Translations under genes and position numbers: made by a program | Part shown: piece after piece, positions 1 to 64,000 of the stretch | Position numbering within the stretch: the stretch's first letter is position 1 | How the letters are laid out: each line of letters opens with the position of its first letter | The notes under the pieces: generated by a model | What the model was told of the DNA's origin: nothing | The model's input: the letters and a program-made list of their open reading frames with translations, nothing else | The model's database searches: none | NCBI RefSeq assembly: GCF_007997155.1 | Contig: NZ_VORT01000006.1 | Span: 1 to 64,000, forward strand | Source: Aequorivita antarctica | Lineage (GTDB): Bacteria > Bacteroidota > Bacteroidia > Flavobacteriales > Flavobacteriaceae | DNA: 64,000 nt | Reading direction: 5' to 3'

Positions 1-626
1 GTGCAGATATCGGAACCCCGGTAACAGTGCAAGTATTCAGCCAGGACAACAACGGTAACCTAGCCACTTGTACGGCAACGGTAACTGCGGTTGACCTTCT
101 TGCGCCGGTAGTTACCTGTCCAGCAGATCAAACTGTTGACCCAGGAGCTGGTAACCTGTTCTATATTGTTCCAGATTACTTTGCAACTGGCGAAGCAACT
201 GCTATCGATAACTGTACAGACCCTGTGACTATAACTTCTCAGGATCCTGCTGTGGGAACACCATTATCAGATGGCGTTTATACCATTACACTTACGGCAA
301 CGGACGAGTATGGAAATGTTGGAACTTGTGAGTTTGAGCTTACTGTTGATACTGTACTTGGTGCAGGCAACAACAGCCAGAGCCTTGGAAGCATCGCTAT
401 GTATCCTAACCCTGCAAAAAGTGAAGTGACTATCGGCAACCCACAGAGTCTAGAGCTTGAGAGCGCCAATATTTACGACCTAACTGGAAGATTGGTACAA
501 TCCTTCAACTTAAAGGGAATGGCAACGACCAAGACCTTAAACGTTGACAACCTTGCTGCCGCTACTTACGTAGTGATCATCAAAGGCAAAGAAGGACAGA
601 TAACCAAGCGCCTATTGAAAGAATAG
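1..626 (+). CDS. T9SS-sorted extracellular protein with HYR-like domains, 3' part
   Basis: The reading frame is open from the left edge (first full codon at base 3), so only the C-terminal part of a larger surface or secreted protein is present. It contains repeated HYR/Ig-like segments with the pattern APVVTCPADQTVD followed by AIDNCTDPV, as found in Bacteroidota adhesin-like proteins. The last ~75 residues form a type A T9SS C-terminal sorting domain: YPNPAKSEVTI, then IYDLTGRLV, and a final basic TKRLLKE. The protein is therefore inferred to cross the outer membrane through the type IX system. A strong terminator follows. The ligand or enzymatic role cannot be judged because the N-terminal part lies outside the window. 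Confidence 0.9.
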   Translation, partial: ADIGTPVTVQVFSQDNNGNLATCTATVTAVDLLAPVVTCPADQTVDPGAGNLFYIVPDYFATGEATAIDNCTDPVTITSQDPAVGTPLSDGVYTITLTATDEYGNVGTCEFELTVDTVLGAGNNSQSLGSIAMYPNPAKSEVTIGNPQSLELESANIYDLTGRLVQSFNLKGMATTKTLNVDNLAAATYVVIIKGKEGQITKRLLKE

Positions 627-646
627 TTTTTTTTCAAAACAATAAT

Positions 647-688
647 AAAAACCCCTTGTGCAAATAGCGCAAGGGGTTTTGTTTTTTT
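647..688 (+). terminator. Rho-independent terminator after the T9SS gene
   Basis: AAAACCCCTTG pairs with CAAGGGGTTTT around a short loop and is followed by GTTTTTTT. It begins 20 bp after the stop codon, as expected for an intrinsic terminator. Confidence 0.9.
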
Positions 689-770
689 CCACTACCCTAG
701 TCCTGCAAAGCTTTTTCAGCGTAGGAGGAGACAACAATCAACCATCTTTCTACAATCCCCATACGCTGCA

Positions 771-801
771 TTGTAACTATGGGAAATAATCTATATTTTC
801 G
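771..801 (+). promoter_or_regulatory. Bacteroidota-type promoter (TTG-N20-TATTTTCG)
   Basis: TTG at 771-773 is separated by 20 nt from TATTTTCG at 794-801, a good fit to the flavobacterial -33/-7 consensus (TTG ... TAnnTTYG). The expected transcript start lies just before the ATG at 818. This rules out the earlier in-frame ATG at 779, which lies inside the promoter. Confidence 0.7.
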
Positions 802-817
802 CTATCCAAACCTATTT

Positions 818-2665
818 ATGAAAAAACTAACTCCTCTAGTTATACTGCTATGCTTTTTTTTAAGCACTCAAGCGCAAACTCCTGCGATAGAAAAGCTCAA
901 CAAGCAGATAGAAAACAACCTTTCAAACCCCGATTCTACAAAGATCTATTTGTTTCGTCTTTTGAAGCATGCTGCAGAGCTCCACGATACTGTGATTGGC
1001 AAAACGTATAGCACTTTAGGCATCCAGTACAATAAATTGGCAGTTCCCGATTCCGCGGAATTCTATATGAAAAAGGCGCTGGATTACACTGAAAAATACC
1101 CGCTGCCTCATGCCAAAATGTATCTTAATTTGGCCATCAATTACCGTTTTGGTTCTCGCTATCAAGAATCGTTGGAGGCACTTGATAACGCCATGCAGTT
1201 CTATAAAAAAGCTGAAAATAAAGAAGGAGAGGGGTTGGTCTACGGCGAAATGGGGTCCAACTACAACTATATGATGAACAGTGAAAAAGCACTGGAATAT
1301 CTCAAGAAAGCAATTGCCATTTTAACGGAAGTGAACAACCAGAGAGAGCTATATATTGTGAAGCAAAAATTGGCAAACTTATATTATAATAATGGTGACT
1401 ATGCCTTTGCAAAGGATTTATATGAAGAAGTGTTGCCGAACTTTGCAAAAAATAAAGGCCTCAATTATTACTATACCTTACTGAGCTATGCTGATTGTCT
1501 CATCCAGTTGGAAGAAAATTATAAAGGCGCTGAAGAGGCCCTAAAAGAAGTTGAGAGCGGCCTTCGGGAGATGAACAATAAGGAATATATGTGGTTAAGC
1601 GTAAGTAACCTTGCCAAAGTTTATGATGCTACAGGCAGAACGCAAGAAGCCCAAGAGGCGTTTCAAAAGGCCTATGATGGATCCTTACAGCTAAATTCAA
1701 CTCGGTTTATGGAGATAAGCGTTCATTATCTCGATTTTTTAAATAACCATAAACAATACACCAAGGCGCTCAGCGTAATAGACCAGGTAAAGAATAATAC
1801 AAAAACATCAAGGCTGAAAATGAATGCCGAAAATGAAATTGACTTTTTAAAACAAACTGTTTCCACCTATAGCCAAAAGGGAATGGTAGAAAACTCATTA
1901 CAGTCTTTTGAACGAATGGATTTTTTAAAGGATTCACTCAATACCGCCATCAATAAGGCCAAGTCACTGGAACTTCAGGAAGCTTATCAAAATGGTCTGC
2001 AGCGCGAGAAGAATCTTGTATTGACAAAAAACAACGAGCTTTTGGTGGAAAACAACAACAAGAAAGATAATATCCTATTGCTGAGTATCCTTATTTTTAT
2101 ACTCATACTAGCCATTGGGTTGGTGCTGTTCCTATCCAATAAAAACAAGCTTAAACTACAGCAGGAACTGGTAACTAGTTTAGAAACCTCCCAAAAGGTT
2201 TTAGAAGAGAAAAACACTTTGGAGCATGAACTAAGTCTGGAACGCGAAAGAACGCTGGTCAATAAAGAAAAAGAATTGATAGAGGTCACCATGGAAATGT
2301 CCGACCTTCAAAACAGAATAATGGAATTGATAGCCCATCGGGAAAATCCAGAGAGTTCTGAAGCTCTGGCCACAAAATTAAAGGACCTCTTGAGCAATAA
2401 TAATTATTGGAAATATTTTAAAGGCAAATTTGTAGAGGTCCATCCCGTTTTTGCCTCACAACTTTCGGAAATGTTCCCTAGTTTATCAGATAGCGACGTA
2501 GCTTACTGTTGCATGTTAAAACTCCAGCTTTCCACCAAGGAAATTGCCTCCCTGATGGGCATAAGTAGCGATCAAGTAGAATCAAAAACAGCAACCCTCC
2601 GCAGAAAAATAGGGATGGGAGATGATATCCTTGGCTTTGAAAAACTGATAGATCATTTGGAATAA
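818..2665 (+). CDS. TPR-repeat membrane regulator with LuxR-type C-terminal HTH
   Basis: The 615-residue product starts with signal peptide MKKLTPLVILLCFFLSTQAQ. A run of tetratricopeptide repeats spans about residues 25-380. A single membrane helix (LLLSILIFILILAIGLVLF) follows, then a long coiled coil and a C-terminal helix-turn-helix (STKEIASLMGISSDQVES). The layout matches Bacteroidota one-component regulators that sense in the periplasm through TPRs and bind DNA through a GerE-like domain. The start at 818 is chosen from the signal peptide and the promoter just upstream. A paralogue of the same design lies at 40534-42141. The signal sensed and the targets are unknown. No phosphoacceptor or kinase domain is present. 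Confidence 0.85.
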   Translation: MKKLTPLVILLCFFLSTQAQTPAIEKLNKQIENNLSNPDSTKIYLFRLLKHAAELHDTVIGKTYSTLGIQYNKLAVPDSAEFYMKKALDYTEKYPLPHAKMYLNLAINYRFGSRYQESLEALDNAMQFYKKAENKEGEGLVYGEMGSNYNYMMNSEKALEYLKKAIAILTEVNNQRELYIVKQKLANLYYNNGDYAFAKDLYEEVLPNFAKNKGLNYYYTLLSYADCLIQLEENYKGAEEALKEVESGLREMNNKEYMWLSVSNLAKVYDATGRTQEAQEAFQKAYDGSLQLNSTRFMEISVHYLDFLNNHKQYTKALSVIDQVKNNTKTSRLKMNAENEIDFLKQTVSTYSQKGMVENSLQSFERMDFLKDSLNTAINKAKSLELQEAYQNGLQREKNLVLTKNNELLVENNNKKDNILLLSILIFILILAIGLVLFLSNKNKLKLQQELVTSLETSQKVLEEKNTLEHELSLERERTLVNKEKELIEVTMEMSDLQNRIMELIAHRENPESSEALATKLKDLLSNNNYWKYFKGKFVEVHPVFASQLSEMFPSLSDSDVAYCCMLKLQLSTKEIASLMGISSDQVESKTATLRRKIGMGDDILGFEKLIDHLE

Positions 2666-2880
2666 CAAATCCCAAATCCCAAATCCCAAATCTCAAATCC
2701 TATCCAACCATCTAACAATCCAACAATCTAAAAATCTAAACCCAAATCCCGAATCCCGAATTAACGAATCCCAAATCCCAAATCCCACGTGTCCGCCGAA
2801 GCGTCATTGCGAGCGCAGCGAAGCAATCTCATGAATATAGTCAGAATCATAACCCTCCCTTCGCAACAAAGCAATCTTAT
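2664..2880. repeat. Intergenic AAATCCC-type word repeats and GTCATTGCGAG element
   Basis: About 2667-2790 holds many copies of the word AAATCCC and variants (CAATCTAA, CGAATCC). From 2802 to 2829 lies an element beginning CGTCATTGCGAGCGCAGCG and ending AAGCAATCT, and a diverged half copy ends near 2880. A related GTCATTGCGAGGCACG element lies at 8711-8737. These are dispersed flavobacterial intergenic repeats; no gene is seen here. Confidence 0.8.
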
Positions 2881-2882
2881 CG

Positions 2883-2890
2883 TAACTTTG
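2883..2890 (+). promoter_or_regulatory. -7 element TAACTTTG before the DUF1206 gene
   Basis: TAACTTTG matches TAnnTTTG and lies 31 bp before the GTG start at 2922. No clear TTG -33 element is present at the usual distance. Confidence 0.5.
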
Positions 2891-2921
2891 TTTATGAATG
2901 CCTTAATAACAACACAAAAGA

Positions 2922-3698
2922 GTGAAGAAATCCTATAAAATAGCTGCTACCATAGGCTTCGTCTCTAAAGGTATCATCTATTTGGTAATAGGCATACTCT
3001 CCCTTTTGGCGGCATTAAATATGGGAGGAGGAAGTTCTGGCACCAACCAAGCCCTTGTATTTCTTAAAAAACAACCCTTTGGACAAATACTCTTGATGCT
3101 CTTGGGCGTGGGCCTGCTTTGCTATTCCTTTTGGATGTTTGTACAGAGCATAAAAGATCCTGAAGATTTAGGCAACAGCAGAAAAGCAAAACTGCGCCGT
3201 TTCGGACTTTTCACCACGGGGCTGGTTTATACTTTTATAGCCGTTCTTACTTTTTATCATGTGTTCACTTACGTGGCCGAAGGAACCTCCAGTTCCCGCT
3301 ATCTCAACTTCATAGGACCTTCCACATTGTCCATTGTTTTTATATGTGTGGGTATTGTATTGGCCATCCAATCCATCATTTTAATACTTGGGGTTTTAAA
3401 AGGAGGACTGTTGGATCAATTTAATCTGGAAGGCCATAAATATCACCAACTCATCCGCCGTATAGGCCAATTTGGTTTTTATTCCCGCGCCTTTATTGTC
3501 GCCATAATCGCTTATTTCTTTCTGCGGGCAGGCATCTATTCTGGCAATCACGACATTAAAGGCATACAGGATGCCTTTTCGTTTTTGGACCAATCTATGT
3601 TGGGCAGGATTTTAATGGGCTTTACTGCCGTAGGCTTTATTTCTTATGGCGCTTTTTATGTGTTGCTTACGCGCTACCGTAGTTTTGATGGGGAGTGA
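2922..3698 (+). CDS. DUF1206 family integral membrane protein
   Basis: The 258-residue product has about six hydrophobic helices arranged as three similar two-helix units. Each unit begins with a pattern like IGFVSKGIIYLVIGIL, GLFTTGLVYTFIAVL or IGQFGFYSRAFIVAIIA. This internal triplication is typical of DUF1206. The start is a GTG at 2922; the upstream ATG at 2894 is out of frame. The function of the family is not established, and it is often annotated only as a membrane protein. It appears to be a single-gene unit with its own -7 element upstream. Confidence 0.85.
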   Translation: MKKSYKIAATIGFVSKGIIYLVIGILSLLAALNMGGGSSGTNQALVFLKKQPFGQILLMLLGVGLLCYSFWMFVQSIKDPEDLGNSRKAKLRRFGLFTTGLVYTFIAVLTFYHVFTYVAEGTSSSRYLNFIGPSTLSIVFICVGIVLAIQSIILILGVLKGGLLDQFNLEGHKYHQLIRRIGQFGFYSRAFIVAIIAYFFLRAGIYSGNHDIKGIQDAFSFLDQSMLGRILMGFTAVGFISYGAFYVLLTRYRSFDGE

Positions 3699-3781
3699 GT
3701 TTTTATAAAAAAGCTCTTAAGTCTTAAGATTATGGCGATGAGGTGGATGAGGTTTTTGTGCAGCATACTTTTTTATATGGC

Positions 3782-4021
3782 TTAAAACGAATTAATGTCT
3801 TTCAAATATTCCCCTAAAAACAAATCCAAATCCCCTTCGTCTGTAAAATCGTATTTAGGCTCTGTTCCCGATTCAAAGAATTCGGTTAATTCCAAAAGTC
3901 CTATAAACAAACGATAGTGAATTCCTTCATAATTATAAATATACAAGTACTCATTACTTCCTTCGGAGGATATTGTCTCTAGCGTTCTGCTGGGTGTGAT
4001 ATAATCTGTATAGATAACCAT
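3782..4021 (-). CDS. Small acidic hypothetical protein (79 aa)
   Basis: I do not recognise this family. The product is strongly acidic (many D and E, with clusters such as FTDEGDLDLFLGEY) and rich in aromatic residues. It has no signal peptide or membrane helix. Amino acid usage looks like a real protein rather than an antisense shadow, and nothing better occupies the 500-bp gap. It lies downstream of the NUDIX/helicase operon in the same orientation, separated by about 175 bp with a possible 38-codon ORF. It may be a small accessory protein or a relic. Confidence 0.5.
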   Translation of the reverse strand: MVIYTDYITPSRTLETISSEGSNEYLYIYNYEGIHYRLFIGLLELTEFFESGTEPKYDFTDEGDLDLFLGEYLKDINSF

Positions 4022-4196
4022 CGTGTTCGGTAGTAAATATGTATTGTAAAATCTAAATTTCGACTATCCTAAATCCTTGACCACAGATAATCATCCAACA
4101 ATTCTTTCACTGATCTCTTAGTGGAGTGGTCCTTTAGCAGCCAGACTAAGAATATGAATTTATGACAGATTTGTAAAGAAGACATTTATTCTTACA

Positions 4197-7100
4197 CTAT
4201 CCAATTGACATCTTAGCAGATGCATTCCACAAATATTGTGGGATAGGCTCACTTAAATTCCAATTTATACTCATTGGTTTAGATCCATAATAATCTAGGA
4301 GGTTTCCCTCTCCAATAAAAACATATCCCATTGTATTCCCAAACTCATCTTTTGCTTTTTCTCTAATAAAAAGTAGAATCTTTTTATTAAGGTCTTGGTG
4401 ATTAATGTAAGTTAAACCTTTACCGTGGTCTGAACGTGTTTGATTTTGAGACTGCCAATGAAATAAGGTTTCATTAACTGCATAATCATTGTACATCGTA
4501 GTTGGAGAAAAGTCTTCTTCTGATTTAATGAGGTCAATGAATAAAATCTCGGTATTAAGATATTTATTTTCCGCAACACCTTCTCGGTTAGATGACTTTT
4601 TATAAAAAGTACTTAACCCGAAAGCCACCAATATTTGATCGCGAGTATAGCGTGAATGAACCTTCAAAGGTTGTATATACGGAAGATCGATGTTTATTTC
4701 TTTAAAACTAATTTCATCGATTAGAATTTCTAAAACCTCAATCATTTCATCAACAAGTACTATATTTTTTCCAATTGCTTGTATGCTATTCTCTAAGGAG
4801 TCAAACTCTTTTGTATCTTGCCAGACATCATAGTGTAGCATAAGAAGCATTGTTTTTTCTTCTCCATCAAATAAATCAAACTTGGGTTTAAACCTCTCTT
4901 TGGCGATATTTAAAATAAACTGAAAATAGCTTATGGAATTAGTGGAAAGCCATTTTTTTAAAATGGTTGAAACAATCTTTTTTTCGTGTGTGCTTTCGAA
5001 GTCACCGTGCTTACCTGCAAATTGAAGTAGTCTTTTCCAACTTCCTCTTTTGTAAATTGCTTGTAAACTAATATTATTGAAAGAAATGAAATTTGCTAGT
5101 GTAAGAGGCAAAGTGGTTTGATGTTCAAAATTTTGAATTTTCTGGATAAGCTGCCGTTTATTAACTGAGGTTGCGGCAATAATATTTTCAAGAATATTGT
5201 GTTTCGCTTTTTGTTCAAGTACAATTGAACAACCTAAGGGCAAATGTGGAAAATTGTCTTCAATTTCTTTTTGCACACGGGTAGTGGTTTTACCAATTAA
5301 TGCCCTGAATTTATTTTCAAAATTATATTCAGGTCTTGCATTAGCCACGAAATCCAATACAGTCAAACATTCTTTACCTTCAGATAGCCTAAGTCCTCTT
5401 CCTAATTGTTGTAGGAATATCGTTAGACTTTCTGTTGGTCTCAAAAACAAGACTGTGTCAATTTCAGGGATATCGACTCCTTCATTAAATATATCCACAA
5501 CAAATAGATAGTTGATTTCTTTATTTCGTAGTTTTCTTCTTACCTCCTCTCTTTCCCTTGAGTTTTCACTGGTTAAATAATGTGCTTTTAAATTGGCTAA
5601 TGTGAACTTTTCGGCCATATACTTAGCATGCTCAATAGTTACACAGAATCCCAGTGCTCTAACATCGTTTATGTCTCTTAGATATTTATTAGTGTTGTTT
5701 AATATTTCCCCAACACGCTTATCATTTGCTAAATACAATTTCGTTAATTCACTTGGAACATATCTTCCATTTTCCCATCTAACCTTAGACAAATCTATAC
5801 TATCTGAAATTCCGAAATATTGAAATGGACATAAAAGTTTTCTGTTTAAGGCTTCTGGTAACCTTATTTCTGCTGCAATTCTATCACAAAAATCGTCGAG
5901 AATGTTTTCATTATCCATTCTCTCTGGAGTAGCAGTTAATCCTAATAGAACTGATGGTTTAAAGTGGTTGAGTATAGGTCTATAACTTGAAGCTGAAATA
6001 TGATGAACCTCATCGATAATTATAAAATCATAAAATGTAGGACTTAAAGAAAGCTCATCGATTCTGTTTCTTAAAGTTTGGACGGAAGCAAATACAAAAT
6101 CGAATTTATCTGGTTCCATTCCATCAACCCATAATTCTCCAAAATTATTATTTTTTAAAACACCTTGAAATGTTGATCTCGCTTGTGTTAAAATCTCTTT
6201 TCTATGAGCGACATATAGTAGTTTCGCAGTTTTATTTTCCTGTTTAAACCTCTTATAATCGAAAGCCGAAACAACTGTTTTTCCAGTCCCTGTGGCTGCG
6301 ACCAATAAATTTTTATGTCTATTGTGAACAATGCGCTCCACTTCCAACCTTTCCAATATTTCCTTTTGGTAGGGGTAAGGCTTCAAATCAAAATAAGCCA
6401 AGTTATTGAAGCTTTGTTGTGGCATTTTCCCCGACCTAAGTGAAGTGATTAGTTTTTCAGAATGTGTTTCGTCATTAAACAATTCAAATTCATTGTTTTG
6501 CCAATAAACATCAAAGGTTTTTTGGAACTTATCAATTATATGGCTTACCTCCTTTGTAGTTATTTTAAGGTTCCATTCTAAACCATCTGTTAAAGCAGTG
6601 CGCGAAAAGTTAGAAGAACCAATATATCCAGTGTGAAATCCTGTATTGCGGTAAAAGAAATATGCCTTTGCGTGCAATCTTTCATTCCCAGTATTGTAAG
6701 ATATTTTAACTTCAGTATTTGGCAATTTTGAAAGTAATTGAATTGCTTTGTAATCTGAAGCTCCCATATAAGTCGTTGTAATGACTCTCAATTGACCACC
6801 TCTTTCAGTGAATTCACGTAATTCCCTTTCTAGAATTATTATTCCTTTCCATTTTATAAAAGAAACTAATAAATCCACTCTATTTGATGAAAGAATCTCT
6901 TTTTTTAATTCGCTTTCTAAAGAGAGGCCAACGTTTCCGCCTGTAAATAACTCGCTATGTGTTAACCTAGTGTAAGGGGTGATTTCTTTTAGATGCAATT
7001 CCAAGTCGGAGAAGTGTGCGTCAGTTTTTTCGAAAACAGCTTTAAGAATTCTTCCTTCTGTTTCAATAAGGTCACCTTCAATAAGGTTATTGTCAATTTC

Positions 7101-7337
7101 GTCTTTTAAAATTCGAATGATTTTGTTTGCAACTTTAATCTGATTTTCAATTGCGTATTCACCCTTGATTAAAGAAAGCGCATAACCAATAGTGCTATTA
7201 AGGTGTTTTGATAAAACTTGCGCAGCTTCTTCTTTGTCAATTGGAGATTCTTTAATATAAAATTGCTTTGCATTAAGGCTCTCAAGTTTGAAAGCAACTA
7301 ACTTGGTTATTAATTGCTCATAAATACCTTCAATCAT
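4197..7337 (-). CDS. PLD-nuclease / SF2 DEAH helicase / DUF3427 fusion protein
   Basis: The 1046-residue product has three recognisable parts. Residues ~125-280 form a phospholipase-D-like nuclease domain with HAK at 222-224 and GSSN at 240-243. Residues ~315-680 form an SF2 helicase core: Walker A AATGTGKT (347-354), Walker B DEVH (442-445), motif III TAT (468-470), and motif VI QQLGRGLR. The remaining ~350 residues correspond to the poorly characterised DUF3427-type C-terminus. Such proteins probably translocate on nucleic acid and cut it, in repair or defence. The start codon overlaps the stop of the upstream NUDIX gene (TAATG), so the two are probably translationally coupled. Confidence 0.9.
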   Translation of the reverse strand: MIEGIYEQLITKLVAFKLESLNAKQFYIKESPIDKEEAAQVLSKHLNSTIGYALSLIKGEYAIENQIKVANKIIRILKDEIDNNLIEGDLIETEGRILKAVFEKTDAHFSDLELHLKEITPYTRLTHSELFTGGNVGLSLESELKKEILSSNRVDLLVSFIKWKGIIILERELREFTERGGQLRVITTTYMGASDYKAIQLLSKLPNTEVKISYNTGNERLHAKAYFFYRNTGFHTGYIGSSNFSRTALTDGLEWNLKITTKEVSHIIDKFQKTFDVYWQNNEFELFNDETHSEKLITSLRSGKMPQQSFNNLAYFDLKPYPYQKEILERLEVERIVHNRHKNLLVAATGTGKTVVSAFDYKRFKQENKTAKLLYVAHRKEILTQARSTFQGVLKNNNFGELWVDGMEPDKFDFVFASVQTLRNRIDELSLSPTFYDFIIIDEVHHISASSYRPILNHFKPSVLLGLTATPERMDNENILDDFCDRIAAEIRLPEALNRKLLCPFQYFGISDSIDLSKVRWENGRYVPSELTKLYLANDKRVGEILNNTNKYLRDINDVRALGFCVTIEHAKYMAEKFTLANLKAHYLTSENSREREEVRRKLRNKEINYLFVVDIFNEGVDIPEIDTVLFLRPTESLTIFLQQLGRGLRLSEGKECLTVLDFVANARPEYNFENKFRALIGKTTTRVQKEIEDNFPHLPLGCSIVLEQKAKHNILENIIAATSVNKRQLIQKIQNFEHQTTLPLTLANFISFNNISLQAIYKRGSWKRLLQFAGKHGDFESTHEKKIVSTILKKWLSTNSISYFQFILNIAKERFKPKFDLFDGEEKTMLLMLHYDVWQDTKEFDSLENSIQAIGKNIVLVDEMIEVLEILIDEISFKEINIDLPYIQPLKVHSRYTRDQILVAFGLSTFYKKSSNREGVAENKYLNTEILFIDLIKSEEDFSPTTMYNDYAVNETLFHWQSQNQTRSDHGKGLTYINHQDLNKKILLFIREKAKDEFGNTMGYVFIGEGNLLDYYGSKPMSINWNLSEPIPQYLWNASAKMSIG

Positions 7338-7720
7338 TATAGTAATGTTTTTAATTTTTCAATAACAGGAATATCCGCTTCTGCAAAATCATAGCCTTTT
7401 AGATCTTCAAAGTAGACAAATTCAAAGTCTAGGTGTTCCAAAAGTTTGATTTCCCCTGAAATATACTCACACAAGTAGGCTATTAAATTTATTTTTAAGG
7501 AACCATAGTCGTGGGTGTGAGAAGATATTCTTTGAAAAGGAAGGATTTCAATGTTTAATTCTTCTTTGATTTCTCTCGTTATAGCTTGTTCTTCGTTTTC
7601 TCCTTTTTTTAATTTGCCGCCAGGAAATTCCCATTTTAACGGTAACTTCATTTTCTCGCTTCGCTGCGCAATGAGGATTTTCCCTTCTCTATAAATTACT
7701 GCACAAACTACATAAATCAT
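7337..7720 (-). CDS. MutT-like NUDIX hydrolase
   Basis: The 127-residue product has the NUDIX fold, with WEFPGGKLKKGE followed by REIKEELNI. The Nudix box residues G, E, RE and EE are present; the usual last glycine of EExGU is replaced by asparagine. Length and the N-terminal pattern (VVCAVIYREGKILIAQRSE) resemble 8-oxo-dGTP/CTP pyrophosphatases of the MutT group. Such enzymes hydrolyse nucleoside diphosphates linked to another moiety. It is the first gene of a two-gene operon and overlaps the PLD-helicase gene by one base. The substrate is not certain; nucleotide sanitation, or processing of a nucleotide signal linked to the helicase, are both possible. Confidence 0.9.
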   Translation of the reverse strand: MIYVVCAVIYREGKILIAQRSEKMKLPLKWEFPGGKLKKGENEEQAITREIKEELNIEILPFQRISSHTHDYGSLKINLIAYLCEYISGEIKLLEHLDFEFVYFEDLKGYDFAEADIPVIEKLKTLL

Positions 7721-8159
7721 TTTATAAAACTACAAGTATAATTTAATAAATTGTATGAAATTTGTTCTATTCCTTCACCCAACCCCCAAAACCCGCATTA
7801 CACAATAGCAACTTAAAATGCGTTTTTCCATAAAATCCGACCCACGACCCCCAAAATTTTAAAGACTAAAAACTCATAATGTCTTCTCCTTAAAACCCCA
7901 GCCACGGATACTCCATAGCAAAGCCATAGCAAAGTCATTAGAATGTAGGAAAACAGCCCTTTTTTCCTACAAATTTAAAAATAGTCGTGAATACGCAGAA
8001 ACGAGCGGTCAAAATACCAATTATATAAGGGCAAATAACAACAGTGAATCCACTAAAAATACTCACTACTCATTACTCATTACTAACTACTAAACTCATT
8101 ACTCACTACTAAAAAAATAACTACTTTTGCCCCCACAAAAATAATTTACAGAAAAGATC
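7721..8159. other. Non-coding interval with a perfect hairpin and ACTCATTACT words
   Basis: No gene is seen in this 439-bp interval. A perfect 10-bp inverted repeat (TGTAGGAAAA / TTTTCCTACA, 7944-7971, 8-nt loop) is present without a T-tract, so it is not a clear terminator. Positions about 8065-8111 hold repeated CTCATTACT/ACTACTAA words, one of the dispersed low-complexity repeat types seen across the window. Confidence 0.6.
8122..8129 (+). promoter_or_regulatory. -7 element TACTTTTG of ppa
   Basis: TACTTTTG matches TAnnTTTG and lies 30 bp before the ppa ATG. The -33 region falls in the ACTCATTACT repeat and has no TTG. Confidence 0.5.
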
Positions 8160-8672
8160 ATGAACAAGACATTCGACGTACTGATAGAAATCCCCAAGGG
8201 CAGCCGCAACAAATACGAATACGACTTTAAATTGAAGAAAATCCGCTTTGATAGGATGCTTTTCAGTAGTATGATGTATCCCGCAGATTACGGTTTTATA
8301 CCAGAAACTTTGGCATTGGACGGCGATCCGCTGGATGTTTTGGTTTTGGGTGGCGAACCTACCTTCCCAATGTGTGTGATGGAAGTAAAACCAATCGGTG
8401 TTTTCCACATGGCTGATGAAAAAGGCCCTGATGAAAAAGTAATCTGTGTGCCTATTTCAGACCCTATTTGGAGCAGTTTGAATGACCTATCAGATATGAA
8501 TCCACATTTGGTAAAGGAAATTGAGCATTTCTTTCAGGTTTACAAAGATCTTGAAAAGAAAAAAGTTGACGTTGATGGTTGGGGAGATGCAAATGAAGCT
8601 ATGGAAATTTATAACCAATGCGTAAAACGCTACAAGGAAACACCAGAGGTGCAGGGACATTTCAGTATTTAA
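8160..8672 (+). CDS. ppa: Inorganic pyrophosphatase, soluble family I
   Basis: This cytosolic enzyme hydrolyses pyrophosphate to two phosphates and so pulls biosynthetic reactions forward. The 170-residue length is normal for family I. The signature DGDPLDVLVL carries the metal-binding aspartates. The substrate-site motif KYEYD and the sequence MMYPADYGFIPET are also conserved. It is followed about 160 bp downstream by a membrane-bound pyrophosphatase gene in the same direction. A large hairpin carrying a dispersed repeat lies between them and may uncouple expression of the two. Confidence 0.95.
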   Translation: MNKTFDVLIEIPKGSRNKYEYDFKLKKIRFDRMLFSSMMYPADYGFIPETLALDGDPLDVLVLGGEPTFPMCVMEVKPIGVFHMADEKGPDEKVICVPISDPIWSSLNDLSDMNPHLVKEIEHFFQVYKDLEKKKVDVDGWGDANEAMEIYNQCVKRYKETPEVQGHFSI

Positions 8673-8697
8673 AATTACACGATTACTATTTCGGTTA

Positions 8698-8748
8698 AAA
8701 CCTAACAAACGTCATTGCGAGGCACGAAGCAATCTGACTGTTAGGTTT
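8698..8748. repeat. Dispersed GTCATTGCGAG repeat enclosed by a perfect 10-bp inverted repeat
   Basis: AAACCTAACA (8698-8707) and TGTTAGGTTT (8739-8748) are perfect inverted repeats. Between them lies GTCATTGCGAGGCACG...AAGCAATCT, which itself can fold. The element sits between ppa and hppA. It resembles the copy at 2802-2829 and is probably a REP-like element able to form a hairpin in RNA. Confidence 0.75.
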
Positions 8749-8785
8749 CCTGCATTTTACTGTTTCGTATCCCAAACCATTTCCC

Positions 8786-8793
8786 TATTTTTG
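8786..8793 (+). promoter_or_regulatory. -7 element TATTTTTG of hppA
   Basis: TATTTTTG matches TAnnTTTG, 39 bp before the hppA ATG. A convincing -33 TTG was not found. Confidence 0.5.
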
Positions 8794-8832
8794 CAATCGC
8801 AAATTTGAAAACCAATCTTAATTAAATAAATT

Positions 8833-11337
8833 ATGGAATCAATGATGATTTACGCGCCAATTGTAATGGCGATAGTAGGCTTACTCTTTATGGCTGTTAA
8901 ACGCTCTTGGGTATTGAAACAAAACCCAGGCGATGGTAAAATGAAAGAAATAAGTGACCACATTTATGAAGGTGCTTTAGCCTTCCTTAATGCTGAATAC
9001 AGGTTGCTTGCCGTTTTCGTTGTTATCGTAAGTGTTGCTTTGGCAGTAGTATCATTCGTTGTTCCTACCACACATATATTAATAGTAGTAGCCTTTATTT
9101 TCGGCGCTATATTCTCTGCCCTTGCGGGTAATATGGGGATGAAAATAGCAACCAAAACAAACGTTCGTACCACACAAGCTGCACGAACAAGTTTACCTAA
9201 CGCACTTAAAGTATCTTTTGGTGGTGGTACAGTAATGGGTCTTGGTGTTGCAGGTCTTGCAGTATTGGGATTAACATCATTCTTTATCTTTTTCTTTCAT
9301 TACTTTATGGGAGGTGTTTGGACAAACACAATGGATATGACCATTGTTCTTGAAACATTAGCAGGATTCTCTCTTGGAGCTGAGTCTATTGCATTATTTG
9401 CAAGAGTAGGTGGTGGTATTTACACAAAAGCTGCCGATGTTGGCGCAGATTTAGTAGGTAAGGTAGAAGCTGGAATTCCAGAAGATGATCCACGAAACCC
9501 AGCAACTATAGCTGATAACGTAGGTGATAACGTTGGTGATGTTGCAGGTATGGGTGCCGATTTATTTGGTAGTTATGTTGCAACAGTATTAGCAGCGATG
9601 GTTTTGGGTAACTACGTTATAAAAGATATGGGAGGCGCCATTACCGATGCATTTGGTGGTATTGGCCCAATCTTATTGCCAATGGCTATTGCAGGAGTAG
9701 GGATCATTATTTCTATGATAGGAACTATGTTGGTAAAAATAAAAAGTAATGATGCAAAGGAAGCCCAAGTTATGGGTGCATTGAATATTGGAAACTGGGT
9801 ATCAATTGTATTAGTGGCTATTTCGTGTTTTGTTCTTGTTAAATGGATGCTTCCAGAAACTATGAATATGAGTTTCTTCGGCGAAGGGCTTCAAGAGATT
9901 TCATCAATGAGAGTATTTTATGCCACCTTGGTTGGTTTGGTAGTTGGTGCTGGAATTTCATCGGTAACTGAATACTACACTGGTTTAGGTAAAAGCCCAA
10001 TTCTTAAAATAGTACAACAATCTAGCACTGGCGCAGGAACCAACATTATTGCAGGTTTGGCAACAGGAATGATTTCTACTTTCCCTTCAGTATTACTTTT
10101 TGCAGGTGCTATCTGGGCATCGTATGCTTTTGCCGGCTTTTATGGGGTTGCGCTTGCAGCTTCTGCAATGATGGCAACAACTGCTATGCAACTTGCAATT
10201 GACGCTTTCGGACCTATTAGCGATAACGCGGGTGGTATTGCCGAAATGAGCGAGCAGGAACCAATAGTTCGTGAACGTACAGATATTTTAGACTCTGTTG
10301 GTAATACAACTGCAGCAACTGGTAAAGGTTTTGCCATTGCTTCAGCCGCATTAACTTCATTGGCACTTTTTGCTGCATACGTAACCTTTACAGGAATTGA
10401 TGGTATTAACATCTTTAAAGCTCCTGTTTTAGCGATGCTTTTTGTTGGTGGTATGATTCCGGTTGTATTCTCTGCACTGGCTATGAATGCGGTAGGTAAA
10501 GCTGCAATGCAAATGGTGAATGAAGTAAGAAGACAGTTCCGTGAGATCCCAGGAATTATGGAAGGTACGGGCAAGCCAGAATACGACAAATGTGTGGCTA
10601 TTTCAACTAAAGCTTCTTTAAGAGAAATGTTATTGCCAGGAATTATGACTATTGGTTTCCCACTTGTTATTGCTTTTGTTCCAATGATTTTTGGAATGAA
10701 CAATATGGCAATCGCAGAAATGTTGGGTGGCTATATGGCTGGTGTTACCGTAAGCGGTGTGCTTTGGGCTATATTCCAAAACAACGCTGGTGGTGCTTGG
10801 GATAACGCTAAAAAATCTTTTGAAGCTGGTGTATTGATCAATGGCGAAATGACCTATAAAGGAAGCGATGCGCACAAAGCAGCCGTAACTGGTGATACTG
10901 TTGGGGATCCTTTCAAAGATACTTCAGGACCTTCTATGAACATTTTGATTAAACTTACTTGTTTGATAGGCTTGGTAATTGCTCCAATTCTAGGAAACCA
11001 CGATAGTGATGTAATGGCTGCTGAAAGCTCTTCTGAAGAAGTTTACTTTATTGATGCCGATGGGAACAAAACCATTTTGACCGAAAAGCAAATTCAATAC
11101 ATTGAAACCGGAAGCACTATTAAAGAAGGTGAAGACTTAAATAACAAAACCGAAACGATGGTTGAAATGTTGAAGAATGACAAAAACGATCAAGTTACGG
11201 CAAACGTTACCATCACAAGAACTGTTGATGGCTTAGAAACTACTGAAACCAAAACTTTTACTGGATCTGAAGAAGAAGTTCGTGCACAATTAAAAGATGT
11301 GGACGGGGTGAAAATTAAAATAAAGGATAAGGAGTAA
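8833..11337 (+). CDS. hppA: Membrane-bound cation-pumping pyrophosphatase
   Basis: This integral membrane enzyme couples pyrophosphate hydrolysis to Na+ and/or H+ export. The family signatures are present: [11 protein letters not shown], then [20 protein letters not shown], and near the end [15 protein letters not shown]. The motif GNTTA (A494 where K+-independent enzymes have lysine) predicts the K+-dependent subfamily, which includes most Na+ pumps. At 834 residues it is longer than usual. After the last membrane helix ([17 protein letters not shown], ~residues 705-722) there is an unusual hydrophilic tail of about 110 residues, rich in E, D, K and T. A stable terminator follows the gene. 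Confidence 0.95.
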
Positions 11338-11372
11338 AGGAAATTCCAAATTCCAAAAATCAAATTCCAAAA

Positions 11373-11410
11373 AACAAAACCCTGTCATATCGACGGGGTC
11401 TTGTTTTTTA
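11373..11410. terminator. Bidirectional terminator between hppA and the deoxynucleoside kinase
   Basis: AACAAAACCCTGTC pairs with GACGGGGTCTTGTT (two G-U pairs) around ATATC and is followed by TTTTT. The preceding strand is A-rich, so the hairpin can serve both convergent genes. Confidence 0.85.
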
Positions 11411-11447
11411 TAAAAGTCTTGTATCTAATTTCTTAAAGAGTAATTAT

Positions 11448-12062
11448 TTAAAACAGTCCGTGAAGCTCGGCGTCTATCTTGTTGATCACTTGGCCCAAAT
11501 GCTCTGGATCGTCCACAAAGTTTATATTGTCCACATCAAAAATGATGAGGTTTCCTTTGTCGTAATCGTGTATCCAAGCTTCGTAACGCTCGTTCAAACG
11601 GCTTAGGTAATCGATGCTGATAGAGTTTTCATAATCGCGGCCACGTTTGTGTATTTGGTCTACCAAATTTGGAATACTACTTCGCAAATAGATAAGCAAA
11701 TCGGGACCTTCGGTAACGCTTTCCATAAGTTCAAAAAGCGACCTGTAGTTTTCAAAATCGCGGTTGGTCATTAGGCCCATCGCGTGCAGGTTGGGTGCAA
11801 AAATGTAGGCGTCTTCGTATATGGTACGATCCTGAATTACACTTTTTCCTTTTTCGCGAATTTCAAGAATTTGTCGAAAACGGCTGTTCAAAAAATAGAT
11901 CTGTAAATTGAAAGACCAACGCTCCATTTGGTTGTAAAAATCATCCAAATAGGGGTTGTCATCAACCTCTTCGTAATGGGCTTGCCATTTGTAATGTTTT
12001 GCCAATAATCGGGTAAGGGTGGTCTTTCCGGAACCTATGTTCCCTGCAATTGCAACGTGCAT
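11448..12062 (-). CDS. Deoxynucleoside kinase (dNK family)
   Basis: This 204-residue P-loop kinase phosphorylates deoxynucleosides in the salvage pathway. Residues 7-16 (GNIGSGKTTL) form the P-loop. The acidic EE near residue 31-32 and the DRT motif (residue ~78, DRS in many relatives) are the catalytic/base region. The lid-like KRGRDYE near residue 140 is also present. The ATG follows the upstream gene's stop by 2 bp, so it is the second gene of a small operon. Substrate specificity (dA, dG, dC or T) cannot be read from sequence with certainty. Confidence 0.9.
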   Translation of the reverse strand: MHVAIAGNIGSGKTTLTRLLAKHYKWQAHYEEVDDNPYLDDFYNQMERWSFNLQIYFLNSRFRQILEIREKGKSVIQDRTIYEDAYIFAPNLHAMGLMTNRDFENYRSLFELMESVTEGPDLLIYLRSSIPNLVDQIHKRGRDYENSISIDYLSRLNERYEAWIHDYDKGNLIIFDVDNINFVDDPEHLGQVINKIDAELHGLF

Positions 12063-12064
12063 AT

Positions 12065-12865
12065 CTATTCTTTAGTTGAAAGGGTTAGTTTAAAAGTGTG
12101 CAAAATTTCGCCGTCATAAATATACAGGAAATCATTGGTAAGCTGCAAGTCTTTAATTTTTATTTCAGGGAATGACAACTTTACGGTTTCGTGTGAAATG
12201 GCATCATTCCGCTTAGCGAAATCGGGAATGTAGTAAAGTGAATTTTCCTTTAAAGCGATCAAATTTTCGTTCTGCTGAACTAATTTTTCATAGCCTTCCG
12301 AAGCCGTTTCATTCAGAATGCTTCCATAAATATTGAAAGCTCGTAATTTCTTTTCGGTCAAAGTGAAGCAATAATTAAAATTACTCGCCTGCGAAATCAA
12401 TCTCCCTGAAAAGGGTTGCGAAACCACCGTCTGCAATTTGGAGCCGTAGTTATAAAGTTCCAGCTGCTGCGTATCAACATTAAAAAGCCACAAGCTGTTG
12501 CTTCCAGCGTTGGTGGCGGTGCTCACGTTTAAAAACTGTGGCAGATTATTGAAATTGATGCGTTCAATTTCACTCAACTTGTTGTCCAACAAAACCACCG
12601 TATTTGTATCCTGAAAAAACACAACCACTTTTAACGGATTAATAATATCTACCGAAGTAATCCGCCCCAACTGAAGGTCGTTGAAGCGAAAATTACCGTC
12701 GGGACCTTGTTTGTTGATTACCCTGTCCTTAATAAAGTAAGTGTTTTTGTAATTATCCGAACCTATAAACCTATCAGCAACAAGTGGCGCCTTGCTTATT
12801 GGAGCGAGGCTTTGCGAAATGCTCAATTGGCAAATAAGCAGAAAAAGAAGAAAAAGCTGTTTCAT
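12065..12865 (-). CDS. Exported protein of unknown function, likely beta-propeller-like
   Basis: The 266-residue product begins with a signal peptide (MKQLFLLFLLICQLSISQS). I place the start at the ATG whose codon is at 12865, since the earlier in-frame ATG at 12910 would add 15 residues before the signal. The remainder is made of short beta-rich segments with repeated patterns such as SLWLFNVDTQQLELYNYG and LFIYDGEIL-like strands. This suggests a partial beta-propeller, but no known family is claimed. It is placed immediately upstream of the deoxynucleoside kinase gene (2-bp spacing). That pairing looks operonic, yet the functional link is unclear. Confidence 0.7.
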   Translation of the reverse strand: MKQLFLLFLLICQLSISQSLAPISKAPLVADRFIGSDNYKNTYFIKDRVINKQGPDGNFRFNDLQLGRITSVDIINPLKVVVFFQDTNTVVLLDNKLSEIERINFNNLPQFLNVSTATNAGSNSLWLFNVDTQQLELYNYGSKLQTVVSQPFSGRLISQASNFNYCFTLTEKKLRAFNIYGSILNETASEGYEKLVQQNENLIALKENSLYYIPDFAKRNDAISHETVKLSFPEIKIKDLQLTNDFLYIYDGEILHTFKLTLSTKE

Positions 12866-13026
12866 CTGTATAAGATATTTGAGAAATAGGAAGATGGAAT
12901 GCCCCAACATACACCTTCGTTTGGGGTTTACAATCTGTTAATGGCATTTCATAAAGTTGGCAAGTTACAAAATGAAGGTTTTATTTGAACGAAAAATAAT
13001 GTAACAGATTATAACTTCACTCGTCT

Positions 13027-13101
13027 TAGTGTTAAAGAACACTATTTGTTCAAACAAATGAAACTATTATTAAACACTTTAGTCAAAGTGTTTTAACTTT
13101 G
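13027..13101 (+). promoter_or_regulatory. Promoter of the GLPGLI gene with three perfect inverted repeats
   Basis: Three perfect dyads occur in 66 bp: TAGTGTT-AAAG-AACACTA (13027-13044), ATTTGTT-CA-AACAAAT (13044-13059) and AACACTTT-AGTC-AAAGTGTT (13073-13092). They end just before a -7 element TAACTTTG (13094-13101). All share TGTT/AACA half-sites and sit where a repressor or activator would bind. The regulator is not identified. Confidence 0.6.
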
Positions 13102-13124
13102 GCAATAATCATCAAAATCTTTTT

Positions 13125-14015
13125 ATGAAAAAATATACCTTAATTTTTCTTCTGCTTTTTACTTTCGGAATAAACGCCCAAAATATTAGCGGGCAAGCTT
13201 ATTATGAATCCAAAACCACTGTAGATATGGATGCCTTTGGAGGTGGTCGTGAAATGAGCGAGGAGATGAAAAAAACCGTGGCAACAATGATGAAAAGCGC
13301 CTTGGAAAAAACCTACGTTCTTACTTTTAATAAAGATGAATCCATTTACAAAGAGCAGGAAAAACTGGATGCAAGTCCTATAAATCCTGGTTTTAAAATG
13401 ATGATGAGCAGCTATACGCCGGGAGCTCAATACAAAAATCTGAAAACCGGACAAATTGTTGAAGAAAATGAATTCTTCGGAAAACAATTTTTGGTAACAG
13501 ATTCCATACAAACCTTGGATTGGCAAACAACAAATGAGTCAAAACAAATTGGGCAATACATCGCTTTCAAAGCAACTGCAATAAAGAAAGTAGATCCAAA
13601 CGATTATAGTATGGCCCGTCCCAAACGCGATCGAAAAGATGAAAATGAAAAAGAAAATGCCGAAGTAAAAAAAGACACAACAAAACCGGAAGACCCAATG
13701 GATATGATTGAAATTCCAAAGGAAATTGAGGTTACCGCATGGTTTACACCTCAAATTCCGATTAGTAACGGACCAGGCGAATTTGCGGGTTTGCCCGGAC
13801 TTATTTTAGAATTGAATTTTTACCGAACTACGCTTCTTTGTTCCAAAATAGTAATGAATCCAAAAGATTCAGAAAAAATTGAACCACCCACAAAAGGTAA
13901 AAAAGTTACCCGTGACGAATACACTACAATTGTAAAGGAAAAGACTGATGAACTTCGCGAGAATTTTAGAGGTCGTGGTGGCAATGACCGTCGTGGAGGT
14001 GGTTTTGGGGGGTAA
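13125..14015 (+). CDS. GLPGLI family exported protein
   Basis: The 296-residue product has signal peptide MKKYTLIFLLLFTFGINAQ and the hallmark motif GLPGLI near residue 222 (GEFAGLPGLILELN). A highly charged insert rich in K, D and E spans about residues 160-195. The C-terminus ends in a Gly/Arg-rich tail (GRGGNDRRGGGFGG). GLPGLI proteins are periplasmic or outer-membrane associated and usually lie beside TonB-type outer-membrane receptors. Here the receptor gene follows, separated by an inserted GxxExxY cassette. The cargo or biochemical role is unknown. Upstream dyads suggest tight regulation. Confidence 0.9.
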   Translation: MKKYTLIFLLLFTFGINAQNISGQAYYESKTTVDMDAFGGGREMSEEMKKTVATMMKSALEKTYVLTFNKDESIYKEQEKLDASPINPGFKMMMSSYTPGAQYKNLKTGQIVEENEFFGKQFLVTDSIQTLDWQTTNESKQIGQYIAFKATAIKKVDPNDYSMARPKRDRKDENEKENAEVKKDTTKPEDPMDMIEIPKEIEVTAWFTPQIPISNGPGEFAGLPGLILELNFYRTTLLCSKIVMNPKDSEKIEPPTKGKKVTRDEYTTIVKEKTDELRENFRGRGGNDRRGGGFGG

Positions 14016-14025
14016 AAAGTAAAAA

Positions 14026-14469
14026 ACCACAGAGACACAGAGGGCACAGAGAAAAAATAAAATGATAGAAAACGAAATTTCTTCAAAAATTATAGGGGCT
14101 TGTATTGAGGTCCATAAAGAATTGGGCCCTGGGTTGCTGGAAAGTTCTTATGAACATTGTTTGGCTTATGAGTTGAGAAATTTAGGATTGAATGTAAAAC
14201 AACAAATAGCATTACCAATAATTTATAAAGAAGTAAAGTTGGATGCTGGATATAGAATTGATCTAATTGTTGAAAATACCATTATAGTAGAAATAAAGTC
14301 TGTTGAAGACTTAGCTCCAATTCACACTGCTCAAATTTTAACTTATCTAAAACTTAAAGATTTAAAACTCGGACTTTTAGTGAATTTCAATTCAGTAAAA
14401 TTAGTAGACGGTCTTAAAAGAGTAATAAATGGCTATTTATAATCTTTGTGCCCTCTGTGTCTCTGTGGT
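14026..14469 (+). mobile_element. Candidate IVS-like cassette A: GxxExxY gene between 26-bp inverted repeats
   Basis: A 26-bp sequence beginning ACCACAGAGACACAGAGGGC (14026-14051) is repeated inverted at 14444-14469 with 25 of 26 bases matching. The GxxExxY gene occupies nearly all of the 392-bp loop. The unit lies between two genes expected to be adjacent partners (GLPGLI and outer-membrane receptor) and reads in the same direction. In RNA the ends would form a long stem with the gene in the loop, as in 23S rRNA intervening sequences. Mobility is inferred, not shown. Confidence 0.6.
14062..14442 (+). CDS. GxxExxY protein, PD-(D/E)XK-like (copy 1)
   Basis: This 126-residue protein has the defining motif GLLESSY near residue 29-35, after EVHKELGPG. 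A PD-(D/E)XK_3-type core follows: GYRIDLIVENTIIVEIKSVE, with acidic residues and the EIK lysine placed as in the nuclease fold. The family is widespread in Bacteroidota and often multicopy; activity is unproven. A paralogue lies at 57761-58156. Both copies are bounded by inverted repeats and inserted between unrelated operon genes, so the gene appears to belong to a small transposable or retained cassette rather than to the receptor locus. Confidence 0.9.
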   Translation: MIENEISSKIIGACIEVHKELGPGLLESSYEHCLAYELRNLGLNVKQQIALPIIYKEVKLDAGYRIDLIVENTIIVEIKSVEDLAPIHTAQILTYLKLKDLKLGLLVNFNSVKLVDGLKRVINGYL

Positions 14470-14484
14470 AAATCATTCTTTCCC

Positions 14485-17244
14485 ATGAACAAAATAATTA
14501 CAATTCTCTTATTGATTTTCTCAATTTCCCTTTCCGCACAAAGCATTAAGGTGAAAGGAACCATCAAAGACAGTATCGGCAATCCATTGGAATTTGCCAA
14601 TGTTATCGCGAGCATCAAAACTACGGGTAAAACGGAATCTTACGGAATTACTAATTACCAAGGACGCTACCAATTAGATCTTCCAAAGGGAAATAACTAC
14701 GTTTTAAGAGCCAGTTTTCTGGGTTATGAAAGCAAGGAACAAACGGTAAATGTTTCTACAGACGCAGAAAATATCGATTTGGATTTTATCTTAAATCCTC
14801 AGGAAAATCAACTGGACGATGTGGAAATTGTATACGAAATGCCTGTAACCGTAAAGGGCGACACCATAATTTACAACGCTGACAGTTTCACAAATGGCGA
14901 CGAGCGAAAACTTGGCGACGTGATGAAAAAGCTTCCCGGCGTTGAAGTTAATGAAGATGGAGAAATACAGGTTGAAGGTAAAACTGTTACCAAAGTAATG
15001 GTTGAGGGGAAAGATTTCTTTGATGGCGACAGCAAACTCGCCACCAAAAACATTCCTGCAGATGCAGTAGATAAAGTGGAAGTACTTCGGAATTACAACG
15101 AAGTTGATCAAATGCGTGGCCTTGGAAATGACCGCGATAATGTAGCAATCAATATTAGATTAAAAGAAGGAAAGAAAAATTTCTGGTTTGGTGAAGTTAC
15201 TGCCGGCGCTGGCTTGGCAGATGAATATGGACAAGAAAATGGACGTTATCTAGTACATCCCAAATTGTTTTATTACAGTCCGAAATACAGCATCAACATA
15301 ATTACCGATTTCAACAATATTGGGGAAGTGCCATTTACGTTTCGAGATTATTTCAACTTTACCGGCGGGTTTAAGAATTTCAACAAAGGCGGCGGAACTA
15401 GTTTTAGAATTAGCGATAGCGACCTAGGGTTTGCGGTTTCACAAAATGATAGGGCAAAGGAGATTGACGCCAAATTTGTTGCAGGAAACTTCAGCTATGC
15501 TGTAAATGAGAAACTGGATATTAGCGGTTTTGGAATTTTGAGCGATAACAAAACAAACATCGTTAACAATAGTATTCGTCAATATACTTCAAATGGAGTC
15601 ACTGAAAATACAATTACTGAAAACGATCAGCGCAACCAATTGGCAATGCTAAAACTAAGCAGTACCTATAAACCAAATACAAACTTTCAGTTAGATTATG
15701 ATGCCTTGATAAAAACTTCGAAGCAAACTGAAGACGATGCCACAATTTCCTTTGTTGGCGGCAATCAAAATGATATTTCGGAGGTAAAGGAAAACCAACC
15801 CTTTTCCATAAATCAAACTGCGAATGCTTATTACACTTTAAACGATAAAAATATTTTTGCAGCAGAGGTTCAGCATTTATATCAAAATGAAGATCCGTTT
15901 TATCAAGCTGAGCAGGATTTAATTCCATTTCGAGGGGTTTTTACACAAATAGATCTGGCAGATCCTTTTAATAGCGATGCAGATACATTTGATCCTTTGG
16001 AACAATCGGATCGTTATAATGTCAATCAAAACAAAACCATAAAAAGTAATAAACTGGATGCAAAGGTTGATTATTACTATGTTTTGAACAATGTCAGCAA
16101 TATTAATTTAACAATCGGAACTACTTACAGTAACCAAAAGTTTAACTCAAGTATTTTTCAGATTTTAGATAATGGGAATCAAAATGATTTCACTGAAGAT
16201 GATTTCAACAACCATGTAACTTATGTGTTCACAGATGCTTTTTTCGGGCTTCACTATAAATTGAAAAGTGGAAAATTCATTTTTACGCCAGGGGTTACGC
16301 TTCATAATTATAATCTGAAAAACGAACAGTTGGGGACAACTGCTACCCAAAACGATTGGATGGTTTTGCCAGATATAAACGTGGTTTTGGAACTGAAGAA
16401 AAGTGAAAACTTGCGCTTCAACTATGCAATAACTTCAGAATATAGTGATGTTAATAACTATGCCCAAGCCTATGTCTTCAATGATTACAACCGACTTTTC
16501 CGCGGAAATAGAGAGTTGGAAAATTCACTTTCGCACAGTTATAATTTAACTTATTTCAGTTTTAATCTTTTTAACTATACAAACATTGGCGGAAATTTAA
16601 GTTACACACGACGAATTGATGCTATAAAAGCTAACACAAACTTGGAGGGTATAAGTCAAGTGAGTAGCCCTATAAATTTTGACAGCAACTTCCCCGATGA
16701 AACATTTTCAGCAGTTGGAAGATTTAGCAAAACAATAAAAAAAGTTCAGTTTAAGCTTGATGCCGCAGTGTTTTTAAGCAAAACAAATAACATCGTAAAT
16801 GATGAAATTCGCGAAAGCCAAAGTTTTACCCAAAACTATAATGCCAGTGTTTTAAGCAATTTCAAAACCTTTCCAAATTTTGAAGTGGGCTATCGTTTCG
16901 TAAAAAATGATTATGACAACGGGGGCTCGACTCAAATATTTTTCACAAATCGGCCCTATGCAAACGTGAATCTTCGTTTTTTAAAGGATTTCAATCTTTT
17001 TGCCGAATGGGATTATTACAATTATACGAACGAAGCCAAAACGATTGAAAACAGTTATTCCTTTTTCAATGCAAATTTATATTACAAACACGGCGAAAGT
17101 CCGTGGGAATTTTCAGTACAGGCCACCAATATTTTGGATACCGAATCCATCAACAATGACAGTTTTAATGACCAATTCAGTAATACGTCGCAATATTTTG
17201 TGATGCCACGCATTGTGATGTTTGTAATAAAATACGACCTGTAA
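14485..17244 (+). CDS. Outer-membrane beta-barrel receptor with carboxypeptidase-regulatory N-domain
   Basis: The 919-residue product starts with signal peptide MNKIITILLLIFSISLSAQ. Residues ~20-105 form a CarboxypepD_reg-like Ig domain (KGTIKDSIGNPLEFANVIAS). A plug-like segment follows (GDVMKKLPGVEVNEDGEIQVEGK), then a long beta-rich barrel with many aromatic alternating strands. It resembles TonB-dependent receptor relatives annotated as outer membrane beta-barrel proteins. The start at 14485 is chosen because the earlier in-frame ATG at 14446 lies in the cassette's inverted repeat and precedes the signal peptide. It probably works with the GLPGLI protein upstream. The transported substrate is unknown. 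Confidence 0.88.
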   Translation: MNKIITILLLIFSISLSAQSIKVKGTIKDSIGNPLEFANVIASIKTTGKTESYGITNYQGRYQLDLPKGNNYVLRASFLGYESKEQTVNVSTDAENIDLDFILNPQENQLDDVEIVYEMPVTVKGDTIIYNADSFTNGDERKLGDVMKKLPGVEVNEDGEIQVEGKTVTKVMVEGKDFFDGDSKLATKNIPADAVDKVEVLRNYNEVDQMRGLGNDRDNVAINIRLKEGKKNFWFGEVTAGAGLADEYGQENGRYLVHPKLFYYSPKYSINIITDFNNIGEVPFTFRDYFNFTGGFKNFNKGGGTSFRISDSDLGFAVSQNDRAKEIDAKFVAGNFSYAVNEKLDISGFGILSDNKTNIVNNSIRQYTSNGVTENTITENDQRNQLAMLKLSSTYKPNTNFQLDYDALIKTSKQTEDDATISFVGGNQNDISEVKENQPFSINQTANAYYTLNDKNIFAAEVQHLYQNEDPFYQAEQDLIPFRGVFTQIDLADPFNSDADTFDPLEQSDRYNVNQNKTIKSNKLDAKVDYYYVLNNVSNINLTIGTTYSNQKFNSSIFQILDNGNQNDFTEDDFNNHVTYVFTDAFFGLHYKLKSGKFIFTPGVTLHNYNLKNEQLGTTATQNDWMVLPDINVVLELKKSENLRFNYAITSEYSDVNNYAQAYVFNDYNRLFRGNRELENSLSHSYNLTYFSFNLFNYTNIGGNLSYTRRIDAIKANTNLEGISQVSSPINFDSNFPDETFSAVGRFSKTIKKVQFKLDAAVFLSKTNNIVNDEIRESQSFTQNYNASVLSNFKTFPNFEVGYRFVKNDYDNGGSTQIFFTNRPYANVNLRFLKDFNLFAEWDYYNYTNEAKTIENSYSFFNANLYYKHGESPWEFSVQATNILDTESINNDSFNDQFSNTSQYFVMPRIVMFVIKYDL

Positions 17245-17246
17245 AA

Positions 17247-17283
17247 ATGCTCCCCTCCCTTTGAAGGTAGGGGTTTGGGGGTG
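17247..17283. repeat. CCTCCCTTTGAA dispersed repeat, copy 1
   Basis: Reads CTCCCCTCCCTTTGAAGGTA followed by GGGGTTTGGGGGTGG. It resembles the element at 51489-51519 and belongs to a dispersed C/G-skewed palindromic repeat common in this group. Confidence 0.75.
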
Positions 17284-17320
17284 GAATGTTTTTCGTACCT
17301 TTCCCATAAAAATTGTCACC

Positions 17321-17935
17321 ATGCGAAACATCTTCCTCGGAATTGTAATTGCCTTTGTAATTGTTTTCGGATTGCGTTATTGTGAAAACAAGAAAGATAA
17401 TCGTGAAATTCTTGAAGCCAATACGGCACTTATTCAAAAAGAATTAAAAAACGTCGGAAAACTGATTGTAACCGAGGGTAGTTACGCCCAAGTTTTCACT
17501 TATAACGACAGCAAGGATTTGCTTTATGGAATGTTTGATGCCAGAAAGAAAGCATTGGTTGTTGTAAATGCAAAAGCAAGTATTGCGTACGATTTAAGCA
17601 AGGTAAACACAACAGTTGATGAAACCACAAAAACCGTAACCATCACCAATATTCCTGAACCAGAACTTTCTATCAATCCAAATATTGAATATTACGATGT
17701 GACCCAGGATTATTTAAACCAGTTCTCCGCTTCAGATTATAACAAAATAAAACAGCGAGTTGAAAAATCACTTCGCAAAAAAATTGAAGCATCAGAACTT
17801 CGCACCAATGCCCAAAATCGATTGATTTCTGAACTTCAGAAAATTTATATACTTACCAATTCAATGGGTTGGAAGTTGGAATATAACGGAAAACCCATCG
17901 AAGAAGAACAAGATCTTCAAAAGTTGAAATTATAG
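17321..17935 (+). CDS. DUF4230 domain protein, membrane anchored
   Basis: The 204-residue product has an N-terminal membrane anchor (IFLGIVIAFVIVFGLRYC) and a DUF4230 domain of about 170 residues. Typical patterns are KNVGKLIVTEGSYAQVF, KKALVVVNAKASIAYDLSKV and a C-terminal helix RVEKSLRKKIEASELRTNAQ. The family is widespread and uncharacterised, with a fold suggestive of an SPFH-like or exported protein. I start at 17321 because the upstream in-frame codons run through the dispersed C/G repeat. The 3' end overlaps the convergent rhodanese gene by 6 bp. Confidence 0.85.
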   Translation: MRNIFLGIVIAFVIVFGLRYCENKKDNREILEANTALIQKELKNVGKLIVTEGSYAQVFTYNDSKDLLYGMFDARKKALVVVNAKASIAYDLSKVNTTVDETTKTVTITNIPEPELSINPNIEYYDVTQDYLNQFSASDYNKIKQRVEKSLRKKIEASELRTNAQNRLISELQKIYILTNSMGWKLEYNGKPIEEEQDLQKLKL

Positions 17936-18235
17936 TTTACTGTTCAAGCTATACCATCCGCCGCCGTTCATCGCCTCAATGCCATTGCTTTTTAGAATTC
18001 CTGTGGCACTTGCACTTCGCATTCCGCTGGCGCAGCATGCAATCACTGGTTTGTCCCATTTTTTTATTTCAGATATTTTGGAAGAAATATTCTGAAGAGG
18101 AATGTTTTTTGAACCTGGAATTGCTCCCCCGTCATATTCCCCTTTGCTTCGCACATCAATAATGATAGCACCACGGCTTTTAAAATCTTCAATTTTCTTT
18201 GTTTTGTTTCCCAATAAAAAATCTAATAATCCCAT
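17930..18235 (-). CDS. Rhodanese-like domain protein
   Basis: This 101-residue single-domain rhodanese has the N-terminal IIIDVRSKGEYDGGAIPGSKNIPL pattern. The active-site loop is CASGMRS, whose first cysteine (residue ~68) would carry a persulfide. It is cytosolic and has no signal peptide. Such proteins transfer sulfur or act in redox reactions; the acceptor is unknown. The gene is convergent with DUF4230 and separated from the hydroxylase gene upstream by a dispersed palindromic repeat. Confidence 0.9.
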   Translation of the reverse strand: MGLLDFLLGNKTKKIEDFKSRGAIIIDVRSKGEYDGGAIPGSKNIPLQNISSKISEIKKWDKPVIACCASGMRSASATGILKSNGIEAMNGGGWYSLNSKL

Positions 18236-18255
18236 TTAATATGAATTTTTCCTCG

Positions 18256-18283
18256 CACTTGTCACACTGAGCTTGTCGAAGTG
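18256..18283. repeat. Palindromic dispersed repeat (CACTGAGCTTGTCGAAGTG)
   Basis: CACTTGTCACACTGAGC followed by TTGTCGAAGTG is a REP-like palindrome between the hydroxylase and rhodanese genes. Related TCGAG-containing palindromes recur at 25467, 26298, 27327, 36985 and 38402. Confidence 0.7.
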
Positions 18284-20053
18284 TTAATTAATAATTACTT
18301 TTTTGTTTGCTTCTAAAAGTGCCAATCCACCTTCAATCAGATGTGCCACTTTAGGTCTTTGTTGTTTTAAATGTAAAAGCTGTTTTAATACCTCATTGGA
18401 AAAATCTGAATCCGTTTTTACAAGTAATTCATAAATTTCTAACATAAGTAGCCAATCGCTTTGATGATTTTCTTTTAAATTTTTAAAAGTTTGCTGAAGT
18501 TTTGTCGAATCTATTTCATTGAAATTACGAATTTCCCGCACTTCCTTATAAAAAGAATTCAACTCTTTTTCCTTTTCAGAAATTTGCGGACGAATGGTTT
18601 CGCTTGAAGAAGTGTGTGTCACTAAATTAAACGAATGGTAATCAGAAGCACCCGCAAAAGCAGAAACAATTTCTTTGCCTACTGCCATATCAAAATCACC
18701 CATTTCTGGAGAAAATAAAACTTCATCTTTATACTTTACTGTACAATCTGTAAATTGAATTAGCATCAGCTCGCCTCGAAGATTTCGTATTCCAGTAACG
18801 TTCAAACCTTGCACCGTTATTCCACTTTCAAACTCAAAAGCAATTTGTTTTCCATCATAAAAATTATACGCTTGCAAATCTCTCGGACCCATATTTTCAA
18901 TGGATAAATTAATGCCTTTTAATTTCCCCAAAGGAGAACGGAAACCTTTTTTATGTCTACTTATTCCGTGACCGATTACTTCTTTTTCACGGTAGGAAAG
19001 TGCGGTTTCGCCTTCAGTTTCAAAATAAACAACTTCATTATCCTCGTTTTTGATCATTCGCGAAAAATGCCCGCTTATTTGAAGTCCGGTACTAATTTCA
19101 ATAGTCCCGAGCTGTTTTGATTTTATAAGTTTTTTCAGTCCGCGCCAACCACCTTTCCGAACGGCCATGGTGTTCGCAAATTCTTCCAGGACCTCCTGTA
19201 AATAAGCAAAATCTGGCGTTACATAAAGTTGCGGTTGTGGTTTTGTAATATCGAAATCTTGATAAGCCGCTTCAATGGAATAAGGGATTTTCTTCACCTC
19301 CTCTTTCATACACCAAACACTTTCACCAATTGAGGAAAGCAGTCCCGCACCATAAATCTTTGGATTTTCCACCGTGCCAACCATTCCGTATTCCACAGTC
19401 CACCAATGCAAATTTCGAATCAATGAAATCTCGGAAGGTTTTACTTTTTTATTTTGAAGTTCTTCCACGCGATTTTCTGCAGCATTTATCAATTCCTGTG
19501 AAATGCCTTCGGCTTCCTTCAAAATAGAAAGTTCGCGAACGGCTTCATACATATCAATATCGTGCGCACTGGAAATGGCTTTGGCGCCAACTTCCCCAAA
19601 ACGGCGCAAATACTCTGCATAATCTGGACTTGCAATAATTGGTGCGTGGCCTGCACCTTCGTGAATAATATCGGGTGCTGGCGTGTATTCAATATTTTCA
19701 AGTTGGCGGATGTCGCTGGCAATGACTAGCACTTTATACGCCTGAAATTCCATAAACGCATTCGGTGGAATAAATCCGTCAACCGCAACTGCAGCCCAGC
19801 CAATTTCCTTTAAAATACGGTTCATTCCATACATCGAAGGAATTTCATCTATGGAAATACCGGTTTTTTTGAGCCCGCCCAAATAACTTTCGTGGGCAAC
19901 CTTTGCCAGATAATCCACATTTTTCCGCATTACATAACGCCAAACCGCTTGGTTTATGGGCGTGTATTGCTCATAATTTTGTGGTTTTATATATTGTTTT
20001 AAATGCGGCGGTAACCGGTCCAACAATTCGTTGGTTTCAATCTTGCTTTCCAT
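18284..20053 (-). CDS. Aromatic amino acid hydroxylase (phenylalanine 4-monooxygenase-like)
   Basis: This non-haem iron, pterin-dependent enzyme family hydroxylates phenylalanine to tyrosine. The iron ligands are visible: HEGAGH (H131, H136) and E221 in WWTVEYG. The segment YGAGLLSSIGE is also conserved. At 589 residues the protein is about twice the size of classical bacterial phenylalanine hydroxylase (~260-300). Roughly 250 extra C-terminal residues follow the catalytic domain, without a fold I recognise. It lies next to the phenylacetate operon but on the opposite strand. No pterin-recycling gene is seen nearby. Substrate preference (Phe versus Trp) is inferred from family only. Confidence 0.88.
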   Translation of the reverse strand: MESKIETNELLDRLPPHLKQYIKPQNYEQYTPINQAVWRYVMRKNVDYLAKVAHESYLGGLKKTGISIDEIPSMYGMNRILKEIGWAAVAVDGFIPPNAFMEFQAYKVLVIASDIRQLENIEYTPAPDIIHEGAGHAPIIASPDYAEYLRRFGEVGAKAISSAHDIDMYEAVRELSILKEAEGISQELINAAENRVEELQNKKVKPSEISLIRNLHWWTVEYGMVGTVENPKIYGAGLLSSIGESVWCMKEEVKKIPYSIEAAYQDFDITKPQPQLYVTPDFAYLQEVLEEFANTMAVRKGGWRGLKKLIKSKQLGTIEISTGLQISGHFSRMIKNEDNEVVYFETEGETALSYREKEVIGHGISRHKKGFRSPLGKLKGINLSIENMGPRDLQAYNFYDGKQIAFEFESGITVQGLNVTGIRNLRGELMLIQFTDCTVKYKDEVLFSPEMGDFDMAVGKEIVSAFAGASDYHSFNLVTHTSSSETIRPQISEKEKELNSFYKEVREIRNFNEIDSTKLQQTFKNLKENHQSDWLLMLEIYELLVKTDSDFSNEVLKQLLHLKQQRPKVAHLIEGGLALLEANKKVIIN

Positions 20054-20090
20054 AATTCAAAAGTACTTGGTTTTGTTTTGAAAATGCATA

Positions 20091-20126
20091 GCTCCTTCCC
20101 CTTTTTCAGGGGAAGGTGGTTTTTTT
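20091..20126. repeat. C/G palindrome with T-run (CCTTCCCC/GGGGAAGG)
   Basis: CCTTCCCC (20094-20101) and GGGGAAGG (20109-20116) are perfect inverted repeats followed by TGGTTTTTTT. No plus-strand gene ends here, so it is more likely a dispersed repeat related to those at 17247 and 51489 than a working terminator. Confidence 0.5.
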
Positions 20127-20187
20127 GCTTTTTCGTAAAAAAATCGGAAGGGGTGCTCAGCCCTAAAATTCATATATTGCATCATCA

Positions 20188-20757
20188 ATGAAAACAATCT
20201 CCAGAAAAGAAGAAATTATAGCAACTGCAACACGTCTCTTTTATGAAAAAGGGTACACAGCTGTTTCTATGCGCGACATTGCAACGGCAATGGACATAAA
20301 GGCTGCGAGTCTTTACAACCACATAAAAAGCAAGCAGGAAATACTTTCTGAAATCATTTTGAAAGTCGCAAAAGAATTTACCGATGGAATGGTATCCGTG
20401 GTTACTGAAAACACTTCAGCCATAAAAAAAGTTGAAAAAGTTATCGAACTTCATATAGATATTACAGTGAATCATTCTGAAGCACTTGCAGCCCTGAACA
20501 ATGATTGGATGCATTTGGAAGAAGAAGATTTGGAAGCTTTCGTGAAAATGCGGGAAGATTACGAAGAAAATTTCCGAATCATTATTAAACAAGGAATGGA
20601 TGCGGGCGAAATAAAATCATACCATCCCGAAGTAATATTATTTTCAATACTTTCAACATTGCGAACACTTTATTTATGGTATCAAAAGCGTGGAAAAGTG
20701 GATGTAAATATTTTGAAAAAAGATATGGTTTCGGTATTGATAAAAGGTATTGTGTGA
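20188..20757 (+). CDS. TetR/AcrR family regulator, likely repressor of the paa operon
   Basis: The 189-residue product has an N-terminal TetR helix-turn-helix (AATRLFYEKGYTAVSMRDIA, then MDIKAASLYNHIKSKQEIL) and a helical ligand domain. It lies immediately upstream of, and co-directional with, the phenylacetate operon. A perfect 7-bp dyad occurs in the intergenic promoter before paaE. By analogy with the TetR-type PaaR repressors of other bacteria, it probably binds phenylacetyl-CoA and releases the operator. That ligand is inferred, not seen. No GntR-type PaaX gene is present. Confidence 0.88.
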   Translation: MKTISRKEEIIATATRLFYEKGYTAVSMRDIATAMDIKAASLYNHIKSKQEILSEIILKVAKEFTDGMVSVVTENTSAIKKVEKVIELHIDITVNHSEALAALNNDWMHLEEEDLEAFVKMREDYEENFRIIIKQGMDAGEIKSYHPEVILFSILSTLRTLYLWYQKRGKVDVNILKKDMVSVLIKGIV

Positions 20758-20784
20758 CGGACAGTTTATCACAAAAATAATAAT

Positions 20785-20815
20785 TTGCAATTCTAACTAA
20801 CAAGCGTTAGTTTTG
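20785..20815 (+). promoter_or_regulatory. paa operon promoter with TetR-type operator
   Basis: TTG (20785-20787), 20 nt, then TAGTTTTG (20808-20815) fits the Bacteroidota promoter. A perfect dyad AACTAAC-AAGC-GTTAGTT (20795-20812) covers the spacer and part of the -7 element. A repressor bound here would block the promoter. The neighbouring TetR protein is the obvious candidate. Confidence 0.75.
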
Positions 20816-20839
20816 TTAACCTAATTCGAAAAAAAAGAA

Positions 20840-21913
20840 GTGGCAAAATTTCATAAAATAAAAGTAAAAGAGGTTTATAAAGAAACCAACGATTGTTCGG
20901 TAATTACTTTTGACATTCCAGAAAATTTGGCTGAGGAATTCCACTTTCGCCAAGGTCAACATTTAACCCTGAAAGCTGATATTAATGGCGAAGATACGCG
21001 CCGTTCCTATAGTTTGTGTTCCAGCCCCATTGACAACCAATGGCAAGTGGCAGTAAAAACGATTCCTGGAGGTGCTTTTTCAACTTTTGTTAATGCTACA
21101 TTGAAGTCTGGAGACATCTTGGAAATTATGGAGCCCAGCGGCATGTTTGGCGTTGAAATAGAACCGGATAAACCGAAAAACTATCTTTTTTTCGCTGCAG
21201 GAAGTGGCATTACTCCTGTTCTTTCTATGATTAAAACGCATTTGGCTTTGGAGCCAAAAGCAACTTGCAAACTGTTTTATGTGAATAAAACGGCGAAATC
21301 CATTATCTTTAAAGAAGCTTTGGAACAGTTGCGAAATCAATATTTCGGAAGACTCGAAATTTATTATTTTCTTACGAAAGAACGCCGCGATATTGAACTT
21401 TTTAACGGGCGTTTTAACGATGAAAAGATGCAGGTTCTGACTAAAAATTTCATCGATATTCCCGATACAAGCGAAGTGTTTTTGTGCGGTCCCGAAGAAA
21501 TGGTTAGTTATGTAAGCAACTATTTAATTCAAGTAGGTTTGCCAAAAGAATTGATTCATTTTGAATTATTTGTAACAGGGTTGACCGAAGAAGATAAAAA
21601 ACGCGCCGAACGTTTGGCGCAACAAAATGTTGAAGGAGTTGAAGTGACTATTGTAGATGCCGGAAAGGAATTTCAATTTACAATGACTAAAGATTTTGAC
21701 AATATTCTCGATGCGGCCTTAGCTGCGGGTGCCGATTTGCCTTTTGCCTGCAAGGGCGGAGTTTGCAGCACCTGCAAATGCCAGATTTTGGAAGGCAGCG
21801 TAGAGATGAAAATAAATTACGCATTAAGCGATAAAGAAGTTTCACAAAACTTGGTATTGAGTTGCCAAGCTGTGCCAACTTCAGAGAAAGTGAAAGTAGA
21901 TTTTGATGTATAA
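20840..21913 (+). CDS. paaE: 1,2-phenylacetyl-CoA epoxidase, reductase subunit PaaE
   Basis: The 357-residue reductase passes electrons from NAD(P)H to the di-iron epoxidase. It contains an FAD-binding barrel (RRSYSLCSSP), an NAD-binding domain (FFAAGSGITPVLSMI, then FLCGPEEMV), and a C-terminal plant-type 2Fe-2S ferredoxin. The cluster ligands are in CKGGVCSTCKC and LSCQ. The start is a GTG at 20840 shortly after an A/G-rich ribosome-binding region; the conserved KFHKIKVKEV begins at once. It is the first gene of the operon, whereas in many bacteria paaE is last of the paaABCDE set. Confidence 0.95.
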   Translation: MAKFHKIKVKEVYKETNDCSVITFDIPENLAEEFHFRQGQHLTLKADINGEDTRRSYSLCSSPIDNQWQVAVKTIPGGAFSTFVNATLKSGDILEIMEPSGMFGVEIEPDKPKNYLFFAAGSGITPVLSMIKTHLALEPKATCKLFYVNKTAKSIIFKEALEQLRNQYFGRLEIYYFLTKERRDIELFNGRFNDEKMQVLTKNFIDIPDTSEVFLCGPEEMVSYVSNYLIQVGLPKELIHFELFVTGLTEEDKKRAERLAQQNVEGVEVTIVDAGKEFQFTMTKDFDNILDAALAAGADLPFACKGGVCSTCKCQILEGSVEMKINYALSDKEVSQNLVLSCQAVPTSEKVKVDFDV

Positions 21914-21954
21914 CTAGCTTACGGCTTACCGCCTAAAGCTTAAAGCATAAAGAG

Positions 21955-22911
21955 ATGAGTGAAAAAGAAGTAAAAAACTTAGAAGAAATTTTCGAAGCCC
22001 GCATTGCGCGCGATGAAAAGATAGAGCCAAAAGATTGGATGCCGGAGAAATACCGTCAAACCCATATTCGGCAAATGAGCCAGCACGCGCATTCCGAAAT
22101 TGTGGGAATGCTTCCCGAAGGAAATTGGATTACCCGTGCGCCTTCTTTGCGAAGAAAAGCTGCTTTGCTTGCGAAAGTTCAAGATGAAGCCGGCCACGGT
22201 TTATATCTGTACTCGGCTTGTGAAACCCTAGGAATTTCAAGAGATGAACTTTACGAACAGCTACATAGCGGAAAGGCGAAATATTCTTCTATTTTCAACT
22301 ATCCAACGGTAACTTGGGCCGATATGGGCGCAGTAGGCTGGTTAGTTGACGGTGCCGCCATTATAAATCAGGTGCCGCTTTGCAATACTTCTTTCGGGCC
22401 TTATGCAAGAGCAATGGTACGCGTATGCAAGGAAGAAAGTTTTCACCAACGACAAGGTTTCGAAATTATGCTGACGCTTTGCCGAGGTTCCGAAGAGCAA
22501 AAAGCAATGGCGCAAGATGCTTTAAATCGCTGGTGGTGGCCAAGTTTAATGATGTTGGGGCCAACCGATGCTGAGTCCATTCACACGGAACAATCAATGA
22601 AATGGAAACTGAAACGCAAAAGTAACGACGAATTACGCCAGCAATTTATAGATCAAACGGTGCCACAAGCAGATTTGCTGGGACTTACAATTCCAGATCC
22701 AGATTTGAAATTCAATAAAGAAACTGGTAGTTATGATTTCGGTGAAATTAATTGGGATGAATTCTGGCAAGTGGTAAAAGGCCACGGCCCGTGTAACAAA
22801 GAACGAATGAGTGCACGCGTCAACGCATGGAATAATGGCGAATGGGTGCGTGATGCTGCAATGGCGCACGCCGAAAAGAATGCAAATAAGAAGATAGCAA
22901 AAGCAAGTTAA
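21955..22911 (+). CDS. paaA: 1,2-phenylacetyl-CoA epoxidase, catalytic subunit PaaA
   Basis: The 318-residue di-iron oxygenase subunit epoxidises the aromatic ring of phenylacetyl-CoA. Iron-binding motifs of the ferritin-like bundle are visible: [11 protein letters not shown] and later EESFHQRQG. It pairs with PaaC and is bridged by PaaB. The gene follows paaE by 41 bp; that gap holds degenerate GCTTAC/GCTTAA words. The next operon gene should be paaB, but a four-helix-bundle cassette is inserted after the paaA stop. Confidence 0.96.
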
Positions 22912-22914
22912 TTA

Positions 22915-23333
22915 AGTATTGAGTATTGAGAGAATAGTAATGAGAATCTTACCATTATGAATGTATTAAATGATTTAAAAGTTTGGAATAAAGCAATGGA
23001 CATTGCAGTTGAAACTTATAAATTATCTTCAAAGTTCCCAAAAGAAGAAAAATACGGATTGACTAGCCAAATAAGAAGAAGTGCTATTTCTGTTCCGTCA
23101 AATATTGCTGAAGGTGCAGGAAGAAATACAAAAGGTGAATTTAAAAATTTCATTAGCATTGCAAATGGTTCAGCGTATGAGCTTTTTACTCAATTAATAC
23201 TTTCGCATAAGCTAAATTTAGTCTCAGAAAATTTGGTTGAACCTATTCTTAAAGAAGTAATAGAAGTACAAAAAATGAATTACGCATTAATTAAATCTTT
23301 AGAGAAATAATGAATAACTCAATACAAAATACT
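22915..23333 (+). mobile_element. Candidate IVS-like cassette B: four-helix-bundle gene between inverted repeats (paaA/paaB)
   Basis: AGTATTGAGTATTGAG (22915-22930) and CTCAATACAAAATACT (23318-23333) are inverted repeats with 14 of 16 matches. They bound the four-helix-bundle gene and start 3 bp after the paaA stop. The insert separates two genes whose products act in one stoichiometric complex. It is co-directional with the operon. The design matches 23S rRNA intervening sequences, whose flanks pair into a stem. Confidence 0.55.
22957..23310 (+). CDS. Four-helix-bundle protein, 23S rRNA-IVS type (copy 1)
   Basis: This 117-residue protein shows the family hallmark SQIRRSAISVPSNIAEGAGR near residues 47-66, preceded by DLKVWNKAMDIAVE. 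Members were first described inside intervening sequences of bacterial 23S rRNA genes and form four-helix bundles that assemble into pentamers; their function is unknown. Here it is in a protein-coding operon between paaA and paaB and not in an rRNA gene. It seems intact. It is flanked by imperfect inverted repeats. A diverged relative lies at 23681-24061 and a C-terminal remnant near 26324-26422. Confidence 0.9.
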   Translation: MNVLNDLKVWNKAMDIAVETYKLSSKFPKEEKYGLTSQIRRSAISVPSNIAEGAGRNTKGEFKNFISIANGSAYELFTQLILSHKLNLVSENLVEPILKEVIEVQKMNYALIKSLEK

Positions 23334-23353
23334 AACTACTCAAGACTTTATTT

Positions 23354-23638
23354 ATGAAAAAGAATTGGCCCCTTTGGGAAATATTCGTCCGCAGTAAAAA
23401 TGGATTGGAACACCGTCATTTTGGAAGCCTCCACGCTGCCGATGCTGAAATGGCAATGGAAAATGCCCGCGATGTTTATACTAGAAGAAATGAAGGCGTG
23501 AGCATTTGGGTTGTTGAAAGCAAAAATATTACCGCTTCAAATCCTGCAGATAATGGCGAAATGTTTGAACCTGCGCAGGACAAAGTATATCGTCATCCCA
23601 CTTTTTATGATTTGCCGGATGAGGTGAAGCACATGTAA
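23354..23638 (+). CDS. paaB: 1,2-phenylacetyl-CoA epoxidase subunit PaaB
   Basis: The 94-residue subunit bridges PaaAC heterodimers and is required for the active complex. The typical pattern WEIFVRSKNGLEHRHFGSLHAADAEMA is visible and the length is normal. It is isolated from both paaA and paaC by four-helix-bundle cassettes, one on each side. If the cassettes' RNA stems are cut, the paaABC message would be split around this gene. Confidence 0.95.
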   Translation: MKKNWPLWEIFVRSKNGLEHRHFGSLHAADAEMAMENARDVYTRRNEGVSIWVVESKNITASNPADNGEMFEPAQDKVYRHPTFYDLPDEVKHM

Positions 23639-23648
23639 ATCTTAAGTG

Positions 23649-24076
23649 ATTAGGCAATGGGTATTTGGAATTAGTATGTTATGAAAAGTAAATATCATTT
23701 TAAGTTTGAAGATTTAAATGTTTATCAAAAAGCTATGGATTTTGGTGAATTGACTAACATATTAGTAATGAAATTTACTCAACATGAATTATATGCGCTG
23801 TCATCTCAATTCAGAAGAGCTGCAGATTCTATTGCCTTGAATGTTGCAGAAGGCTATCCAGGAAGCGATTTGCAATTCATTAAACATATTAACTATTCTA
23901 TTTATAGTTCTAATGAATGTGTTTCTTGTAGTACGAAAGCAAGAAGAAGGGATTATATTTCAGTAGAAGAAGACGAAGAAAATCGAAAATACTTATCTGA
24001 ATTGACAAAAATGCTTTCCTCACTTAGGAATAAGATAAAAGAAAGAAATACTATTACCTAATACCCAATCCCTAAT
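23649..24076 (+). mobile_element. Candidate IVS-like cassette C: second four-helix-bundle gene between inverted repeats (paaB/paaC)
   Basis: ATTAGGCAATGGGTATT (23649-23665) and AATACCCAATCCCTAAT (24060-24076) are inverted repeats with 15 of 17 matches, and weaker pairing extends inward. The right repeat overlaps the stop codon of the enclosed gene. The left repeat starts 10 bp after the paaB stop. The repeat sequence differs from cassette B, so the two were not made by simple duplication. Confidence 0.55.
23681..24061 (+). CDS. Four-helix-bundle protein, 23S rRNA-IVS type (copy 2)
   Basis: This 126-residue protein shares the family pattern (FEDLNVYQKAMDFGEL, then SSQFRRAADSIALNVAEGYPG) but is diverged from copy 1 at 22957. 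The region CVSCSTKARRRDYISVEEDEE contains two close cysteines and lies where family members usually carry the loop between helices 3 and 4. The gene sits between paaB and paaC, reads with the operon and lies within an inverted-repeat pair. Function is unknown. Confidence 0.88.
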   Translation: MKSKYHFKFEDLNVYQKAMDFGELTNILVMKFTQHELYALSSQFRRAADSIALNVAEGYPGSDLQFIKHINYSIYSSNECVSCSTKARRRDYISVEEDEENRKYLSELTKMLSSLRNKIKERNTIT

Positions 24077-24087
24077 GCCTTTATAAA

Positions 24088-24843
24088 ATGAAAAACAAAA
24101 ACCTCTATAATTACATCCTCACAATTGCTGACAATTCCCTGATTTTAGCGCAGCGATTGGGTGAACTCTGCGGTCACGGTCCCAACTTGGAAACCGATAT
24201 TGCACTAACAAATATTTCGTTGGATTTGCTAGGTCAAACTAGAAGTTATTATCAATATGCCGCAAAAATTTCCGGAGAAGGTAAAACTGAAGACGATATC
24301 GCTTTTTTAAGAATTGAAAGGGAATACAAAAACTGTCTTTTGGTAGAACAGCCAAATACACATTTCGGTTACGTGATTGGCCGTCAGTTTTTGTTTGATG
24401 TCTATCATTTGATGTTGATGGAAAAATTGCAGAACAGTCCCGACGAAACATTGGCAGCTATTGCAAAAAAAGGAATTAAGGAAGTGAGTTATCACAAACG
24501 TTTTTCAAGCGATTGGGTAAAACGTTTGGGTGATGGCACTGAAGAAAGTAACACTAAAATGCAGGAAGCAATCGATGATCTTTGGCGATGCACCGATGAA
24601 CTTTTCTTTATGACTGATGCTGAAAATGCTATGGTTAAAGAAGGCATCGGAATTGATGTTTCATCTTTTAAAGGGAAATATTACAAAGAGGTTTCCGAAG
24701 TTTTAAAAGAAGCCACACTCACTATTCCAGAAAACAAATATTTTACTAAAGGCGGAAAAGAAGGAATTCACACTGAACATATGGGTTATATTTTGGCTGA
24801 TTTGCAATATATGCAGCGCACCTATCCGAATATGACGTGGTAG
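24088..24843 (+). CDS. paaC: 1,2-phenylacetyl-CoA epoxidase subunit PaaC
   Basis: The 251-residue structural partner of PaaA has the ferritin-like fold but normally lacks a working di-iron site. Diagnostic segments include ADNSLILAQRLGELCGHGP, ALTNISLDLLGQTRSYYQYAA and EVSYHKRFSSDWVKRLGDGT. The C-terminal HTEHMGYILADLQYMQRTYP is also typical. It starts 26 bp after the second cassette gene. A repeat-rich hairpin fills the gap to paaD. Confidence 0.95.
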   Translation: MKNKNLYNYILTIADNSLILAQRLGELCGHGPNLETDIALTNISLDLLGQTRSYYQYAAKISGEGKTEDDIAFLRIEREYKNCLLVEQPNTHFGYVIGRQFLFDVYHLMLMEKLQNSPDETLAAIAKKGIKEVSYHKRFSSDWVKRLGDGTEESNTKMQEAIDDLWRCTDELFFMTDAENAMVKEGIGIDVSSFKGKYYKEVSEVLKEATLTIPENKYFTKGGKEGIHTEHMGYILADLQYMQRTYPNMTW

Positions 24844-24846
24844 AAT

Positions 24847-24930
24847 GATTAACGATTAACGATTGAAGATTGCTGATTTCAGAATTAAAAACTTCAACAA
24901 TCAAAAATCGTTAATCAACAATCGTTAATC
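24847..24930. repeat. Hairpin of GATTAACGATT words between paaC and paaD
   Basis: Two overlapping copies of GATTAACGATT (24847-24864) face two copies of AATCGTTAATC (24907-24930) across a short A/T-rich loop. The arrangement resembles the cassette ends but holds no gene. The same words recur at 26430, 29014 and 58829. Confidence 0.75.
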
Positions 24931-24955
24931 GGGTTCCTGCAATCGTTAATAAATT

Positions 24956-25459
24956 ATGACACTCACAGAAAAACCGAACATACAGCAAGACTTAGTCCCA
25001 GTTCTGAAAACTGTTTCAGATCCGGAGATTCCTGTGCTTTCTGTTTTGGATTTGGGTGTAATTCGAGAAGCAATTGAAGAAAATGGAATTGTTCACATAA
25101 AACTCACTCCAACTTATTCCGGTTGCCCAGCAATGGATGTAATAGGTGATGATCTAAAAGCAGCTTTTTCAGAAATTGGAAAGAAAGTAGAAGTTGAATT
25201 AATTCTTTCACCAGCTTGGTCCACCGATTGGATTTCAGAGGAAGGATTACAAAAAATGGAAGAATACGGTATTGCCCGTCCGCTTTCAGAAACAGCCGAC
25301 AAAGATGTTTTGCTCGGCGAAAAAAAACTGGTGAAATGTCCGCAATGCGGAAGCACAAATACTCATCTTGTTAGTCAATTTGGTTCCACGGCTTGCAAAG
25401 CACTTTTTAAATGCGACGATTGCCAAGAACCGTTTGATTACTTTAAATGTTTAAAATAA
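24956..25459 (+). CDS. paaD: 1,2-phenylacetyl-CoA epoxidase maturation subunit PaaD
   Basis: The 167-residue product has an N-terminal MIP18/DUF59 domain (VLKTVSDPEIPVLSVLDLGV, then PTYSGCPAMDVI) and a C-terminal zinc-ribbon-like CPQCGS...CDDCQ. PaaD is thought to assist Fe-S or di-iron maturation of the epoxidase rather than form part of the core. The gene is co-directional and follows the paaC-paaD hairpin. Confidence 0.94.
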   Translation: MTLTEKPNIQQDLVPVLKTVSDPEIPVLSVLDLGVIREAIEENGIVHIKLTPTYSGCPAMDVIGDDLKAAFSEIGKKVEVELILSPAWSTDWISEEGLQKMEEYGIARPLSETADKDVLLGEKKLVKCPQCGSTNTHLVSQFGSTACKALFKCDDCQEPFDYFKCLK

Positions 25460-25466
25460 TAACGAA

Positions 25467-25495
25467 ATGTCACCCTGAGCGCAATCGAAGGGTCT
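25467..25495. repeat. TCGA palindromic repeat between paaD and paaG
   Basis: ATGTCACCCTGAGCGCAATC followed by GAAGGGTCT; ACCCT and AGGGT pair. It is one of the dispersed ATGTCa..GAGCGCARTCGA elements found here in both intergenic and coding positions. Confidence 0.75.
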
Positions 25496-25511
25496 TTTAA
25501 AACATATAAAT

Positions 25512-26294
25512 TTGAATAAAAGCATAACCACACAAATAGAAAATAAAGTGGCAATCTTAACGCTTAATCGTCCTGAGGTTTTCAACAGTTTCAACCGCGA
25601 AATGGCGTTGTTGCTTCAAAACGAATTGGATGCCTGCGAAAAAAATTCTGAAGTTCGCGCAATTGTAATCACTGGAAGCGGAAAAGCGTTCTGTGCAGGG
25701 CAGGATTTAAAGGAAGTTACTTCACCTGAATTGAATCCAGGTTTCAAAAAAATTCTCGAAGAACATTACAACCCAATTATTTCTCGAATTCGAAATATTG
25801 AAAAACCAGTGATTGGCGCCATTAATGGTGTTGCAGCTGGCGCAGGTGCAAACATCGCTTTGGCTTGTGATGTGGTTATTGCTTCGGAAAACGCAAGCTT
25901 TATTCAAGCATTCAGTAAAATTGGATTGGTGCCAGATAGTGCGGGAACCTTCTTTTTACCGAGGTTGATTGGTTTTCAAAAAGCATCGGCTTTAATGATG
26001 TTGGGCGATAAAATCTCTGCCCAAGAAGCCGAAAAACTTGGGATGGTTTATAAAGTAGTTTCTTCAGAAAATTTTATGGATGAAGTAAATAATATTGCAA
26101 ACACAATGGCGAATATGCCTACTAAAGCATTGGGATTAACGAAGCGTTTGTTAAACAATTCAATGCAAAATTCTTTGGAAGAACAATTAAATTTGGAAAG
26201 CAAACTTCAAATAGAAGCTGCTCAAAGCGAAGATTATGCGGAAGGCGTTGATGCGTTTGTAAATAAAAGAAAGCCAAACTTCAAAGGAAATTAA
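25512..26294 (+). CDS. paaG: Crotonase-family isomerase, PaaG-like
   Basis: The 260-residue product is a crotonase-fold enzyme expected to convert ring-1,2-epoxyphenylacetyl-CoA into the oxepin-CoA. CoA-binding and oxyanion-hole patterns are seen (FCAGQDLKEV, then GVAAGAGANIALACD). GLVPDSAGTFFLPRLIG is close to the PaaG signature with its acidic residue. The best start is a TTG at 25512; no ATG lies before the conserved VAILTLNRP. Assignment to PaaG rather than PaaF rests on this motif and on operon order. Confidence 0.85.
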   Translation: MNKSITTQIENKVAILTLNRPEVFNSFNREMALLLQNELDACEKNSEVRAIVITGSGKAFCAGQDLKEVTSPELNPGFKKILEEHYNPIISRIRNIEKPVIGAINGVAAGAGANIALACDVVIASENASFIQAFSKIGLVPDSAGTFFLPRLIGFQKASALMMLGDKISAQEAEKLGMVYKVVSSENFMDEVNNIANTMANMPTKALGLTKRLLNNSMQNSLEEQLNLESKLQIEAAQSEDYAEGVDAFVNKRKPNFKGN

Positions 26295-26297
26295 TTA

Positions 26298-26325
26298 ATG
26301 TCACCTCGAGCGCAATCGAGAGGTT
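26298..26325. repeat. TCGAG palindromic repeat between paaG and paaH
   Basis: ATGTCACCTCGAGCGCAATC followed by GAGAGGTT. ACCTC and GAGGT pair. It abuts the four-helix-bundle remnant and may have replaced the 5' part of that gene. Confidence 0.7.
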
Positions 26326-26422
26326 AAAGAAAATAATTGAAGGATTACTTTCAGAGAACAATGAGTTAATTTCGATTTTTGTAGCTAGTATTAAAACAGC
26401 TTCACAAAAAAATAAAATTTAA
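26324..26422 (+). pseudogene. C-terminal remnant of a third four-helix-bundle (IVS-type) gene
   Basis: An open frame from 26324 to the TAA at 26420-26422 reads LKKIIEGLLSENNELISIFV, then ASIKTASQKNKI. The segment ...LISIFVASIKTA resembles the usual C-terminus of IVS-type four-helix-bundle proteins. No start or N-terminal half is present; a dispersed palindrome lies directly upstream. I read it as a decayed copy of the cassettes found between paaA/paaB and paaB/paaC. Confidence 0.55.
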
Positions 26423-26426
26423 TAAT

Positions 26427-27644
26427 TTGGAAAATCAAAAATCAAAAATCAAAAATCAGCAATCGTTAATCAAATTTGTTGGAATTATAGGAAGCGGAAC
26501 AATGGGTGCTGGCATTGCGCAAGTAGCCGCCACAGCCGGTTGCTCAGTAAAATTATACGATACCAAAACCGAAGCCTTGGATAAAGCCAAAGCCGATTTG
26601 GAAAAAATAATGGCTCGTTTGATCGAAAAAGGAAAAATAGATTCCACAGAAAAAGAACGCATCCAAAACAACATAAAATATGTCAGTTCACTTAAAGAAT
26701 TAAAAGATTCGGATTTGACAATTGAAGCCATTGTCGAAAATTTGGATATAAAGAAAAATGTGTTCTCAACACTAGAAAAATTTGTGAGCGACGATTGTAT
26801 CATAGCTTCAAATACCTCTTCGCTCTCCATTGCTTCTATAGCTTCTTCGTTGCAAAAACCAGAACGCTGCATTGGGATTCACTTTTTCAATCCAGCGCCA
26901 TTGATGAAATTGGTTGAGGTAATTCCCGCAATCCAAACCTCCGAAGAAACTCTAAATATTTCAGTAAAAACAATTAAGGATTGGGGAAAAACTGTCGCAG
27001 TTGCAAAAGATACTCCCGGTTTTATAGTAAACCGCGTTGCGCGTCCCTTTTATGGCGAAGCACTCCGAATTTATGAAGAAGGAATTGCAACATTTGCTGA
27101 AATAGATTCTGCAATGAAAGAGATTGGCGGTTTTAGAATGGGCCCCTTTGAACTTATGGATTTTATTGGTAATGATGTGAATTATACTGTAACCGAAACC
27201 GTTTTTGAAGCTTTCTATTGCGACCCCCGTTACAAACCTTCATTCACCCAAAAGCGTTTTTCAGAAGCGGGCTATTTGGGTAGAAAAAGTGGAAAAGGAT
27301 ATTATAACTATTCCGAAAATGGAGAAATGTCAGTTCGAGCGCAGTCGAGAACGAATGGAGGAGAGAAGGTGTCGGATAAAGCTATTTTTGAAAGAATTCT
27401 TGTTATGCTAATCAACGAAGCAGCCGACGCATTATTTTGGAACATCGCTTCCGCTGAAGATATAGATAATGCAATGACAAAAGGCGTAAACTATCCGAAA
27501 GGGTTGCTGGCTTGGGCCAACGAAAAAGGAATTGATTGGTGTGTGGAGAAAATGGATGAACTTTACGATGAATATCACGAAGACCGTTATCGTTGTTCGC
27601 CATTGTTGCGGAAAATGAATCTTGAAAATAAAAACTTCTTTTAA
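26427..27644 (+). CDS. paaH: 3-hydroxyacyl-CoA dehydrogenase PaaH, with two repeat-derived segments
   Basis: The 405-residue NAD-dependent enzyme oxidises 3-hydroxyadipyl-CoA in the lower phenylacetate pathway. It has a Rossmann GSGTMGAGIAQVAA, ASNTSSLSI, and HFFNPAPLMKLVEVI with the catalytic histidine. The start is uncertain. The only reasonable in-frame codon before the Rossmann motif is TTG at 26427, so the first ~15 residues (MENQKSKIKNQQSLI) are encoded by an AAATCAAAAATC repeat. A second repeat (27327-27352) encodes MSVRAQSR at residues 301-308, between YYNYSENGE and the C-terminal helical domain. Both insertions preserve frame. Confidence 0.93.
   Translation: MENQKSKIKNQQSLIKFVGIIGSGTMGAGIAQVAATAGCSVKLYDTKTEALDKAKADLEKIMARLIEKGKIDSTEKERIQNNIKYVSSLKELKDSDLTIEAIVENLDIKKNVFSTLEKFVSDDCIIASNTSSLSIASIASSLQKPERCIGIHFFNPAPLMKLVEVIPAIQTSEETLNISVKTIKDWGKTVAVAKDTPGFIVNRVARPFYGEALRIYEEGIATFAEIDSAMKEIGGFRMGPFELMDFIGNDVNYTVTETVFEAFYCDPRYKPSFTQKRFSEAGYLGRKSGKGYYNYSENGEMSVRAQSRTNGGEKVSDKAIFERILVMLINEAADALFWNIASAEDIDNAMTKGVNYPKGLLAWANEKGIDWCVEKMDELYDEYHEDRYRCSPLLRKMNLENKNFF
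27327..27352. repeat. TCGAG palindromic repeat inserted in frame within paaH
   Basis: ATGTCAGTTCGAGCGCAGTC followed by GAGAAC is the same dispersed element seen in intergenic gaps, here inside the paaH reading frame. It encodes MSVRAQSRT in the linker between the two enzyme domains. Confidence 0.8.
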
Positions 27645-28052
27645 ATGCTTGAAGCTGAAATAATACCACATAAAATGCTCAGTCAAGATGCCTTCAGTTC
27701 TTGGCTTGGTATTGAAATATTGGAAGTTGAAAAGGGCAGATGCAAAGTTGCAATGACGGTTCGCAAAGAAATGCTGAATAGTATGAACAAAGCTCACGGA
27801 GGCATAAGTTATAGTCTCGCCGACACGGCTTTCGGCTTCGCGGCAAACACCCACGGAAAGTATGCAGTTTCCATAGAAACTTCAATCAATCATATTGAAG
27901 CTTTGAATGAAGGAGATTATTTAACTGCGGAATCTGTAATCGAAAAAGTAGGGAATAAACTCGGTTTCAATATCGTTGAAGTAAAGCGCGGTGATGAACT
28001 GGTTGCACTTTTTAAAGGCGTAGTTTATAGAACTAGCAAGGATTGGGAATAG
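27645..28052 (+). CDS. paaI: Hydroxyphenylacetyl-CoA thioesterase PaaI
   Basis: The 135-residue hotdog-fold thioesterase removes CoA from stalled ring-hydroxylated phenylacetyl-CoA and so protects the CoA pool. The conserved segment NKAHGGISYSLADTAFGFAAN contains the HGG and aspartate of the active site. The start ATG directly follows the paaH stop, which indicates tight co-translation. Confidence 0.93.
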   Translation: MLEAEIIPHKMLSQDAFSSWLGIEILEVEKGRCKVAMTVRKEMLNSMNKAHGGISYSLADTAFGFAANTHGKYAVSIETSINHIEALNEGDYLTAESVIEKVGNKLGFNIVEVKRGDELVALFKGVVYRTSKDWE

Positions 28053-28158
28053 TAAAATTAACGATTGCAGATTTTTGAAGTGATAAAATTCAAAATGAAA
28101 GCTTAATTTTAAGTCAACAATATTATACAATCCATTAACAAATATAGATGTTCAAATT

Positions 28159-29019
28159 ATGAAATGGCAAGGTAGAAGACAAAGCGGTAACTTAGAAGAT
28201 CGTCGCGGTATGAGCAAAGGCAAGCTGGCCGCTGGTGGCGGAATAGCGGTAACATTAATTGTGCTTGCGCTACAATTTTTTGGCGGTGAAACTGGGCAAC
28301 AGCTCGCTCCCATCGTTGAACAATTAGGAAATAGCCAGACTACCCAGCAAACTGAGCAAAGAGAACTCACTGCCCAGGAAAAGGAAATGGGAAATTTTAT
28401 GGCGACTGTTTTAGCTGATACAGAAGATGTGTGGGGAAAAGTTTTCAGTGATAATAATCTTGGACAATATCAGGATCCCACGATGGTTCTTTTTACTGAT
28501 GCAGTAAGCACTGGCTGTGGAAATGCAAGTTCAGCTTCGGGTCCATTTTATTGTCCTGCGGATCAAAAATTGTATATGGACTTGGCATTTTTCGATGAAT
28601 TAAAAACACGCTTTGGTGCACAGGGTGGCGATTTTGCCATTGCTTATGTAACTGCCCACGAAATAGGCCATCACGTGCAGACGCTTCTTGGAACCAATCA
28701 AAAAGTGAGTCAATTACAGCGGAAATCAAATAAAACTGAAGCTAATAAGCTTTCCGTAGCAATGGAGCTTCAAGCCGATTTTTATGCAGGAGTTTGGGCG
28801 CATTACAATCAGGAATATCTTGAAGAAGGCGATATTGATGAAGCGCTTAGTGCAGCAAATGCAGTAGGTGATGACGCCATCCAAAAAAGAATGCAGGGGA
28901 ATGTTGTCCCAGATAGTTTTACGCATGGGAGCTCAGAACAACGCAAAAGATGGTTTATGAAAGGCTATAAGACAGGTGATATAAAGCAGGGTGATACCTT
29001 TTCGGAAATATTAAATTAA
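28159..29019 (+). CDS. Neutral zinc metallopeptidase, YpfJ/KPN_02809 family
   Basis: The 286-residue product has a short cytoplasmic N-terminus (MKWQGRRQSGNLEDRRG), one membrane helix (GGGIAVTLIVLALQFFGG), and an extracytoplasmic domain with the zinc motif HEIGHHVQ and a downstream acidic ELQADFYAG. These are the family hallmarks. Function is unknown, and a role in phenylacetate breakdown is not expected. The gene is nevertheless inside the operon, between paaI and paaJ, in the same direction, with repeat-rich gaps on both sides. It may be a passenger. Confidence 0.9.
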   Translation: MKWQGRRQSGNLEDRRGMSKGKLAAGGGIAVTLIVLALQFFGGETGQQLAPIVEQLGNSQTTQQTEQRELTAQEKEMGNFMATVLADTEDVWGKVFSDNNLGQYQDPTMVLFTDAVSTGCGNASSASGPFYCPADQKLYMDLAFFDELKTRFGAQGGDFAIAYVTAHEIGHHVQTLLGTNQKVSQLQRKSNKTEANKLSVAMELQADFYAGVWAHYNQEYLEEGDIDEALSAANAVGDDAIQKRMQGNVVPDSFTHGSSEQRKRWFMKGYKTGDIKQGDTFSEILN

Positions 29020-29100
29020 CGATTGCAGATTAACGATTGTTGATTGAAGAACTAAAAAAGCTAAAACTCAACAATCAAAAATCGTCAATCAAAAATCAAA
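29014..29100. repeat. Hairpin of GATTAACGATTG words between ypfJ-like gene and paaJ
   Basis: GATTGTTGA (29035-29043) pairs perfectly with TCAACAATC (29068-29076), with flanking GATTAACGATTGCAG and ATCAAAAATC words extending the pairing. It holds no gene and resembles the paaC-paaD hairpin. Confidence 0.75.
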
Positions 29101-29107
29101 AATCATA

Positions 29108-30310
29108 ATGGAAGCATATATAATTGACGGAATACGAACCCCAATAGGAAGTTATCAAGGAACGCTAAGCGCTGTCCGTACGGACGATTTGGCGGCTTTG
29201 GTTATTGCTGAAATAGTAAAAAGAAACCCAAATATCCCCAAAGAAGCTTACGACGATGTAATCCTCGGGTGTGCCAATCAAGCAGGTGAAGACAATAGAA
29301 ATGTTGCCAGAATGGCTGCACTTCTAGCAGGATTGCCTGTAACTGTTCCTGGTGAGACTGTAAATAGACTATGTAGCAGTGGACTTTCAGCAATCATTCA
29401 AGCCAATAGAGCAATAAAGGCTGGCGACGGTGATTTGTTTATTTCGGGGGGCGTTGAAAATATGACCCGCGGGCCGTACGTGGTTGCAAAGCCTTCTTCT
29501 GCTTTTGGAACCGATGCCAAAATGTACGATTCTAGTTTTGGATGGCGTTTTGTAAACCCAAAAATGGCCGAAATGTATGGGACAGACGGAATGGGAAATA
29601 CGGCTGAAAATTTGGTAGAAAAGCATCATATTAATCGTGAAGACCAAGATGCATTTTCCTATAATTCCCAGATGAAGGCCGCAAAAGCACAAAAAAGCGG
29701 ACGTTTGGCGAAAGAAATTGTAACTGTGGAAATTCCCCAGCGCAAAAAAGATCCAATTATTTTTAAAGATGATGAATTCATTCGTCCCGAAACTACAAAA
29801 GAAGTTTTGGCGAAATTGCGTCCAGCCTTCAAAAAAGATGGTAGTGTAACCGCAGGAAATTCTTCAGGATTGAATGACGGAGCCGCTGCAACCATTATCG
29901 CTTCGGAAGATGCCGTTAAAAAATATAATCTCAAACCAATTGCAAGAATTGTATCTTCTGCAGTAGTTGGCGTAGAACCACGAATTATGGGCATCGGCCC
30001 TGTGGAAGCTTCAAATAAAGCTTTAAAAAAGGCAGGTTTGAAAATGGAAGATATGGACGTTATTGAACTAAACGAGGCATTCGCTTCCCAAGCTTTGGCA
30101 TGTATTCGCGAATGGGGATTGAAAGATGATGATCCTCGAATCAATCCAAACGGTGGTTCAATCGCTATTGGCCACCCGCTTGGGGTTACTGGAGCGCGTC
30201 TCGCTTATTCTGCGGCTTTGGAATTGCAGGAACAAAACAAACGCTATGCGCTAATAACAATGTGTGTGGGTGTTGGGCAAGGATATGCAGCTATTATTGA
30301 GCGAGTTTAA
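29108..30310 (+). CDS. paaJ: 3-oxoadipyl-CoA/3-oxo-5,6-dehydrosuberyl-CoA thiolase
   Basis: The 400-residue thiolase releases acetyl-CoA in the beta-oxidation part of the pathway. The nucleophilic cysteine is in ETVNRLCSSGLSAI. The C-terminal signatures NPNGGSIAIGHPLGVTGAR and ITMCVGVGQGYA carry the catalytic His and Cys. The NEAFASQA block is also present. Length is normal. It is inferred to be PaaJ from operon context. Confidence 0.93.
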   Translation: MEAYIIDGIRTPIGSYQGTLSAVRTDDLAALVIAEIVKRNPNIPKEAYDDVILGCANQAGEDNRNVARMAALLAGLPVTVPGETVNRLCSSGLSAIIQANRAIKAGDGDLFISGGVENMTRGPYVVAKPSSAFGTDAKMYDSSFGWRFVNPKMAEMYGTDGMGNTAENLVEKHHINREDQDAFSYNSQMKAAKAQKSGRLAKEIVTVEIPQRKKDPIIFKDDEFIRPETTKEVLAKLRPAFKKDGSVTAGNSSGLNDGAAATIIASEDAVKKYNLKPIARIVSSAVVGVEPRIMGIGPVEASNKALKKAGLKMEDMDVIELNEAFASQALACIREWGLKDDDPRINPNGGSIAIGHPLGVTGARLAYSAALELQEQNKRYALITMCVGVGQGYAAIIERV

Positions 30311-30354
30311 AAGATTGTTTTCCGCTTCAATGTGGATTATCTAAAAAAGTAAGA

Positions 30355-32853
30355 ATGAAAAAATTACAGAATTACATAACAGGACAATGGGTTGAAGGTA
30401 AAGGCGAAGGTGTACCAATGCACGATGCCATTACCGGCGAAATCATTGCCCTTTCAGATACTGAAGGACTGGACTTTGCTGAAATCCTGCAATACGGAAG
30501 AACAAAAGGAGGAGAAGTACTTCGAAAAATGACCTTTCAGGAGCGTGGAAATATGCTAAAATCCCTAGCGCTTTATTTGGTAAAGAAGAAAGCCGATTTC
30601 TATGAAATAAGCTACAGAACGGGTGCTACCAAAGTAGATAGTTGGATTGATATTGAAGGTGGTTTCGGAAATCTTTTTGCCAATGCTTCTCTCAGAAAAT
30701 TATTTCCCAATCAATCCTATCACGTTGAAGGCGAACCTATAGATTTGTCACGAGGTGGTCGTTTTATGGCACATCACATTATGGTTCCAAAACGTGGGGT
30801 TGCCATTCATATAAATGCTTTTAATTTTCCTGTTTGGGGAATGCTTGAAAAGTGCGCCGTAAACTGGATGGCAGGAGTTCCCGCCGTTGTAAAACCTGCT
30901 ACAAACACATCCTTTTTAACCGAAGCAGTAGTTCGTGAAATCATCGCCTCCGGAATACTACCTGAAGGCGCATTGCAATTAATTTCAGGCTCGGCACGAA
31001 CTATTCTCGATACCGTGGAATCCCAGGATGTGGTTACGTTCACTGGTTCGGCAACGACAGGTAGAATGTTGAAAGCTCACAAAAGAATTATTCAGGAATC
31101 GGTTCCTTTCACTATGGAAGCTGATAGTCTAAATGCTTCCATTTTGGGGGAAGATGCCGTTCCCGGAACTCCAGAATTCGATCTTTTCATTAAAGAAGTT
31201 CGAAATGAAATGACTGTAAAATGCGGACAGAAATGTACCGCCATTCGACGCGTTATCGTTCCGGAAAATTTGATAGAAGACGTCCAAATTGCGCTCGGAA
31301 AAGCGCTTTCAAAAGTAACTATTGGCGATCCGCGTTTAAAAGAAGTTAGAATGGGATCATTGGTAAGTCTGGATCAAGTGAAGGAAGTAAGGGAGCGAGT
31401 TCAAGAATTGTCCAAAACTGCAACTATTGTTTATGGCGATTTAGATAAAATAGACGTCATAGGTGCCGATGCTAAAAAAGGAGCTTTCTTGGCTCCAATT
31501 TTACTCAGAGAAGATAACCCATTTAAAAATCTAGCGGTTCATGAGACGGAAGCTTTTGGTCCTGTGAGTACCATTATGCCATATAAAAATTTAGACGAAG
31601 CAATCACTTTAGCCCAAATGGGGAAAGGCTCGTTGGTTTCTTCTATTGCCACAAATGATGATAAAATTGCGAAGGAGTATGTAATTAATGCAGCTTCCCA
31701 CCACGGACGGATTTTAGTGTTAAACCGCGAAAGTGCCAAAGAAAGCACAGGTCACGGTTCGCCACTTCCGTATTTAGTTCACGGAGGTCCGGGACGTGCC
31801 GGCGGTGGCGAGGAAATGGGCGGAGTACGTGGTATAAAACACTATATGCAACGTACAGCCATTCAAGGTTCACCAACTACTTTAACCGAAATTACAGGAA
31901 TTTATCAGGCAAACGCAAAATATAAAGAAGCAGACCAACATCCTTTTAAATATCATTGGGAAGACATCGAGCCTGGAATGTCCTTGAAAACTCATAATCG
32001 TACTCTTACGGATACAGATATTATAAATTTCGCCAATCTTACTTGGGATCATTTTTATGCACATACAGATATTACTTCTTTAGACGGAAGCATTTTCGAA
32101 AAGCGAACTGCTCACGGTTATTTCATCATTGCAGCAGCGGCGGGATTATTTGTTTATCCAAATAAAGGCCCGGTAGCTGCAAATTACGGTTTGGAAGATT
32201 GTCGATTCTTACGTCCGTTGTATCACAACGATACTATTTATGTGCGTTTAACGTGTAAACAAAAAGTAGATCGCGATGTCGCTTCTGCTGAACATCCCAG
32301 CGGGATTGTTAAATGGTTTGTTGAGGTTTTTGACGCAGAAGATGAGTTGGTGGCGGTTGCAACAATTTTGACAATGGTTCAAAAGAAACAAGAGGTTTTT
32401 GTTGAAATGACCGATGAAAAAATTCAGGAATCTTTGAACAAGCTATCCGAAGAAACCAAGCCAAAATGGGGCGTTATGACACCGCAACATATGTTGGAAC
32501 ATATGGAATACACTTATAAAATTGCTTCTGGAAAAATTCAAGACTTTGAGGTTTCAACACCTGAAAAGTATTTGGAAAAAGTTCACGCCAGTCTTTATAA
32601 CTATGATAAGTTTCCAAAAAACTCTCAATTCCCACAGTTGGAAAAAGATATTTTGGATACTTTAAAGTATACTGATTTAGCAACTGCGAAGGAGAAATTT
32701 CTTGAAGAAAGAGAAGCTTATAAAACCTATTTCAAAGAAAATCCAGATGCCAAATTAAACAATCTGGTTTTTGGCGAATTGAATCGTTATGAATGGTATT
32801 TGATGGAGCGCAAGCATTTGAATCATCATTTCGAGCAATTCGGATTACTGTAA
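30355..32853 (+). CDS. paaZ: Bifunctional ring-opening PaaZ with extra C-terminal DUF1569-like domain
   Basis: The 832-residue protein has an aldehyde dehydrogenase domain (residues ~1-515) with FTGSATTGRM, EADSLNASIL and the catalytic cysteine in CGQKCTAIRR. A MaoC-like hydratase domain (~535-680) follows, with TWDHFYAHTD and AHGYFIIAAAAG. Together they hydrolyse oxepin-CoA and oxidise the resulting aldehyde. About 150 further residues (~685-832) follow, containing WGVMTPQHMLEHMEYT, and look like a DUF1569/DinB-superfamily domain. Enteric PaaZ is ~680 residues, so this domain is an addition. Confidence 0.92.
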   Translation: MKKLQNYITGQWVEGKGEGVPMHDAITGEIIALSDTEGLDFAEILQYGRTKGGEVLRKMTFQERGNMLKSLALYLVKKKADFYEISYRTGATKVDSWIDIEGGFGNLFANASLRKLFPNQSYHVEGEPIDLSRGGRFMAHHIMVPKRGVAIHINAFNFPVWGMLEKCAVNWMAGVPAVVKPATNTSFLTEAVVREIIASGILPEGALQLISGSARTILDTVESQDVVTFTGSATTGRMLKAHKRIIQESVPFTMEADSLNASILGEDAVPGTPEFDLFIKEVRNEMTVKCGQKCTAIRRVIVPENLIEDVQIALGKALSKVTIGDPRLKEVRMGSLVSLDQVKEVRERVQELSKTATIVYGDLDKIDVIGADAKKGAFLAPILLREDNPFKNLAVHETEAFGPVSTIMPYKNLDEAITLAQMGKGSLVSSIATNDDKIAKEYVINAASHHGRILVLNRESAKESTGHGSPLPYLVHGGPGRAGGGEEMGGVRGIKHYMQRTAIQGSPTTLTEITGIYQANAKYKEADQHPFKYHWEDIEPGMSLKTHNRTLTDTDIINFANLTWDHFYAHTDITSLDGSIFEKRTAHGYFIIAAAAGLFVYPNKGPVAANYGLEDCRFLRPLYHNDTIYVRLTCKQKVDRDVASAEHPSGIVKWFVEVFDAEDELVAVATILTMVQKKQEVFVEMTDEKIQESLNKLSEETKPKWGVMTPQHMLEHMEYTYKIASGKIQDFEVSTPEKYLEKVHASLYNYDKFPKNSQFPQLEKDILDTLKYTDLATAKEKFLEEREAYKTYFKENPDAKLNNLVFGELNRYEWYLMERKHLNHHFEQFGLL

Positions 32854-32879
32854 TTTAAAACCGAAAAATGTAAAATTAA

Positions 32880-32916
32880 AAATGTAAAAGTTAATTCGAA
32901 TGATACTTTTACATTT
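32880..32916. repeat. Hairpin of AAATGTAAAAG between paaZ and the crotonase gene
   Basis: AAATGTAAAAG (32880-32890) and CTTTTACATTT (32906-32916) are perfect inverted repeats, with an extra AAAATGTAAAA copy upstream. There is no gene in the loop and no T-tract typical of a terminator. Confidence 0.7.
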
Positions 32917-32934
32917 AAAATTTATTATTTAAAA

Positions 32935-33687
32935 ATGGATAAACCACACGTAAACATAAATACAGAAAATGGAATCGCAACCATCGAATTCTTCCACCCA
33001 GCGCATAATAGCCTGCCAGGAGATTTGTTAGCGAAACTTGCAAATACAATCACTGAAGCTGGAAATAATGAAGATGTAAAAGTTATTATTCTGAAAAGCG
33101 GCGGCGACAGAACATTCTGTGCAGGTGCTAGTTTTACTGAACTTATAAATATCAACGATGCTGAAACTGGAAAAATATTTTTCAGCGGATTTGCAAACGT
33201 AATCAACGCAATGCGGAAATGTCCAAAATTCATCATTGGAAGAATTCAAGGGAAAACTGTTGGCGGTGGAGTTGGCGTTGCATCTGCGACTGATTATTGT
33301 TTTGCAACAAAGTTTTCAGCAATCAAGCTAAGTGAATTAAATGTCGGAATCGGCCCATTTGTAGTTGGCCCCGCAGTAGAACGCAAACTTGGTCTTAGCG
33401 CGATGAGCCAAATAGCCATTGATGCCAATACTTTTTACAGTGCAGAATGGGCAATGCAGAAAGGTCTTTTCAATCAAGTTTTTGAAAGTATTGAAGTTAT
33501 GGATGCGGCGGTAGCATCATTCGCTGCAAATCTTTGTACTTACAACCCCGAAGCAATGAGGGAGATGAAGAAAGTATTTTGGAGTGGAACGGAAGATTGG
33601 GATGAATTACTTGCGGAAAGAGCTGTGATTTCAGGAAGATTGGTTTTGAGTGATTTTACAAAAGAGACGCTAAAGAGATTTGAGTAA
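32935..33687 (+). CDS. Enoyl-CoA hydratase/isomerase, PaaF-like candidate
   Basis: The 250-residue crotonase-fold protein has an oxyanion-hole block (FCAGASFTEL) and GKTVGGGVGVASATDYCFA. The segment LSELNVGIGPFVVGPAVERKLG replaces the more usual PE...GGTQRL pattern, so its exact reaction is uncertain. Context suggests the 2,3-dehydroadipyl-CoA hydratase step (PaaF), which no other gene here would supply. It ends 55 bp before the inserted Roco gene. Confidence 0.85.
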   Translation: MDKPHVNINTENGIATIEFFHPAHNSLPGDLLAKLANTITEAGNNEDVKVIILKSGGDRTFCAGASFTELININDAETGKIFFSGFANVINAMRKCPKFIIGRIQGKTVGGGVGVASATDYCFATKFSAIKLSELNVGIGPFVVGPAVERKLGLSAMSQIAIDANTFYSAEWAMQKGLFNQVFESIEVMDAAVASFAANLCTYNPEAMREMKKVFWSGTEDWDELLAERAVISGRLVLSDFTKETLKRFE

Positions 33688-33742
33688 ATAGTTTAGAATA
33701 TCCCAATTAAAATTTTTATAAAGTTCAATAAATTTGTGAGAA

Positions 33743-36283
33743 ATGAATGAAAAAAAAATAAATACACAACTTGAAAATCTTCGCAATCATGGTTGGACTA
33801 GTATGGACTTTAGAAATTGTGGATTAACTCATTTTCCCGATGAGTTATTTAAGAACCCTAACATCGTTTATATTGACTTAGGAAATGACAATGATATTGA
33901 TGAAAAATATAGAAATAAAATAGATGAAATCCCCGATGATATTAGTAAGATTAATCGACTTGCTAAACTTAATTTAGAAAATAATTCCCTATTAAAGATT
34001 AGTGACAAATTAGCCACCTTACCAAGGTTGAAAGATCTAAATCTAAGAAATAATAATCTTAAACATTTACCGGAAAAGGTTGCTAATATGACTCAATTAA
34101 GTGTGTTAGAAATCTCGGGAAATCCATTCGATATTCTACCTCCAGAAATTGCTTCACAAGGTATTGATTCAATTCGAAATTTTTTTCAAGAATTAAAAGA
34201 TCCTGATTATTTATATGAAGTTAAATTAATAATGGTGGGTGAAGGAAGAGTTGGAAAAACATCTTTATCTAATGCTTTAACTGATAAAAATTTTTCTTTA
34301 GAGGATGAAAAATCAACCGAAGGTATTAATATTCTCCAATGGAACATTCCTAATGATGAAGTCATAAAATACAATGACGCCATAAAAAGAGATTTATTGA
34401 TAAATATTTGGGATTTTGGTGGGCAAGAGATTTACCATTCAACTCACCAGTTTTTTCTCACAAAAAGATCATTGTACCTATTATTAACTGAATCTAGGAA
34501 AGAAGATAGTCATGAAGATTTTTTTTATTGGCTAAATATAATTAAAATGTTAGGTGATAAAAGCCCTGTATTAATGGTGCTTAACAAATGCGACCAACCT
34601 ATAAAAGATTTACCTATAAAGGAATATAAAAATACTTTTGACAATATTCTTGACTTTGATAAAATTTCGTTAGTTAACTGTGAACCTCATTTAACAAATT
34701 TGAATTTATTTAGGAATAAGGTAATTAAGATAGCAGCAAATTTACCCCATATTGGAAATCCTCTTCCGAAGGTTTGGGTAGACATAAGAAGAGAAATTGA
34801 AAATTTAAAATCTAATGGCAAAAATTTTATTCATCTTGAAGAATTCGAAGAATTATGTAGAACTTACTATCTCTCTCAAGAAAGGTCAGAATTTCTTTCA
34901 GATTTTTTTCATGATTTAGGAGTATTCCTTCATTTTAGAAATGATATTATCCTAAAACGGGTCATATTTTTAAACCATGAATGGGTTACCAAAGGTGTAT
35001 ATAAAATTCTTGACGATCCTATAGTAATTGAAAATAGAGGGGTATTTACAGGTCAGGATATTGAAAGAATTTGGAAAGATTCTGAACATAAACCTAGGAC
35101 TGTTGAGCTTATTTCATTAATGAAAAACACAAAGTTTGATCTGTGTTTCGAAGTAAGCGCGGAGAAATATTTAGTTCCAAGATTACTACCAGTCGATCAA
35201 ATTGAATTTGAGTGGAACGATAGTTTGACTACTGCAAAATTTGAGTTTAGATATAAGTTTATGCCAAAAGGAATTTTAGCAAGGTTAATCGTTAAGATGA
35301 ATGAAGATATTTATGAGAATAATTATTGGAGATATGGTGTTAAACTTAATTTCGATAACACTTTTGCACTTGTTAGAGAATATTATTTTGAAAACAAAAT
35401 CACTATAAGCTTATTTGGAGATTCAGTAAAGGAATATTTATTTGCTATTAGAAAGTCTTTTGCTGCAATTCATGACGATTATAATGATTTAGAAATTAAA
35501 GAAATGGTTCCATGTATTTGTAGCTATTGTGAAAAAAACAAACACCCCCATTTTTTCCCTTATAAAGTACTAAAGAAATATGAAATTAGTGGTAAGTCGA
35601 AAATTGTTTGTGATGAGTCCGTGGAAGATGTTGATATTAATGTTCTTTTAATTAATTATGGTAGAGAAATAGGAAAACGAAAAATGATCGTTTGCGAAAA
35701 TTTAAATGCTGGAATTCTAAATTCATTAGGGTTTTTAAATATTGATTTTTTACCCGAAAAAGATAGTTATACGGTATTTGGAAGAGTTCAATCTGATACC
35801 GATATAATAGGTATTAGAGATAAAGATTTTATTTTAGAATCTGAGAAAAAATCAATAGAAGCTGATTTTCCGAACTACTGTATTTTAGATTTTTATTGTA
35901 TTGAAAATTATTTATATCATCCAGAAAATGTTGAAAAATTACTATCGGAAGGATTTGAAAGGGAAAAATATATTGAAAGTATAATAGAAGATAAGAATGT
36001 AAATTTGCTGAAAATTGCAAGTAAGCTTAATAGAGCAAGGAGTACTTTTTTTGAACTTAAAATTCATGGTGAAAAATATAGAGATGAAAAAAATTCAGAA
36101 AAAATATTAGATAAACTAAGGAGTGACAATTTTTCAGATTTTTATGAATATTTCAATATGAAAGATTACAACAAAGCATATTTAAATAAATTTAATTTGA
36201 CTCAAGATGTTCTTTCTTCTACTACTTGGTTTAAGTCTAAAATAGAAGATTTGATAAATAAAAAAATTAACGTGATTAAATAA
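33743..36283 (+). CDS. LRR-Roc-COR protein with C-terminal TOPRIM/DUF4435-like domain
   Basis: The 846-residue product has leucine-rich repeats (residues ~20-145), a Roc GTPase (P-loop GEGRVGKTS at 166-174, WDFGGQE 223-229, NKCD 281-284), a COR domain (~340-560), and a Cys-containing block CICSYC (~590). A C-terminal domain (~640-800) follows, with a TOPRIM-like set: strand MIVCEN (E652), GIRDKDF (D693, D695) and YCIENYL (E721). That layout matches DUF4435, the toxin domain of PARIS AriB. I infer an LRR sensor and GTPase switch controlling a nuclease effector. The gene is clearly A+T-richer than its neighbours, is inserted between paa genes and has a -7-like TAAATTTG only 6 bp before the ATG. 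Confidence 0.82.
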   Translation: MNEKKINTQLENLRNHGWTSMDFRNCGLTHFPDELFKNPNIVYIDLGNDNDIDEKYRNKIDEIPDDISKINRLAKLNLENNSLLKISDKLATLPRLKDLNLRNNNLKHLPEKVANMTQLSVLEISGNPFDILPPEIASQGIDSIRNFFQELKDPDYLYEVKLIMVGEGRVGKTSLSNALTDKNFSLEDEKSTEGINILQWNIPNDEVIKYNDAIKRDLLINIWDFGGQEIYHSTHQFFLTKRSLYLLLTESRKEDSHEDFFYWLNIIKMLGDKSPVLMVLNKCDQPIKDLPIKEYKNTFDNILDFDKISLVNCEPHLTNLNLFRNKVIKIAANLPHIGNPLPKVWVDIRREIENLKSNGKNFIHLEEFEELCRTYYLSQERSEFLSDFFHDLGVFLHFRNDIILKRVIFLNHEWVTKGVYKILDDPIVIENRGVFTGQDIERIWKDSEHKPRTVELISLMKNTKFDLCFEVSAEKYLVPRLLPVDQIEFEWNDSLTTAKFEFRYKFMPKGILARLIVKMNEDIYENNYWRYGVKLNFDNTFALVREYYFENKITISLFGDSVKEYLFAIRKSFAAIHDDYNDLEIKEMVPCICSYCEKNKHPHFFPYKVLKKYEISGKSKIVCDESVEDVDINVLLINYGREIGKRKMIVCENLNAGILNSLGFLNIDFLPEKDSYTVFGRVQSDTDIIGIRDKDFILESEKKSIEADFPNYCILDFYCIENYLYHPENVEKLLSEGFEREKYIESIIEDKNVNLLKIASKLNRARSTFFELKIHGEKYRDEKNSEKILDKLRSDNFSDFYEYFNMKDYNKAYLNKFNLTQDVLSSTTWFKSKIEDLINKKINVIK

Positions 36284-36372
36284 ACCATTAAAATTATCCT
36301 GATTTTATAGACTAAAAGGGTTTTTCAGTTTTAATATGAGGAAATATGTTTTTAGTTCATACCATTTAAATT

Positions 36373-36978
36373 ATGATTTATTCTTTCAAAGGACATATTC
36401 CAGTAATCCACGAATCCAGTTTCGTCCATCCATTGGCGGCTGTTACAGGAAACGTGATTATTGGGAAAAACTGCTACATCGGTCCAGGTGCTGCCATTCG
36501 CGGTGATTGGGGTGAGATTATTTTAGAAGATGGCGTGAATGTACAAGAAAATTGCACCATTCATATGTTTCCTGGGAAAAGTATAGTTTTGAAAGAAAGC
36601 GCGCATGTTGGGCACGGAGCAGTGATTCACGGAGCCAATTTGGGCAGAAATTGTTTGATAGGGATGAACAGCGTAATAATGGACGATGCCGAAATTGGTG
36701 ATGAATGTATCGTTGGTGCAATGAGTTTTGTGAAAGCAGAAGAGAAATTTCCAAAACGAAAATTGATTGTTGGGAACCCCGCAAAAGCAATAAAAGATAT
36801 TTCGGATGAAATGATTGCTTGGAAAACTGCCGGAACTAGATTATACCAACAATTACCAACGGACTGCCATGAAAGTTTAAGAGAGGTGGAGCCATTGCGT
36901 GAAATTCCTCAGACTCGACCAGTTCAGGAAGATTTTTATAAAACTTTGAAAGATTTTAGAGCAAAGAACCAAGAATAA
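36373..36978 (+). CDS. paaY: Gamma-carbonic-anhydrase-fold protein PaaY
   Basis: The 201-residue left-handed beta-helix protein shows hexapeptide repeats (VIGKNCYIGPGAAIRGDWGEI, then GHGAVIHGANLGRNCLIGMNS). Putative metal-binding histidines are in HMF, HVGHG and HGA. In other bacteria PaaY is a thioesterase that complements PaaI in clearing dead-end CoA esters. It is the last recognisable paa gene and is separated from the rest by the Roco gene. Confidence 0.9.
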   Translation: MIYSFKGHIPVIHESSFVHPLAAVTGNVIIGKNCYIGPGAAIRGDWGEIILEDGVNVQENCTIHMFPGKSIVLKESAHVGHGAVIHGANLGRNCLIGMNSVIMDDAEIGDECIVGAMSFVKAEEKFPKRKLIVGNPAKAIKDISDEMIAWKTAGTRLYQQLPTDCHESLREVEPLREIPQTRPVQEDFYKTLKDFRAKNQE

Positions 36979-36984
36979 AGACCG

Positions 36985-37098
36985 ATGTCTCCCCGAGCGC
37001 AGTCGAGGGTTCATTTGAAAGATATATATTGATTAGTACACAAAAGCACTTCGACAGCCCTTCGACTGCGCTCAGGACAGGCTGCTCATTGTGACATT
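36985..37098. repeat. Two opposed TCGAG/GACTGCGCTCAGG palindromic elements
   Basis: ATGTCTCCCCGAGCGCAGTC + GAGGG (36985-37010) faces an inverted relative, CCCTTCGACTGCGCTCAGGA + CAGGCTG...TGTGACAT (to about 37098). The pair could form a large hairpin between paaY and the E2 gene. Confidence 0.7.
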
Positions 37099-37106
37099 TA
37101 TAGAAA

Positions 37107-38393
37107 ATGCAAAAAACAGAATTTAAAATGCCCAAAATGGGCGAGAGCATTAGCGAAGGAACCATCATCGAGTGGCACGTAAACGAGGGCGATACCTTTA
37201 ATGAAGGCGATATACTTTTAGAAGTAGCCACCGATAAAGTGGATAATGAAGTGCCTGCACCGTCTTCAGGAAAAATGCTTCAACATAAATATAAAGCGCA
37301 AGATGTTGTTCCTGTTGGGGATGTGATAGCTATTTTAGAGCTTTCAGGAGAAAAGGGGATTTCGAAATCTCCAAAAATCACTACTGAAAAAACTGTTGCG
37401 AAGGATATAACTTCCGAAAAACCCAAAGCACAAAAACAAGCTTCAAAACCTGCTTCATTTAAAGTAAACGAGAACGTTTTTATTTCGCCTTTGGTTGATG
37501 CTATTGCTCGTAAAAATCATATTAGTTACGAAGAGCTTGCAAGAATTTCGGGAACAGGAAAAGATGGCCGTTTGCGTAAAAGTGATGTTTCAGAATATCT
37601 GGAATTGGGTCGTCCATTTCAGTTTGCGCAAGCAGTTTCTGAGGCTTCTGGTTTTCAAATTCCCGACTTAAAATTCGACAAAGGAAAAGGCAAAATTGTT
37701 GAAATGGACAGAATGCGCCAAATGATTGCGGACCATATGGTTTTCAGCAAACACACTTCGCCTCACGTTACCGCATACGTAGAAGCAGATTTGACCGAAA
37801 TGGTAACTTGGCGAAACAAAAACAAAGATGCTTTTCAAAAAAAGCACAGTGAAAAACTTACGTTCACGCCACTATTTATTGAATGTGTTGCAAAGGCAAT
37901 TAAAGATTTTCCAATGATAAATTCCACGCTTGATGGAAAAAATATTATTGTAAAAGACGAAATAAACATTGGTATGGCAACGGCACTGCCTTCAGGAAAT
38001 TTGATTGTTCCCGTAGTAAGAAATGCCGATAAAAAAGATTTAAAAGAATTAGCTCAAGCCACCAACGAATTGGTTGGAAAATCTCGAGACAACAAATTGA
38101 AAGCTGACGATACCAAAGGAAGTACCTTCACAATTAGTAATGTGGGAACTTTCGGAAGTTTAATGGGAACGCCTATAATCAACCAACCAGAAGCGGCAAT
38201 TTTAGCAATTGGAATCATTAAAAAAAGAGCTGAGGTGATGGAACGCGAAGATGGTGATTCTATTGAAATAAGACAGATGATGTACCTTTCACTTTCCTTC
38301 GATCATAGAATAGTTGATGGATATTTAGCGGGTTCTTTTTTACGAAGAATTGCAGATTATATGGAGAAATTTGATTCAAAAAGAAAAATTTAA
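37107..38393 (+). CDS. 2-oxoacid dehydrogenase E2 (dihydrolipoamide acyltransferase)
   Basis: The 428-residue product has an N-terminal lipoyl domain (EVATDKVDNEVPAPSSG, lysine in TDK), an E3-binding domain (ISPLVDAIARKNHISYEEL then GTGKDGRLRKSDV), and a catalytic acyltransferase domain ending in LSFDHRIVDGYLAGSF with the active-site histidine. A partly degenerate linker separates the domains. It pairs with the fused E1 gene downstream. The complex could act on branched-chain 2-oxoacids or, given the location, on phenylpyruvate; the sequence alone does not decide. No E3 gene is adjacent. Confidence 0.92.
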   Translation: MQKTEFKMPKMGESISEGTIIEWHVNEGDTFNEGDILLEVATDKVDNEVPAPSSGKMLQHKYKAQDVVPVGDVIAILELSGEKGISKSPKITTEKTVAKDITSEKPKAQKQASKPASFKVNENVFISPLVDAIARKNHISYEELARISGTGKDGRLRKSDVSEYLELGRPFQFAQAVSEASGFQIPDLKFDKGKGKIVEMDRMRQMIADHMVFSKHTSPHVTAYVEADLTEMVTWRNKNKDAFQKKHSEKLTFTPLFIECVAKAIKDFPMINSTLDGKNIIVKDEINIGMATALPSGNLIVPVVRNADKKDLKELAQATNELVGKSRDNKLKADDTKGSTFTISNVGTFGSLMGTPIINQPEAAILAIGIIKKRAEVMEREDGDSIEIRQMMYLSLSFDHRIVDGYLAGSFLRRIADYMEKFDSKRKI

Positions 38394-38401
38394 AAATGTT
38401 T

Positions 38402-38421
38402 GGTCGAGCGTAGTCGAGACC
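38402..38421. repeat. TCGAG palindrome between E2 and E1 genes
   Basis: GGTCGAGCGTAGTCGAGACC, a 20-bp imperfect palindrome of the same dispersed family (GGTC/GACC ends pair). Confidence 0.7.
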
Positions 38422-38438
38422 TCATTAATAATAAATAA

Positions 38439-40499
38439 GTGAATATTTCAAAAGATATATTAAAAAAAGCATTCAAAAATCTAGTCACCGCAAAAGCGAT
38501 GACTGAGATTTATGAAGAAAATTTCAAAACCGTTTCAAAATATGTGCACGCTACTTCGCGCGGACATGAGGTGATCCAGATAGCCTTGGGAATGCAACTC
38601 CTACCACAGGATTATGCTTTTCCGTATTATCGCGATGATTCTATGTTGCTGGCAATCGGTATGAAACCCTATGAGCTGATGCTTCAGGTGTTGGCAAAGA
38701 AAGATGATCCATTTTCTGGCGGAAGAACTTATTATTGTCACCCAAGTTTACGTGATGACAACAAACCAAAAATTCCGCATCAAAGTTCAGCCACGGGAAT
38801 GCAAGCCATTCCAGCAACGGGCGTTGCGATGGGGTTTTGGTATAAAGAATCTTTTAAAACTGAATTCAAAAATGAAACTTCCGAACTTCCCATTGTTGTA
38901 TGTTCCTTGGGAGATGCTTCAGTGACCGAAGGTGAGATTGCCGAAGCCTTTCAAATGGCCGCTTTAAAACAGTTGCCAATTCTCTATTTAGTGCAAGATA
39001 ACGGTTGGGACATTTCAGCAAATGCTGCAGAAACACGTGCCCAGAACGCTTTTGAATATGCAGCAGGTTTTCACGGATTGGAAGCAGTTACAATTGACGG
39101 AACCGATTTTGAAGAAAGTTACAACACTATTCAGGATGTAATTTCAAAAATCCGAAAAGAAAGAAGACCATTTTTGGTACATGCAAAAGTTCCGTTGCTG
39201 AACCATCACACTTCCGGCGTTCGCATGGAATTTTATCGCGATGATTTAGATGAAGCGAGAACCCGCGATCCATATCCAAAGTTGAAAAAACTTTTGATTG
39301 AAAATGGTTTTTCAGAAAAAGAGCTTTCAGACATTGAAAAAATTGCAAGAAAGGAAGTTGTTGAGAGTTTGGAAAAAGCTTTAAAAGCCGAAGATCCAAA
39401 ACCAGAAGATTTATTTACGCATGATTTCGCTCCAACCGAAATTACTGAAGAAGTTGGCGAACGTTCTCCAAAAGGTGGCGAAAAAGTAGTGATGGTAGAT
39501 TGTGCGCTGTTCGCAATTGAAGAATTAATGGCGAAACACAAGGAATGTTTATTATACGGTCAAGATGTTGGTGCACGTTTGGGTGGCGTTTTTCGTGAAG
39601 CAGCAACACTAGCACAGAAATTTGGCGACAATCGTGTTTTTAATACGCCAATTCAAGAAGCATTTATTGTAGGGAGTACCGTCGGGATGAGTGCGGTGGG
39701 CTTAAAACCAATCGTAGAAGTTCAATTTGCGGATTATATTTGGCCGGGACTCAACCAACTTTTCACTGAAGTAAGCCGAAGCTGTTATCTTTCAAATGGA
39801 AAATGGCCAGTTTCAATGATTTTACGTGTGCCAATTGGTGCATACGGAAGTGGTGGGCCTTATCATTCTTCTTCCGTGGAAAGTGTGGTGACAAATATTC
39901 GCGGGTTGAAAATTGCCTATCCAAGTAACGGCGCCGATTTAAAAGGTTTGCTGAAAGCAGCATATTACGACCCCAATCCCGTTGTGATTTTTGAACACAA
40001 AGGGTTGTATTGGAGTAAAGTGAAAGGAACCAAAGGAGCAACTTCAGTAATGCCTGCAGAAGATTATATTTTGCCTTTCGGAAAAGCTTGGGTTTTACAG
40101 GAAATCTGGAAACAGGAAGAAGAGGAAACTCTTTCTATTATTACTTATGGAATGGGTGTGCACTGGGCAATGAACGCTTCAGAAGAACTTGGAATGCAGG
40201 ATAAAATTGAAGTTGTGGATCTTCGAACGCTTCATCCTTTGGATTATGAAACTGTTTTCAAAAGCGTAAAAAAGTGCGGAAAATGTTTAGTCGTAACCGA
40301 AGAACCTTCGGAAAATGGTTTTTCAAGAGGCTTGCAGGGAAGAATTCAGGAGGAATGTTTTCAGCAATTGGATGCACCCGTAATGCTAATAGGTTCTGAA
40401 AATATGCCAGCTATTCCACTAAATTCTACTTTGGAAGAAACCATGATTCCTTCTACTGAAAAAGTGAAGAAAAAGATTTTGGAAGTTTTGAACTATTGA
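38439..40499 (+). CDS. Fused 2-oxoacid dehydrogenase E1 alpha/beta
   Basis: The 686-residue product fuses E1 alpha (~1-330) and E1 beta (~345-686), as is common in Bacteroidota. Alpha shows the thiamine diphosphate motif GDASVTEGEIAEAFQMAALK...DN, plus HATSRGHEV and YRDDSMLLAIG. Beta shows YGQDVGARLGGVFREA, TPIQEAFIVGSTVGM and VVDLRTLHPLD. The start is a GTG at 38439. It decarboxylates a 2-oxoacid and hands the acyl group to the lipoyl arm of the E2 encoded just upstream. Confidence 0.92.
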   Translation: MNISKDILKKAFKNLVTAKAMTEIYEENFKTVSKYVHATSRGHEVIQIALGMQLLPQDYAFPYYRDDSMLLAIGMKPYELMLQVLAKKDDPFSGGRTYYCHPSLRDDNKPKIPHQSSATGMQAIPATGVAMGFWYKESFKTEFKNETSELPIVVCSLGDASVTEGEIAEAFQMAALKQLPILYLVQDNGWDISANAAETRAQNAFEYAAGFHGLEAVTIDGTDFEESYNTIQDVISKIRKERRPFLVHAKVPLLNHHTSGVRMEFYRDDLDEARTRDPYPKLKKLLIENGFSEKELSDIEKIARKEVVESLEKALKAEDPKPEDLFTHDFAPTEITEEVGERSPKGGEKVVMVDCALFAIEELMAKHKECLLYGQDVGARLGGVFREAATLAQKFGDNRVFNTPIQEAFIVGSTVGMSAVGLKPIVEVQFADYIWPGLNQLFTEVSRSCYLSNGKWPVSMILRVPIGAYGSGGPYHSSSVESVVTNIRGLKIAYPSNGADLKGLLKAAYYDPNPVVIFEHKGLYWSKVKGTKGATSVMPAEDYILPFGKAWVLQEIWKQEEEETLSIITYGMGVHWAMNASEELGMQDKIEVVDLRTLHPLDYETVFKSVKKCGKCLVVTEEPSENGFSRGLQGRIQEECFQQLDAPVMLIGSENMPAIPLNSTLEETMIPSTEKVKKKILEVLNY

Positions 40500-40533
40500 T
40501 TTTCCGTAACTTGTGTTCCGAAATTTAAAATCT

Positions 40534-42141
40534 ATGATTTTTCGTCTCATTTTATTTCTATTGCTAGTCCAAACAGTGGTTGCCCAAGAAGGCGTTTCCG
40601 TTTTGATGGACAGTTTGGCGCAAACTTCTTCTGAAAGTGGAAGGGCCAGATGGAGCATGGAAATTGCAGCAAAGTTGGCCAATGACGACTGGGAGCGGGC
40701 ACTTAATTATATGGATGTTGCAAAAGAAAGTGCTATAAAATCTGATTCTGAAAAAACCGTGGCGGATTTTTATAAATCACTTGGTAATATTTATTTTACG
40801 AAAGACGCGTTGGACATTGCCTTGGAGCATTATTTAAAGGCTTATGAATTCTACGAAAGTCACCCAGATTCAGACCGATTTAAACTGGAAAATAATCTCG
40901 CCATTGTCTATGCGCGTACTGATAATAATGAAAAGGCATTATTTTATTTCAGAAAAGTTTACAATTCCCAAAAGGAGAAAAGCGACACTTTAAATTTGGC
41001 TAAAATTCTCAATAATATGGGAAGTCTTTTTTTGGATAGGGAAGTAGATTCGTCTTTGGTATATTTTAAAAAGTCGCTTCAGCTTTCTCAAAACATAGCT
41101 GATCCAGATTTAAAAATGTTTCTCCATACTAATCTTGCTCGCTGCTATGTGCGGAAAGAAAATCCAAATATGGCAAAAATGTATTTTAAAGAAGCCATTG
41201 CAGATGTGGATAAGGGTGTTAACCCTCGAGGTGCTGCGTGGTTGTATAATGAACTTTCAGAATTTTATTTAAACGCCAAAATACCTGATTCCGTGGTCTA
41301 TTTTGCAGAAAAGGCGGTAAAAAATTTGGACAGTGTAGCTCCCTTTGGTTTTGAACAGCAACGAGCTGTAGGCTTTCTTTACAAAGGCTATATCGGTAAA
41401 GGTGATTTTGAAAAAGCATCTACCTATTTTGAAAAATATTGTGCCATTGGTGATACCTTGAATTTGGAAGACAAACGGGTAAATGTAGAGAAATTACTTA
41501 TTGGGGAAGAATATCGGAATAAGGAAAAAATTAGGGAGCTGGAGGAAAGTAAAAGGCAATCGCGCAACTACATTATTCTTTTGGGGCTCATTACGCTTTT
41601 ATTAATATTGGGCATGCTTTTGTACCGTTTTCGTAATAAACTGAAACGCGCCGAACTTGAAAAACAATTAGCAACAGCCAAACAAACGGAATTGAACACA
41701 AACCTCCAGCTAAAGAACAAAGAGCTTATTGGGAAAGCAATGGTGGAAATGCACCGTACCGAAATAATAGAGGATATTTTAAATGATTTAAAAGAAATAA
41801 AACTTAAAGCGGCAAAAAAAGAAACTCAAAACGCCATAGATTATATAGCTAAACGTTTAAAGCGTGATACTTCAACCAATATATGGGAAGAATTTGAACT
41901 TCGGTTTGAGCAAGTACACGAATCATTTTATGAAAACTTAACTGAAAAACATCCTGATTTAACTTCTCGCGACAAGAGGCTTTGTGCGCTTCTAAAACTA
42001 AATCTTACTTCAAAAGAAATTGCTCAAATTGCTGGATTGTCTTCAAAATCTGTTGAGAATGCCCGAACAAGGCTTCGAAAAAAGCTAGATATAACCAATT
42101 TACATACAGATTTGTCTGCATATTTATCCAATTTCGGATAA
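40534..42141 (+). CDS. TPR-repeat membrane regulator with LuxR-type HTH (second copy)
   Basis: The 535-residue product has signal peptide MIFRLILFLLLVQTVVAQ, TPR-like repeats over ~25-330, one membrane helix (YIILLGLITLLLILGMLLY), a coiled-coil linker and a C-terminal helix-turn-helix (SKEIAQIAGLSSKSVENAR). I use the ATG at 40534 because it starts the signal peptide; the in-frame GTG at 40513 precedes it. The plan is the same as the gene at 818-2665. It is the nearest upstream gene to the T9SS protein at 42556, but a regulatory link is only suggested by position. Confidence 0.85.
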   Translation: MIFRLILFLLLVQTVVAQEGVSVLMDSLAQTSSESGRARWSMEIAAKLANDDWERALNYMDVAKESAIKSDSEKTVADFYKSLGNIYFTKDALDIALEHYLKAYEFYESHPDSDRFKLENNLAIVYARTDNNEKALFYFRKVYNSQKEKSDTLNLAKILNNMGSLFLDREVDSSLVYFKKSLQLSQNIADPDLKMFLHTNLARCYVRKENPNMAKMYFKEAIADVDKGVNPRGAAWLYNELSEFYLNAKIPDSVVYFAEKAVKNLDSVAPFGFEQQRAVGFLYKGYIGKGDFEKASTYFEKYCAIGDTLNLEDKRVNVEKLLIGEEYRNKEKIRELEESKRQSRNYIILLGLITLLLILGMLLYRFRNKLKRAELEKQLATAKQTELNTNLQLKNKELIGKAMVEMHRTEIIEDILNDLKEIKLKAAKKETQNAIDYIAKRLKRDTSTNIWEEFELRFEQVHESFYENLTEKHPDLTSRDKRLCALLKLNLTSKEIAQIAGLSSKSVENARTRLRKKLDITNLHTDLSAYLSNFG

Positions 42142-42289
42142 CATATTCTACATTTTTTAAATTTCAAATAAAAATTAAATAATTGACAATCAATATTTTA
42201 ATTAAAATTGAGTGGTAATGCTATGGGTCTTTTTTTGGGTTGAGTGTTTTTGATAGGGTAAAAGATTATGCGCAACTAAGATCAAGCTA

Positions 42290-42386
42290 TACTTTTGAAA
42301 TGTCCAAAAAACAAATCTAAAACTAAAAGCATTTTAATCTGGACATTCGATCTGACCTTTAAAAAACCAAAATCTAAGGCAGGTCA
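42290..42386 (+). promoter_or_regulatory. -7 element followed by a structured leader
   Basis: TACTTTTG (42290-42297) fits a -7 element. Transcripts starting near 42303 would contain two hairpins: TGTCCA/TGGACA (42301-42345) and TGACCT/AGGTCA (42353-42386). They precede a 43-codon ORF and the T9SS gene. Stems are only 6 bp, so this is tentative. Confidence 0.4.
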
Positions 42387-42413
42387 AAAAGTTTTATACC
42401 CAAAACTATTGCA

Positions 42414-42545
42414 ATGAAACATAAATTGAAAGAAAAAACCATTTTGGACAAACTGTTGGAAAACAATACGAACAAAAAAAATGCTTTGAAAAAAATAATT
42501 CAAGAATTGGACAAAAAACAAAGCACAACTAGCAAGACAAACTAA
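42414..42545 (+). CDS. Possible small basic protein (43 aa)
   Basis: This short open frame starts MKHKLKEKTILDKLLENN and ends QSTTSKTN. It is lysine-rich and predicted helical, with no signal or membrane segment. It ends 10 bp before the T9SS gene's ATG, so it could be a small protein or a leader peptide coupled to that gene. I know of no matching family, and A-rich DNA makes chance lysine-rich ORFs common. Confidence 0.4.
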   Translation: MKHKLKEKTILDKLLENNTNKKNALKKIIQELDKKQSTTSKTN

Positions 42546-42555
42546 AACCAAAATA

Positions 42556-44157
42556 ATGAAAGCAATTTTTACAATTATCTGTTTTTTATCAATCTTTATT
42601 GCCTCTGCACAATGGACAACCGATACGGATGCAAATACACTGGTCGCTGATTCTGGAGAACTGGATGTGCAAGCTCGTGGCACTTCTGACGGCCAAACCT
42701 ATGTAGTGTCATGGAAAAACGTTGGTGCGCCAACAAACATCGAACTGCGTTTACAAGTGATGGATGCGGATGGTAACCAAACATTGGGCAGTGATGGCAT
42801 ATTGGTTAGTGATCAATTACCTATGAGTACTTTTACCGTAATTATGAACACCGTGGTTGATGCGGATGATAATCTTTATGTAGGCGTTACCGGAACGCAA
42901 GACTTTTCGGCATATGCTTTTAAAATTGACTCTGAAGGCAACCAGCTTTGGGGTGCCAATGGTATTAATCTGGGTACAGGAGTGCCTGTTACTATATTGC
43001 CACTATCTTCTGGAGAAGCCATTGTTTCATGGCACGATTCAGGTGCTGCTGTTATGCAAAAATATGATGCTAATGGAACGGCCGTATGGCCAACTACTAA
43101 AACCATAGGTTCTGGAAATACTGTAGCTGCAAATATATTTGAACTTTCCGGGAATGATTTTGAAGTAGTTTATCATTCTGTTTTAAGCGGAATAAACTCT
43201 TTTTTATATGCACAACGTTATGATACAGATGGAAATCCAGTATGGGCAAACGCCATACAAATCGCTGACAGAGCCACTGCTTTTAATCGGTCTTATACAG
43301 GTCTGCAGGATGGCGATCTAGTTTATATGGGCTATTTTGCTTCAGCCGGAACACGTTTTGACTCCTATTTACAGCGAATAAATCCTGATGGAACGTTGCC
43401 TTGGGGCGTAAACGGTTCAGACTTCGACACAAATGAAACCGATTATGAAATGGACACTGAAATTGCTTTTCAAGCAGGTTCACAATATATTTGGGCTGTT
43501 TCAACTTATACCAGCCCTAACCAAAGTGAGCGCGGTGAGTATGTTCAAAAATTTGACAAAGCTTCTGGTGCGCGTGAATTTACCGATAATGCAAAAGTAG
43601 TTTTTCCAATAGGAGGAGACAAGGTTCATGCCGGGTCACTCAGCCTAAGAAATAATACCCCACTTTTCTTAATGGAAGAAGGAGAAAACAACGGAGTTGC
43701 ACCTACCACTCTGCACGCTGTGTACTTGGACGAAAACGGTGCGTTTGAATGGTTAGAGGAAACCCGTCCTGTAGCTACTTTCGCAGCTGCCAAAGTAAGA
43801 GTGAATTTCACGAAAGAAGGAAATATGCAGAATGTAGCAGTTTTTGCTGAAGACAAAGGAACCGGCATGAAAGTTTATGCTCAAAATGTTTTGGATGATA
43901 CCGTAGGAATTGAAGAATTTTCGAATGCTTCAATATTCTTTGCAAACCCTGTAAAAGATGAAATGCTTATAAAAAGTAATTCCTCAATTCAAGCAATCTC
44001 AATATTCAATGTTTTGGGACAACAATTGTTTAGTGCCAAATATAATAGTGAAAAGGAAACCAATATCAATACTCAAAACTGGACTTCAGGAATTTATTTC
44101 ATGAACGTTTTAACGAATGAAGGGATGCAAAAAGGAATAAAACTGATTAAACAGTAA
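42556..44157 (+). CDS. T9SS type A sorting domain protein
   Basis: The 533-residue product has signal peptide MKAIFTIICFLSIFIASAQ. The body has repeated beta segments (ELRLQVMDADGNQTLG, YLQRINPDGTLPWG, QRYDTDGNPVWA), reminiscent of propeller-like blades. The last ~75 residues are a T9SS sorting domain (FFANPVKDEMLIKS, then IFNVLGQQLF and a final GIKLIKQ). It should be exported through the type IX system; its substrate or surface role is unknown. A terminator follows. Confidence 0.88.
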   Translation: MKAIFTIICFLSIFIASAQWTTDTDANTLVADSGELDVQARGTSDGQTYVVSWKNVGAPTNIELRLQVMDADGNQTLGSDGILVSDQLPMSTFTVIMNTVVDADDNLYVGVTGTQDFSAYAFKIDSEGNQLWGANGINLGTGVPVTILPLSSGEAIVSWHDSGAAVMQKYDANGTAVWPTTKTIGSGNTVAANIFELSGNDFEVVYHSVLSGINSFLYAQRYDTDGNPVWANAIQIADRATAFNRSYTGLQDGDLVYMGYFASAGTRFDSYLQRINPDGTLPWGVNGSDFDTNETDYEMDTEIAFQAGSQYIWAVSTYTSPNQSERGEYVQKFDKASGAREFTDNAKVVFPIGGDKVHAGSLSLRNNTPLFLMEEGENNGVAPTTLHAVYLDENGAFEWLEETRPVATFAAAKVRVNFTKEGNMQNVAVFAEDKGTGMKVYAQNVLDDTVGIEEFSNASIFFANPVKDEMLIKSNSSIQAISIFNVLGQQLFSAKYNSEKETNINTQNWTSGIYFMNVLTNEGMQKGIKLIKQ

Positions 44158-44184
44158 ACTTATATTTATCCCCAATTGTTGAAG

Positions 44185-44219
44185 GCCTTTCCAGAACTTA
44201 TTTTGGGGAGGCTTTTTTT
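44185..44219 (+). terminator. Terminator after the T9SS gene
   Basis: GCCTTTCCA pairs with TGGGGAGGC (with G-U pairs) around AGAACTTATTT-type loop sequence, followed by TTTTTTT. Confidence 0.75.
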
Positions 44220-44241
44220 AAACCCCCTAGTATGATCATTT

Positions 44242-44781
44242 TTACTTCTTCATCGCTCCAGGTGGATATTCTGCTAAAATTTTAGAAACAATTTCACGAA
44301 TGCGCTCTTCCTTTTTCTCCATACTGCTAGTCACTAAATCGGCACTTCCCATACCTTGCCAAACCAGATTATTGGTTTTTGCATCAATCAAATCTATGTA
44401 AAGTGTACCTTCCGTAGAGCGGGAAACATTGCTGCCGCCATAATAACCTCCGTAATACCAAGGGCTCCAGCCCCAACCGTAACCAAAATTGTTGTTGTAA
44501 ACGTCTATCCGCTCACGCTCTTTGGTGAATATACTAACCAACAAATCAGGAGTCTCAGATTTTGTCATTCCCTTCATTGTAAGATTTTCTTCAATTGCGC
44601 GAAGAATGCGTTTTTTGTCCAAATCGCTGATTTCGGCTTTGTCTATTCCCGGCTTAAAAAAGGCGAAGGAATTGTACTGATTAAAATTAGCTTCTTTATC
44701 GAAATCTGTCGCCACGCGAACGGTGGAGCAGGAAGCGAATACAAAAAGCAATAGCAAGGGTAGGAATTTAAGTGCTTTCAT
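44242..44781 (-). CDS. DUF4136 lipoprotein
   Basis: The 179-residue product has a lipoprotein signal (LLLLFVFASCS; lipobox cysteine at residue ~18). The rest fits DUF4136: FDKEANFNQYNSFAFF near the start and GTLYIDLIDAKTNNLVWQGMGSA later. A Tyr/Gly-rich loop (YGWGWSPWYYGGYYGG) lies between. These are envelope lipoproteins of unknown function. Convergent with the T9SS gene. Confidence 0.88.
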   Translation of the reverse strand: MKALKFLPLLLLFVFASCSTVRVATDFDKEANFNQYNSFAFFKPGIDKAEISDLDKKRILRAIEENLTMKGMTKSETPDLLVSIFTKERERIDVYNNNFGYGWGWSPWYYGGYYGGSNVSRSTEGTLYIDLIDAKTNNLVWQGMGSADLVTSSMEKKEERIREIVSKILAEYPPGAMKK

Positions 44782-44849
44782 AATGCAATTTTTTTAAGTT
44801 GAAGCAAATGTTTTGGCATTTGCGGTTTTTCCTTTAAAGTTAAAGAAAT

Positions 44850-46832
44850 TTATTTGAAAAGATTGTCATCAACGAAATTTGGAAGTGTAACTTTTAAATG
44901 CGGATTGTTTTCCATTGCGCGTTTTATAGCGAAAACAGCTTCTTCATTTCGCGCCCAACTGCGTCGTGCAATTCCATTATTTACATCCCAGAAAAGCATG
45001 TTTTCCAAACGTCGTTGTGCATCCTCACTACCATCAAGAACCATTCCGAAACCGCCGTTTATCACTTCGCCCCAGCCTACGCCACCTCCATTGTGAATAC
45101 TGACCCACGTAGCCCCGCGAAAGCTATCGCCAATTACATTTTGGATGGCCATATCGGCGGTAAATCTACTTCCATCGTAAATGTTTGAAGTTTCCCGATA
45201 TGGCGAATCGGTGCCCGAAACATCGTGATGGTCGCGCCCTAAAATAACCGGACCAATTTTTCCTTCAGAAATCGCTTTGTTGAAAGCGGAAGCAATCTGC
45301 AAACGCCCATCAGAATCTGCATAAAGAATACGGGCTTGTGAACCCACCACCAATTTATTTTCCTGCGCACCTTTTATCCAAGTAATGTTGTCCTGCATCT
45401 GCTGTTGGATTTCTTTTGGTGAATTTTTCATTAAATCTTCCAAAACTTTACAGGCTATTTCATCCGTTTTTTGAAGATCTTCTGTCTTGCCAGAAGCACA
45501 TACCCAGCGGAAAGGTCCGAAGCCATAATCGAAACACATCGGTCCCATTATGTCTTGAACATAGGAAGGATATCTAAATTCTTTGCTTTTATCATCGGAA
45601 AGAACAGCTGCTCCCGCACGCGAGGCTTCCAATAAAAAAGCATTTCCGTAATCGAAAAAGTATGTGCCTTTTGCTGTATGCTTGTTGATGGCATCAACTT
45701 GACGACGCAGACTTCGCTGTACTTCTTTTTTAAATTGTTCCGGATTAGTGGCCATCATTTCGTTGGCTTCCTCATAGGTTAACCCAACTGGATAATAGCC
45801 GCCAGCCCAAGGATTGTGCAGGGAGGTTTGATCGCTTCCCAAATCGATTTTAATATTTTCTTCAGCAAATTTCTCCCAAACTTCAACCACATTTCCATCG
45901 TATGCTATAGAAACGGTTTCTTTATTCTCGATTGCTTCTATAACACGTTTTGAAAGCGCATCTAAATCTGAAATCACTTCGTCAACCCAACCTTGACTTT
46001 GTCTAGTTTCAGTAGCTTTTTTGTTCACTTCGGCGCACACAGTTACGCAGCCTGCGATATTTCCCGCTTTGGGTTGTGCGCCGCTCATTCCGCCAAGACC
46101 GGAGGTTAGGAACAAACCGCCTTTTGTTTCTTTTTTAATTTTTCTGAAACCATTCAAAACAGTAATTGTAGTTCCGTGCACAATTCCCTGCGGGCCAATG
46201 TACATATAACTTCCCGCTGTCATTTGGCCGTATTGCGTCACGCCCAGCGCATTGAATTTTTCCCAATCATCAGGCTTTGAATAATTCGGAATCATCATTC
46301 CGTTCGTTACAACCACTCTAGGCGCGTCTTTATGTGAAGGAAATAAACCCATTGGATGCCCAGAATACACTGCCAAAGTCTGCTCGTCAGTCATCTCCGA
46401 AAGATATTTCATGACTAAAAGATACTGCGCCCAATTTTGAAAAACCGCGCCATTTCCACCATAAGTAATAAGCTCATGCGGATGTTGCGCTACGGCATAA
46501 TCCAAGTTGTTTTGGATCATTAACATTATTGCTTTTGCCTGATTAGATTTTCCTGGATATTCGTCAACGGGTCGCGCAAATATCTTGTACTCGGGACGAA
46601 AACGGTACATATAAATTCGACCGTATTTTTCAAGTTCATCACTAAACTCGGGTAGGAGCGTGGCGTGATGTTTTGGCTCAAAATACCGAAGTGCATTGCG
46701 CAAAGCCAGTTCTTTTTCTTCTTTTGAAAGAATATCTTTCCGCTTTGGCGCGTGATTAATAGATGGGTCGTAAGGTTTCTTTTCTGGCAAAATTGAAGGA
46801 ATACCTTGTTGTATTTGTTCTTTAAAAGTCAT
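44850..46832 (-). CDS. hutU: Urocanate hydratase
   Basis: The 660-residue enzyme hydrates urocanate to imidazolonepropionate in histidine breakdown, using a tightly bound NAD+. Family segments include YGGNGAVFQNWAQYLLVMKYL, SGHPMGLFP, TSGLGGMSGAQPKAGNIAG and the C-terminal GGGVGWGEVINGGFGMVLDG. It is ~100 residues longer than the enterobacterial enzyme, as in many Bacteroidota. Other hut genes (hutH, hutI, hutG) are not in the window. A small DUF5522 gene lies 15 bp upstream and is probably co-transcribed. Confidence 0.95.
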   Translation of the reverse strand: MTFKEQIQQGIPSILPEKKPYDPSINHAPKRKDILSKEEKELALRNALRYFEPKHHATLLPEFSDELEKYGRIYMYRFRPEYKIFARPVDEYPGKSNQAKAIMLMIQNNLDYAVAQHPHELITYGGNGAVFQNWAQYLLVMKYLSEMTDEQTLAVYSGHPMGLFPSHKDAPRVVVTNGMMIPNYSKPDDWEKFNALGVTQYGQMTAGSYMYIGPQGIVHGTTITVLNGFRKIKKETKGGLFLTSGLGGMSGAQPKAGNIAGCVTVCAEVNKKATETRQSQGWVDEVISDLDALSKRVIEAIENKETVSIAYDGNVVEVWEKFAEENIKIDLGSDQTSLHNPWAGGYYPVGLTYEEANEMMATNPEQFKKEVQRSLRRQVDAINKHTAKGTYFFDYGNAFLLEASRAGAAVLSDDKSKEFRYPSYVQDIMGPMCFDYGFGPFRWVCASGKTEDLQKTDEIACKVLEDLMKNSPKEIQQQMQDNITWIKGAQENKLVVGSQARILYADSDGRLQIASAFNKAISEGKIGPVILGRDHHDVSGTDSPYRETSNIYDGSRFTADMAIQNVIGDSFRGATWVSIHNGGGVGWGEVINGGFGMVLDGSEDAQRRLENMLFWDVNNGIARRSWARNEEAVFAIKRAMENNPHLKVTLPNFVDDNLFK

Positions 46833-46847
46833 TTTCCAAATATATTT

Positions 46848-47018
46848 TTATTGATGCTTTCCAGTTTTTTTATCAAATCCATATGGACAATGACGGCAAC
46901 CACTTTCACAGCAATAGCCGCGTTTTAAATGATATTGCTCCGTAAAGCATTTGTATCCTTCAGGGGTAAGGTAATAATCACCTTCTTCGAGCTCTATTTT
47001 TTTCTTTGGGAAAAGCAT
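46848..47018 (-). CDS. Small Cys-rich DUF5522 protein (56 aa)
   Basis: This short gene reads MLFPKKKIELEEGDYYLTPE near its start. Its C-terminal half has a dense Cys cluster: KRGYCCESGCRHCPYGF. The pattern suggests a small metal- or Fe-S-binding protein; the family is DUF5522, of unknown function. It is easily missed because of its size. It precedes hutU by 15 bp on the same strand. Confidence 0.82.
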   Translation of the reverse strand: MLFPKKKIELEEGDYYLTPEGYKCFTEQYHLKRGYCCESGCRHCPYGFDKKTGKHQ

Positions 47019-47091
47019 CTTACAAAAGTAAGGATTTCAATGCTGAAAGTTTTAAAATAGAACCAAATCCAATGTTTCGGTATTTAAGCTT

Positions 47092-47099
47092 TAAATTTG
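47092..47099 (+). promoter_or_regulatory. -7 element TAAATTTG of era
   Basis: TAAATTTG matches TAnnTTTG, 19 bp before the era ATG, implying a very short leader. Confidence 0.5.
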
Positions 47100-47118
47100 C
47101 AAAATCAATAATACAGAA

Positions 47119-48009
47119 ATGACAAAACACAAAGCCGGATTCGTAAACATCATAGGAAACCCAAACGTAGGCAAAAGCACCCTGATGAATGCTTTTGTGG
47201 GCGAACGACTTTCAATAATCACTTCCAAAGCACAAACCACACGTCACCGTATTTTGGGAATTGTGAATGGCGACGATTTTCAAGTTCTTTTAAGCGATAC
47301 ACCTGGAATTATTAAACCAGCTTATCAGTTACAGGAAAGTATGATGGATTTTGTGAAATCTGCTTTTGAGGATGCTGATATTTTGTTGTATCTGGTTGAA
47401 TTGGGCGAAAAGGAATTGAAGGATGAAGCGTTTTTCAATAAAATAACCAATTCCAAGATTCCAGTCTTACTTCTCATAAATAAAATTGATATAGGCAATG
47501 AAGGCTTGCTTTCCGAAGCGCTTAAACTTTGGCAGGAAAAAGTTCCGAATGCTGAAATTTTCGCTATTTCTGCGCTTAAAAATTTTGGAGTGCCCGAAGT
47601 TTTCAATCGAATTATAGAATTGCTTCCAGAGTCGCCAGCGTTTTATCCTAAAGACCAACTGACCGATAAACCCGAACGGTTTTTTGTGAACGAAGCCATT
47701 CGCGAAAAAATATTGATTCACTATAAAAAAGAAATTCCTTATTCCGTAGAAATTGATACTGAGGAATTTTTTGAAGATGAAACCATCATCCGCATCCGCA
47801 GTGTGATTATGGTGGAGCGTGAAACCCAAAAAGGAATTATTATTGGACACAAAGGTTCTGCCTTAAAACGAGTCGGCACCGAAGCCCGAAAGGATTTGGA
47901 AAAATTCTTCGGAAAGCAAATCCACCTAGAACTTTATGTAAAAGTCAACAAAAATTGGCGTAGTGACGAACGGCAGTTGCGTAGGTTTGGGTACAACAAT
48001 AAAAAATGA
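47119..48009 (+). CDS. era: GTPase Era
   Basis: This 296-residue ribosome-assembly GTPase binds the 3' end of 16S rRNA. It has G1 GNPNVGKST, G3 DTPG, G4 NKID and the C-terminal KH domain (GIIIGHKGSALKRVGTEARKDLEKFF). Length is normal. The stop overlaps the start of the next gene by 4 bp (ATGA), so the two are translated together. Confidence 0.96.
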   Translation: MTKHKAGFVNIIGNPNVGKSTLMNAFVGERLSIITSKAQTTRHRILGIVNGDDFQVLLSDTPGIIKPAYQLQESMMDFVKSAFEDADILLYLVELGEKELKDEAFFNKITNSKIPVLLLINKIDIGNEGLLSEALKLWQEKVPNAEIFAISALKNFGVPEVFNRIIELLPESPAFYPKDQLTDKPERFFVNEAIREKILIHYKKEIPYSVEIDTEEFFEDETIIRIRSVIMVERETQKGIIIGHKGSALKRVGTEARKDLEKFFGKQIHLELYVKVNKNWRSDERQLRRFGYNNKK

Positions 48010-48800
48010 TTTATTTTATTCTCTTTATTGGCTTAGTGTCTTTTTCGGTTTACGCATTCATTCAAAATAAAAAACGTCCCATACAGCCTTTCCCCGAACA
48101 TTGGAAAGAACTTTTAAATGAACATGTTCACTTTTACAGGGAACTTTCCATTGCCGAAAAGGAAACGTTCCGCCAGCGAATGATGCTTTTTTTAAGTGAA
48201 GTATATATTGAAGCTGTTGACACGGAAATAGAAGATTTAGATAAAGTGCTTATTGCCGCCAGTGCGGTCATTCCCGTTTTCGGATTCAAGGAATGGCATT
48301 ATAATAATCTTTCGGGCATCATAATTTATCCTAATAATTTTAATGGTGACCTAGAGTTTGAAAATAATGGTGAAAAGCGAATTATTGCTGGTCTTGTAGG
48401 TTCTGGAAGATTCGAAAAACAAATGATTCTTTCAAGAAAAGCCCTTCATCACGGTTTCGAAAACGATACAGATAAAGGAAATACTCCCGTACATGAATTT
48501 GTCCATCTGATAGATAAAATGGACGGTGAGGCTGATGGGGTCCCAGAACAGCTTTTGCAACGACAATATATTACACCCTGGCTAAAATTGATGCACGAAG
48601 AAATGGAAGCCATCAATGAAAATAAATCAGACATCCGAAAATACGGTGGTACCAGTGAAGTTGAATTCTTAGCGGTAGCCTCGGAATACTTTTTTGAGCG
48701 CCCAAATCTTTTCAGAAAAAAACATCTGGAACTCTATGAAATGCTCGAAAGATGTTTTCAGCAAAACCCAGCTAATAGAAAGAGAAATAGTAAACCCTAA
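48006..48800 (+). CDS. Zinc-dependent peptidase, MtfA/M90 family
   Basis: The 264-residue product has an N-terminal membrane helix (IYFILFIGLVSFSVYAFI) and an MtfA-like peptidase domain with TPVHEFVHLIDKMDGEADG (HExxH) and a downstream E in SEVEFLAVASEYFFERP. In enteric bacteria MtfA interacts with the regulator Mlc. That partner is not expected here, so the role is open. It overlaps era. Confidence 0.9.
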   Translation: MIYFILFIGLVSFSVYAFIQNKKRPIQPFPEHWKELLNEHVHFYRELSIAEKETFRQRMMLFLSEVYIEAVDTEIEDLDKVLIAASAVIPVFGFKEWHYNNLSGIIIYPNNFNGDLEFENNGEKRIIAGLVGSGRFEKQMILSRKALHHGFENDTDKGNTPVHEFVHLIDKMDGEADGVPEQLLQRQYITPWLKLMHEEMEAINENKSDIRKYGGTSEVEFLAVASEYFFERPNLFRKKHLELYEMLERCFQQNPANRKRNSKP

Positions 48801-48832
48801 AATGGAGGCACTTAACTTAAAACTGATGGTTT

Positions 48833-49321
48833 TCAACCAATTGTTTCCATCATAAAATCATAAAGTTCCCGCATTCCGGGCTTTCCTTTTTTCTTTCCAA
48901 TTCTTCCAGCTATATAAAGTAATATCCATAGTATTACCAAAACAACGGCTATGCTAATTTGTAGAGCGATAGCATTTCCCATAGTGTAATTTGAGTACAG
49001 CCAAGTTAAATCAACCATAAAAAGGATTCCCACAGCCACATGGAGGAACATAAACATAGTCCAAACCGTGGGGTTCGGACCAAAAAAGCCGTGAAGCGCG
49101 CATTTGTTTTCAGAAATTTTCGATATTTCTAAATGCAAATGTGGAGACCAAAAGTGTTGTTGGTTATTCGGAAGTTTTATAAAAATATGATCGTCAACGC
49201 AAGAAACAATATATTTAACCTGGTCTTTTTTAACTTTTGCGAAAAGTGCTGTAACTTGGTTGCAACTTTTGTCTAGTTCCATTTGGAAACGTGGACGTAA
49301 TACAATTTCATTGGGAAGCAT
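48833..49321 (-). CDS. Conserved two-helix membrane protein of unknown function
   Basis: The 162-residue product has a soluble N-terminal half (MLPNEIVLRPRFQMELDKS, with IKLPNNQQHFWSPHLHLEI) and two hydrophobic helices near residues 88-106 and 118-140. No known catalytic motif is seen. Similar short proteins occur beside GTPase genes in flavobacteria. It sits between mtfA and der on the opposite strand. I do not assign a function. Confidence 0.7.
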   Translation of the reverse strand: MLPNEIVLRPRFQMELDKSCNQVTALFAKVKKDQVKYIVSCVDDHIFIKLPNNQQHFWSPHLHLEISKISENKCALHGFFGPNPTVWTMFMFLHVAVGILFMVDLTWLYSNYTMGNAIALQISIAVVLVILWILLYIAGRIGKKKGKPGMRELYDFMMETIG

Positions 49322-49379
49322 TCTTTACTTATTTAATTTTTAAGCGGTTAAAATAGTATTTTTTCTCCCAACTAAAAGC

Positions 49380-49387
49380 TATTTTTG
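49380..49387 (+). promoter_or_regulatory. -7 element TATTTTTG of der
   Basis: TATTTTTG matches TAnnTTTG and lies 18 bp before the ATG at 49406. This argues against the in-frame TTG at 49385, which is inside the promoter. Confidence 0.6.
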
Positions 49388-49405
49388 CACCCTAAAATTA
49401 AGATT

Positions 49406-50710
49406 ATGAGCATTGTTGCCGTTGTAGGAAGACCAAATGTAGGGAAATCCACTTTTTTCAATAGATTGATTCAACGCAGAGAAGCCATTGTTGATGCAGT
49501 GAGCGGCGTTACTCGTGACCGTCATTACGGAAAAAGTGATTGGAATGGAAAGGAATTTTCGTTGATAGACACTGGAGGTTATGTGAAGGGAAGTGACGAT
49601 ATTTTTGAAGCAGAAATAGACAAACAAGTAGAACTTGCCATTGACGAAGCCGATGCAATAATCTTTATGGTTGACGTGGAAAGTGGCGTTACTGGAATGG
49701 ACCAAGAAGTTGCAAAACTGCTTCGCCGTTCAAAGAAACCAATTTTTTTGGCAATCAATAAGGTAGATGGAGCCTCTCGAATGAACGCCGCAATGGAGTT
49801 TTATTCCTTGGGCTTTGATCAACAATACAATCTTTCAAGTATCAACGGTAGCGGAACAGGTGAATTGCTTGACGATTTGGTAAAAGCATTGCCTGATCGC
49901 GAAGAAGAAGACAATAGCGAGTTGCCACGATTTGCAGTTGTGGGTCGTCCAAACGCTGGAAAATCTTCATTCATCAATGCCTTAATTGGTAAAGATCGTT
50001 ATATCGTTACAGATATTGCAGGCACTACGCGTGATAGTATTGATACAAAATATGACCGTTTTGGGTTTGAGTTCAATTTGGTTGATACCGCCGGAATTCG
50101 CAAAAAAAGTAAAGTAAAGGAAGATCTGGAATTCTATTCGGTAATGCGAAGCGTTCGCGCCATTGAGCATTGCGATGTAATCATTCTCGTTTTTGATGCC
50201 ACTCGTGGTTTTGACGGGCAGGTTGAAAACATTTTCTGGCTTGCACAGCGCAACAACAAAGGAATTGTAATTATTGCCAACAAATGGGATTTGGTGGAAG
50301 ATAAAGACACCAGCAGTGTGAAGGATTATGAAAAATACATCCGCCAACAATGTGAGCCTTTTGTAGATGTGCCTATTGTTTTTGTTTCAGTATTAACAAA
50401 ACAACGTATTTATAAAGCAATTGAAACTGCTGTTGAAGTTTACCAAAACCGAAGCAAAAAAGTTAAGACTAGTGAACTGAACGATGTGATGCTTCCAATA
50501 ATTCAAGCCTATCCACCACCAGCTTACAAAGCGAAATACGTAAAAATAAAATTCTGTACGCAATTGCCAACGCCTTATCCTAGTTTTGCATTCTTCTGTA
50601 ACTTACCGCAGTATGTAAAAGATCCATACAAGCGTTTTATAGAAAACAAACTGCGTGAAAACTTTGACTTTACGGGGGTTCCAATCACGGTTTATTTTAG
50701 GAAGAAGTAA
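49406..50710 (+). CDS. der: Ribosome biogenesis GTPase Der (EngA)
   Basis: The 434-residue protein has two tandem G domains. The first has [13 protein letters not shown] and NKVD; the second [17 protein letters not shown] and NKWD. A C-terminal KH-like domain follows ([15 protein letters not shown]). It acts in 50S subunit assembly. I start at 49406 because the sequence [13 protein letters not shown] matches the family and a promoter element ends just upstream. Confidence 0.96.
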
Positions 50711-50712
50711 TC

Positions 50713-51468
50713 TCAGTAGGTATTTAGTCTTCCCACTTTTATAAATATATTCCAAGTTGCGAGTTTGGTAGCTTTGGGCTTATGCCAAAAATTTTGAAGA
50801 TGGTTTTCAATTTCCAGTAAAGGATTTACTTCGTTTTTGTCTTTATATCTTTGAGTGGCGGACCAACTTAAAAGTAAGCCTTTTAAATCTTCAAGTGTAA
50901 TTTTCTTTTGAAATTTGAAAGAAGGGGTTTCTATTTCTTTAAAAGGAAATGGAATCGTTTTGTATTCTTCGGAAACGAATTGATTTTCTCTTTGCCAAAA
51001 CTCGCTCACAATGTTATCGTGAAAGTGAAGAACTATTTTGTCTATTTCTGGGGAAATTTTCGGCAAACTGTAAGTCCAAACAGCGATGATTCCTTCCGGC
51101 TTCAATACCCGATTTACTTCAGCATAAAATTTTTCAAAATCAAACCAATGCAAGGCTTGCGCCACAGTAATTAAATCTACAGAATGATTATTCAAGCTGC
51201 TACTTTCGGCTTTTTCAATTTTATAAGTGATTTTTGGATGTGAAACTGCATTTAAAATTTGTTGTTCACTGGGGTCTGTGGCATATACCTTTTCAAAATA
51301 ATTCGCCAAACCTACAGCAGATTGGCCATTGCCCGTGGCACAATCCCAAGCTAAATTGTGATCAATGCAAATTTTACTTAGATATTCAAACAATTCCTTT
51401 GGATAGGACGGTCTGTATTTTTGATAAGCATTTGATTGTTTTGAAAAATTGTCTTTAAAATTTTCCAT
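50713..51468 (-). CDS. Class I SAM-dependent methyltransferase
   Basis: The 251-residue product shows motif I as WDCATGNGQSAVGLA, motif post-I YATDPSEQQI, and LITVAQALHWFDFEKFYAEVNRVLKPEG. The pattern is typical of ubiquinone/menaquinone-methyltransferase-like enzymes acting on small molecules; the substrate is unknown. I start at 51468, since the longer in-frame form to 51531 would be encoded by a dispersed C/G repeat. Confidence 0.88.
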   Translation of the reverse strand: MENFKDNFSKQSNAYQKYRPSYPKELFEYLSKICIDHNLAWDCATGNGQSAVGLANYFEKVYATDPSEQQILNAVSHPKITYKIEKAESSSLNNHSVDLITVAQALHWFDFEKFYAEVNRVLKPEGIIAVWTYSLPKISPEIDKIVLHFHDNIVSEFWQRENQFVSEEYKTIPFPFKEIETPSFKFQKKITLEDLKGLLLSWSATQRYKDKNEVNPLLEIENHLQNFWHKPKATKLATWNIFIKVGRLNTY

Positions 51469-51488
51469 GTTTTTATTTTTTTGAGCTT

Positions 51489-51519
51489 CCTCCCTTTGAA
51501 AGGAGGGTTGGGGAGGGAT
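51489..51519. repeat. CCTCCCTTTGAA dispersed repeat, copy 2
   Basis: CCTCCCTTTGAAAGGAGGG is followed by TTGGGGAGGGA. CCTCC and GGAGG pair around TTTGAAA. It is related to 17247-17283 and lies between the methyltransferase and TPM genes. Confidence 0.8.
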
Positions 51520-51524
51520 GTGTT

Positions 51525-52307
51525 TTACCAACCACCTGAAGCGCCACCGCCGCCAAAGCCACCACCGCCGAAACCGCCGCCAAAGCCGCCACCACTTCCG
51601 CCAAAGCTACCGCCTCCGCCGCCAAAACCCCCGCGGCCAAGGCTGCTGAGAACAATAATGTCAAGAAGGCTTCCACCGCCGCCACCTTTTCCGCCTTTGC
51701 CACCTTTACGGATAAGAGCAAGAATAATAATGATAAAAACGAAAATGATAAAAAATGGAAACTTCCCACTATCTTTTTTTCCAAAATCGCGATCTTCTTT
51801 GAATTCGCCCTTCAACGCAGCAAAAATTGCATCGCTGCCTTTGTCAAGACCAGCGTAGTAATTTTCGTTTTTAAACTCTGGAATCATTATACGATTTATG
51901 ATGCGTTCAGACATTAAATCTGTAATCCGATATTCAATACCGTAGCCCGTATTTATATCTACTTTTCGGTCATCTTTTGCGAGAGTGATTACGATTCCGT
52001 TACCTTCGCCTTTTTGGCCGATGCCCCATTTCTGGCCCCATTCCGCACCCAGCATAGATATATCTTCTCCATTTGTGGAACCAATGATAATACAAACTAT
52101 CTGCGTGGATGTGGAATCTGCATAGCGAATTAACTTGTTTTCCAATTCAGTTTTCTGAGAAGGGGTAAGCAGATTTACATAATCATATAGTGACGTCTGA
52201 ACCGAAGGAATCGGAGGAATTTCATATTGTGCCGAAACACTTTCAGAAAAAAATGCAATGGCGATTAAAACAAATAGTATTTTATATTTCTGAAGAAATA
52301 GTCTCAT
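51525..52307 (-). CDS. TPM-domain protein with Gly-rich tail (YgcG-like)
   Basis: The 260-residue product has signal peptide MRLFLQKYKILFVLIAIAFFSESVSAQ and a TPM domain (~residues 35-165: YVNLLTPSQKTELENKLIRY, IIGSTNGEDISMLGAEWGQK). A membrane helix follows (FPFFIIFVFIIIILALI). The C-terminus is very Gly-rich (GGGFGGGGASGGW). The architecture is typical of proteins genetically linked to LemA. It is the third gene of the lemA-TPM-TPM series. Confidence 0.9.
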   Translation of the reverse strand: MRLFLQKYKILFVLIAIAFFSESVSAQYEIPPIPSVQTSLYDYVNLLTPSQKTELENKLIRYADSTSTQIVCIIIGSTNGEDISMLGAEWGQKWGIGQKGEGNGIVITLAKDDRKVDINTGYGIEYRITDLMSERIINRIMIPEFKNENYYAGLDKGSDAIFAALKGEFKEDRDFGKKDSGKFPFFIIFVFIIIILALIRKGGKGGKGGGGGSLLDIIVLSSLGRGGFGGGGGSFGGSGGGFGGGFGGGGFGGGGASGGW

Positions 52308-52318
52308 TATTTTTTTTT

Positions 52319-52358
52319 ACTGAACACTGAACACTGAATACTGGCCACTGACCCCTGA
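52319..52358. repeat. CACTGAA word repeat
   Basis: ACTGAACACTGAACACTGAA then TACTGGCCACTGACCCCTGA. The same word series recurs at 59936-59993. It fills the gap between the two TPM genes. Confidence 0.75.
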
Positions 52359-52359
52359 A

Positions 52360-52821
52360 TCACCCCACCGAAATTTCGTCCGGTAGTTCATTCTTGTCAT
52401 CTTTTTTATAAGGAAAATGTTTTTTCAACTGTTCGCCAGCCTTTAGAATTCCTTCCACCAAACCTTGCTTTATATCACCATTTTTGAAATGGTTGATGAT
52501 AATATCTTTGGTGCTTTCCCAAAAATTTTGCCCCACAATGTCGTTAATGCCTTTGTCGCCCATTATTACCAGCGTTCTATCCTGTACAGCAACATAAATA
52601 AGCACACCGTTGCTTTCTTTGGTGTTATCCATATTTAGCATATCAAACACTTCCACAGCACGGTCAAAGGCATCAATGTGCTCATTTGGTTCTTCTGCGG
52701 AAATGGAAGTGGGCTCCAAATGCACTCGAATTTCACCAGAAGTGTTTTTTTCAGCAATACGAATAGCTTCAACAATAGCGGCTTCTTCTTCCGAAGTAAG
52801 AAAATCTTCAACCTTTGACAT
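52360..52821 (-). CDS. TPM-domain protein (short, cytosolic form)
   Basis: The 153-residue product consists of a TPM domain (EEEAAIVEAIRIAEKNTSGEIRVHLE, then NGVLIYVAVQDRTLVIMGDKG). It has no signal peptide or membrane helix. Its start overlaps the lemA stop by one base (TAATG), which indicates translational coupling. Function in the LemA/TPM group is not settled. Confidence 0.9.
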   Translation of the reverse strand: MSKVEDFLTSEEEAAIVEAIRIAEKNTSGEIRVHLEPTSISAEEPNEHIDAFDRAVEVFDMLNMDNTKESNGVLIYVAVQDRTLVIMGDKGINDIVGQNFWESTKDIIINHFKNGDIKQGLVEGILKAGEQLKKHFPYKKDDKNELPDEISVG

Positions 52822-53429
52822 TATTTTTTATCTTTTCCGAAGTCAAATTCTACTTTTGGTGCGTTTTCACTACCTGCATCGGCTTTGAAATACGGTTTTT
52901 CGTGGAAGCCCAACATTCCTGCAAACATCTTAGTAGGAAATTGATTTAGTTTAGTATTCAATTCCTTGGCGGAACCATTAAACCTGTTGCGTTCTACATT
53001 GATACGGTTTTCGGTACGTTCCAGTTCGTTTATCAATTCTTTGAAATTTTCGTTAGCCTTTAAGTCTGGATATCTTTCAAAAACAGCCAATAATCGCGAA
53101 AGGGCAGAGGTAACACCAGCTTGGGCTTCTTGGTACTGTGTCAATTGTTCGGGAGTAATGTTAGTAGGGTCAATAGTGACAGACGTTGCTTTGCTTCTGG
53201 CTTCTGTAACGGCTATTAAAGTTGACTGTTCAAATTCAGCATAGCCTTTTGCAGTGCTTACTATGTTAGGAATAAGATCTGCGCGACGTTGATAGGAACT
53301 TTCCACATTCGCCCATTGTGCTGTTGCATTTTGGTCCAGTACAACCAATTTATTGTTTAGGCTTGCCATATAAGCGCCAATAAGAAGGATAAGTCCAAGA
53401 ATAATAATAATGGGTAACCATTTTTTCAT
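52821..53429 (-). CDS. LemA family protein
   Basis: The 202-residue product has an N-terminal membrane helix (WLPIIIILGLILLIGAYMA) and a helical LemA domain (QWANVESSYQRRADLIPNIV, TLIAVTEARSKAT, PDLKANENFKELINELERTENRI). These proteins form bundles at the membrane; function is unknown. It heads the lemA-TPM-TPM set and starts 12 bp after the MerR gene. Confidence 0.92.
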   Translation of the reverse strand: MKKWLPIIIILGLILLIGAYMASLNNKLVVLDQNATAQWANVESSYQRRADLIPNIVSTAKGYAEFEQSTLIAVTEARSKATSVTIDPTNITPEQLTQYQEAQAGVTSALSRLLAVFERYPDLKANENFKELINELERTENRINVERNRFNGSAKELNTKLNQFPTKMFAGMLGFHEKPYFKADAGSENAPKVEFDFGKDKK

Positions 53430-53441
53430 GATAAGTTTGTT

Positions 53442-53771
53442 TTAGAGTTGTTCTTTGATTTTTATAAGTTCTGCTTTTACCGATTCCAATTTTCGTATAA
53501 TCTCAAATTGGTCCAGGGTTTTTTGTTTGTTTTCCTTTAAATGGATTTTTGCGCCTTCCAGTGTAAACCCTCGCTCTTTAACCAAATGATAAATGAGTTC
53601 TAGGTTTTTAATGTCTTGTGGAGTGAACTTGCGATTGCCTTTGGCGTTCTTTTTTGGTTTCAATGCATCAAATTCCTTCTCCCAAAAACGAATAAGCGAT
53701 GTATTCACACCGAAAGCCTCGGCTACTTCGCCAATATTGTAGTATAATCTTTCGGGTAGGTCTATGTGCAT
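53442..53771 (-). CDS. MerR family transcriptional regulator
   Basis: The 109-residue product consists of a MerR winged-helix DNA-binding domain (YYNIGEVAEAFGVNTSLIRFWEKEF, NRKFTPQDIKNLELIYHLVKERG) and a short coiled coil. No effector domain is present. It is directly upstream of lemA and in the same direction, so it may control this operon. A 100-bp heptamer array lies just upstream of it. Confidence 0.9.
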   Translation of the reverse strand: MHIDLPERLYYNIGEVAEAFGVNTSLIRFWEKEFDALKPKKNAKGNRKFTPQDIKNLELIYHLVKERGFTLEGAKIHLKENKQKTLDQFEIIRKLESVKAELIKIKEQL

Positions 53772-53795
53772 TTATTTAGTTATAGTTTTAATTTT

Positions 53796-53895
53796 GCTTA
53801 CAGCTTACAGCTTACAGCTTACAGCTTACAGCTTACAGCTTACAGCTTACAGCTTACAGCTTACAGCTTACAGCTTACAGCTTACAGCTTACAGC
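53796..53895. repeat. Tandem array of GCTTACA (about 14 copies of 7 bp)
   Basis: Positions 53796-53893 are 14 perfect copies of GCTTACA, plus GC. The array sits between the M23 peptidase stop and the MerR start. The same word appears in degenerate form between paaE and paaA (21915-21950). The copy number is likely to vary by slipped pairing. Confidence 0.95.
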
Positions 53896-53897
53896 CA

Positions 53898-54875
53898 TTA
53901 ATCAAGCGATTGATTTTCCTCCTGTGATTTTTTCAGCACCTGAGCAAATTCTTCCGCAGTTAAACTTCCATAGTAAAAATTTATAGGGTTGATGCGTTCG
54001 CCATCTTTAAAAACTTCATAATGGCAATGTGGCGCTTCACTTCTTCCAGTGCTTCCCACAAATCCTATTATATCGCCGCGTTGCACTTTTTGTCCGTTGC
54101 GAACATTGTATTTATACAAATGCCCATAAAGACTTTCATAGCCATAACCGTGGTCAATTACAACGTGGTTTCCGTAGCCTGTTGCCGTATTATCGGCACG
54201 TGTAACTTTACCATCTCCAGTAGCATATACTGGAGTTCCGCGGGGTGCGGTAAAATCCATTCCGTAATGGAACTTTCGCGCTTTTGTAAAAGGATCATTT
54301 CGGTAGCCATAACCCGAAGCCATTCGCGTAAGATCTTCGTTTTTAACCGGCTGAATTGCTGGAATTGCCGCCAAGAGCTTTTCTTTTTCTTCCGCTAACT
54401 TAGCAATTTCGTCCAACGATTTTGACTGCACGACAATTTGTTTCGTCAAAATATCCAAATTCCGAGTGGTATTTATAATCAATTTTGAATTGTCAAAACC
54501 TTCCAAATCCTTGTAACGGTTTATCCCTCCAAAACCTGCTTTACGTTGTTCGTCAGGAATTGGGTTGCTTTCAAAATATACGCGGTATAGGTTGTTGTCT
54601 CTATCTTCTACTTCACCAAGCACGGCTTGTGCTTGATTCATCTTTTTATTTAAAAGTTCAAACTGAAGCTCCATATTGTTCAGCTCCCGCTGCAACGCCA
54701 GCTCCTTTGGGGTTTGCACTGACGGAAGATTTATATAAATCAAAAGCAACAGAAAGCCACTCAGAAACATACCCAACAGACTCAGGGCGAAAATCTTCAG
54801 TTTTCTCCCTTTCTTCTTTTCTATTTTTCGATACGAAAGCGTTTCGCTATCGTAGTAATATTTAACCTTAGACAT
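53898..54875 (-). CDS. M23 family peptidoglycan endopeptidase with coiled coil
   Basis: The 325-residue product has a cytosolic N-terminus, one membrane helix (LKIFALSLLGMFLSGFLLLLIYI), a coiled coil (ELNNMELQFELLNKKMNQ), and a LytM domain with zinc-binding HYGMDF, GYGNHVVIDHG, and HCHYEVF. It likely cuts cross-links or regulates cell-wall growth as an inner-membrane-anchored enzyme. It is divergent from alaS. Confidence 0.92.
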   Translation of the reverse strand: MSKVKYYYDSETLSYRKIEKKKGRKLKIFALSLLGMFLSGFLLLLIYINLPSVQTPKELALQRELNNMELQFELLNKKMNQAQAVLGEVEDRDNNLYRVYFESNPIPDEQRKAGFGGINRYKDLEGFDNSKLIINTTRNLDILTKQIVVQSKSLDEIAKLAEEKEKLLAAIPAIQPVKNEDLTRMASGYGYRNDPFTKARKFHYGMDFTAPRGTPVYATGDGKVTRADNTATGYGNHVVIDHGYGYESLYGHLYKYNVRNGQKVQRGDIIGFVGSTGRSEAPHCHYEVFKDGERINPINFYYGSLTAEEFAQVLKKSQEENQSLD

Positions 54876-55029
54876 GCATTAAAAAATTGCTATTTTTGCG
54901 CTTTGCTTTTTTGCGCGAAGTAAAGATAACGATTTTACAAATATAGAAATTGTTTACCACTGCGCCCAACCCTTAATTTTAGCATAACTTTATAAGAAAT
55001 GAAACATCCATTCTTAAATCTCGAGCTTG

Positions 55030-55068
55030 CAGACGAATGTCTGTTAAGGATGTTCCATATTACCTTTG
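55030..55068 (+). promoter_or_regulatory. alaS promoter -7 element and upstream hairpin
   Basis: TACCTTTG (55061-55068) matches TAnnTTTG, 21 bp before the alaS ATG. A hairpin CAGAC-GAAT-GTCTG (55030-55043) covers the -33 region, and wider pairing of AACATCC (55003) with GGATGTT (55048) is possible. This may be an operator. No TTG is present. Confidence 0.45.
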
Positions 55069-55088
55069 AAAATAAATAATATCGAAAC

Positions 55089-57737
55089 ATGAAGTCTAAG
55101 GAAATACGTTCCCAATTTTTAGAATTTTTTAAGTCGAAACAACACCTTATTGTTTCATCGGCACCCATGGTCGTAAAAAACGACCCAACGCTGATGTTTA
55201 TCAACAGTGGGATGGCGCCGTTCAAGGAATATTTCTTGGGAAATGGAAAGCCAAAAAGCAACCGTATTGCCGATACACAGAAATGTCTTCGCGTTAGCGG
55301 AAAGCATAACGATTTGGAAGAAGTAGGAATGGACACTTACCATCACACCATGTTCGAAATGTTGGGAAACTGGAGTTTTGGAGACAGCGACCACCGAAGC
55401 TCTGATAAGAGCGTAGGAGGTTATTTCAAGAAAGAAGCAATAGAATGGGCGTGGGAACTTTTGACCGAAGTTTTAAAAATCGATAAAGAAATTCTTTACG
55501 TAACCATTTTTGAAGGCGATGAAAGTGAAGGTTTGGAGCGCGATACCGAAGCATACAACCTTTGGAAACAGTTTGTGCCAGAACACCGTATTTTAAACGG
55601 AAACAAAAAAGACAACTTTTGGGAAATGGGCGATCAAGGCCCTTGTGGCCCGTGCAGTGAAATACACGTAGATATTCGCTCCGCGGAAGAAAAAGCCAAG
55701 ATTCCAGGAAAAGATTTGGTAAACAACGACCATCCGCAGGTAGTGGAAATCTGGAATTTGGTTTTTATGCAGTTCAACCGAAAAGCCAATGGCAGTCTCG
55801 AAAAATTACCCGCACAACACGTTGATACAGGAATGGGTTTTGAACGTTTGTGCATGGTTTTGCAAAACAAACAGAGTAACTATGACACTGACGTTTTCAC
55901 ACCGCTCATTCGTGAAATAGAAGCAATAACAAATTCAAAATACGGCAAAGACGAGAAAAAAGACATTGCAACCCGCGTGATTGCAGACCACGTTCGTGCC
56001 GTTGCATTTTCCATTGCCGATGGTCAATTGCCAAGCAATACAGGCGCTGGTTACGTAATAAGAAGAATTTTAAGAAGAGCAATCCGCTACGGTTTTACGT
56101 TTCTGGACAAAAAGGAACCTTTCATTTATAAATTAATTGAAACGCTGAGCGCGCAAATGGGTGAAGCTTTCCCTGAATTAATTATTGAAAAGAATTTAAT
56201 CACAAATGTTATTCGCGAAGAGGAAAATTCTTTTTTACGAACGCTTGATCAAGGTTTGGTTTTGCTCGAAAACATTATTGAAAATGCAGATTCGAAAGAA
56301 ATTTCAGGTAAAAAAGCATTTGAATTGTATGACACCTTCGGCTTCCCGATAGATTTAACAGCATTGATTCTTCGCGAACGCGGTTACTCTTTAAACGAGA
56401 AAGAGTTTGATACAGAACTTCAGCAACAAAAAGAACGTTCCCGCGCCGCAACGAAAGTGGAAACAGGAGATTGGGTTGTTTTGGAAAAAGATGATGTAGA
56501 AGAATTTGTGGGTTACGATACCCTGGAAACCCAAGTGAAAATTACCCGTTACCGAAAAGTAGACAGTAAAAAAGACGGCGAAATGTACCAGCTCGTTTTC
56601 AACTTGACGCCTTTTTATCCCGAAGGCGGAGGCCAAGTAGGCGATAAAGGCTATTTAAAAGCTGCAGATGGTGGTATAATTTATATTGTTGATACCAAAA
56701 AGGAAAATAATCTCATTATACATTTCACGAAAACACTGCCGCGTAATCCCGAAGCTACTTTTATGGCTGTTGTTGACGAAAAACAACGAAATCGCACCGC
56801 AGCAAACCACACCGCAACGCACTTGCTTCACCAAGGATTGCGAAATATTCTAGGAACACATGTTGCTCAAAAAGGAAGTATGGTACATAGTCGAAACCTG
56901 CGTTTCGATTTTTCACATTTCGCAAAAGTTACGGATGAAGAATTGAAGCAGGTGGAGGATTTTGTAAACGCAAGAATCCGCGAGGGAATTGCTTTGGAAG
57001 AACGAAGAAATATTCCGTATCAGCAAGCTATTGACGAAGGTGCTATTGCGCTTTTTGGTGAAAAATATGGTGATGCCGTTCGTGCCATAAAATTTGGAAA
57101 ATCCATGGAACTTTGTGGTGGAACACACGTTCCGAATACAAATACTATTTGGCATTTTATAATCACTTCCGAAGGTGCGGTTGCTTCCGGAATTAGAAGA
57201 ATTGAAGCCATCACCGGCGATGCTGCAAAACAATATTTTATTGACAGAAGTGAATCGTTTGCAACACTTCAAAAAACCCTGAACAATGCGCAAGATCCAG
57301 TGAAAGCTGTAGAAAGTTTGCAGGAAGAAAATAATAATCTTCAAAAACAGATTCAGCAATTGTTGAAGGATAAAACGAAGAATTTAAAAGGCGAATTAAA
57401 AACTGAAATAAAAGAAATCAACGGTGTAAATTTCCTTGCCAAAAGAATTGATTTGGACGCTGGCGGAATGAAGGATCTGGCTTTTGAAATGGGCGGTGAA
57501 ACCGAAAATCTGTTTTTGGTTTTTGGAGCCGAACACGATGGAAAAGCACTTTTAGCCTGTTATATTTCAAAAGAATTGGCTACTGAAAAAGGACTTGATG
57601 CCGGGAAAATTATTCGTGAACTTGGAAAATACATTCAAGGCGGCGGCGGCGGACAAGCTTTCTTCGCAACAGCAGGCGGTAAAAATCCTGCGGGAATCGA
57701 TGAGGCGCTTTTAGCATCAAAGCAGTACATAATATAG
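55089..57737 (+). CDS. alaS: Alanyl-tRNA synthetase
   Basis: The 882-residue enzyme charges tRNA-Ala. The class II core includes [12 protein letters not shown]-like [16 protein letters not shown] and [19 protein letters not shown]. The editing domain carries the zinc-binding [11 protein letters not shown] and CGGTHV. The C-terminal DHHA1-type domain ends with [15 protein letters not shown]. Length is normal. A GxxExxY cassette follows within 2 bp of the stop. Confidence 0.97.
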
Positions 57738-57738
57738 G

Positions 57739-58184
57739 CTCGCAAAGGCGCAAAGAAATTATGGAGCAAAATAATAATTTAACGGAAAACCAGATTGCTT
57801 CGATAATTGTTGATTGCTGTTATCATATTCATATTGAACTGGGGCCAGGTTTGTTGGAGTCTGTTTATGAGGAGGTATTATTTCATGAACTTACTTCTAA
57901 AAATTTAACTGTAGAAAAACAAAAACCTTTGCCCGTTATTTGGAAGAATCTAAAATTGAATTTAGGATTTCGAACAGATTTAATAGTTAACAATAAAGTT
58001 ATTGTTGAAATCAAATCTTTAGAAGAGATTCATCCCGTGCACCCAAAACAAGTTTTAACCTATTTGCGACTAACGGGATTGAAATTAGGACATTTAATAA
58101 ACTTCAATAGCCCGCTAATTAAATCTGGAATTACAAGAATTGTAAATAATCTTTAAATACTTTGCGTCTTTGCGTCTTTGCGAG
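57739..58184 (+). mobile_element. Candidate IVS-like cassette D: second GxxExxY gene between inverted repeats
   Basis: CTCGCAAAGGCGCAAAGA (57739-57756) and TCTTTGCGTCTTTGCGAG (58167-58184) are inverted repeats with 17 of 18 matches; the right arm has one extra GCGTCTTT unit. They bound the GxxExxY gene between alaS and the GSCFA gene. The arms differ in sequence from cassette A but the layout and size (446 versus 444 bp) are almost identical. Confidence 0.6.
57761..58156 (+). CDS. GxxExxY protein, PD-(D/E)XK-like (copy 2)
   Basis: The 131-residue protein carries GLLESVY after HIELGPG, then FRTDLIVNNKVIVEIKSLE, and a C-terminal KLGHLINFNSPLIKSGI. It is a diverged paralogue of the gene at 14062-14442 (similar core, different N-terminus). 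It reads with alaS. As with copy 1, the inverted repeats start right outside the reading frame. Biochemical activity is unproven. Confidence 0.9.
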   Translation: MEQNNNLTENQIASIIVDCCYHIHIELGPGLLESVYEEVLFHELTSKNLTVEKQKPLPVIWKNLKLNLGFRTDLIVNNKVIVEIKSLEEIHPVHPKQVLTYLRLTGLKLGHLINFNSPLIKSGITRIVNNL

Positions 58185-58193
58185 AAAAAATAA

Positions 58194-59156
58194 ATGAAAC
58201 TTCAAACCGAAATACCACTAAAACCCGAAGAAAATCAAATAGATTATTCTTCAAAAATACTTTTGTTGGGAAGTTGTTTTTCGAAAAATATTGGTGAAAA
58301 GTTTGACTATTTTAAATTTCGGAATCTACAGAATTCGTTCGGGGTAATTTTTAATCCTATTTCTATTGAAAAGCTTATCGTTAGGGCGATTGAAAACACA
58401 GCTTTTTCGGATGAAGATATTTTTCAACACAACGAAATTTGGAAATGTTTTGAGGCTCATTCCGAACTTGCGACTTTGGATAAAACCGAATTTTTAAACA
58501 ATCTGAATTCGGCTTTAAAAAATCTTCGGGAAGCGCTTTTTTCTTCAACACATATCATTTTCACTTATGGCACTTCATGGGTTTACAGACATTTGGAAAG
58601 TGGTGAAATAGTTGCTAATTGCCATAAACTTCCGCAGCAAAATTTTACGAAAGAGCTACTTTCAATAGAAACAATTTCAAAAAGTATTCAAAATATTTTT
58701 GATCGAATTTCAGAAATAAACCCTAATGCAACAATTATAAATACGGTTTCGCCAGTGCGTCATATTAAAGACGGTTTTACGGAAAATACCTTGAGTAAAG
58801 CACACCTTATTTCGGCAATTCACCACTTCAACAATCAACAATCAAGAATCGTTAATCAAAAATCCTTTTACTTTCCTTCTTTCGAAATTATGATGGACGA
58901 GTTGCGCGATTACAGATTTTACACGGAAGATATGCTTCACCCCAACAGCACCGCAATCGAAATTATTTGGGAAAAGTTTTCCAAAGTGTGGATTTCATTA
59001 AAAGCAGAAGCGCTTCAAAAGGAAATTGCTTCAATTCAAACAGGTTTAAATCACAAGCCTTTCAACCCGAAAAGCGAGGAACATCTTCAGTTTTCAGAAA
59101 AGCTTCAAAAGAAAATTGTATCAATTCAAAATAAATTCCCCCACATCAAATTCTAA
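58194..59156 (+). CDS. GSCFA domain protein with a repeat-derived insert
   Basis: The 320-residue product fits the GSCFA family, an SGNH/PC-esterase-like fold common in Bacteroidota. LLLGSCFSKNIGEKFD carries the defining GSCF, and FTYGTSWVY, TVSPVRHIKDG and the late YRFYTEDMLHP (Asp/His pair) follow. The region at residues 213-224 (NNQQSRIVNQKS) is encoded by a dispersed AACAATCAA/AATCGTTAATC repeat, inserted in frame before FYFPSFEIMMDELRD. The substrate is unknown. Confidence 0.9.
   Translation: MKLQTEIPLKPEENQIDYSSKILLLGSCFSKNIGEKFDYFKFRNLQNSFGVIFNPISIEKLIVRAIENTAFSDEDIFQHNEIWKCFEAHSELATLDKTEFLNNLNSALKNLREALFSSTHIIFTYGTSWVYRHLESGEIVANCHKLPQQNFTKELLSIETISKSIQNIFDRISEINPNATIINTVSPVRHIKDGFTENTLSKAHLISAIHHFNNQQSRIVNQKSFYFPSFEIMMDELRDYRFYTEDMLHPNSTAIEIIWEKFSKVWISLKAEALQKEIASIQTGLNHKPFNPKSEEHLQFSEKLQKKIVSIQNKFPHIKF
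58829..58865. repeat. AATCGTTAATC word repeat inside the GSCFA gene
   Basis: ACAATCAACAATCAAGAATC followed by GTTAATCAAAAATCC is the same word family seen between paaC/paaD, ypfJ/paaJ and at the paaH start, here within a reading frame. Confidence 0.8.
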
Positions 59157-59190
59157 TTCCAAATTCTTAATTCTGCATTCATAATTAAAG

Positions 59191-59239
59191 AATACGTCAA
59201 TTGCCCTATTGTGAGACCTTCCCGTTTGCGCCAATTTTG
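59191..59239 (+). promoter_or_regulatory. Palindrome site 1 with promoter of the DUF6252 gene
   Basis: AATACGTCAATTGCCCTATT (59191-59210) is a near-symmetric dyad. TTG at 59209-59211 and a -7-like CAATTTTG (59232-59239) are 20 nt apart, so the site overlaps the -33 element. It is the first of four sites with the same 21-nt gap to a -7-like element. Probable regulator: the LuxR-type response regulator at 62401. Confidence 0.65.
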
Positions 59240-59291
59240 CTTCAACTAATAATCACGTATCCGTCGCGGCGGAACTTTAAACCCAAGCAAA

Positions 59292-59816
59292 ATGAAAACA
59301 TTCAACAAAACAATTTTAGTATTATTGGCTGTAGTAGCCATTAGTTTCACTTCTTGTAAAAAAGACGATGACGGCGGCGATGGAGGTGGTGGTCAAGCTG
59401 GCTCTGGCACAATAGCGGCCAAAGTAAACGGCTCTAGTTTTACCTCTATGGAAGTTGCGTCAAGAGCGACACAATCAACAGGCGGAGGATCAACAACTAT
59501 TATCCTTCAAGGTTCAGATGCTTCTGGAAAGGGTATATTCATTACAATGAATAATTTTGACGGCGTAGGTACTTATGAATTTTCTGATTCAAATGTGTTT
59601 TTGGTGGCTACTTACGTTGAAACCAATATAAGTAACCCACAGAATTCTCAAACTTGGACTGCTCCTTACAATGGTAGCGGCGTAATAGGCCAGGTTAAAA
59701 TTTCTGAAAAAACAGATACAAGCATTAAAGGAACGTTCAATTTTACAGGTAAGAATGTAAATGGTGACAATTCTTTAAAGAACATCACCGACGGATCTTT
59801 CAACCTTAATTTTTAA
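59292..59816 (+). CDS. DUF6252-like exported lipoprotein
   Basis: The 174-residue product has a lipoprotein signal (LLAVVAISFTSCKKDDDGGDGG). The acidic/Gly linker after the cysteine is typical of surface-exposed Bacteroidota lipoproteins. The body is beta-rich with AKVNGSSFTSMEVASRAT and IFITMNNFDGVGTYEF, a pattern seen in DUF6252 proteins. Its function is unknown. It appears to be under control of palindrome site 1. Confidence 0.82.
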   Translation: MKTFNKTILVLLAVVAISFTSCKKDDDGGDGGGGQAGSGTIAAKVNGSSFTSMEVASRATQSTGGGSTTIILQGSDASGKGIFITMNNFDGVGTYEFSDSNVFLVATYVETNISNPQNSQTWTAPYNGSGVIGQVKISEKTDTSIKGTFNFTGKNVNGDNSLKNITDGSFNLNF

Positions 59817-59863
59817 AAGTTAAATGCACTAAAGAAAATCTCTATGTTGAGGTTTTTACGTGG

Positions 59864-59902
59864 GCCGGGGGATAAACGCAAGTTTTTTCTCCGGTTTTTT
59901 TT
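59864..59902 (+). terminator. Possible terminator after the DUF6252 gene
   Basis: CCGGGGGA pairs imperfectly with TTCTCCGG (G-U pairs) across a loop, followed by TTTTTTTT. Confidence 0.5.
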
Positions 59903-59935
59903 AGAAAGTTTAAAAGTTTAGAAATTTTAAGATTA

Positions 59936-59993
59936 CACTGAAAACTGAGCACTGAAAACTGAGCACTGTAAACTGAACACTGAACACTGACTA
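59936..59993. repeat. CACTGAA word repeat
   Basis: CACTGAAAACTGAGCACTGA and further ACTGAACACTGAACACTGA units form a tandem word series, the same type as at 52319. The 467-bp gap 59817-60283 otherwise holds terminators, two palindrome sites and a possible small RNA; no protein gene is seen. Confidence 0.75.
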
Positions 59994-59998
59994 CTAAG

Positions 59999-60047
59999 AA
60001 TACGTCAAATGCCTTATTGATTGCCTTTTTTTTTACAAGCATCTTTG
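59999..60047 (+). promoter_or_regulatory. Palindrome site 2 with promoter of a possible small RNA
   Basis: AATACGTCAAATGCCTTATT (59999-60018), TTG (60017-60019), 20 nt, then CATCTTTG (60040-60047). The gap from the site to the -7-like element is 21 nt, the same as in the other three sites. No protein gene starts downstream before a strong terminator. Confidence 0.55.
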
Positions 60048-60051
60048 TTTA

Positions 60052-60155
60052 AGAAATTTAAAATGATCTACTAACCAGATTATTTCCCAAACTGCAACCG
60101 ATTGAGGGACGTTTGTAGTTTTGAAACCCCATATTCAACTATGGGGTTTATTTTC
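60052..60155 (+). ncRNA. Possible ~100-nt small RNA controlled by palindrome site 2
   Basis: Between a promoter-like sequence (site 2 plus CATCTTTG ending at 60047) and a perfect terminator (60124-60155) there is a ~100-nt stretch with no usable reading frame; the only ATG runs MIY then stop. A short regulatory RNA is the simplest explanation of a promoter-terminator pair here. No known RNA family was recognised. Confidence 0.35.
60124..60155 (+). terminator. Strong Rho-independent terminator
   Basis: AAACCCCATA pairs perfectly with TATGGGGTTT around TTCAAC and is followed by ATTTTCT. No protein gene lies directly upstream, which points to a small RNA. Confidence 0.85.
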
Positions 60156-60211
60156 TAACTTTTTTAAACCTTAGAAAAGCTAAAAATAACCACGGTAAAA
60201 TGGTAAAATTA

Positions 60212-60260
60212 AATAAGGCAATTGCCCTATGTGGTTAAAAATGAAAATCAGTTATCTTTA
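60212..60260 (+). promoter_or_regulatory. Palindrome site 3 with promoter of the kinase operon
   Basis: AATAAGGCAATTGCCCTATG (60212-60231), containing perfect GGCAATTGCC, is 21 nt before TATCTTTA (60253-60260). The small membrane protein gene starts at 60284. The -33 position reads TGT instead of TTG, consistent with dependence on an activator. Confidence 0.6.
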
Positions 60261-60283
60261 GGTTTTAAAACCAATTTCAAAAT

Positions 60284-60526
60284 ATGTTTCTTCAACTTGC
60301 TTTCATATTGATTTTAATAAGCTCAATTATTGGTCTTATGGTTTGGTTTTTTAAGGAAAGATGGTTCATTGTACACTCTCACAATCAAAATCTTATGGCC
60401 TTGGAAAATGCTATTTCCAGTAATCGTTGTCAAATAAATTTTAGAAATACAAACCTTAAAAATTATGATTTCTTAAAATTTAATTTAGGTGAAGCATTGA
60501 TAATCCAAAAGGAAATCCAACTATAA
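60284..60526 (+). CDS. Small membrane protein preceding the histidine kinase (80 aa)
   Basis: The product has one N-terminal membrane helix (LAFILILISSIIGLMVWFF) and a soluble tail (ALENAISSNRCQINFRNTNL) with one cysteine. I do not recognise the family. The stop is 3 bp before the histidine kinase ATG, so it is probably co-transcribed and may modulate or sense for the kinase. It follows palindrome site 3. Confidence 0.65.
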   Translation: MFLQLAFILILISSIIGLMVWFFKERWFIVHSHNQNLMALENAISSNRCQINFRNTNLKNYDFLKFNLGEALIIQKEIQL

Positions 60527-60529
60527 GTT

Positions 60530-62323
60530 ATGAAGCGATTTCTTCTACAGCTTTTCGTTTTTTTCAGTATCACGGCTTCCTTTTCGCAAGACAAACACAA
60601 CATTGATTCCATAAACAAACTCTATGTTCAAGGACTTAATATTCCGCAGGATTCCATAGTTTCTTTATTTCAGAAAAATTTAAAAGACGCCGAAAAAATC
60701 TCATACGAGCTTGGCATGGCCGACGCCTATTCTCAACTCAGCTTGGTTTATGGCTATCAAGGGAAATATGAGGAAAGTGCTAAAAGTTCAATTGAAGGAA
60801 TAAAAATCTATGAAAGATTGAACAAATTGGACAGGGTAGCAGATTACTACGCTGAAATGGGTTACAGCATGAAATACCGCGATTTAAAGCAAGCGCTTTA
60901 TTATATGCAAAAGGGAAAAGCCGTTGCAGAAGCAAATAATTTTGAGAAAGAATTAAAAGATATTTATAACAATTACGGGGTCTTAAAAGAAATTAACCAA
61001 GAGTTGGACAGCGCACTTTATTATTATAATCGAGGTTTAGAAATTAAACTAAAGATTAATGATACCATTGGCATTCCGTATAGTTGGAGCAATATAGCTG
61101 GAGTTTATGGTTTGCAGGAAAATTATTCAAAGTCTAGGGAATATTTCAATAAATCACTTCAGCAAAGATTGGTTTGGGCAGATTCGTTGGGAATTGCAGA
61201 AAATTATACCCAGTTGGGTGAGGTTTTTATGGCAGAAAAGAAATGGAACGACGCAATTCCATTAATGCATAAATCATTGCCTATTTCGCTGAAAAAACAA
61301 TACCAAAACCTTACGCAGTACAACTATAAAATGCTTTCAGATATATACAAAAAACTGAATAACGCAGATTCGGCTTTGTATTATTTTGAGCAATATTCAA
61401 CGGTAAAAGATAGTGTGCATAGTATAAAAGTCCAGGAAAGCATCGCTGCTCTTAATATTGAATTTGAAACCGAAAAGAAGCAGAATGAAATCCTGCAACA
61501 ACGCGCTCAATTAGCAGTAAAGGATTTGGAAGTTCGCCGTAAAAACACCTTTATTTTTGGTAGTTTGGGTCTTGCTTTGGTCTTAGGATTATTGGGTTAT
61601 TTGCTTTATAACCAACAAAAACTGAAAAATCGCCAACTTAAAAAAGAAGGTGAACTAAAAACAGCTTTGGCACGAATAGAAACTCAAAACAAATTGCAGG
61701 AACAGCGTTTGCGAATTTCACGCGATCTGCACGACAACATTGGGGCGCAGCTTACCTTCATCATTTCCAGCATTGACAATCTGAAATTTGGGTTTACAGA
61801 CATCAGTGAAAAACTGGGCAATAAACTTAGCAATATTAGCAATTTCACCTCGCAGACCATTTATGAATTACGCGACACTATTTGGGCGATGAACAAGGAA
61901 AATATAACGTTCGAAGACCTGCAGGCGCGCATAGCCAACTTTATAGAGCACGCCAAGAATGCTTCCGATAGAATTGATTTTTCTTTTAATATAGATGAAA
62001 ACGTTGATGAAACACATGTTTTTTCTTCAGTGGAAGGCATGAACATTTACCGCATTATTCAAGAGGCTGTAAACAATTCCTTGAAGTATTCCTCGGCAGA
62101 TGAAATTGAGGTGAATATTTCTGAAAAAGAAAACCACTATCATATTGAAATCGCAGATAACGGTAAAGGTTTTGACCAAGATAACATTGACCCAGGCAAT
62201 GGTTTGAACAATATGAAAAAACGCGCTCGTGAAATTAAGGGTACACTTCAAATAAAGTCTTCAAAAAAGGGAACTTCCATATCGCTAAAAGCGCCAAAAT
62301 TCACTTCAGAAAAAATTAATTAA
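60530..62323 (+). CDS. TPR-containing sensor histidine kinase (HisKA_3 type)
   Basis: The 597-residue product has a signal peptide (FVFFSITASFSQ), a TPR-rich periplasmic region (~50-300), one membrane helix (~341-360, FIFGSLGLALVLGLLGYLLY), and a coiled-coil linker. The HisKA_3 dimerisation domain carries the phospho-acceptor H401 (SRDLHDNIGAQ), and the ATPase domain has VNNSLKYSSADE, DNGKGF and GNGLNNMKKRA. It should phosphorylate the response regulator encoded 77 bp downstream. The stop codon overlaps palindrome site 4 by 2 bases. Confidence 0.93.
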   Translation: MKRFLLQLFVFFSITASFSQDKHNIDSINKLYVQGLNIPQDSIVSLFQKNLKDAEKISYELGMADAYSQLSLVYGYQGKYEESAKSSIEGIKIYERLNKLDRVADYYAEMGYSMKYRDLKQALYYMQKGKAVAEANNFEKELKDIYNNYGVLKEINQELDSALYYYNRGLEIKLKINDTIGIPYSWSNIAGVYGLQENYSKSREYFNKSLQQRLVWADSLGIAENYTQLGEVFMAEKKWNDAIPLMHKSLPISLKKQYQNLTQYNYKMLSDIYKKLNNADSALYYFEQYSTVKDSVHSIKVQESIAALNIEFETEKKQNEILQQRAQLAVKDLEVRRKNTFIFGSLGLALVLGLLGYLLYNQQKLKNRQLKKEGELKTALARIETQNKLQEQRLRISRDLHDNIGAQLTFIISSIDNLKFGFTDISEKLGNKLSNISNFTSQTIYELRDTIWAMNKENITFEDLQARIANFIEHAKNASDRIDFSFNIDENVDETHVFSSVEGMNIYRIIQEAVNNSLKYSSADEIEVNISEKENHYHIEIADNGKGFDQDNIDPGNGLNNMKKRAREIKGTLQIKSSKKGTSISLKAPKFTSEKIN

Positions 62324-62370
62324 TACGTCAATTGCCCTATTTTCTCTGTAATTCTTAATATGTATTTTTA
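62322..62370 (+). promoter_or_regulatory. Palindrome site 4 with promoter of the response regulator gene
   Basis: AATACGTCAATTGCCCTATT (62322-62341), identical to site 1, is 21 nt before TATTTTTA (62363-62370). A second candidate -7, TATCTTTA, lies at 62372-62379. The response regulator ATG is at 62401. Autoregulation is likely. Confidence 0.6.
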
Positions 62371-62400
62371 GTATCTTTATAAACAACTAACCAACCGAAG

Positions 62401-63048
62401 ATGCTTAAAATTGCAATAGTTGACGATAACACATTCCTCATAAATGCGATAAAGGAAAAACTTTCCTTTTTTGACGACGTTACCGTAAAGCATACTTCAC
62501 TAAATGGCAGCGATCTTCTTACCAAACTTGAGGAAAAGCACAATCTCGATTTAATTTTGATGGATATTGAGATGCCCGTTCTTAATGGCATTGAAACCAC
62601 GCAGATAGTAAAACAGAAATACCCGCACATCAAAATAATTATGCTCACTGCGTTTGATAACGACGAACATATTTTTAATGCCATAAAAGCTGGCGCTGAT
62701 GGTTATTTGCTAAAAGAAATCAATCCAAAAGATTTATACGAAGGAATCGTTGAAACCTTAAATGGCGGTGCAGCGATGAATCCTTCCATAGCAATGAAAA
62801 CATTGAAATTGCTTCGGAATCCAATCGATATTCAAAACCCTCGAGACCAAGAGGAAATTTCACTTTCCACCCGCGAAGTTGAAGTTTTGGAACAGCTCAG
62901 CAAAGGGTTGAGTTATACTGTGATTGCAGATCATCTATTTCTTTCCCCGAGTACCGTTAGAAAACACATTGAAAATATCTACAAAAAACTTCAAGTGCAC
63001 AGCAAAATTGAAGCGGTTCAAAAAGCGCGAAACCACAATATTATTTAA
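62401..63048 (+). CDS. NarL/LuxR-family response regulator
   Basis: The 215-residue protein has a receiver domain with acidic pair D8-D9, phospho-acceptor D55 (LILMDIEMP), T83 and K105 (YLLKEI), and a C-terminal LuxR/GerE HTH (LSTREVEVLEQLSKGLSYTVIA, then LSPSTVRKHIENIYKKL). It pairs with the TPR histidine kinase upstream. The four palindromes around this locus have the size and symmetry expected for dimeric NarL-type binding and are its best candidate targets. Confidence 0.94.
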   Translation: MLKIAIVDDNTFLINAIKEKLSFFDDVTVKHTSLNGSDLLTKLEEKHNLDLILMDIEMPVLNGIETTQIVKQKYPHIKIIMLTAFDNDEHIFNAIKAGADGYLLKEINPKDLYEGIVETLNGGAAMNPSIAMKTLKLLRNPIDIQNPRDQEEISLSTREVEVLEQLSKGLSYTVIADHLFLSPSTVRKHIENIYKKLQVHSKIEAVQKARNHNII

Positions 63049-63124
63049 GGTTTATCTTTTATAAAAATAGTTGTAGTTTTAGGGTTTGTTTCAAAAAAAA
63101 TCTTCAAAAGATTAAACTATCCCT

Positions 63125-64000
63125 ATGAAAAAACTACTCTCCTTTACACTTTTATTTCTTTTATTTTCATCGCTTTCAATGTTTTCACAGGAAAAAAATC
63201 CTGTAATTGAAAACATTCAAAAAGAAGCTTATGAAAATTCACAACTTGAAATCCTAGGTCACGAATTACTTGATGATATTGGCCCCCGATTGGTGGGAAC
63301 GCCACAAATGCAACAGGCTCATGATTGGGCCGTAGCCAAATATAAAACTTGGGGTATTTCCGCAGAAAACCAGCAATGGGGCGAGTGGAAAGGCTGGGAG
63401 CGAGGCATTACGCATATTGATATGGTTTCGCCCAGAGTGCAAACTTTGGATGGAACCCAATTAGCTTGGAATCCTGGCACGTCTTCAAAAGGAGTAACTG
63501 CTGAATTGATTGTTATTCCCGAAATAAAAGATTCTATTTCTTTTAAAAATTGGTTGCCGAATGTAAAAGGTAAAATTGTGATGATCGCGATGAATCAACC
63601 CACCGGAAGACCTGACGAGAATTGGAAGGAATTTGCCACACCCGAATCTTTTGAAAAAATGAAGAAGGAAAGGGATGAACAGACTGAAACTTGGAACGAA
63701 AATATAAAACGAAGCGGTTACGACAGAAGAAGTATAATTCCCGCTTTGGAAGAAGCTGGCGCAGTTGGGATTGTTGATTCTTATTGGTCAAAAGGTTTTG
63801 GTGTGAACAAAATTTTCAGTGCCCGTACCAAGAAAATTCCAACGGTAGATCTTGAATTGGAAGATTACACGATGCTTTACAGAATGGTAGAACACGGTGA
63901 CAAGCCGAAAATCCACGTAGTGGCGGAATCGAAAGATTTGGGAAGAGTGCCAACTTTTAATACAATAGCAGAAATAAAAGGAACTGAAAAACCCGAGGAA
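63125..64000 (+). CDS. M28 family peptidase, 5' part
   Basis: The frame opens at ATG 63125 and runs to the right edge (292 codons seen). It starts with signal peptide MKKLLSFTLLFLLFSSLSMFSQ, followed by HELLDDIGPRLVGTPQMQQA, typical of the start of M28 zinc aminopeptidases/carboxypeptidase Q-like enzymes. A PA-like region (KGKIVMIAMNQP... AGAVGIVDSYWSKGFG) follows. The zinc-binding catalytic part lies outside the window, so activity cannot be checked. Confidence 0.85.
   Translation, partial: MKKLLSFTLLFLLFSSLSMFSQEKNPVIENIQKEAYENSQLEILGHELLDDIGPRLVGTPQMQQAHDWAVAKYKTWGISAENQQWGEWKGWERGITHIDMVSPRVQTLDGTQLAWNPGTSSKGVTAELIVIPEIKDSISFKNWLPNVKGKIVMIAMNQPTGRPDENWKEFATPESFEKMKKERDEQTETWNENIKRSGYDRRSIIPALEEAGAVGIVDSYWSKGFGVNKIFSARTKKIPTVDLELEDYTMLYRMVEHGDKPKIHVVAESKDLGRVPTFNTIAEIKGTEKPEE

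Follow-up and report, generated by a model that had tools for sequence, protein, structure and literature searches.

The paa operon of Aequorivita antarctica raises the question of what the two small genes lying between paaA, paaB and paaC are, and how they have come to be there. The stretch analysed here, hereafter the window, comprises 64,000 nucleotides, positions 1-64000 of one contig (C63) in a genome of 3.84 Mb. Its plus strand carries paaA, coding for 1,2-phenylacetyl-CoA epoxidase subunit A (21955-22911; TIGR02156, 7.6e-160), paaB (23354-23638; TIGR02157, 4.3e-44) and paaC (24088-24843; TIGR02158, 4.5e-83); the stop-to-start spans are 442 nt between paaA and paaB and 449 nt between paaB and paaC, each holding one insert. 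In the best explanation, with a probability of about two in three, both inserts are small elements that move laterally, reside in operons and are related to the 23S rRNA intervening sequence (IVS). No description of such an operon-borne class was found in the open-licence literature.

Two genes between opposed heptamer arrays

The gene of element 1, IVP1, is located at 22957-23310 on the plus strand and codes for a four-helix-bundle/23S rRNA intervening-sequence protein of 117 aa (PF05635, 1.1e-39; TIGR02436, 3.9e-38); the gene of element 2, IVP2, is found at 23681-24061 on the same strand and codes for a four-helix-bundle protein of 126 aa (PF05635, 4.2e-23; TIGR02436, 1e-22). Both are above the curated cut-offs, with 135.4 and 82 bits against 33.8 for PF05635 and 130 and 80.4 bits against 24 for TIGR02436; thus the original prediction, which placed two IVS-type four-helix-bundle genes among the paa genes, was right on their identity. 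The two proteins are about 30% identical, and the solved family relatives 2gsc and 2rld have five chains each. PF05635 proteins are common, being present in 116 of 148 sampled genomes of the phylum; they are mostly annotated just as "four helix bundle protein". Neither gene lies in a 23S rRNA, both being located among paaA, paaB and paaC, and the window contains no Rfam family of any kind at gathering scores, nor was a group I or group II intron core found in it.

Each gene is enclosed by an inverted repeat. In element 1, the 5' arm (22910-22944) matches the 3' arm (23318-23352) in inverted orientation over 35 nt at 71%, including a part of 16 nt at 88% (22915-22930 with 23318-23333); in element 2, the arms at 23644-23677 and 24048-24081 match over 34 nt at 79%. 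Inverted repeats had been predicted to lie just outside the reading frames. They do exist, but the right arm of element 2 starts inside the ORF, of which it shares the last 14 nt, and the prediction had missed that the arms are arrays with a period of 7 nt. Indeed, the 5' arm of element 1 is a degenerate heptamer array with ATTGAGT as unit, for which Tandem Repeats Finder (TRF) reports period 7 at 22911-22930, and period 7 is the best one for both arms of element 2. The plan of the elements is one four-helix-bundle protein gene between two opposed arrays, each of about four to five degenerate heptamers. The same class of arms is also found without a gene directly downstream: between paaC and the next gene, an ORF-less pair of opposed arrays occupies 24847-24931 (plus strand; TRF period 7, with GATTAAC at 24847-24864 and AATCGTT at 24906-24931, orientation read from the sequence).

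Arms of the family

The arms were scored for complementarity around related genes, here called IVP genes. For 94 such genes from the genus and order (near set), the median score of a gene's own arms is 20; mismatched arms and 342 control genes both have a median of 11, and 65 of the 94 surpass the 95th percentile of the controls. The top-scoring control gene proved to be an IVP gene itself and was later dropped, bringing the controls to 341. In a far set, 51 of 72 IVP genes exceed the 95th percentile of mismatched arms; these are the usable ones among 80 loci in named genomes found with element 1 as query, and the set is biased towards relatives of element 1 because a single protein served as query. 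They come from Bacteroidota, Acidobacteria, Planctomycetes, Chloroflexi, proteobacteria, a cyanobacterial bin and others, where single taxon assignments may be wrong because many of the genomes are metagenome bins. After dereplication at 70% identity, 73 of 104 IVP genes surpass the 95th percentile for mismatched arms, whereas 31 do not. The arm-flanked anatomy is thus real and recurs widely, within the genus as well as in other phyla, and the survey suggested earlier, on whether this family generally lies between inverted repeats outside rRNA, has a positive outcome in these sets.

Taken one by one, the two elements of the window are weak under one of two choices of flank. In their genome, seven of ten IVP genes score at least 20, as compared with three of 341 control genes; the remaining three are the two window elements and L009 (15, 12 and 11). 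When 150 nt outside the ORF are considered on each side, the score of element 1 is reached by 35 of 341 controls and that of element 2 by 153. With 60 nt outside and 20 nt inside the ORF, a choice made after the 150-nt result was known, the elements score 18 and 20, values reached by one and by none of the 341 controls, and 133 of all 234 IVP genes exceed the control 95th percentile. Significance for either element taken singly depends on the flank window; the arm evidence is solid at the family level, not from these two elements alone. A scan of 464 kb for inverted repeats scoring at least 20 returned 19 matches, most of which do not resemble heptamer arrays; element 2 and the IVP of L087 are among the 19, element 1 is missing.

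RNA folds computed for 60 of the 104 representatives also show complementarity: the median of the expected arm-to-arm pairs is 22.9, falling to 7.2 when the 3' arm is swapped, and at least eight such pairs are expected in 49 of 60 own combinations and in 30 of 60 swapped ones. Copies at one site were compared as well. At a thiolase junction, 12 dereplicated copies (two of them of another IVP type) have an own score of 18.5 against 12.0 for arms combined across species (p 0.002), and at a second junction four copies give 16.5 against 10.5; since own scores exceed cross-species ones at one site, the two arms change together. This removes one argument of the original prediction, namely that the different repeats of the two elements speak against simple duplication. 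The difference has no bearing on the matter, because the arms at one site diverge from species to species without losing the match within each copy, and the proteins themselves are only about 30% identical.

The 7-nt period was seen in both sets. In the near set, identity at lag 7 is 0.408 in the 5' flanks and 0.402 in the 3' flanks, against about 0.30 in shuffled sequence (z scores 24 and 28); the signal returns at lags 14 and 21, and lag 8 has a smaller peak. In the far set the values are 0.41 and 0.42 against about 0.27. Among far-set flanks having a period, 7 is the best one in 45 of 52 3' flanks and 39 of 46 5' flanks; no period was detected in 28 of 94 near and 20 of 72 far 3' flanks. 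The unit varies from element to element, and some types have a period of 6 or 8. Of 332 arms, 206 pass a score of 8, and their arrays have a median length of 33 nt. A heptamer strictly read by the protein was considered and rejected: for pairs at different sites with 55-70% protein identity, arm similarity is only 11 over a background of 9, so no tight protein-heptamer code exists. At 70-85% identity it rises to 20 against 9, the arms travelling with the gene, in 59 pairs that seem to be dominated by one IVP family.

Heptamer arrays are not confined to IVP genes. TRF reports period 7 at many gene junctions across the window, 13 places of which carry gene-less arrays; over 464 kb (400 kb of contig C22 plus the window), 17 intergenic period-7 arrays pass a threshold of 17 matches out of 21, and no other period between 5 and 12 has more than three. 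Among those in the window is a perfect GCTTACA array of 14.3 copies (53796-53895), possibly variable in length, with a minus-strand gene on either side, of which the left one, judged by eye, resembles MerR; others occupy the junctions at 2666-2787, 8060-8122, 52318-52360 and 59935-59990. A different kind of array was seen in G190, whose 200-kb sample (L344-L353) has 36 arrays of period 9, almost all in predicted coding sequence.

Such gene-less arrays, also published for Bacteroidetes and elsewhere in the excerpts of PMC4679880, would be expected if the elements were passive cargo, that is, if ordinary intergenic arrays arose by slippage and template-switch mirroring and IVP genes were host genes or relics among them, swapped by short-tract homologous recombination. 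This account is considered unlikely, as same-genome control genes lack the matched arms that most IVP genes have and the arms stay matched while drifting. Moreover, four IVP-free genomes contain no intergenic period-7 array in 800 kb, while five IVP-carrying ones have 22 in 1,200 kb (9, 9, 0, 2 and 2), a comparison of nine genomes that is small and phylogenetically confounded and in which G122, with 11 IVP genes, has none in 200 kb.

Junction occupancy and probable movement between species

PaaB was found in 39 of 59 relatives, and 30 loci were compared, 27 from the genus (28 genomes, G001 yielding no locus) and three from outside it. At the paaA-paaB junction of the 27 genus loci, the genes are separated by 1 nt (TAA-n-ATG) in three cases, by an ORF-less insert of 79-123 nt in 15, by IVP1 in eight (one frameshifted) and by a DUF4160/DUF2442 pair in one (L025). 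The ORF-less inserts have folding z values from -1.4 to -6.8; therefore, not all of them are strong hairpins. Outside the genus, two relatives of the same family have the 1-nt gap, and L026 has no paaA in reach. The 1-nt alleles of the genus (L014, L019 and L024) may be ancestral or secondary.

The paaB-paaC junction, readable in 26 of the 27 loci, is short or ORF-less in nine (25-188 nt) and carries IVP2 in four, IVP3 in eight (period-6 arms; one copy, in L040, broken) and a further IVP in L024, while four loci were filed as GIY-YIG, with PF01541 matches in L017, L020 and L035 and a remnant without Pfam match in L033. The GIY-YIG genes, like the remnant, adjoin repeats of the attcccgcgaaggcgggaatc type. 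Another junction repeat, of the type GTCACC..TGAGCGCA..TCGAA-GG, recurs in the window at 25466-25500 and in short paaB-paaC junctions, for example in L011 and L014.

On a tree of 29 paaABC rows, the junction states need at least nine changes for paaA-paaB and at least 15 for paaB-paaC, where gain and loss are not distinguishable and only 12 of the 26 internal branches have good support; one clade of four (support 100/100) has four different paaB-paaC states. Precise excision at the DNA level was considered and rejected, since the left arm, complete in L016, is only partly preserved in its sister L018, which looks like a deletion. Empty and filled alleles thus exist at the same junctions of related genomes, as 1-nt gaps, ORF-less inserts and IVP genes, and inverted repeats around IVP genes are more frequent than at random junctions, the two points on which the original prediction had been staked.

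Divergence of the copies points to movement between species. In all 28 species pairs, IVP1 shows less divergence than either paaA or paaC; the same holds for IVP2 in three of six pairs and for IVP3 in six of 28, so much of the history of these two may be vertical or old. The dS of IVP1 is lower than that of paaA in all 15 computable pairs (six of 21 were not computable), from 0.043 against 0.695 up to 1.03 against 1.70, with values above 1 for paaA being near saturation; low IVP1 dS is not due to constraint, because distant pairs reach a dS near 1. Profiles of p-distance in 60-nt steps were drawn for seven pairs. In L030/L028, L030/L021 and L019/L023, both edges of the low-divergence tract lie at the element; in L037/L033 and L033/L022 the tract overruns by about 60 nt, and in L021/L032 the left edge is blurred by similar flanks. 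In L037/L036 it extends about 200 nt into paaB, as plain homologous recombination would also produce, and this pair favours the passive-cargo account, against which stand the tracts that stop at the element edge. Since the similarity of some copies at one site greatly exceeds that of their flanking genes, and some tracts are sharp-edged, lateral movement into the same site is indicated, and the elements at the paa junctions seem to have been passed between related species, in line with the mobile alternative of the original prediction, which had named a mobile or retained element class.

Movement to other sites is much less evident. Copies at least 94% identical to IVP1 are found only at the paaA-paaB junction (seven genomes plus the broken one, out of 28) and copies at least 81% identical to IVP2 only at paaB-paaC (five of 28); a relative of IVP1 with about 72% identity lies at a thiolase junction, and IVP2 relatives with 50-62% identity are mostly a few kb onward on the same contig. 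With close copies confined to one junction, new sites are rarely colonised and re-invasion of the same site is common. The dN/dS of IVP1, about 0.02-0.05 in pairs with dS above 0.1, indicates that the protein is kept under purifying selection; many other IVP copies carry stops.

IVP genes also have a marked orientation. As was foreseen for the two window genes, which follow the direction of the operon, 80 of 82 called near IVP genes are co-directional with both neighbours, against 148 of 278 control genes. For the upstream and downstream neighbour separately, the near set gives 81/83 and 89/91, the far set 55/59 and 39/42, and the controls 206/298 and 211/295. The span separating the upstream stop codon from the following start has a median of 503 nt (85 of 104 representatives measurable). 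The arms are polarised as well, the 5' arm being G-rich in 75 and the 3' arm C-rich in 78 of 104 representatives (controls, 114/348 and 199/348).

Sense orientation and arms that are G-rich and C-rich relative to the transcript would suit a retro-element, in which IVS RNA with a ring like that of Avd is copied by a reverse transcriptase and re-inserted at transcribed junctions (retrohoming). The Avd protein of diversity-generating retroelements (DGR) does belong to the same broad four-helix-bundle family, a homology discussed in the excerpts of PMC10053308, and element 1 matches the Avd model NF033474 with 4.8e-6. However, its 26.8 bits are below the equivalog cut-off of 80, and for element 2 no match to this model is listed. 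In addition, with one reverse transcriptase family model, no RVT_1 match was found in 19 of 28 genus genomes, including G016 (17 IVP genes) and G020 (21), and no reverse transcriptase lies beside the window elements, the single RVT_1 match of the genome being on another contig, C43. Retrohoming is thus quite improbable.

REPINs are small palindromic intergenic elements moved in trans by a Y1 (RAYT) transposase, and the present elements, also small, palindromic and intergenic, could be imagined as MITE- or REPIN-like. This origin is very improbable: Y1_Tnp (PF01797) has no match in nine of 28 genus genomes, among them the window genome and G016; the Y1 genes of the genus have hairpins of their own and lack period 7 in their flanks (lag 7, 0.26; 11 of 12 loci usable); and REPIN repeats form sequence families, whereas the heptamers vary from copy to copy. 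A resident reverse transcriptase or Y1 transposase was therefore rejected as required mover, each being missing from many element-carrying genomes; G016, a genome in one contig with its 17 IVP genes, has neither match. These absences favour uptake and recombination as the inferred route for the mobile IVS relative.

Proposed mechanism and comparison with known systems

By analogy with what is described for rRNA IVSs, and along the lines of the original prediction that the inserts may fold within the mRNA or be cut out of it, the two arms would pair into a long stem within the operon mRNA. RNase III would cut this stem, releasing a small mRNA and disconnecting the cistrons on either side, and an insertion would then cost the host little. 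The protein ring may bind either its own RNA or the arms. From one species to another, the elements would move on the DNA level, by uptake and recombination; new sites would be colonised rarely, and only sense insertions between genes would survive. What the element may supply is stealth, a processable stem, rather than an enzyme.

A wider version is put forward tentatively and regarded as doubtful: PF05635 genes with opposed heptamer arrays could be pan-bacterial, RNA-level parasites of operons, in which each subunit of a pentameric ring reads roughly one heptamer (the median array of 33 nt is near five heptamers), the stem cut by RNase III hides the element between cistrons, and copies home to the same stop-to-start junction in other strains. 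The rRNA IVS would then be a special case that landed in rRNA, and the scattered gene-less arrays non-autonomous derivatives. If this link of IVP genes, arrays, junctions and IVSs is true, rRNA IVSs and intergenic heptamer arrays, both old puzzles, would share one frame, and many operons would be cut post-transcriptionally at element stems.

With REPIN/RAYT, GxxExxY and GIY-YIG cassettes, the elements share a small gene, or none, between inverted repeats at gene junctions. The window itself contains a GxxExxY gene (14062-14442; TIGR04256, 155.8 bits; PF13366) between opposed CACAGAG-type repeats (14011-14484), with an arm score reached by none of 341 control genes, and a second PF13366 gene (57761-58156), behind an ORF of 882 aa, between opposed TTTGCG-type repeats (57738-58182). 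Opposed repeats around small genes are thus not specific to IVP genes, as GxxExxY and Y1 genes have them too; heptamer arms were not seen in these two families. Unlike the heptamer arms, the repeats of the REPIN/RAYT, GxxExxY and GIY-YIG cassettes form conserved families with another period (the GxxExxY flanks peak at lag 9). In 24 usable of 30 GxxExxY loci, own arms score 18.5 against 11 for mismatched ones; because different loci have similar repeats, only five surpass the 95th percentile.

Intergenic arrays of heptamer direct repeats (TAACTGA and others), degenerate or perfect and occurring also in Bacteroidetes, are described in the excerpts of PMC4679880. They resemble the present arrays in period and in their position between genes, and differ in that mostly a single heptamer, repeated in direct orientation, is described; neither "intervening" nor "S23" appears in that paper.

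The closest parallel is the helix-45 23S rRNA IVS of Coxiella burnetii, for which the excerpts of PMC4990558 give a length of 428-444 nt, a terminal stem of 28 bp cut by RNase III, and three tandem heptamers before the S23p ORF, variable in number between strains, with an RNase III site at the first. An S23p relative is reported there as a toroidal homopentamer, and the Coxiella ORF is seen as decaying, its protein probably not being made in vivo. A five-motif pattern for 23S rRNA, a weak test, found no match in L160-L239. In the paa elements, complementary ends surround the ORF as in rRNA IVSs, with the stem a computed one, and, judged against the published description, the tandem heptamers beside the ORF appear to be of the Coxiella type. 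Protein family, sense orientation relative to the host RNA and size (442 and 449 nt) agree as well, and sporadic distribution and lateral transfer are shared with 23S rRNA IVSs in general. Conversely, the elements described here lie between protein-coding genes and have arrays on both sides with copy-specific heptamers, and IVP1, differently from the decaying Coxiella ORF, is maintained by purifying selection.
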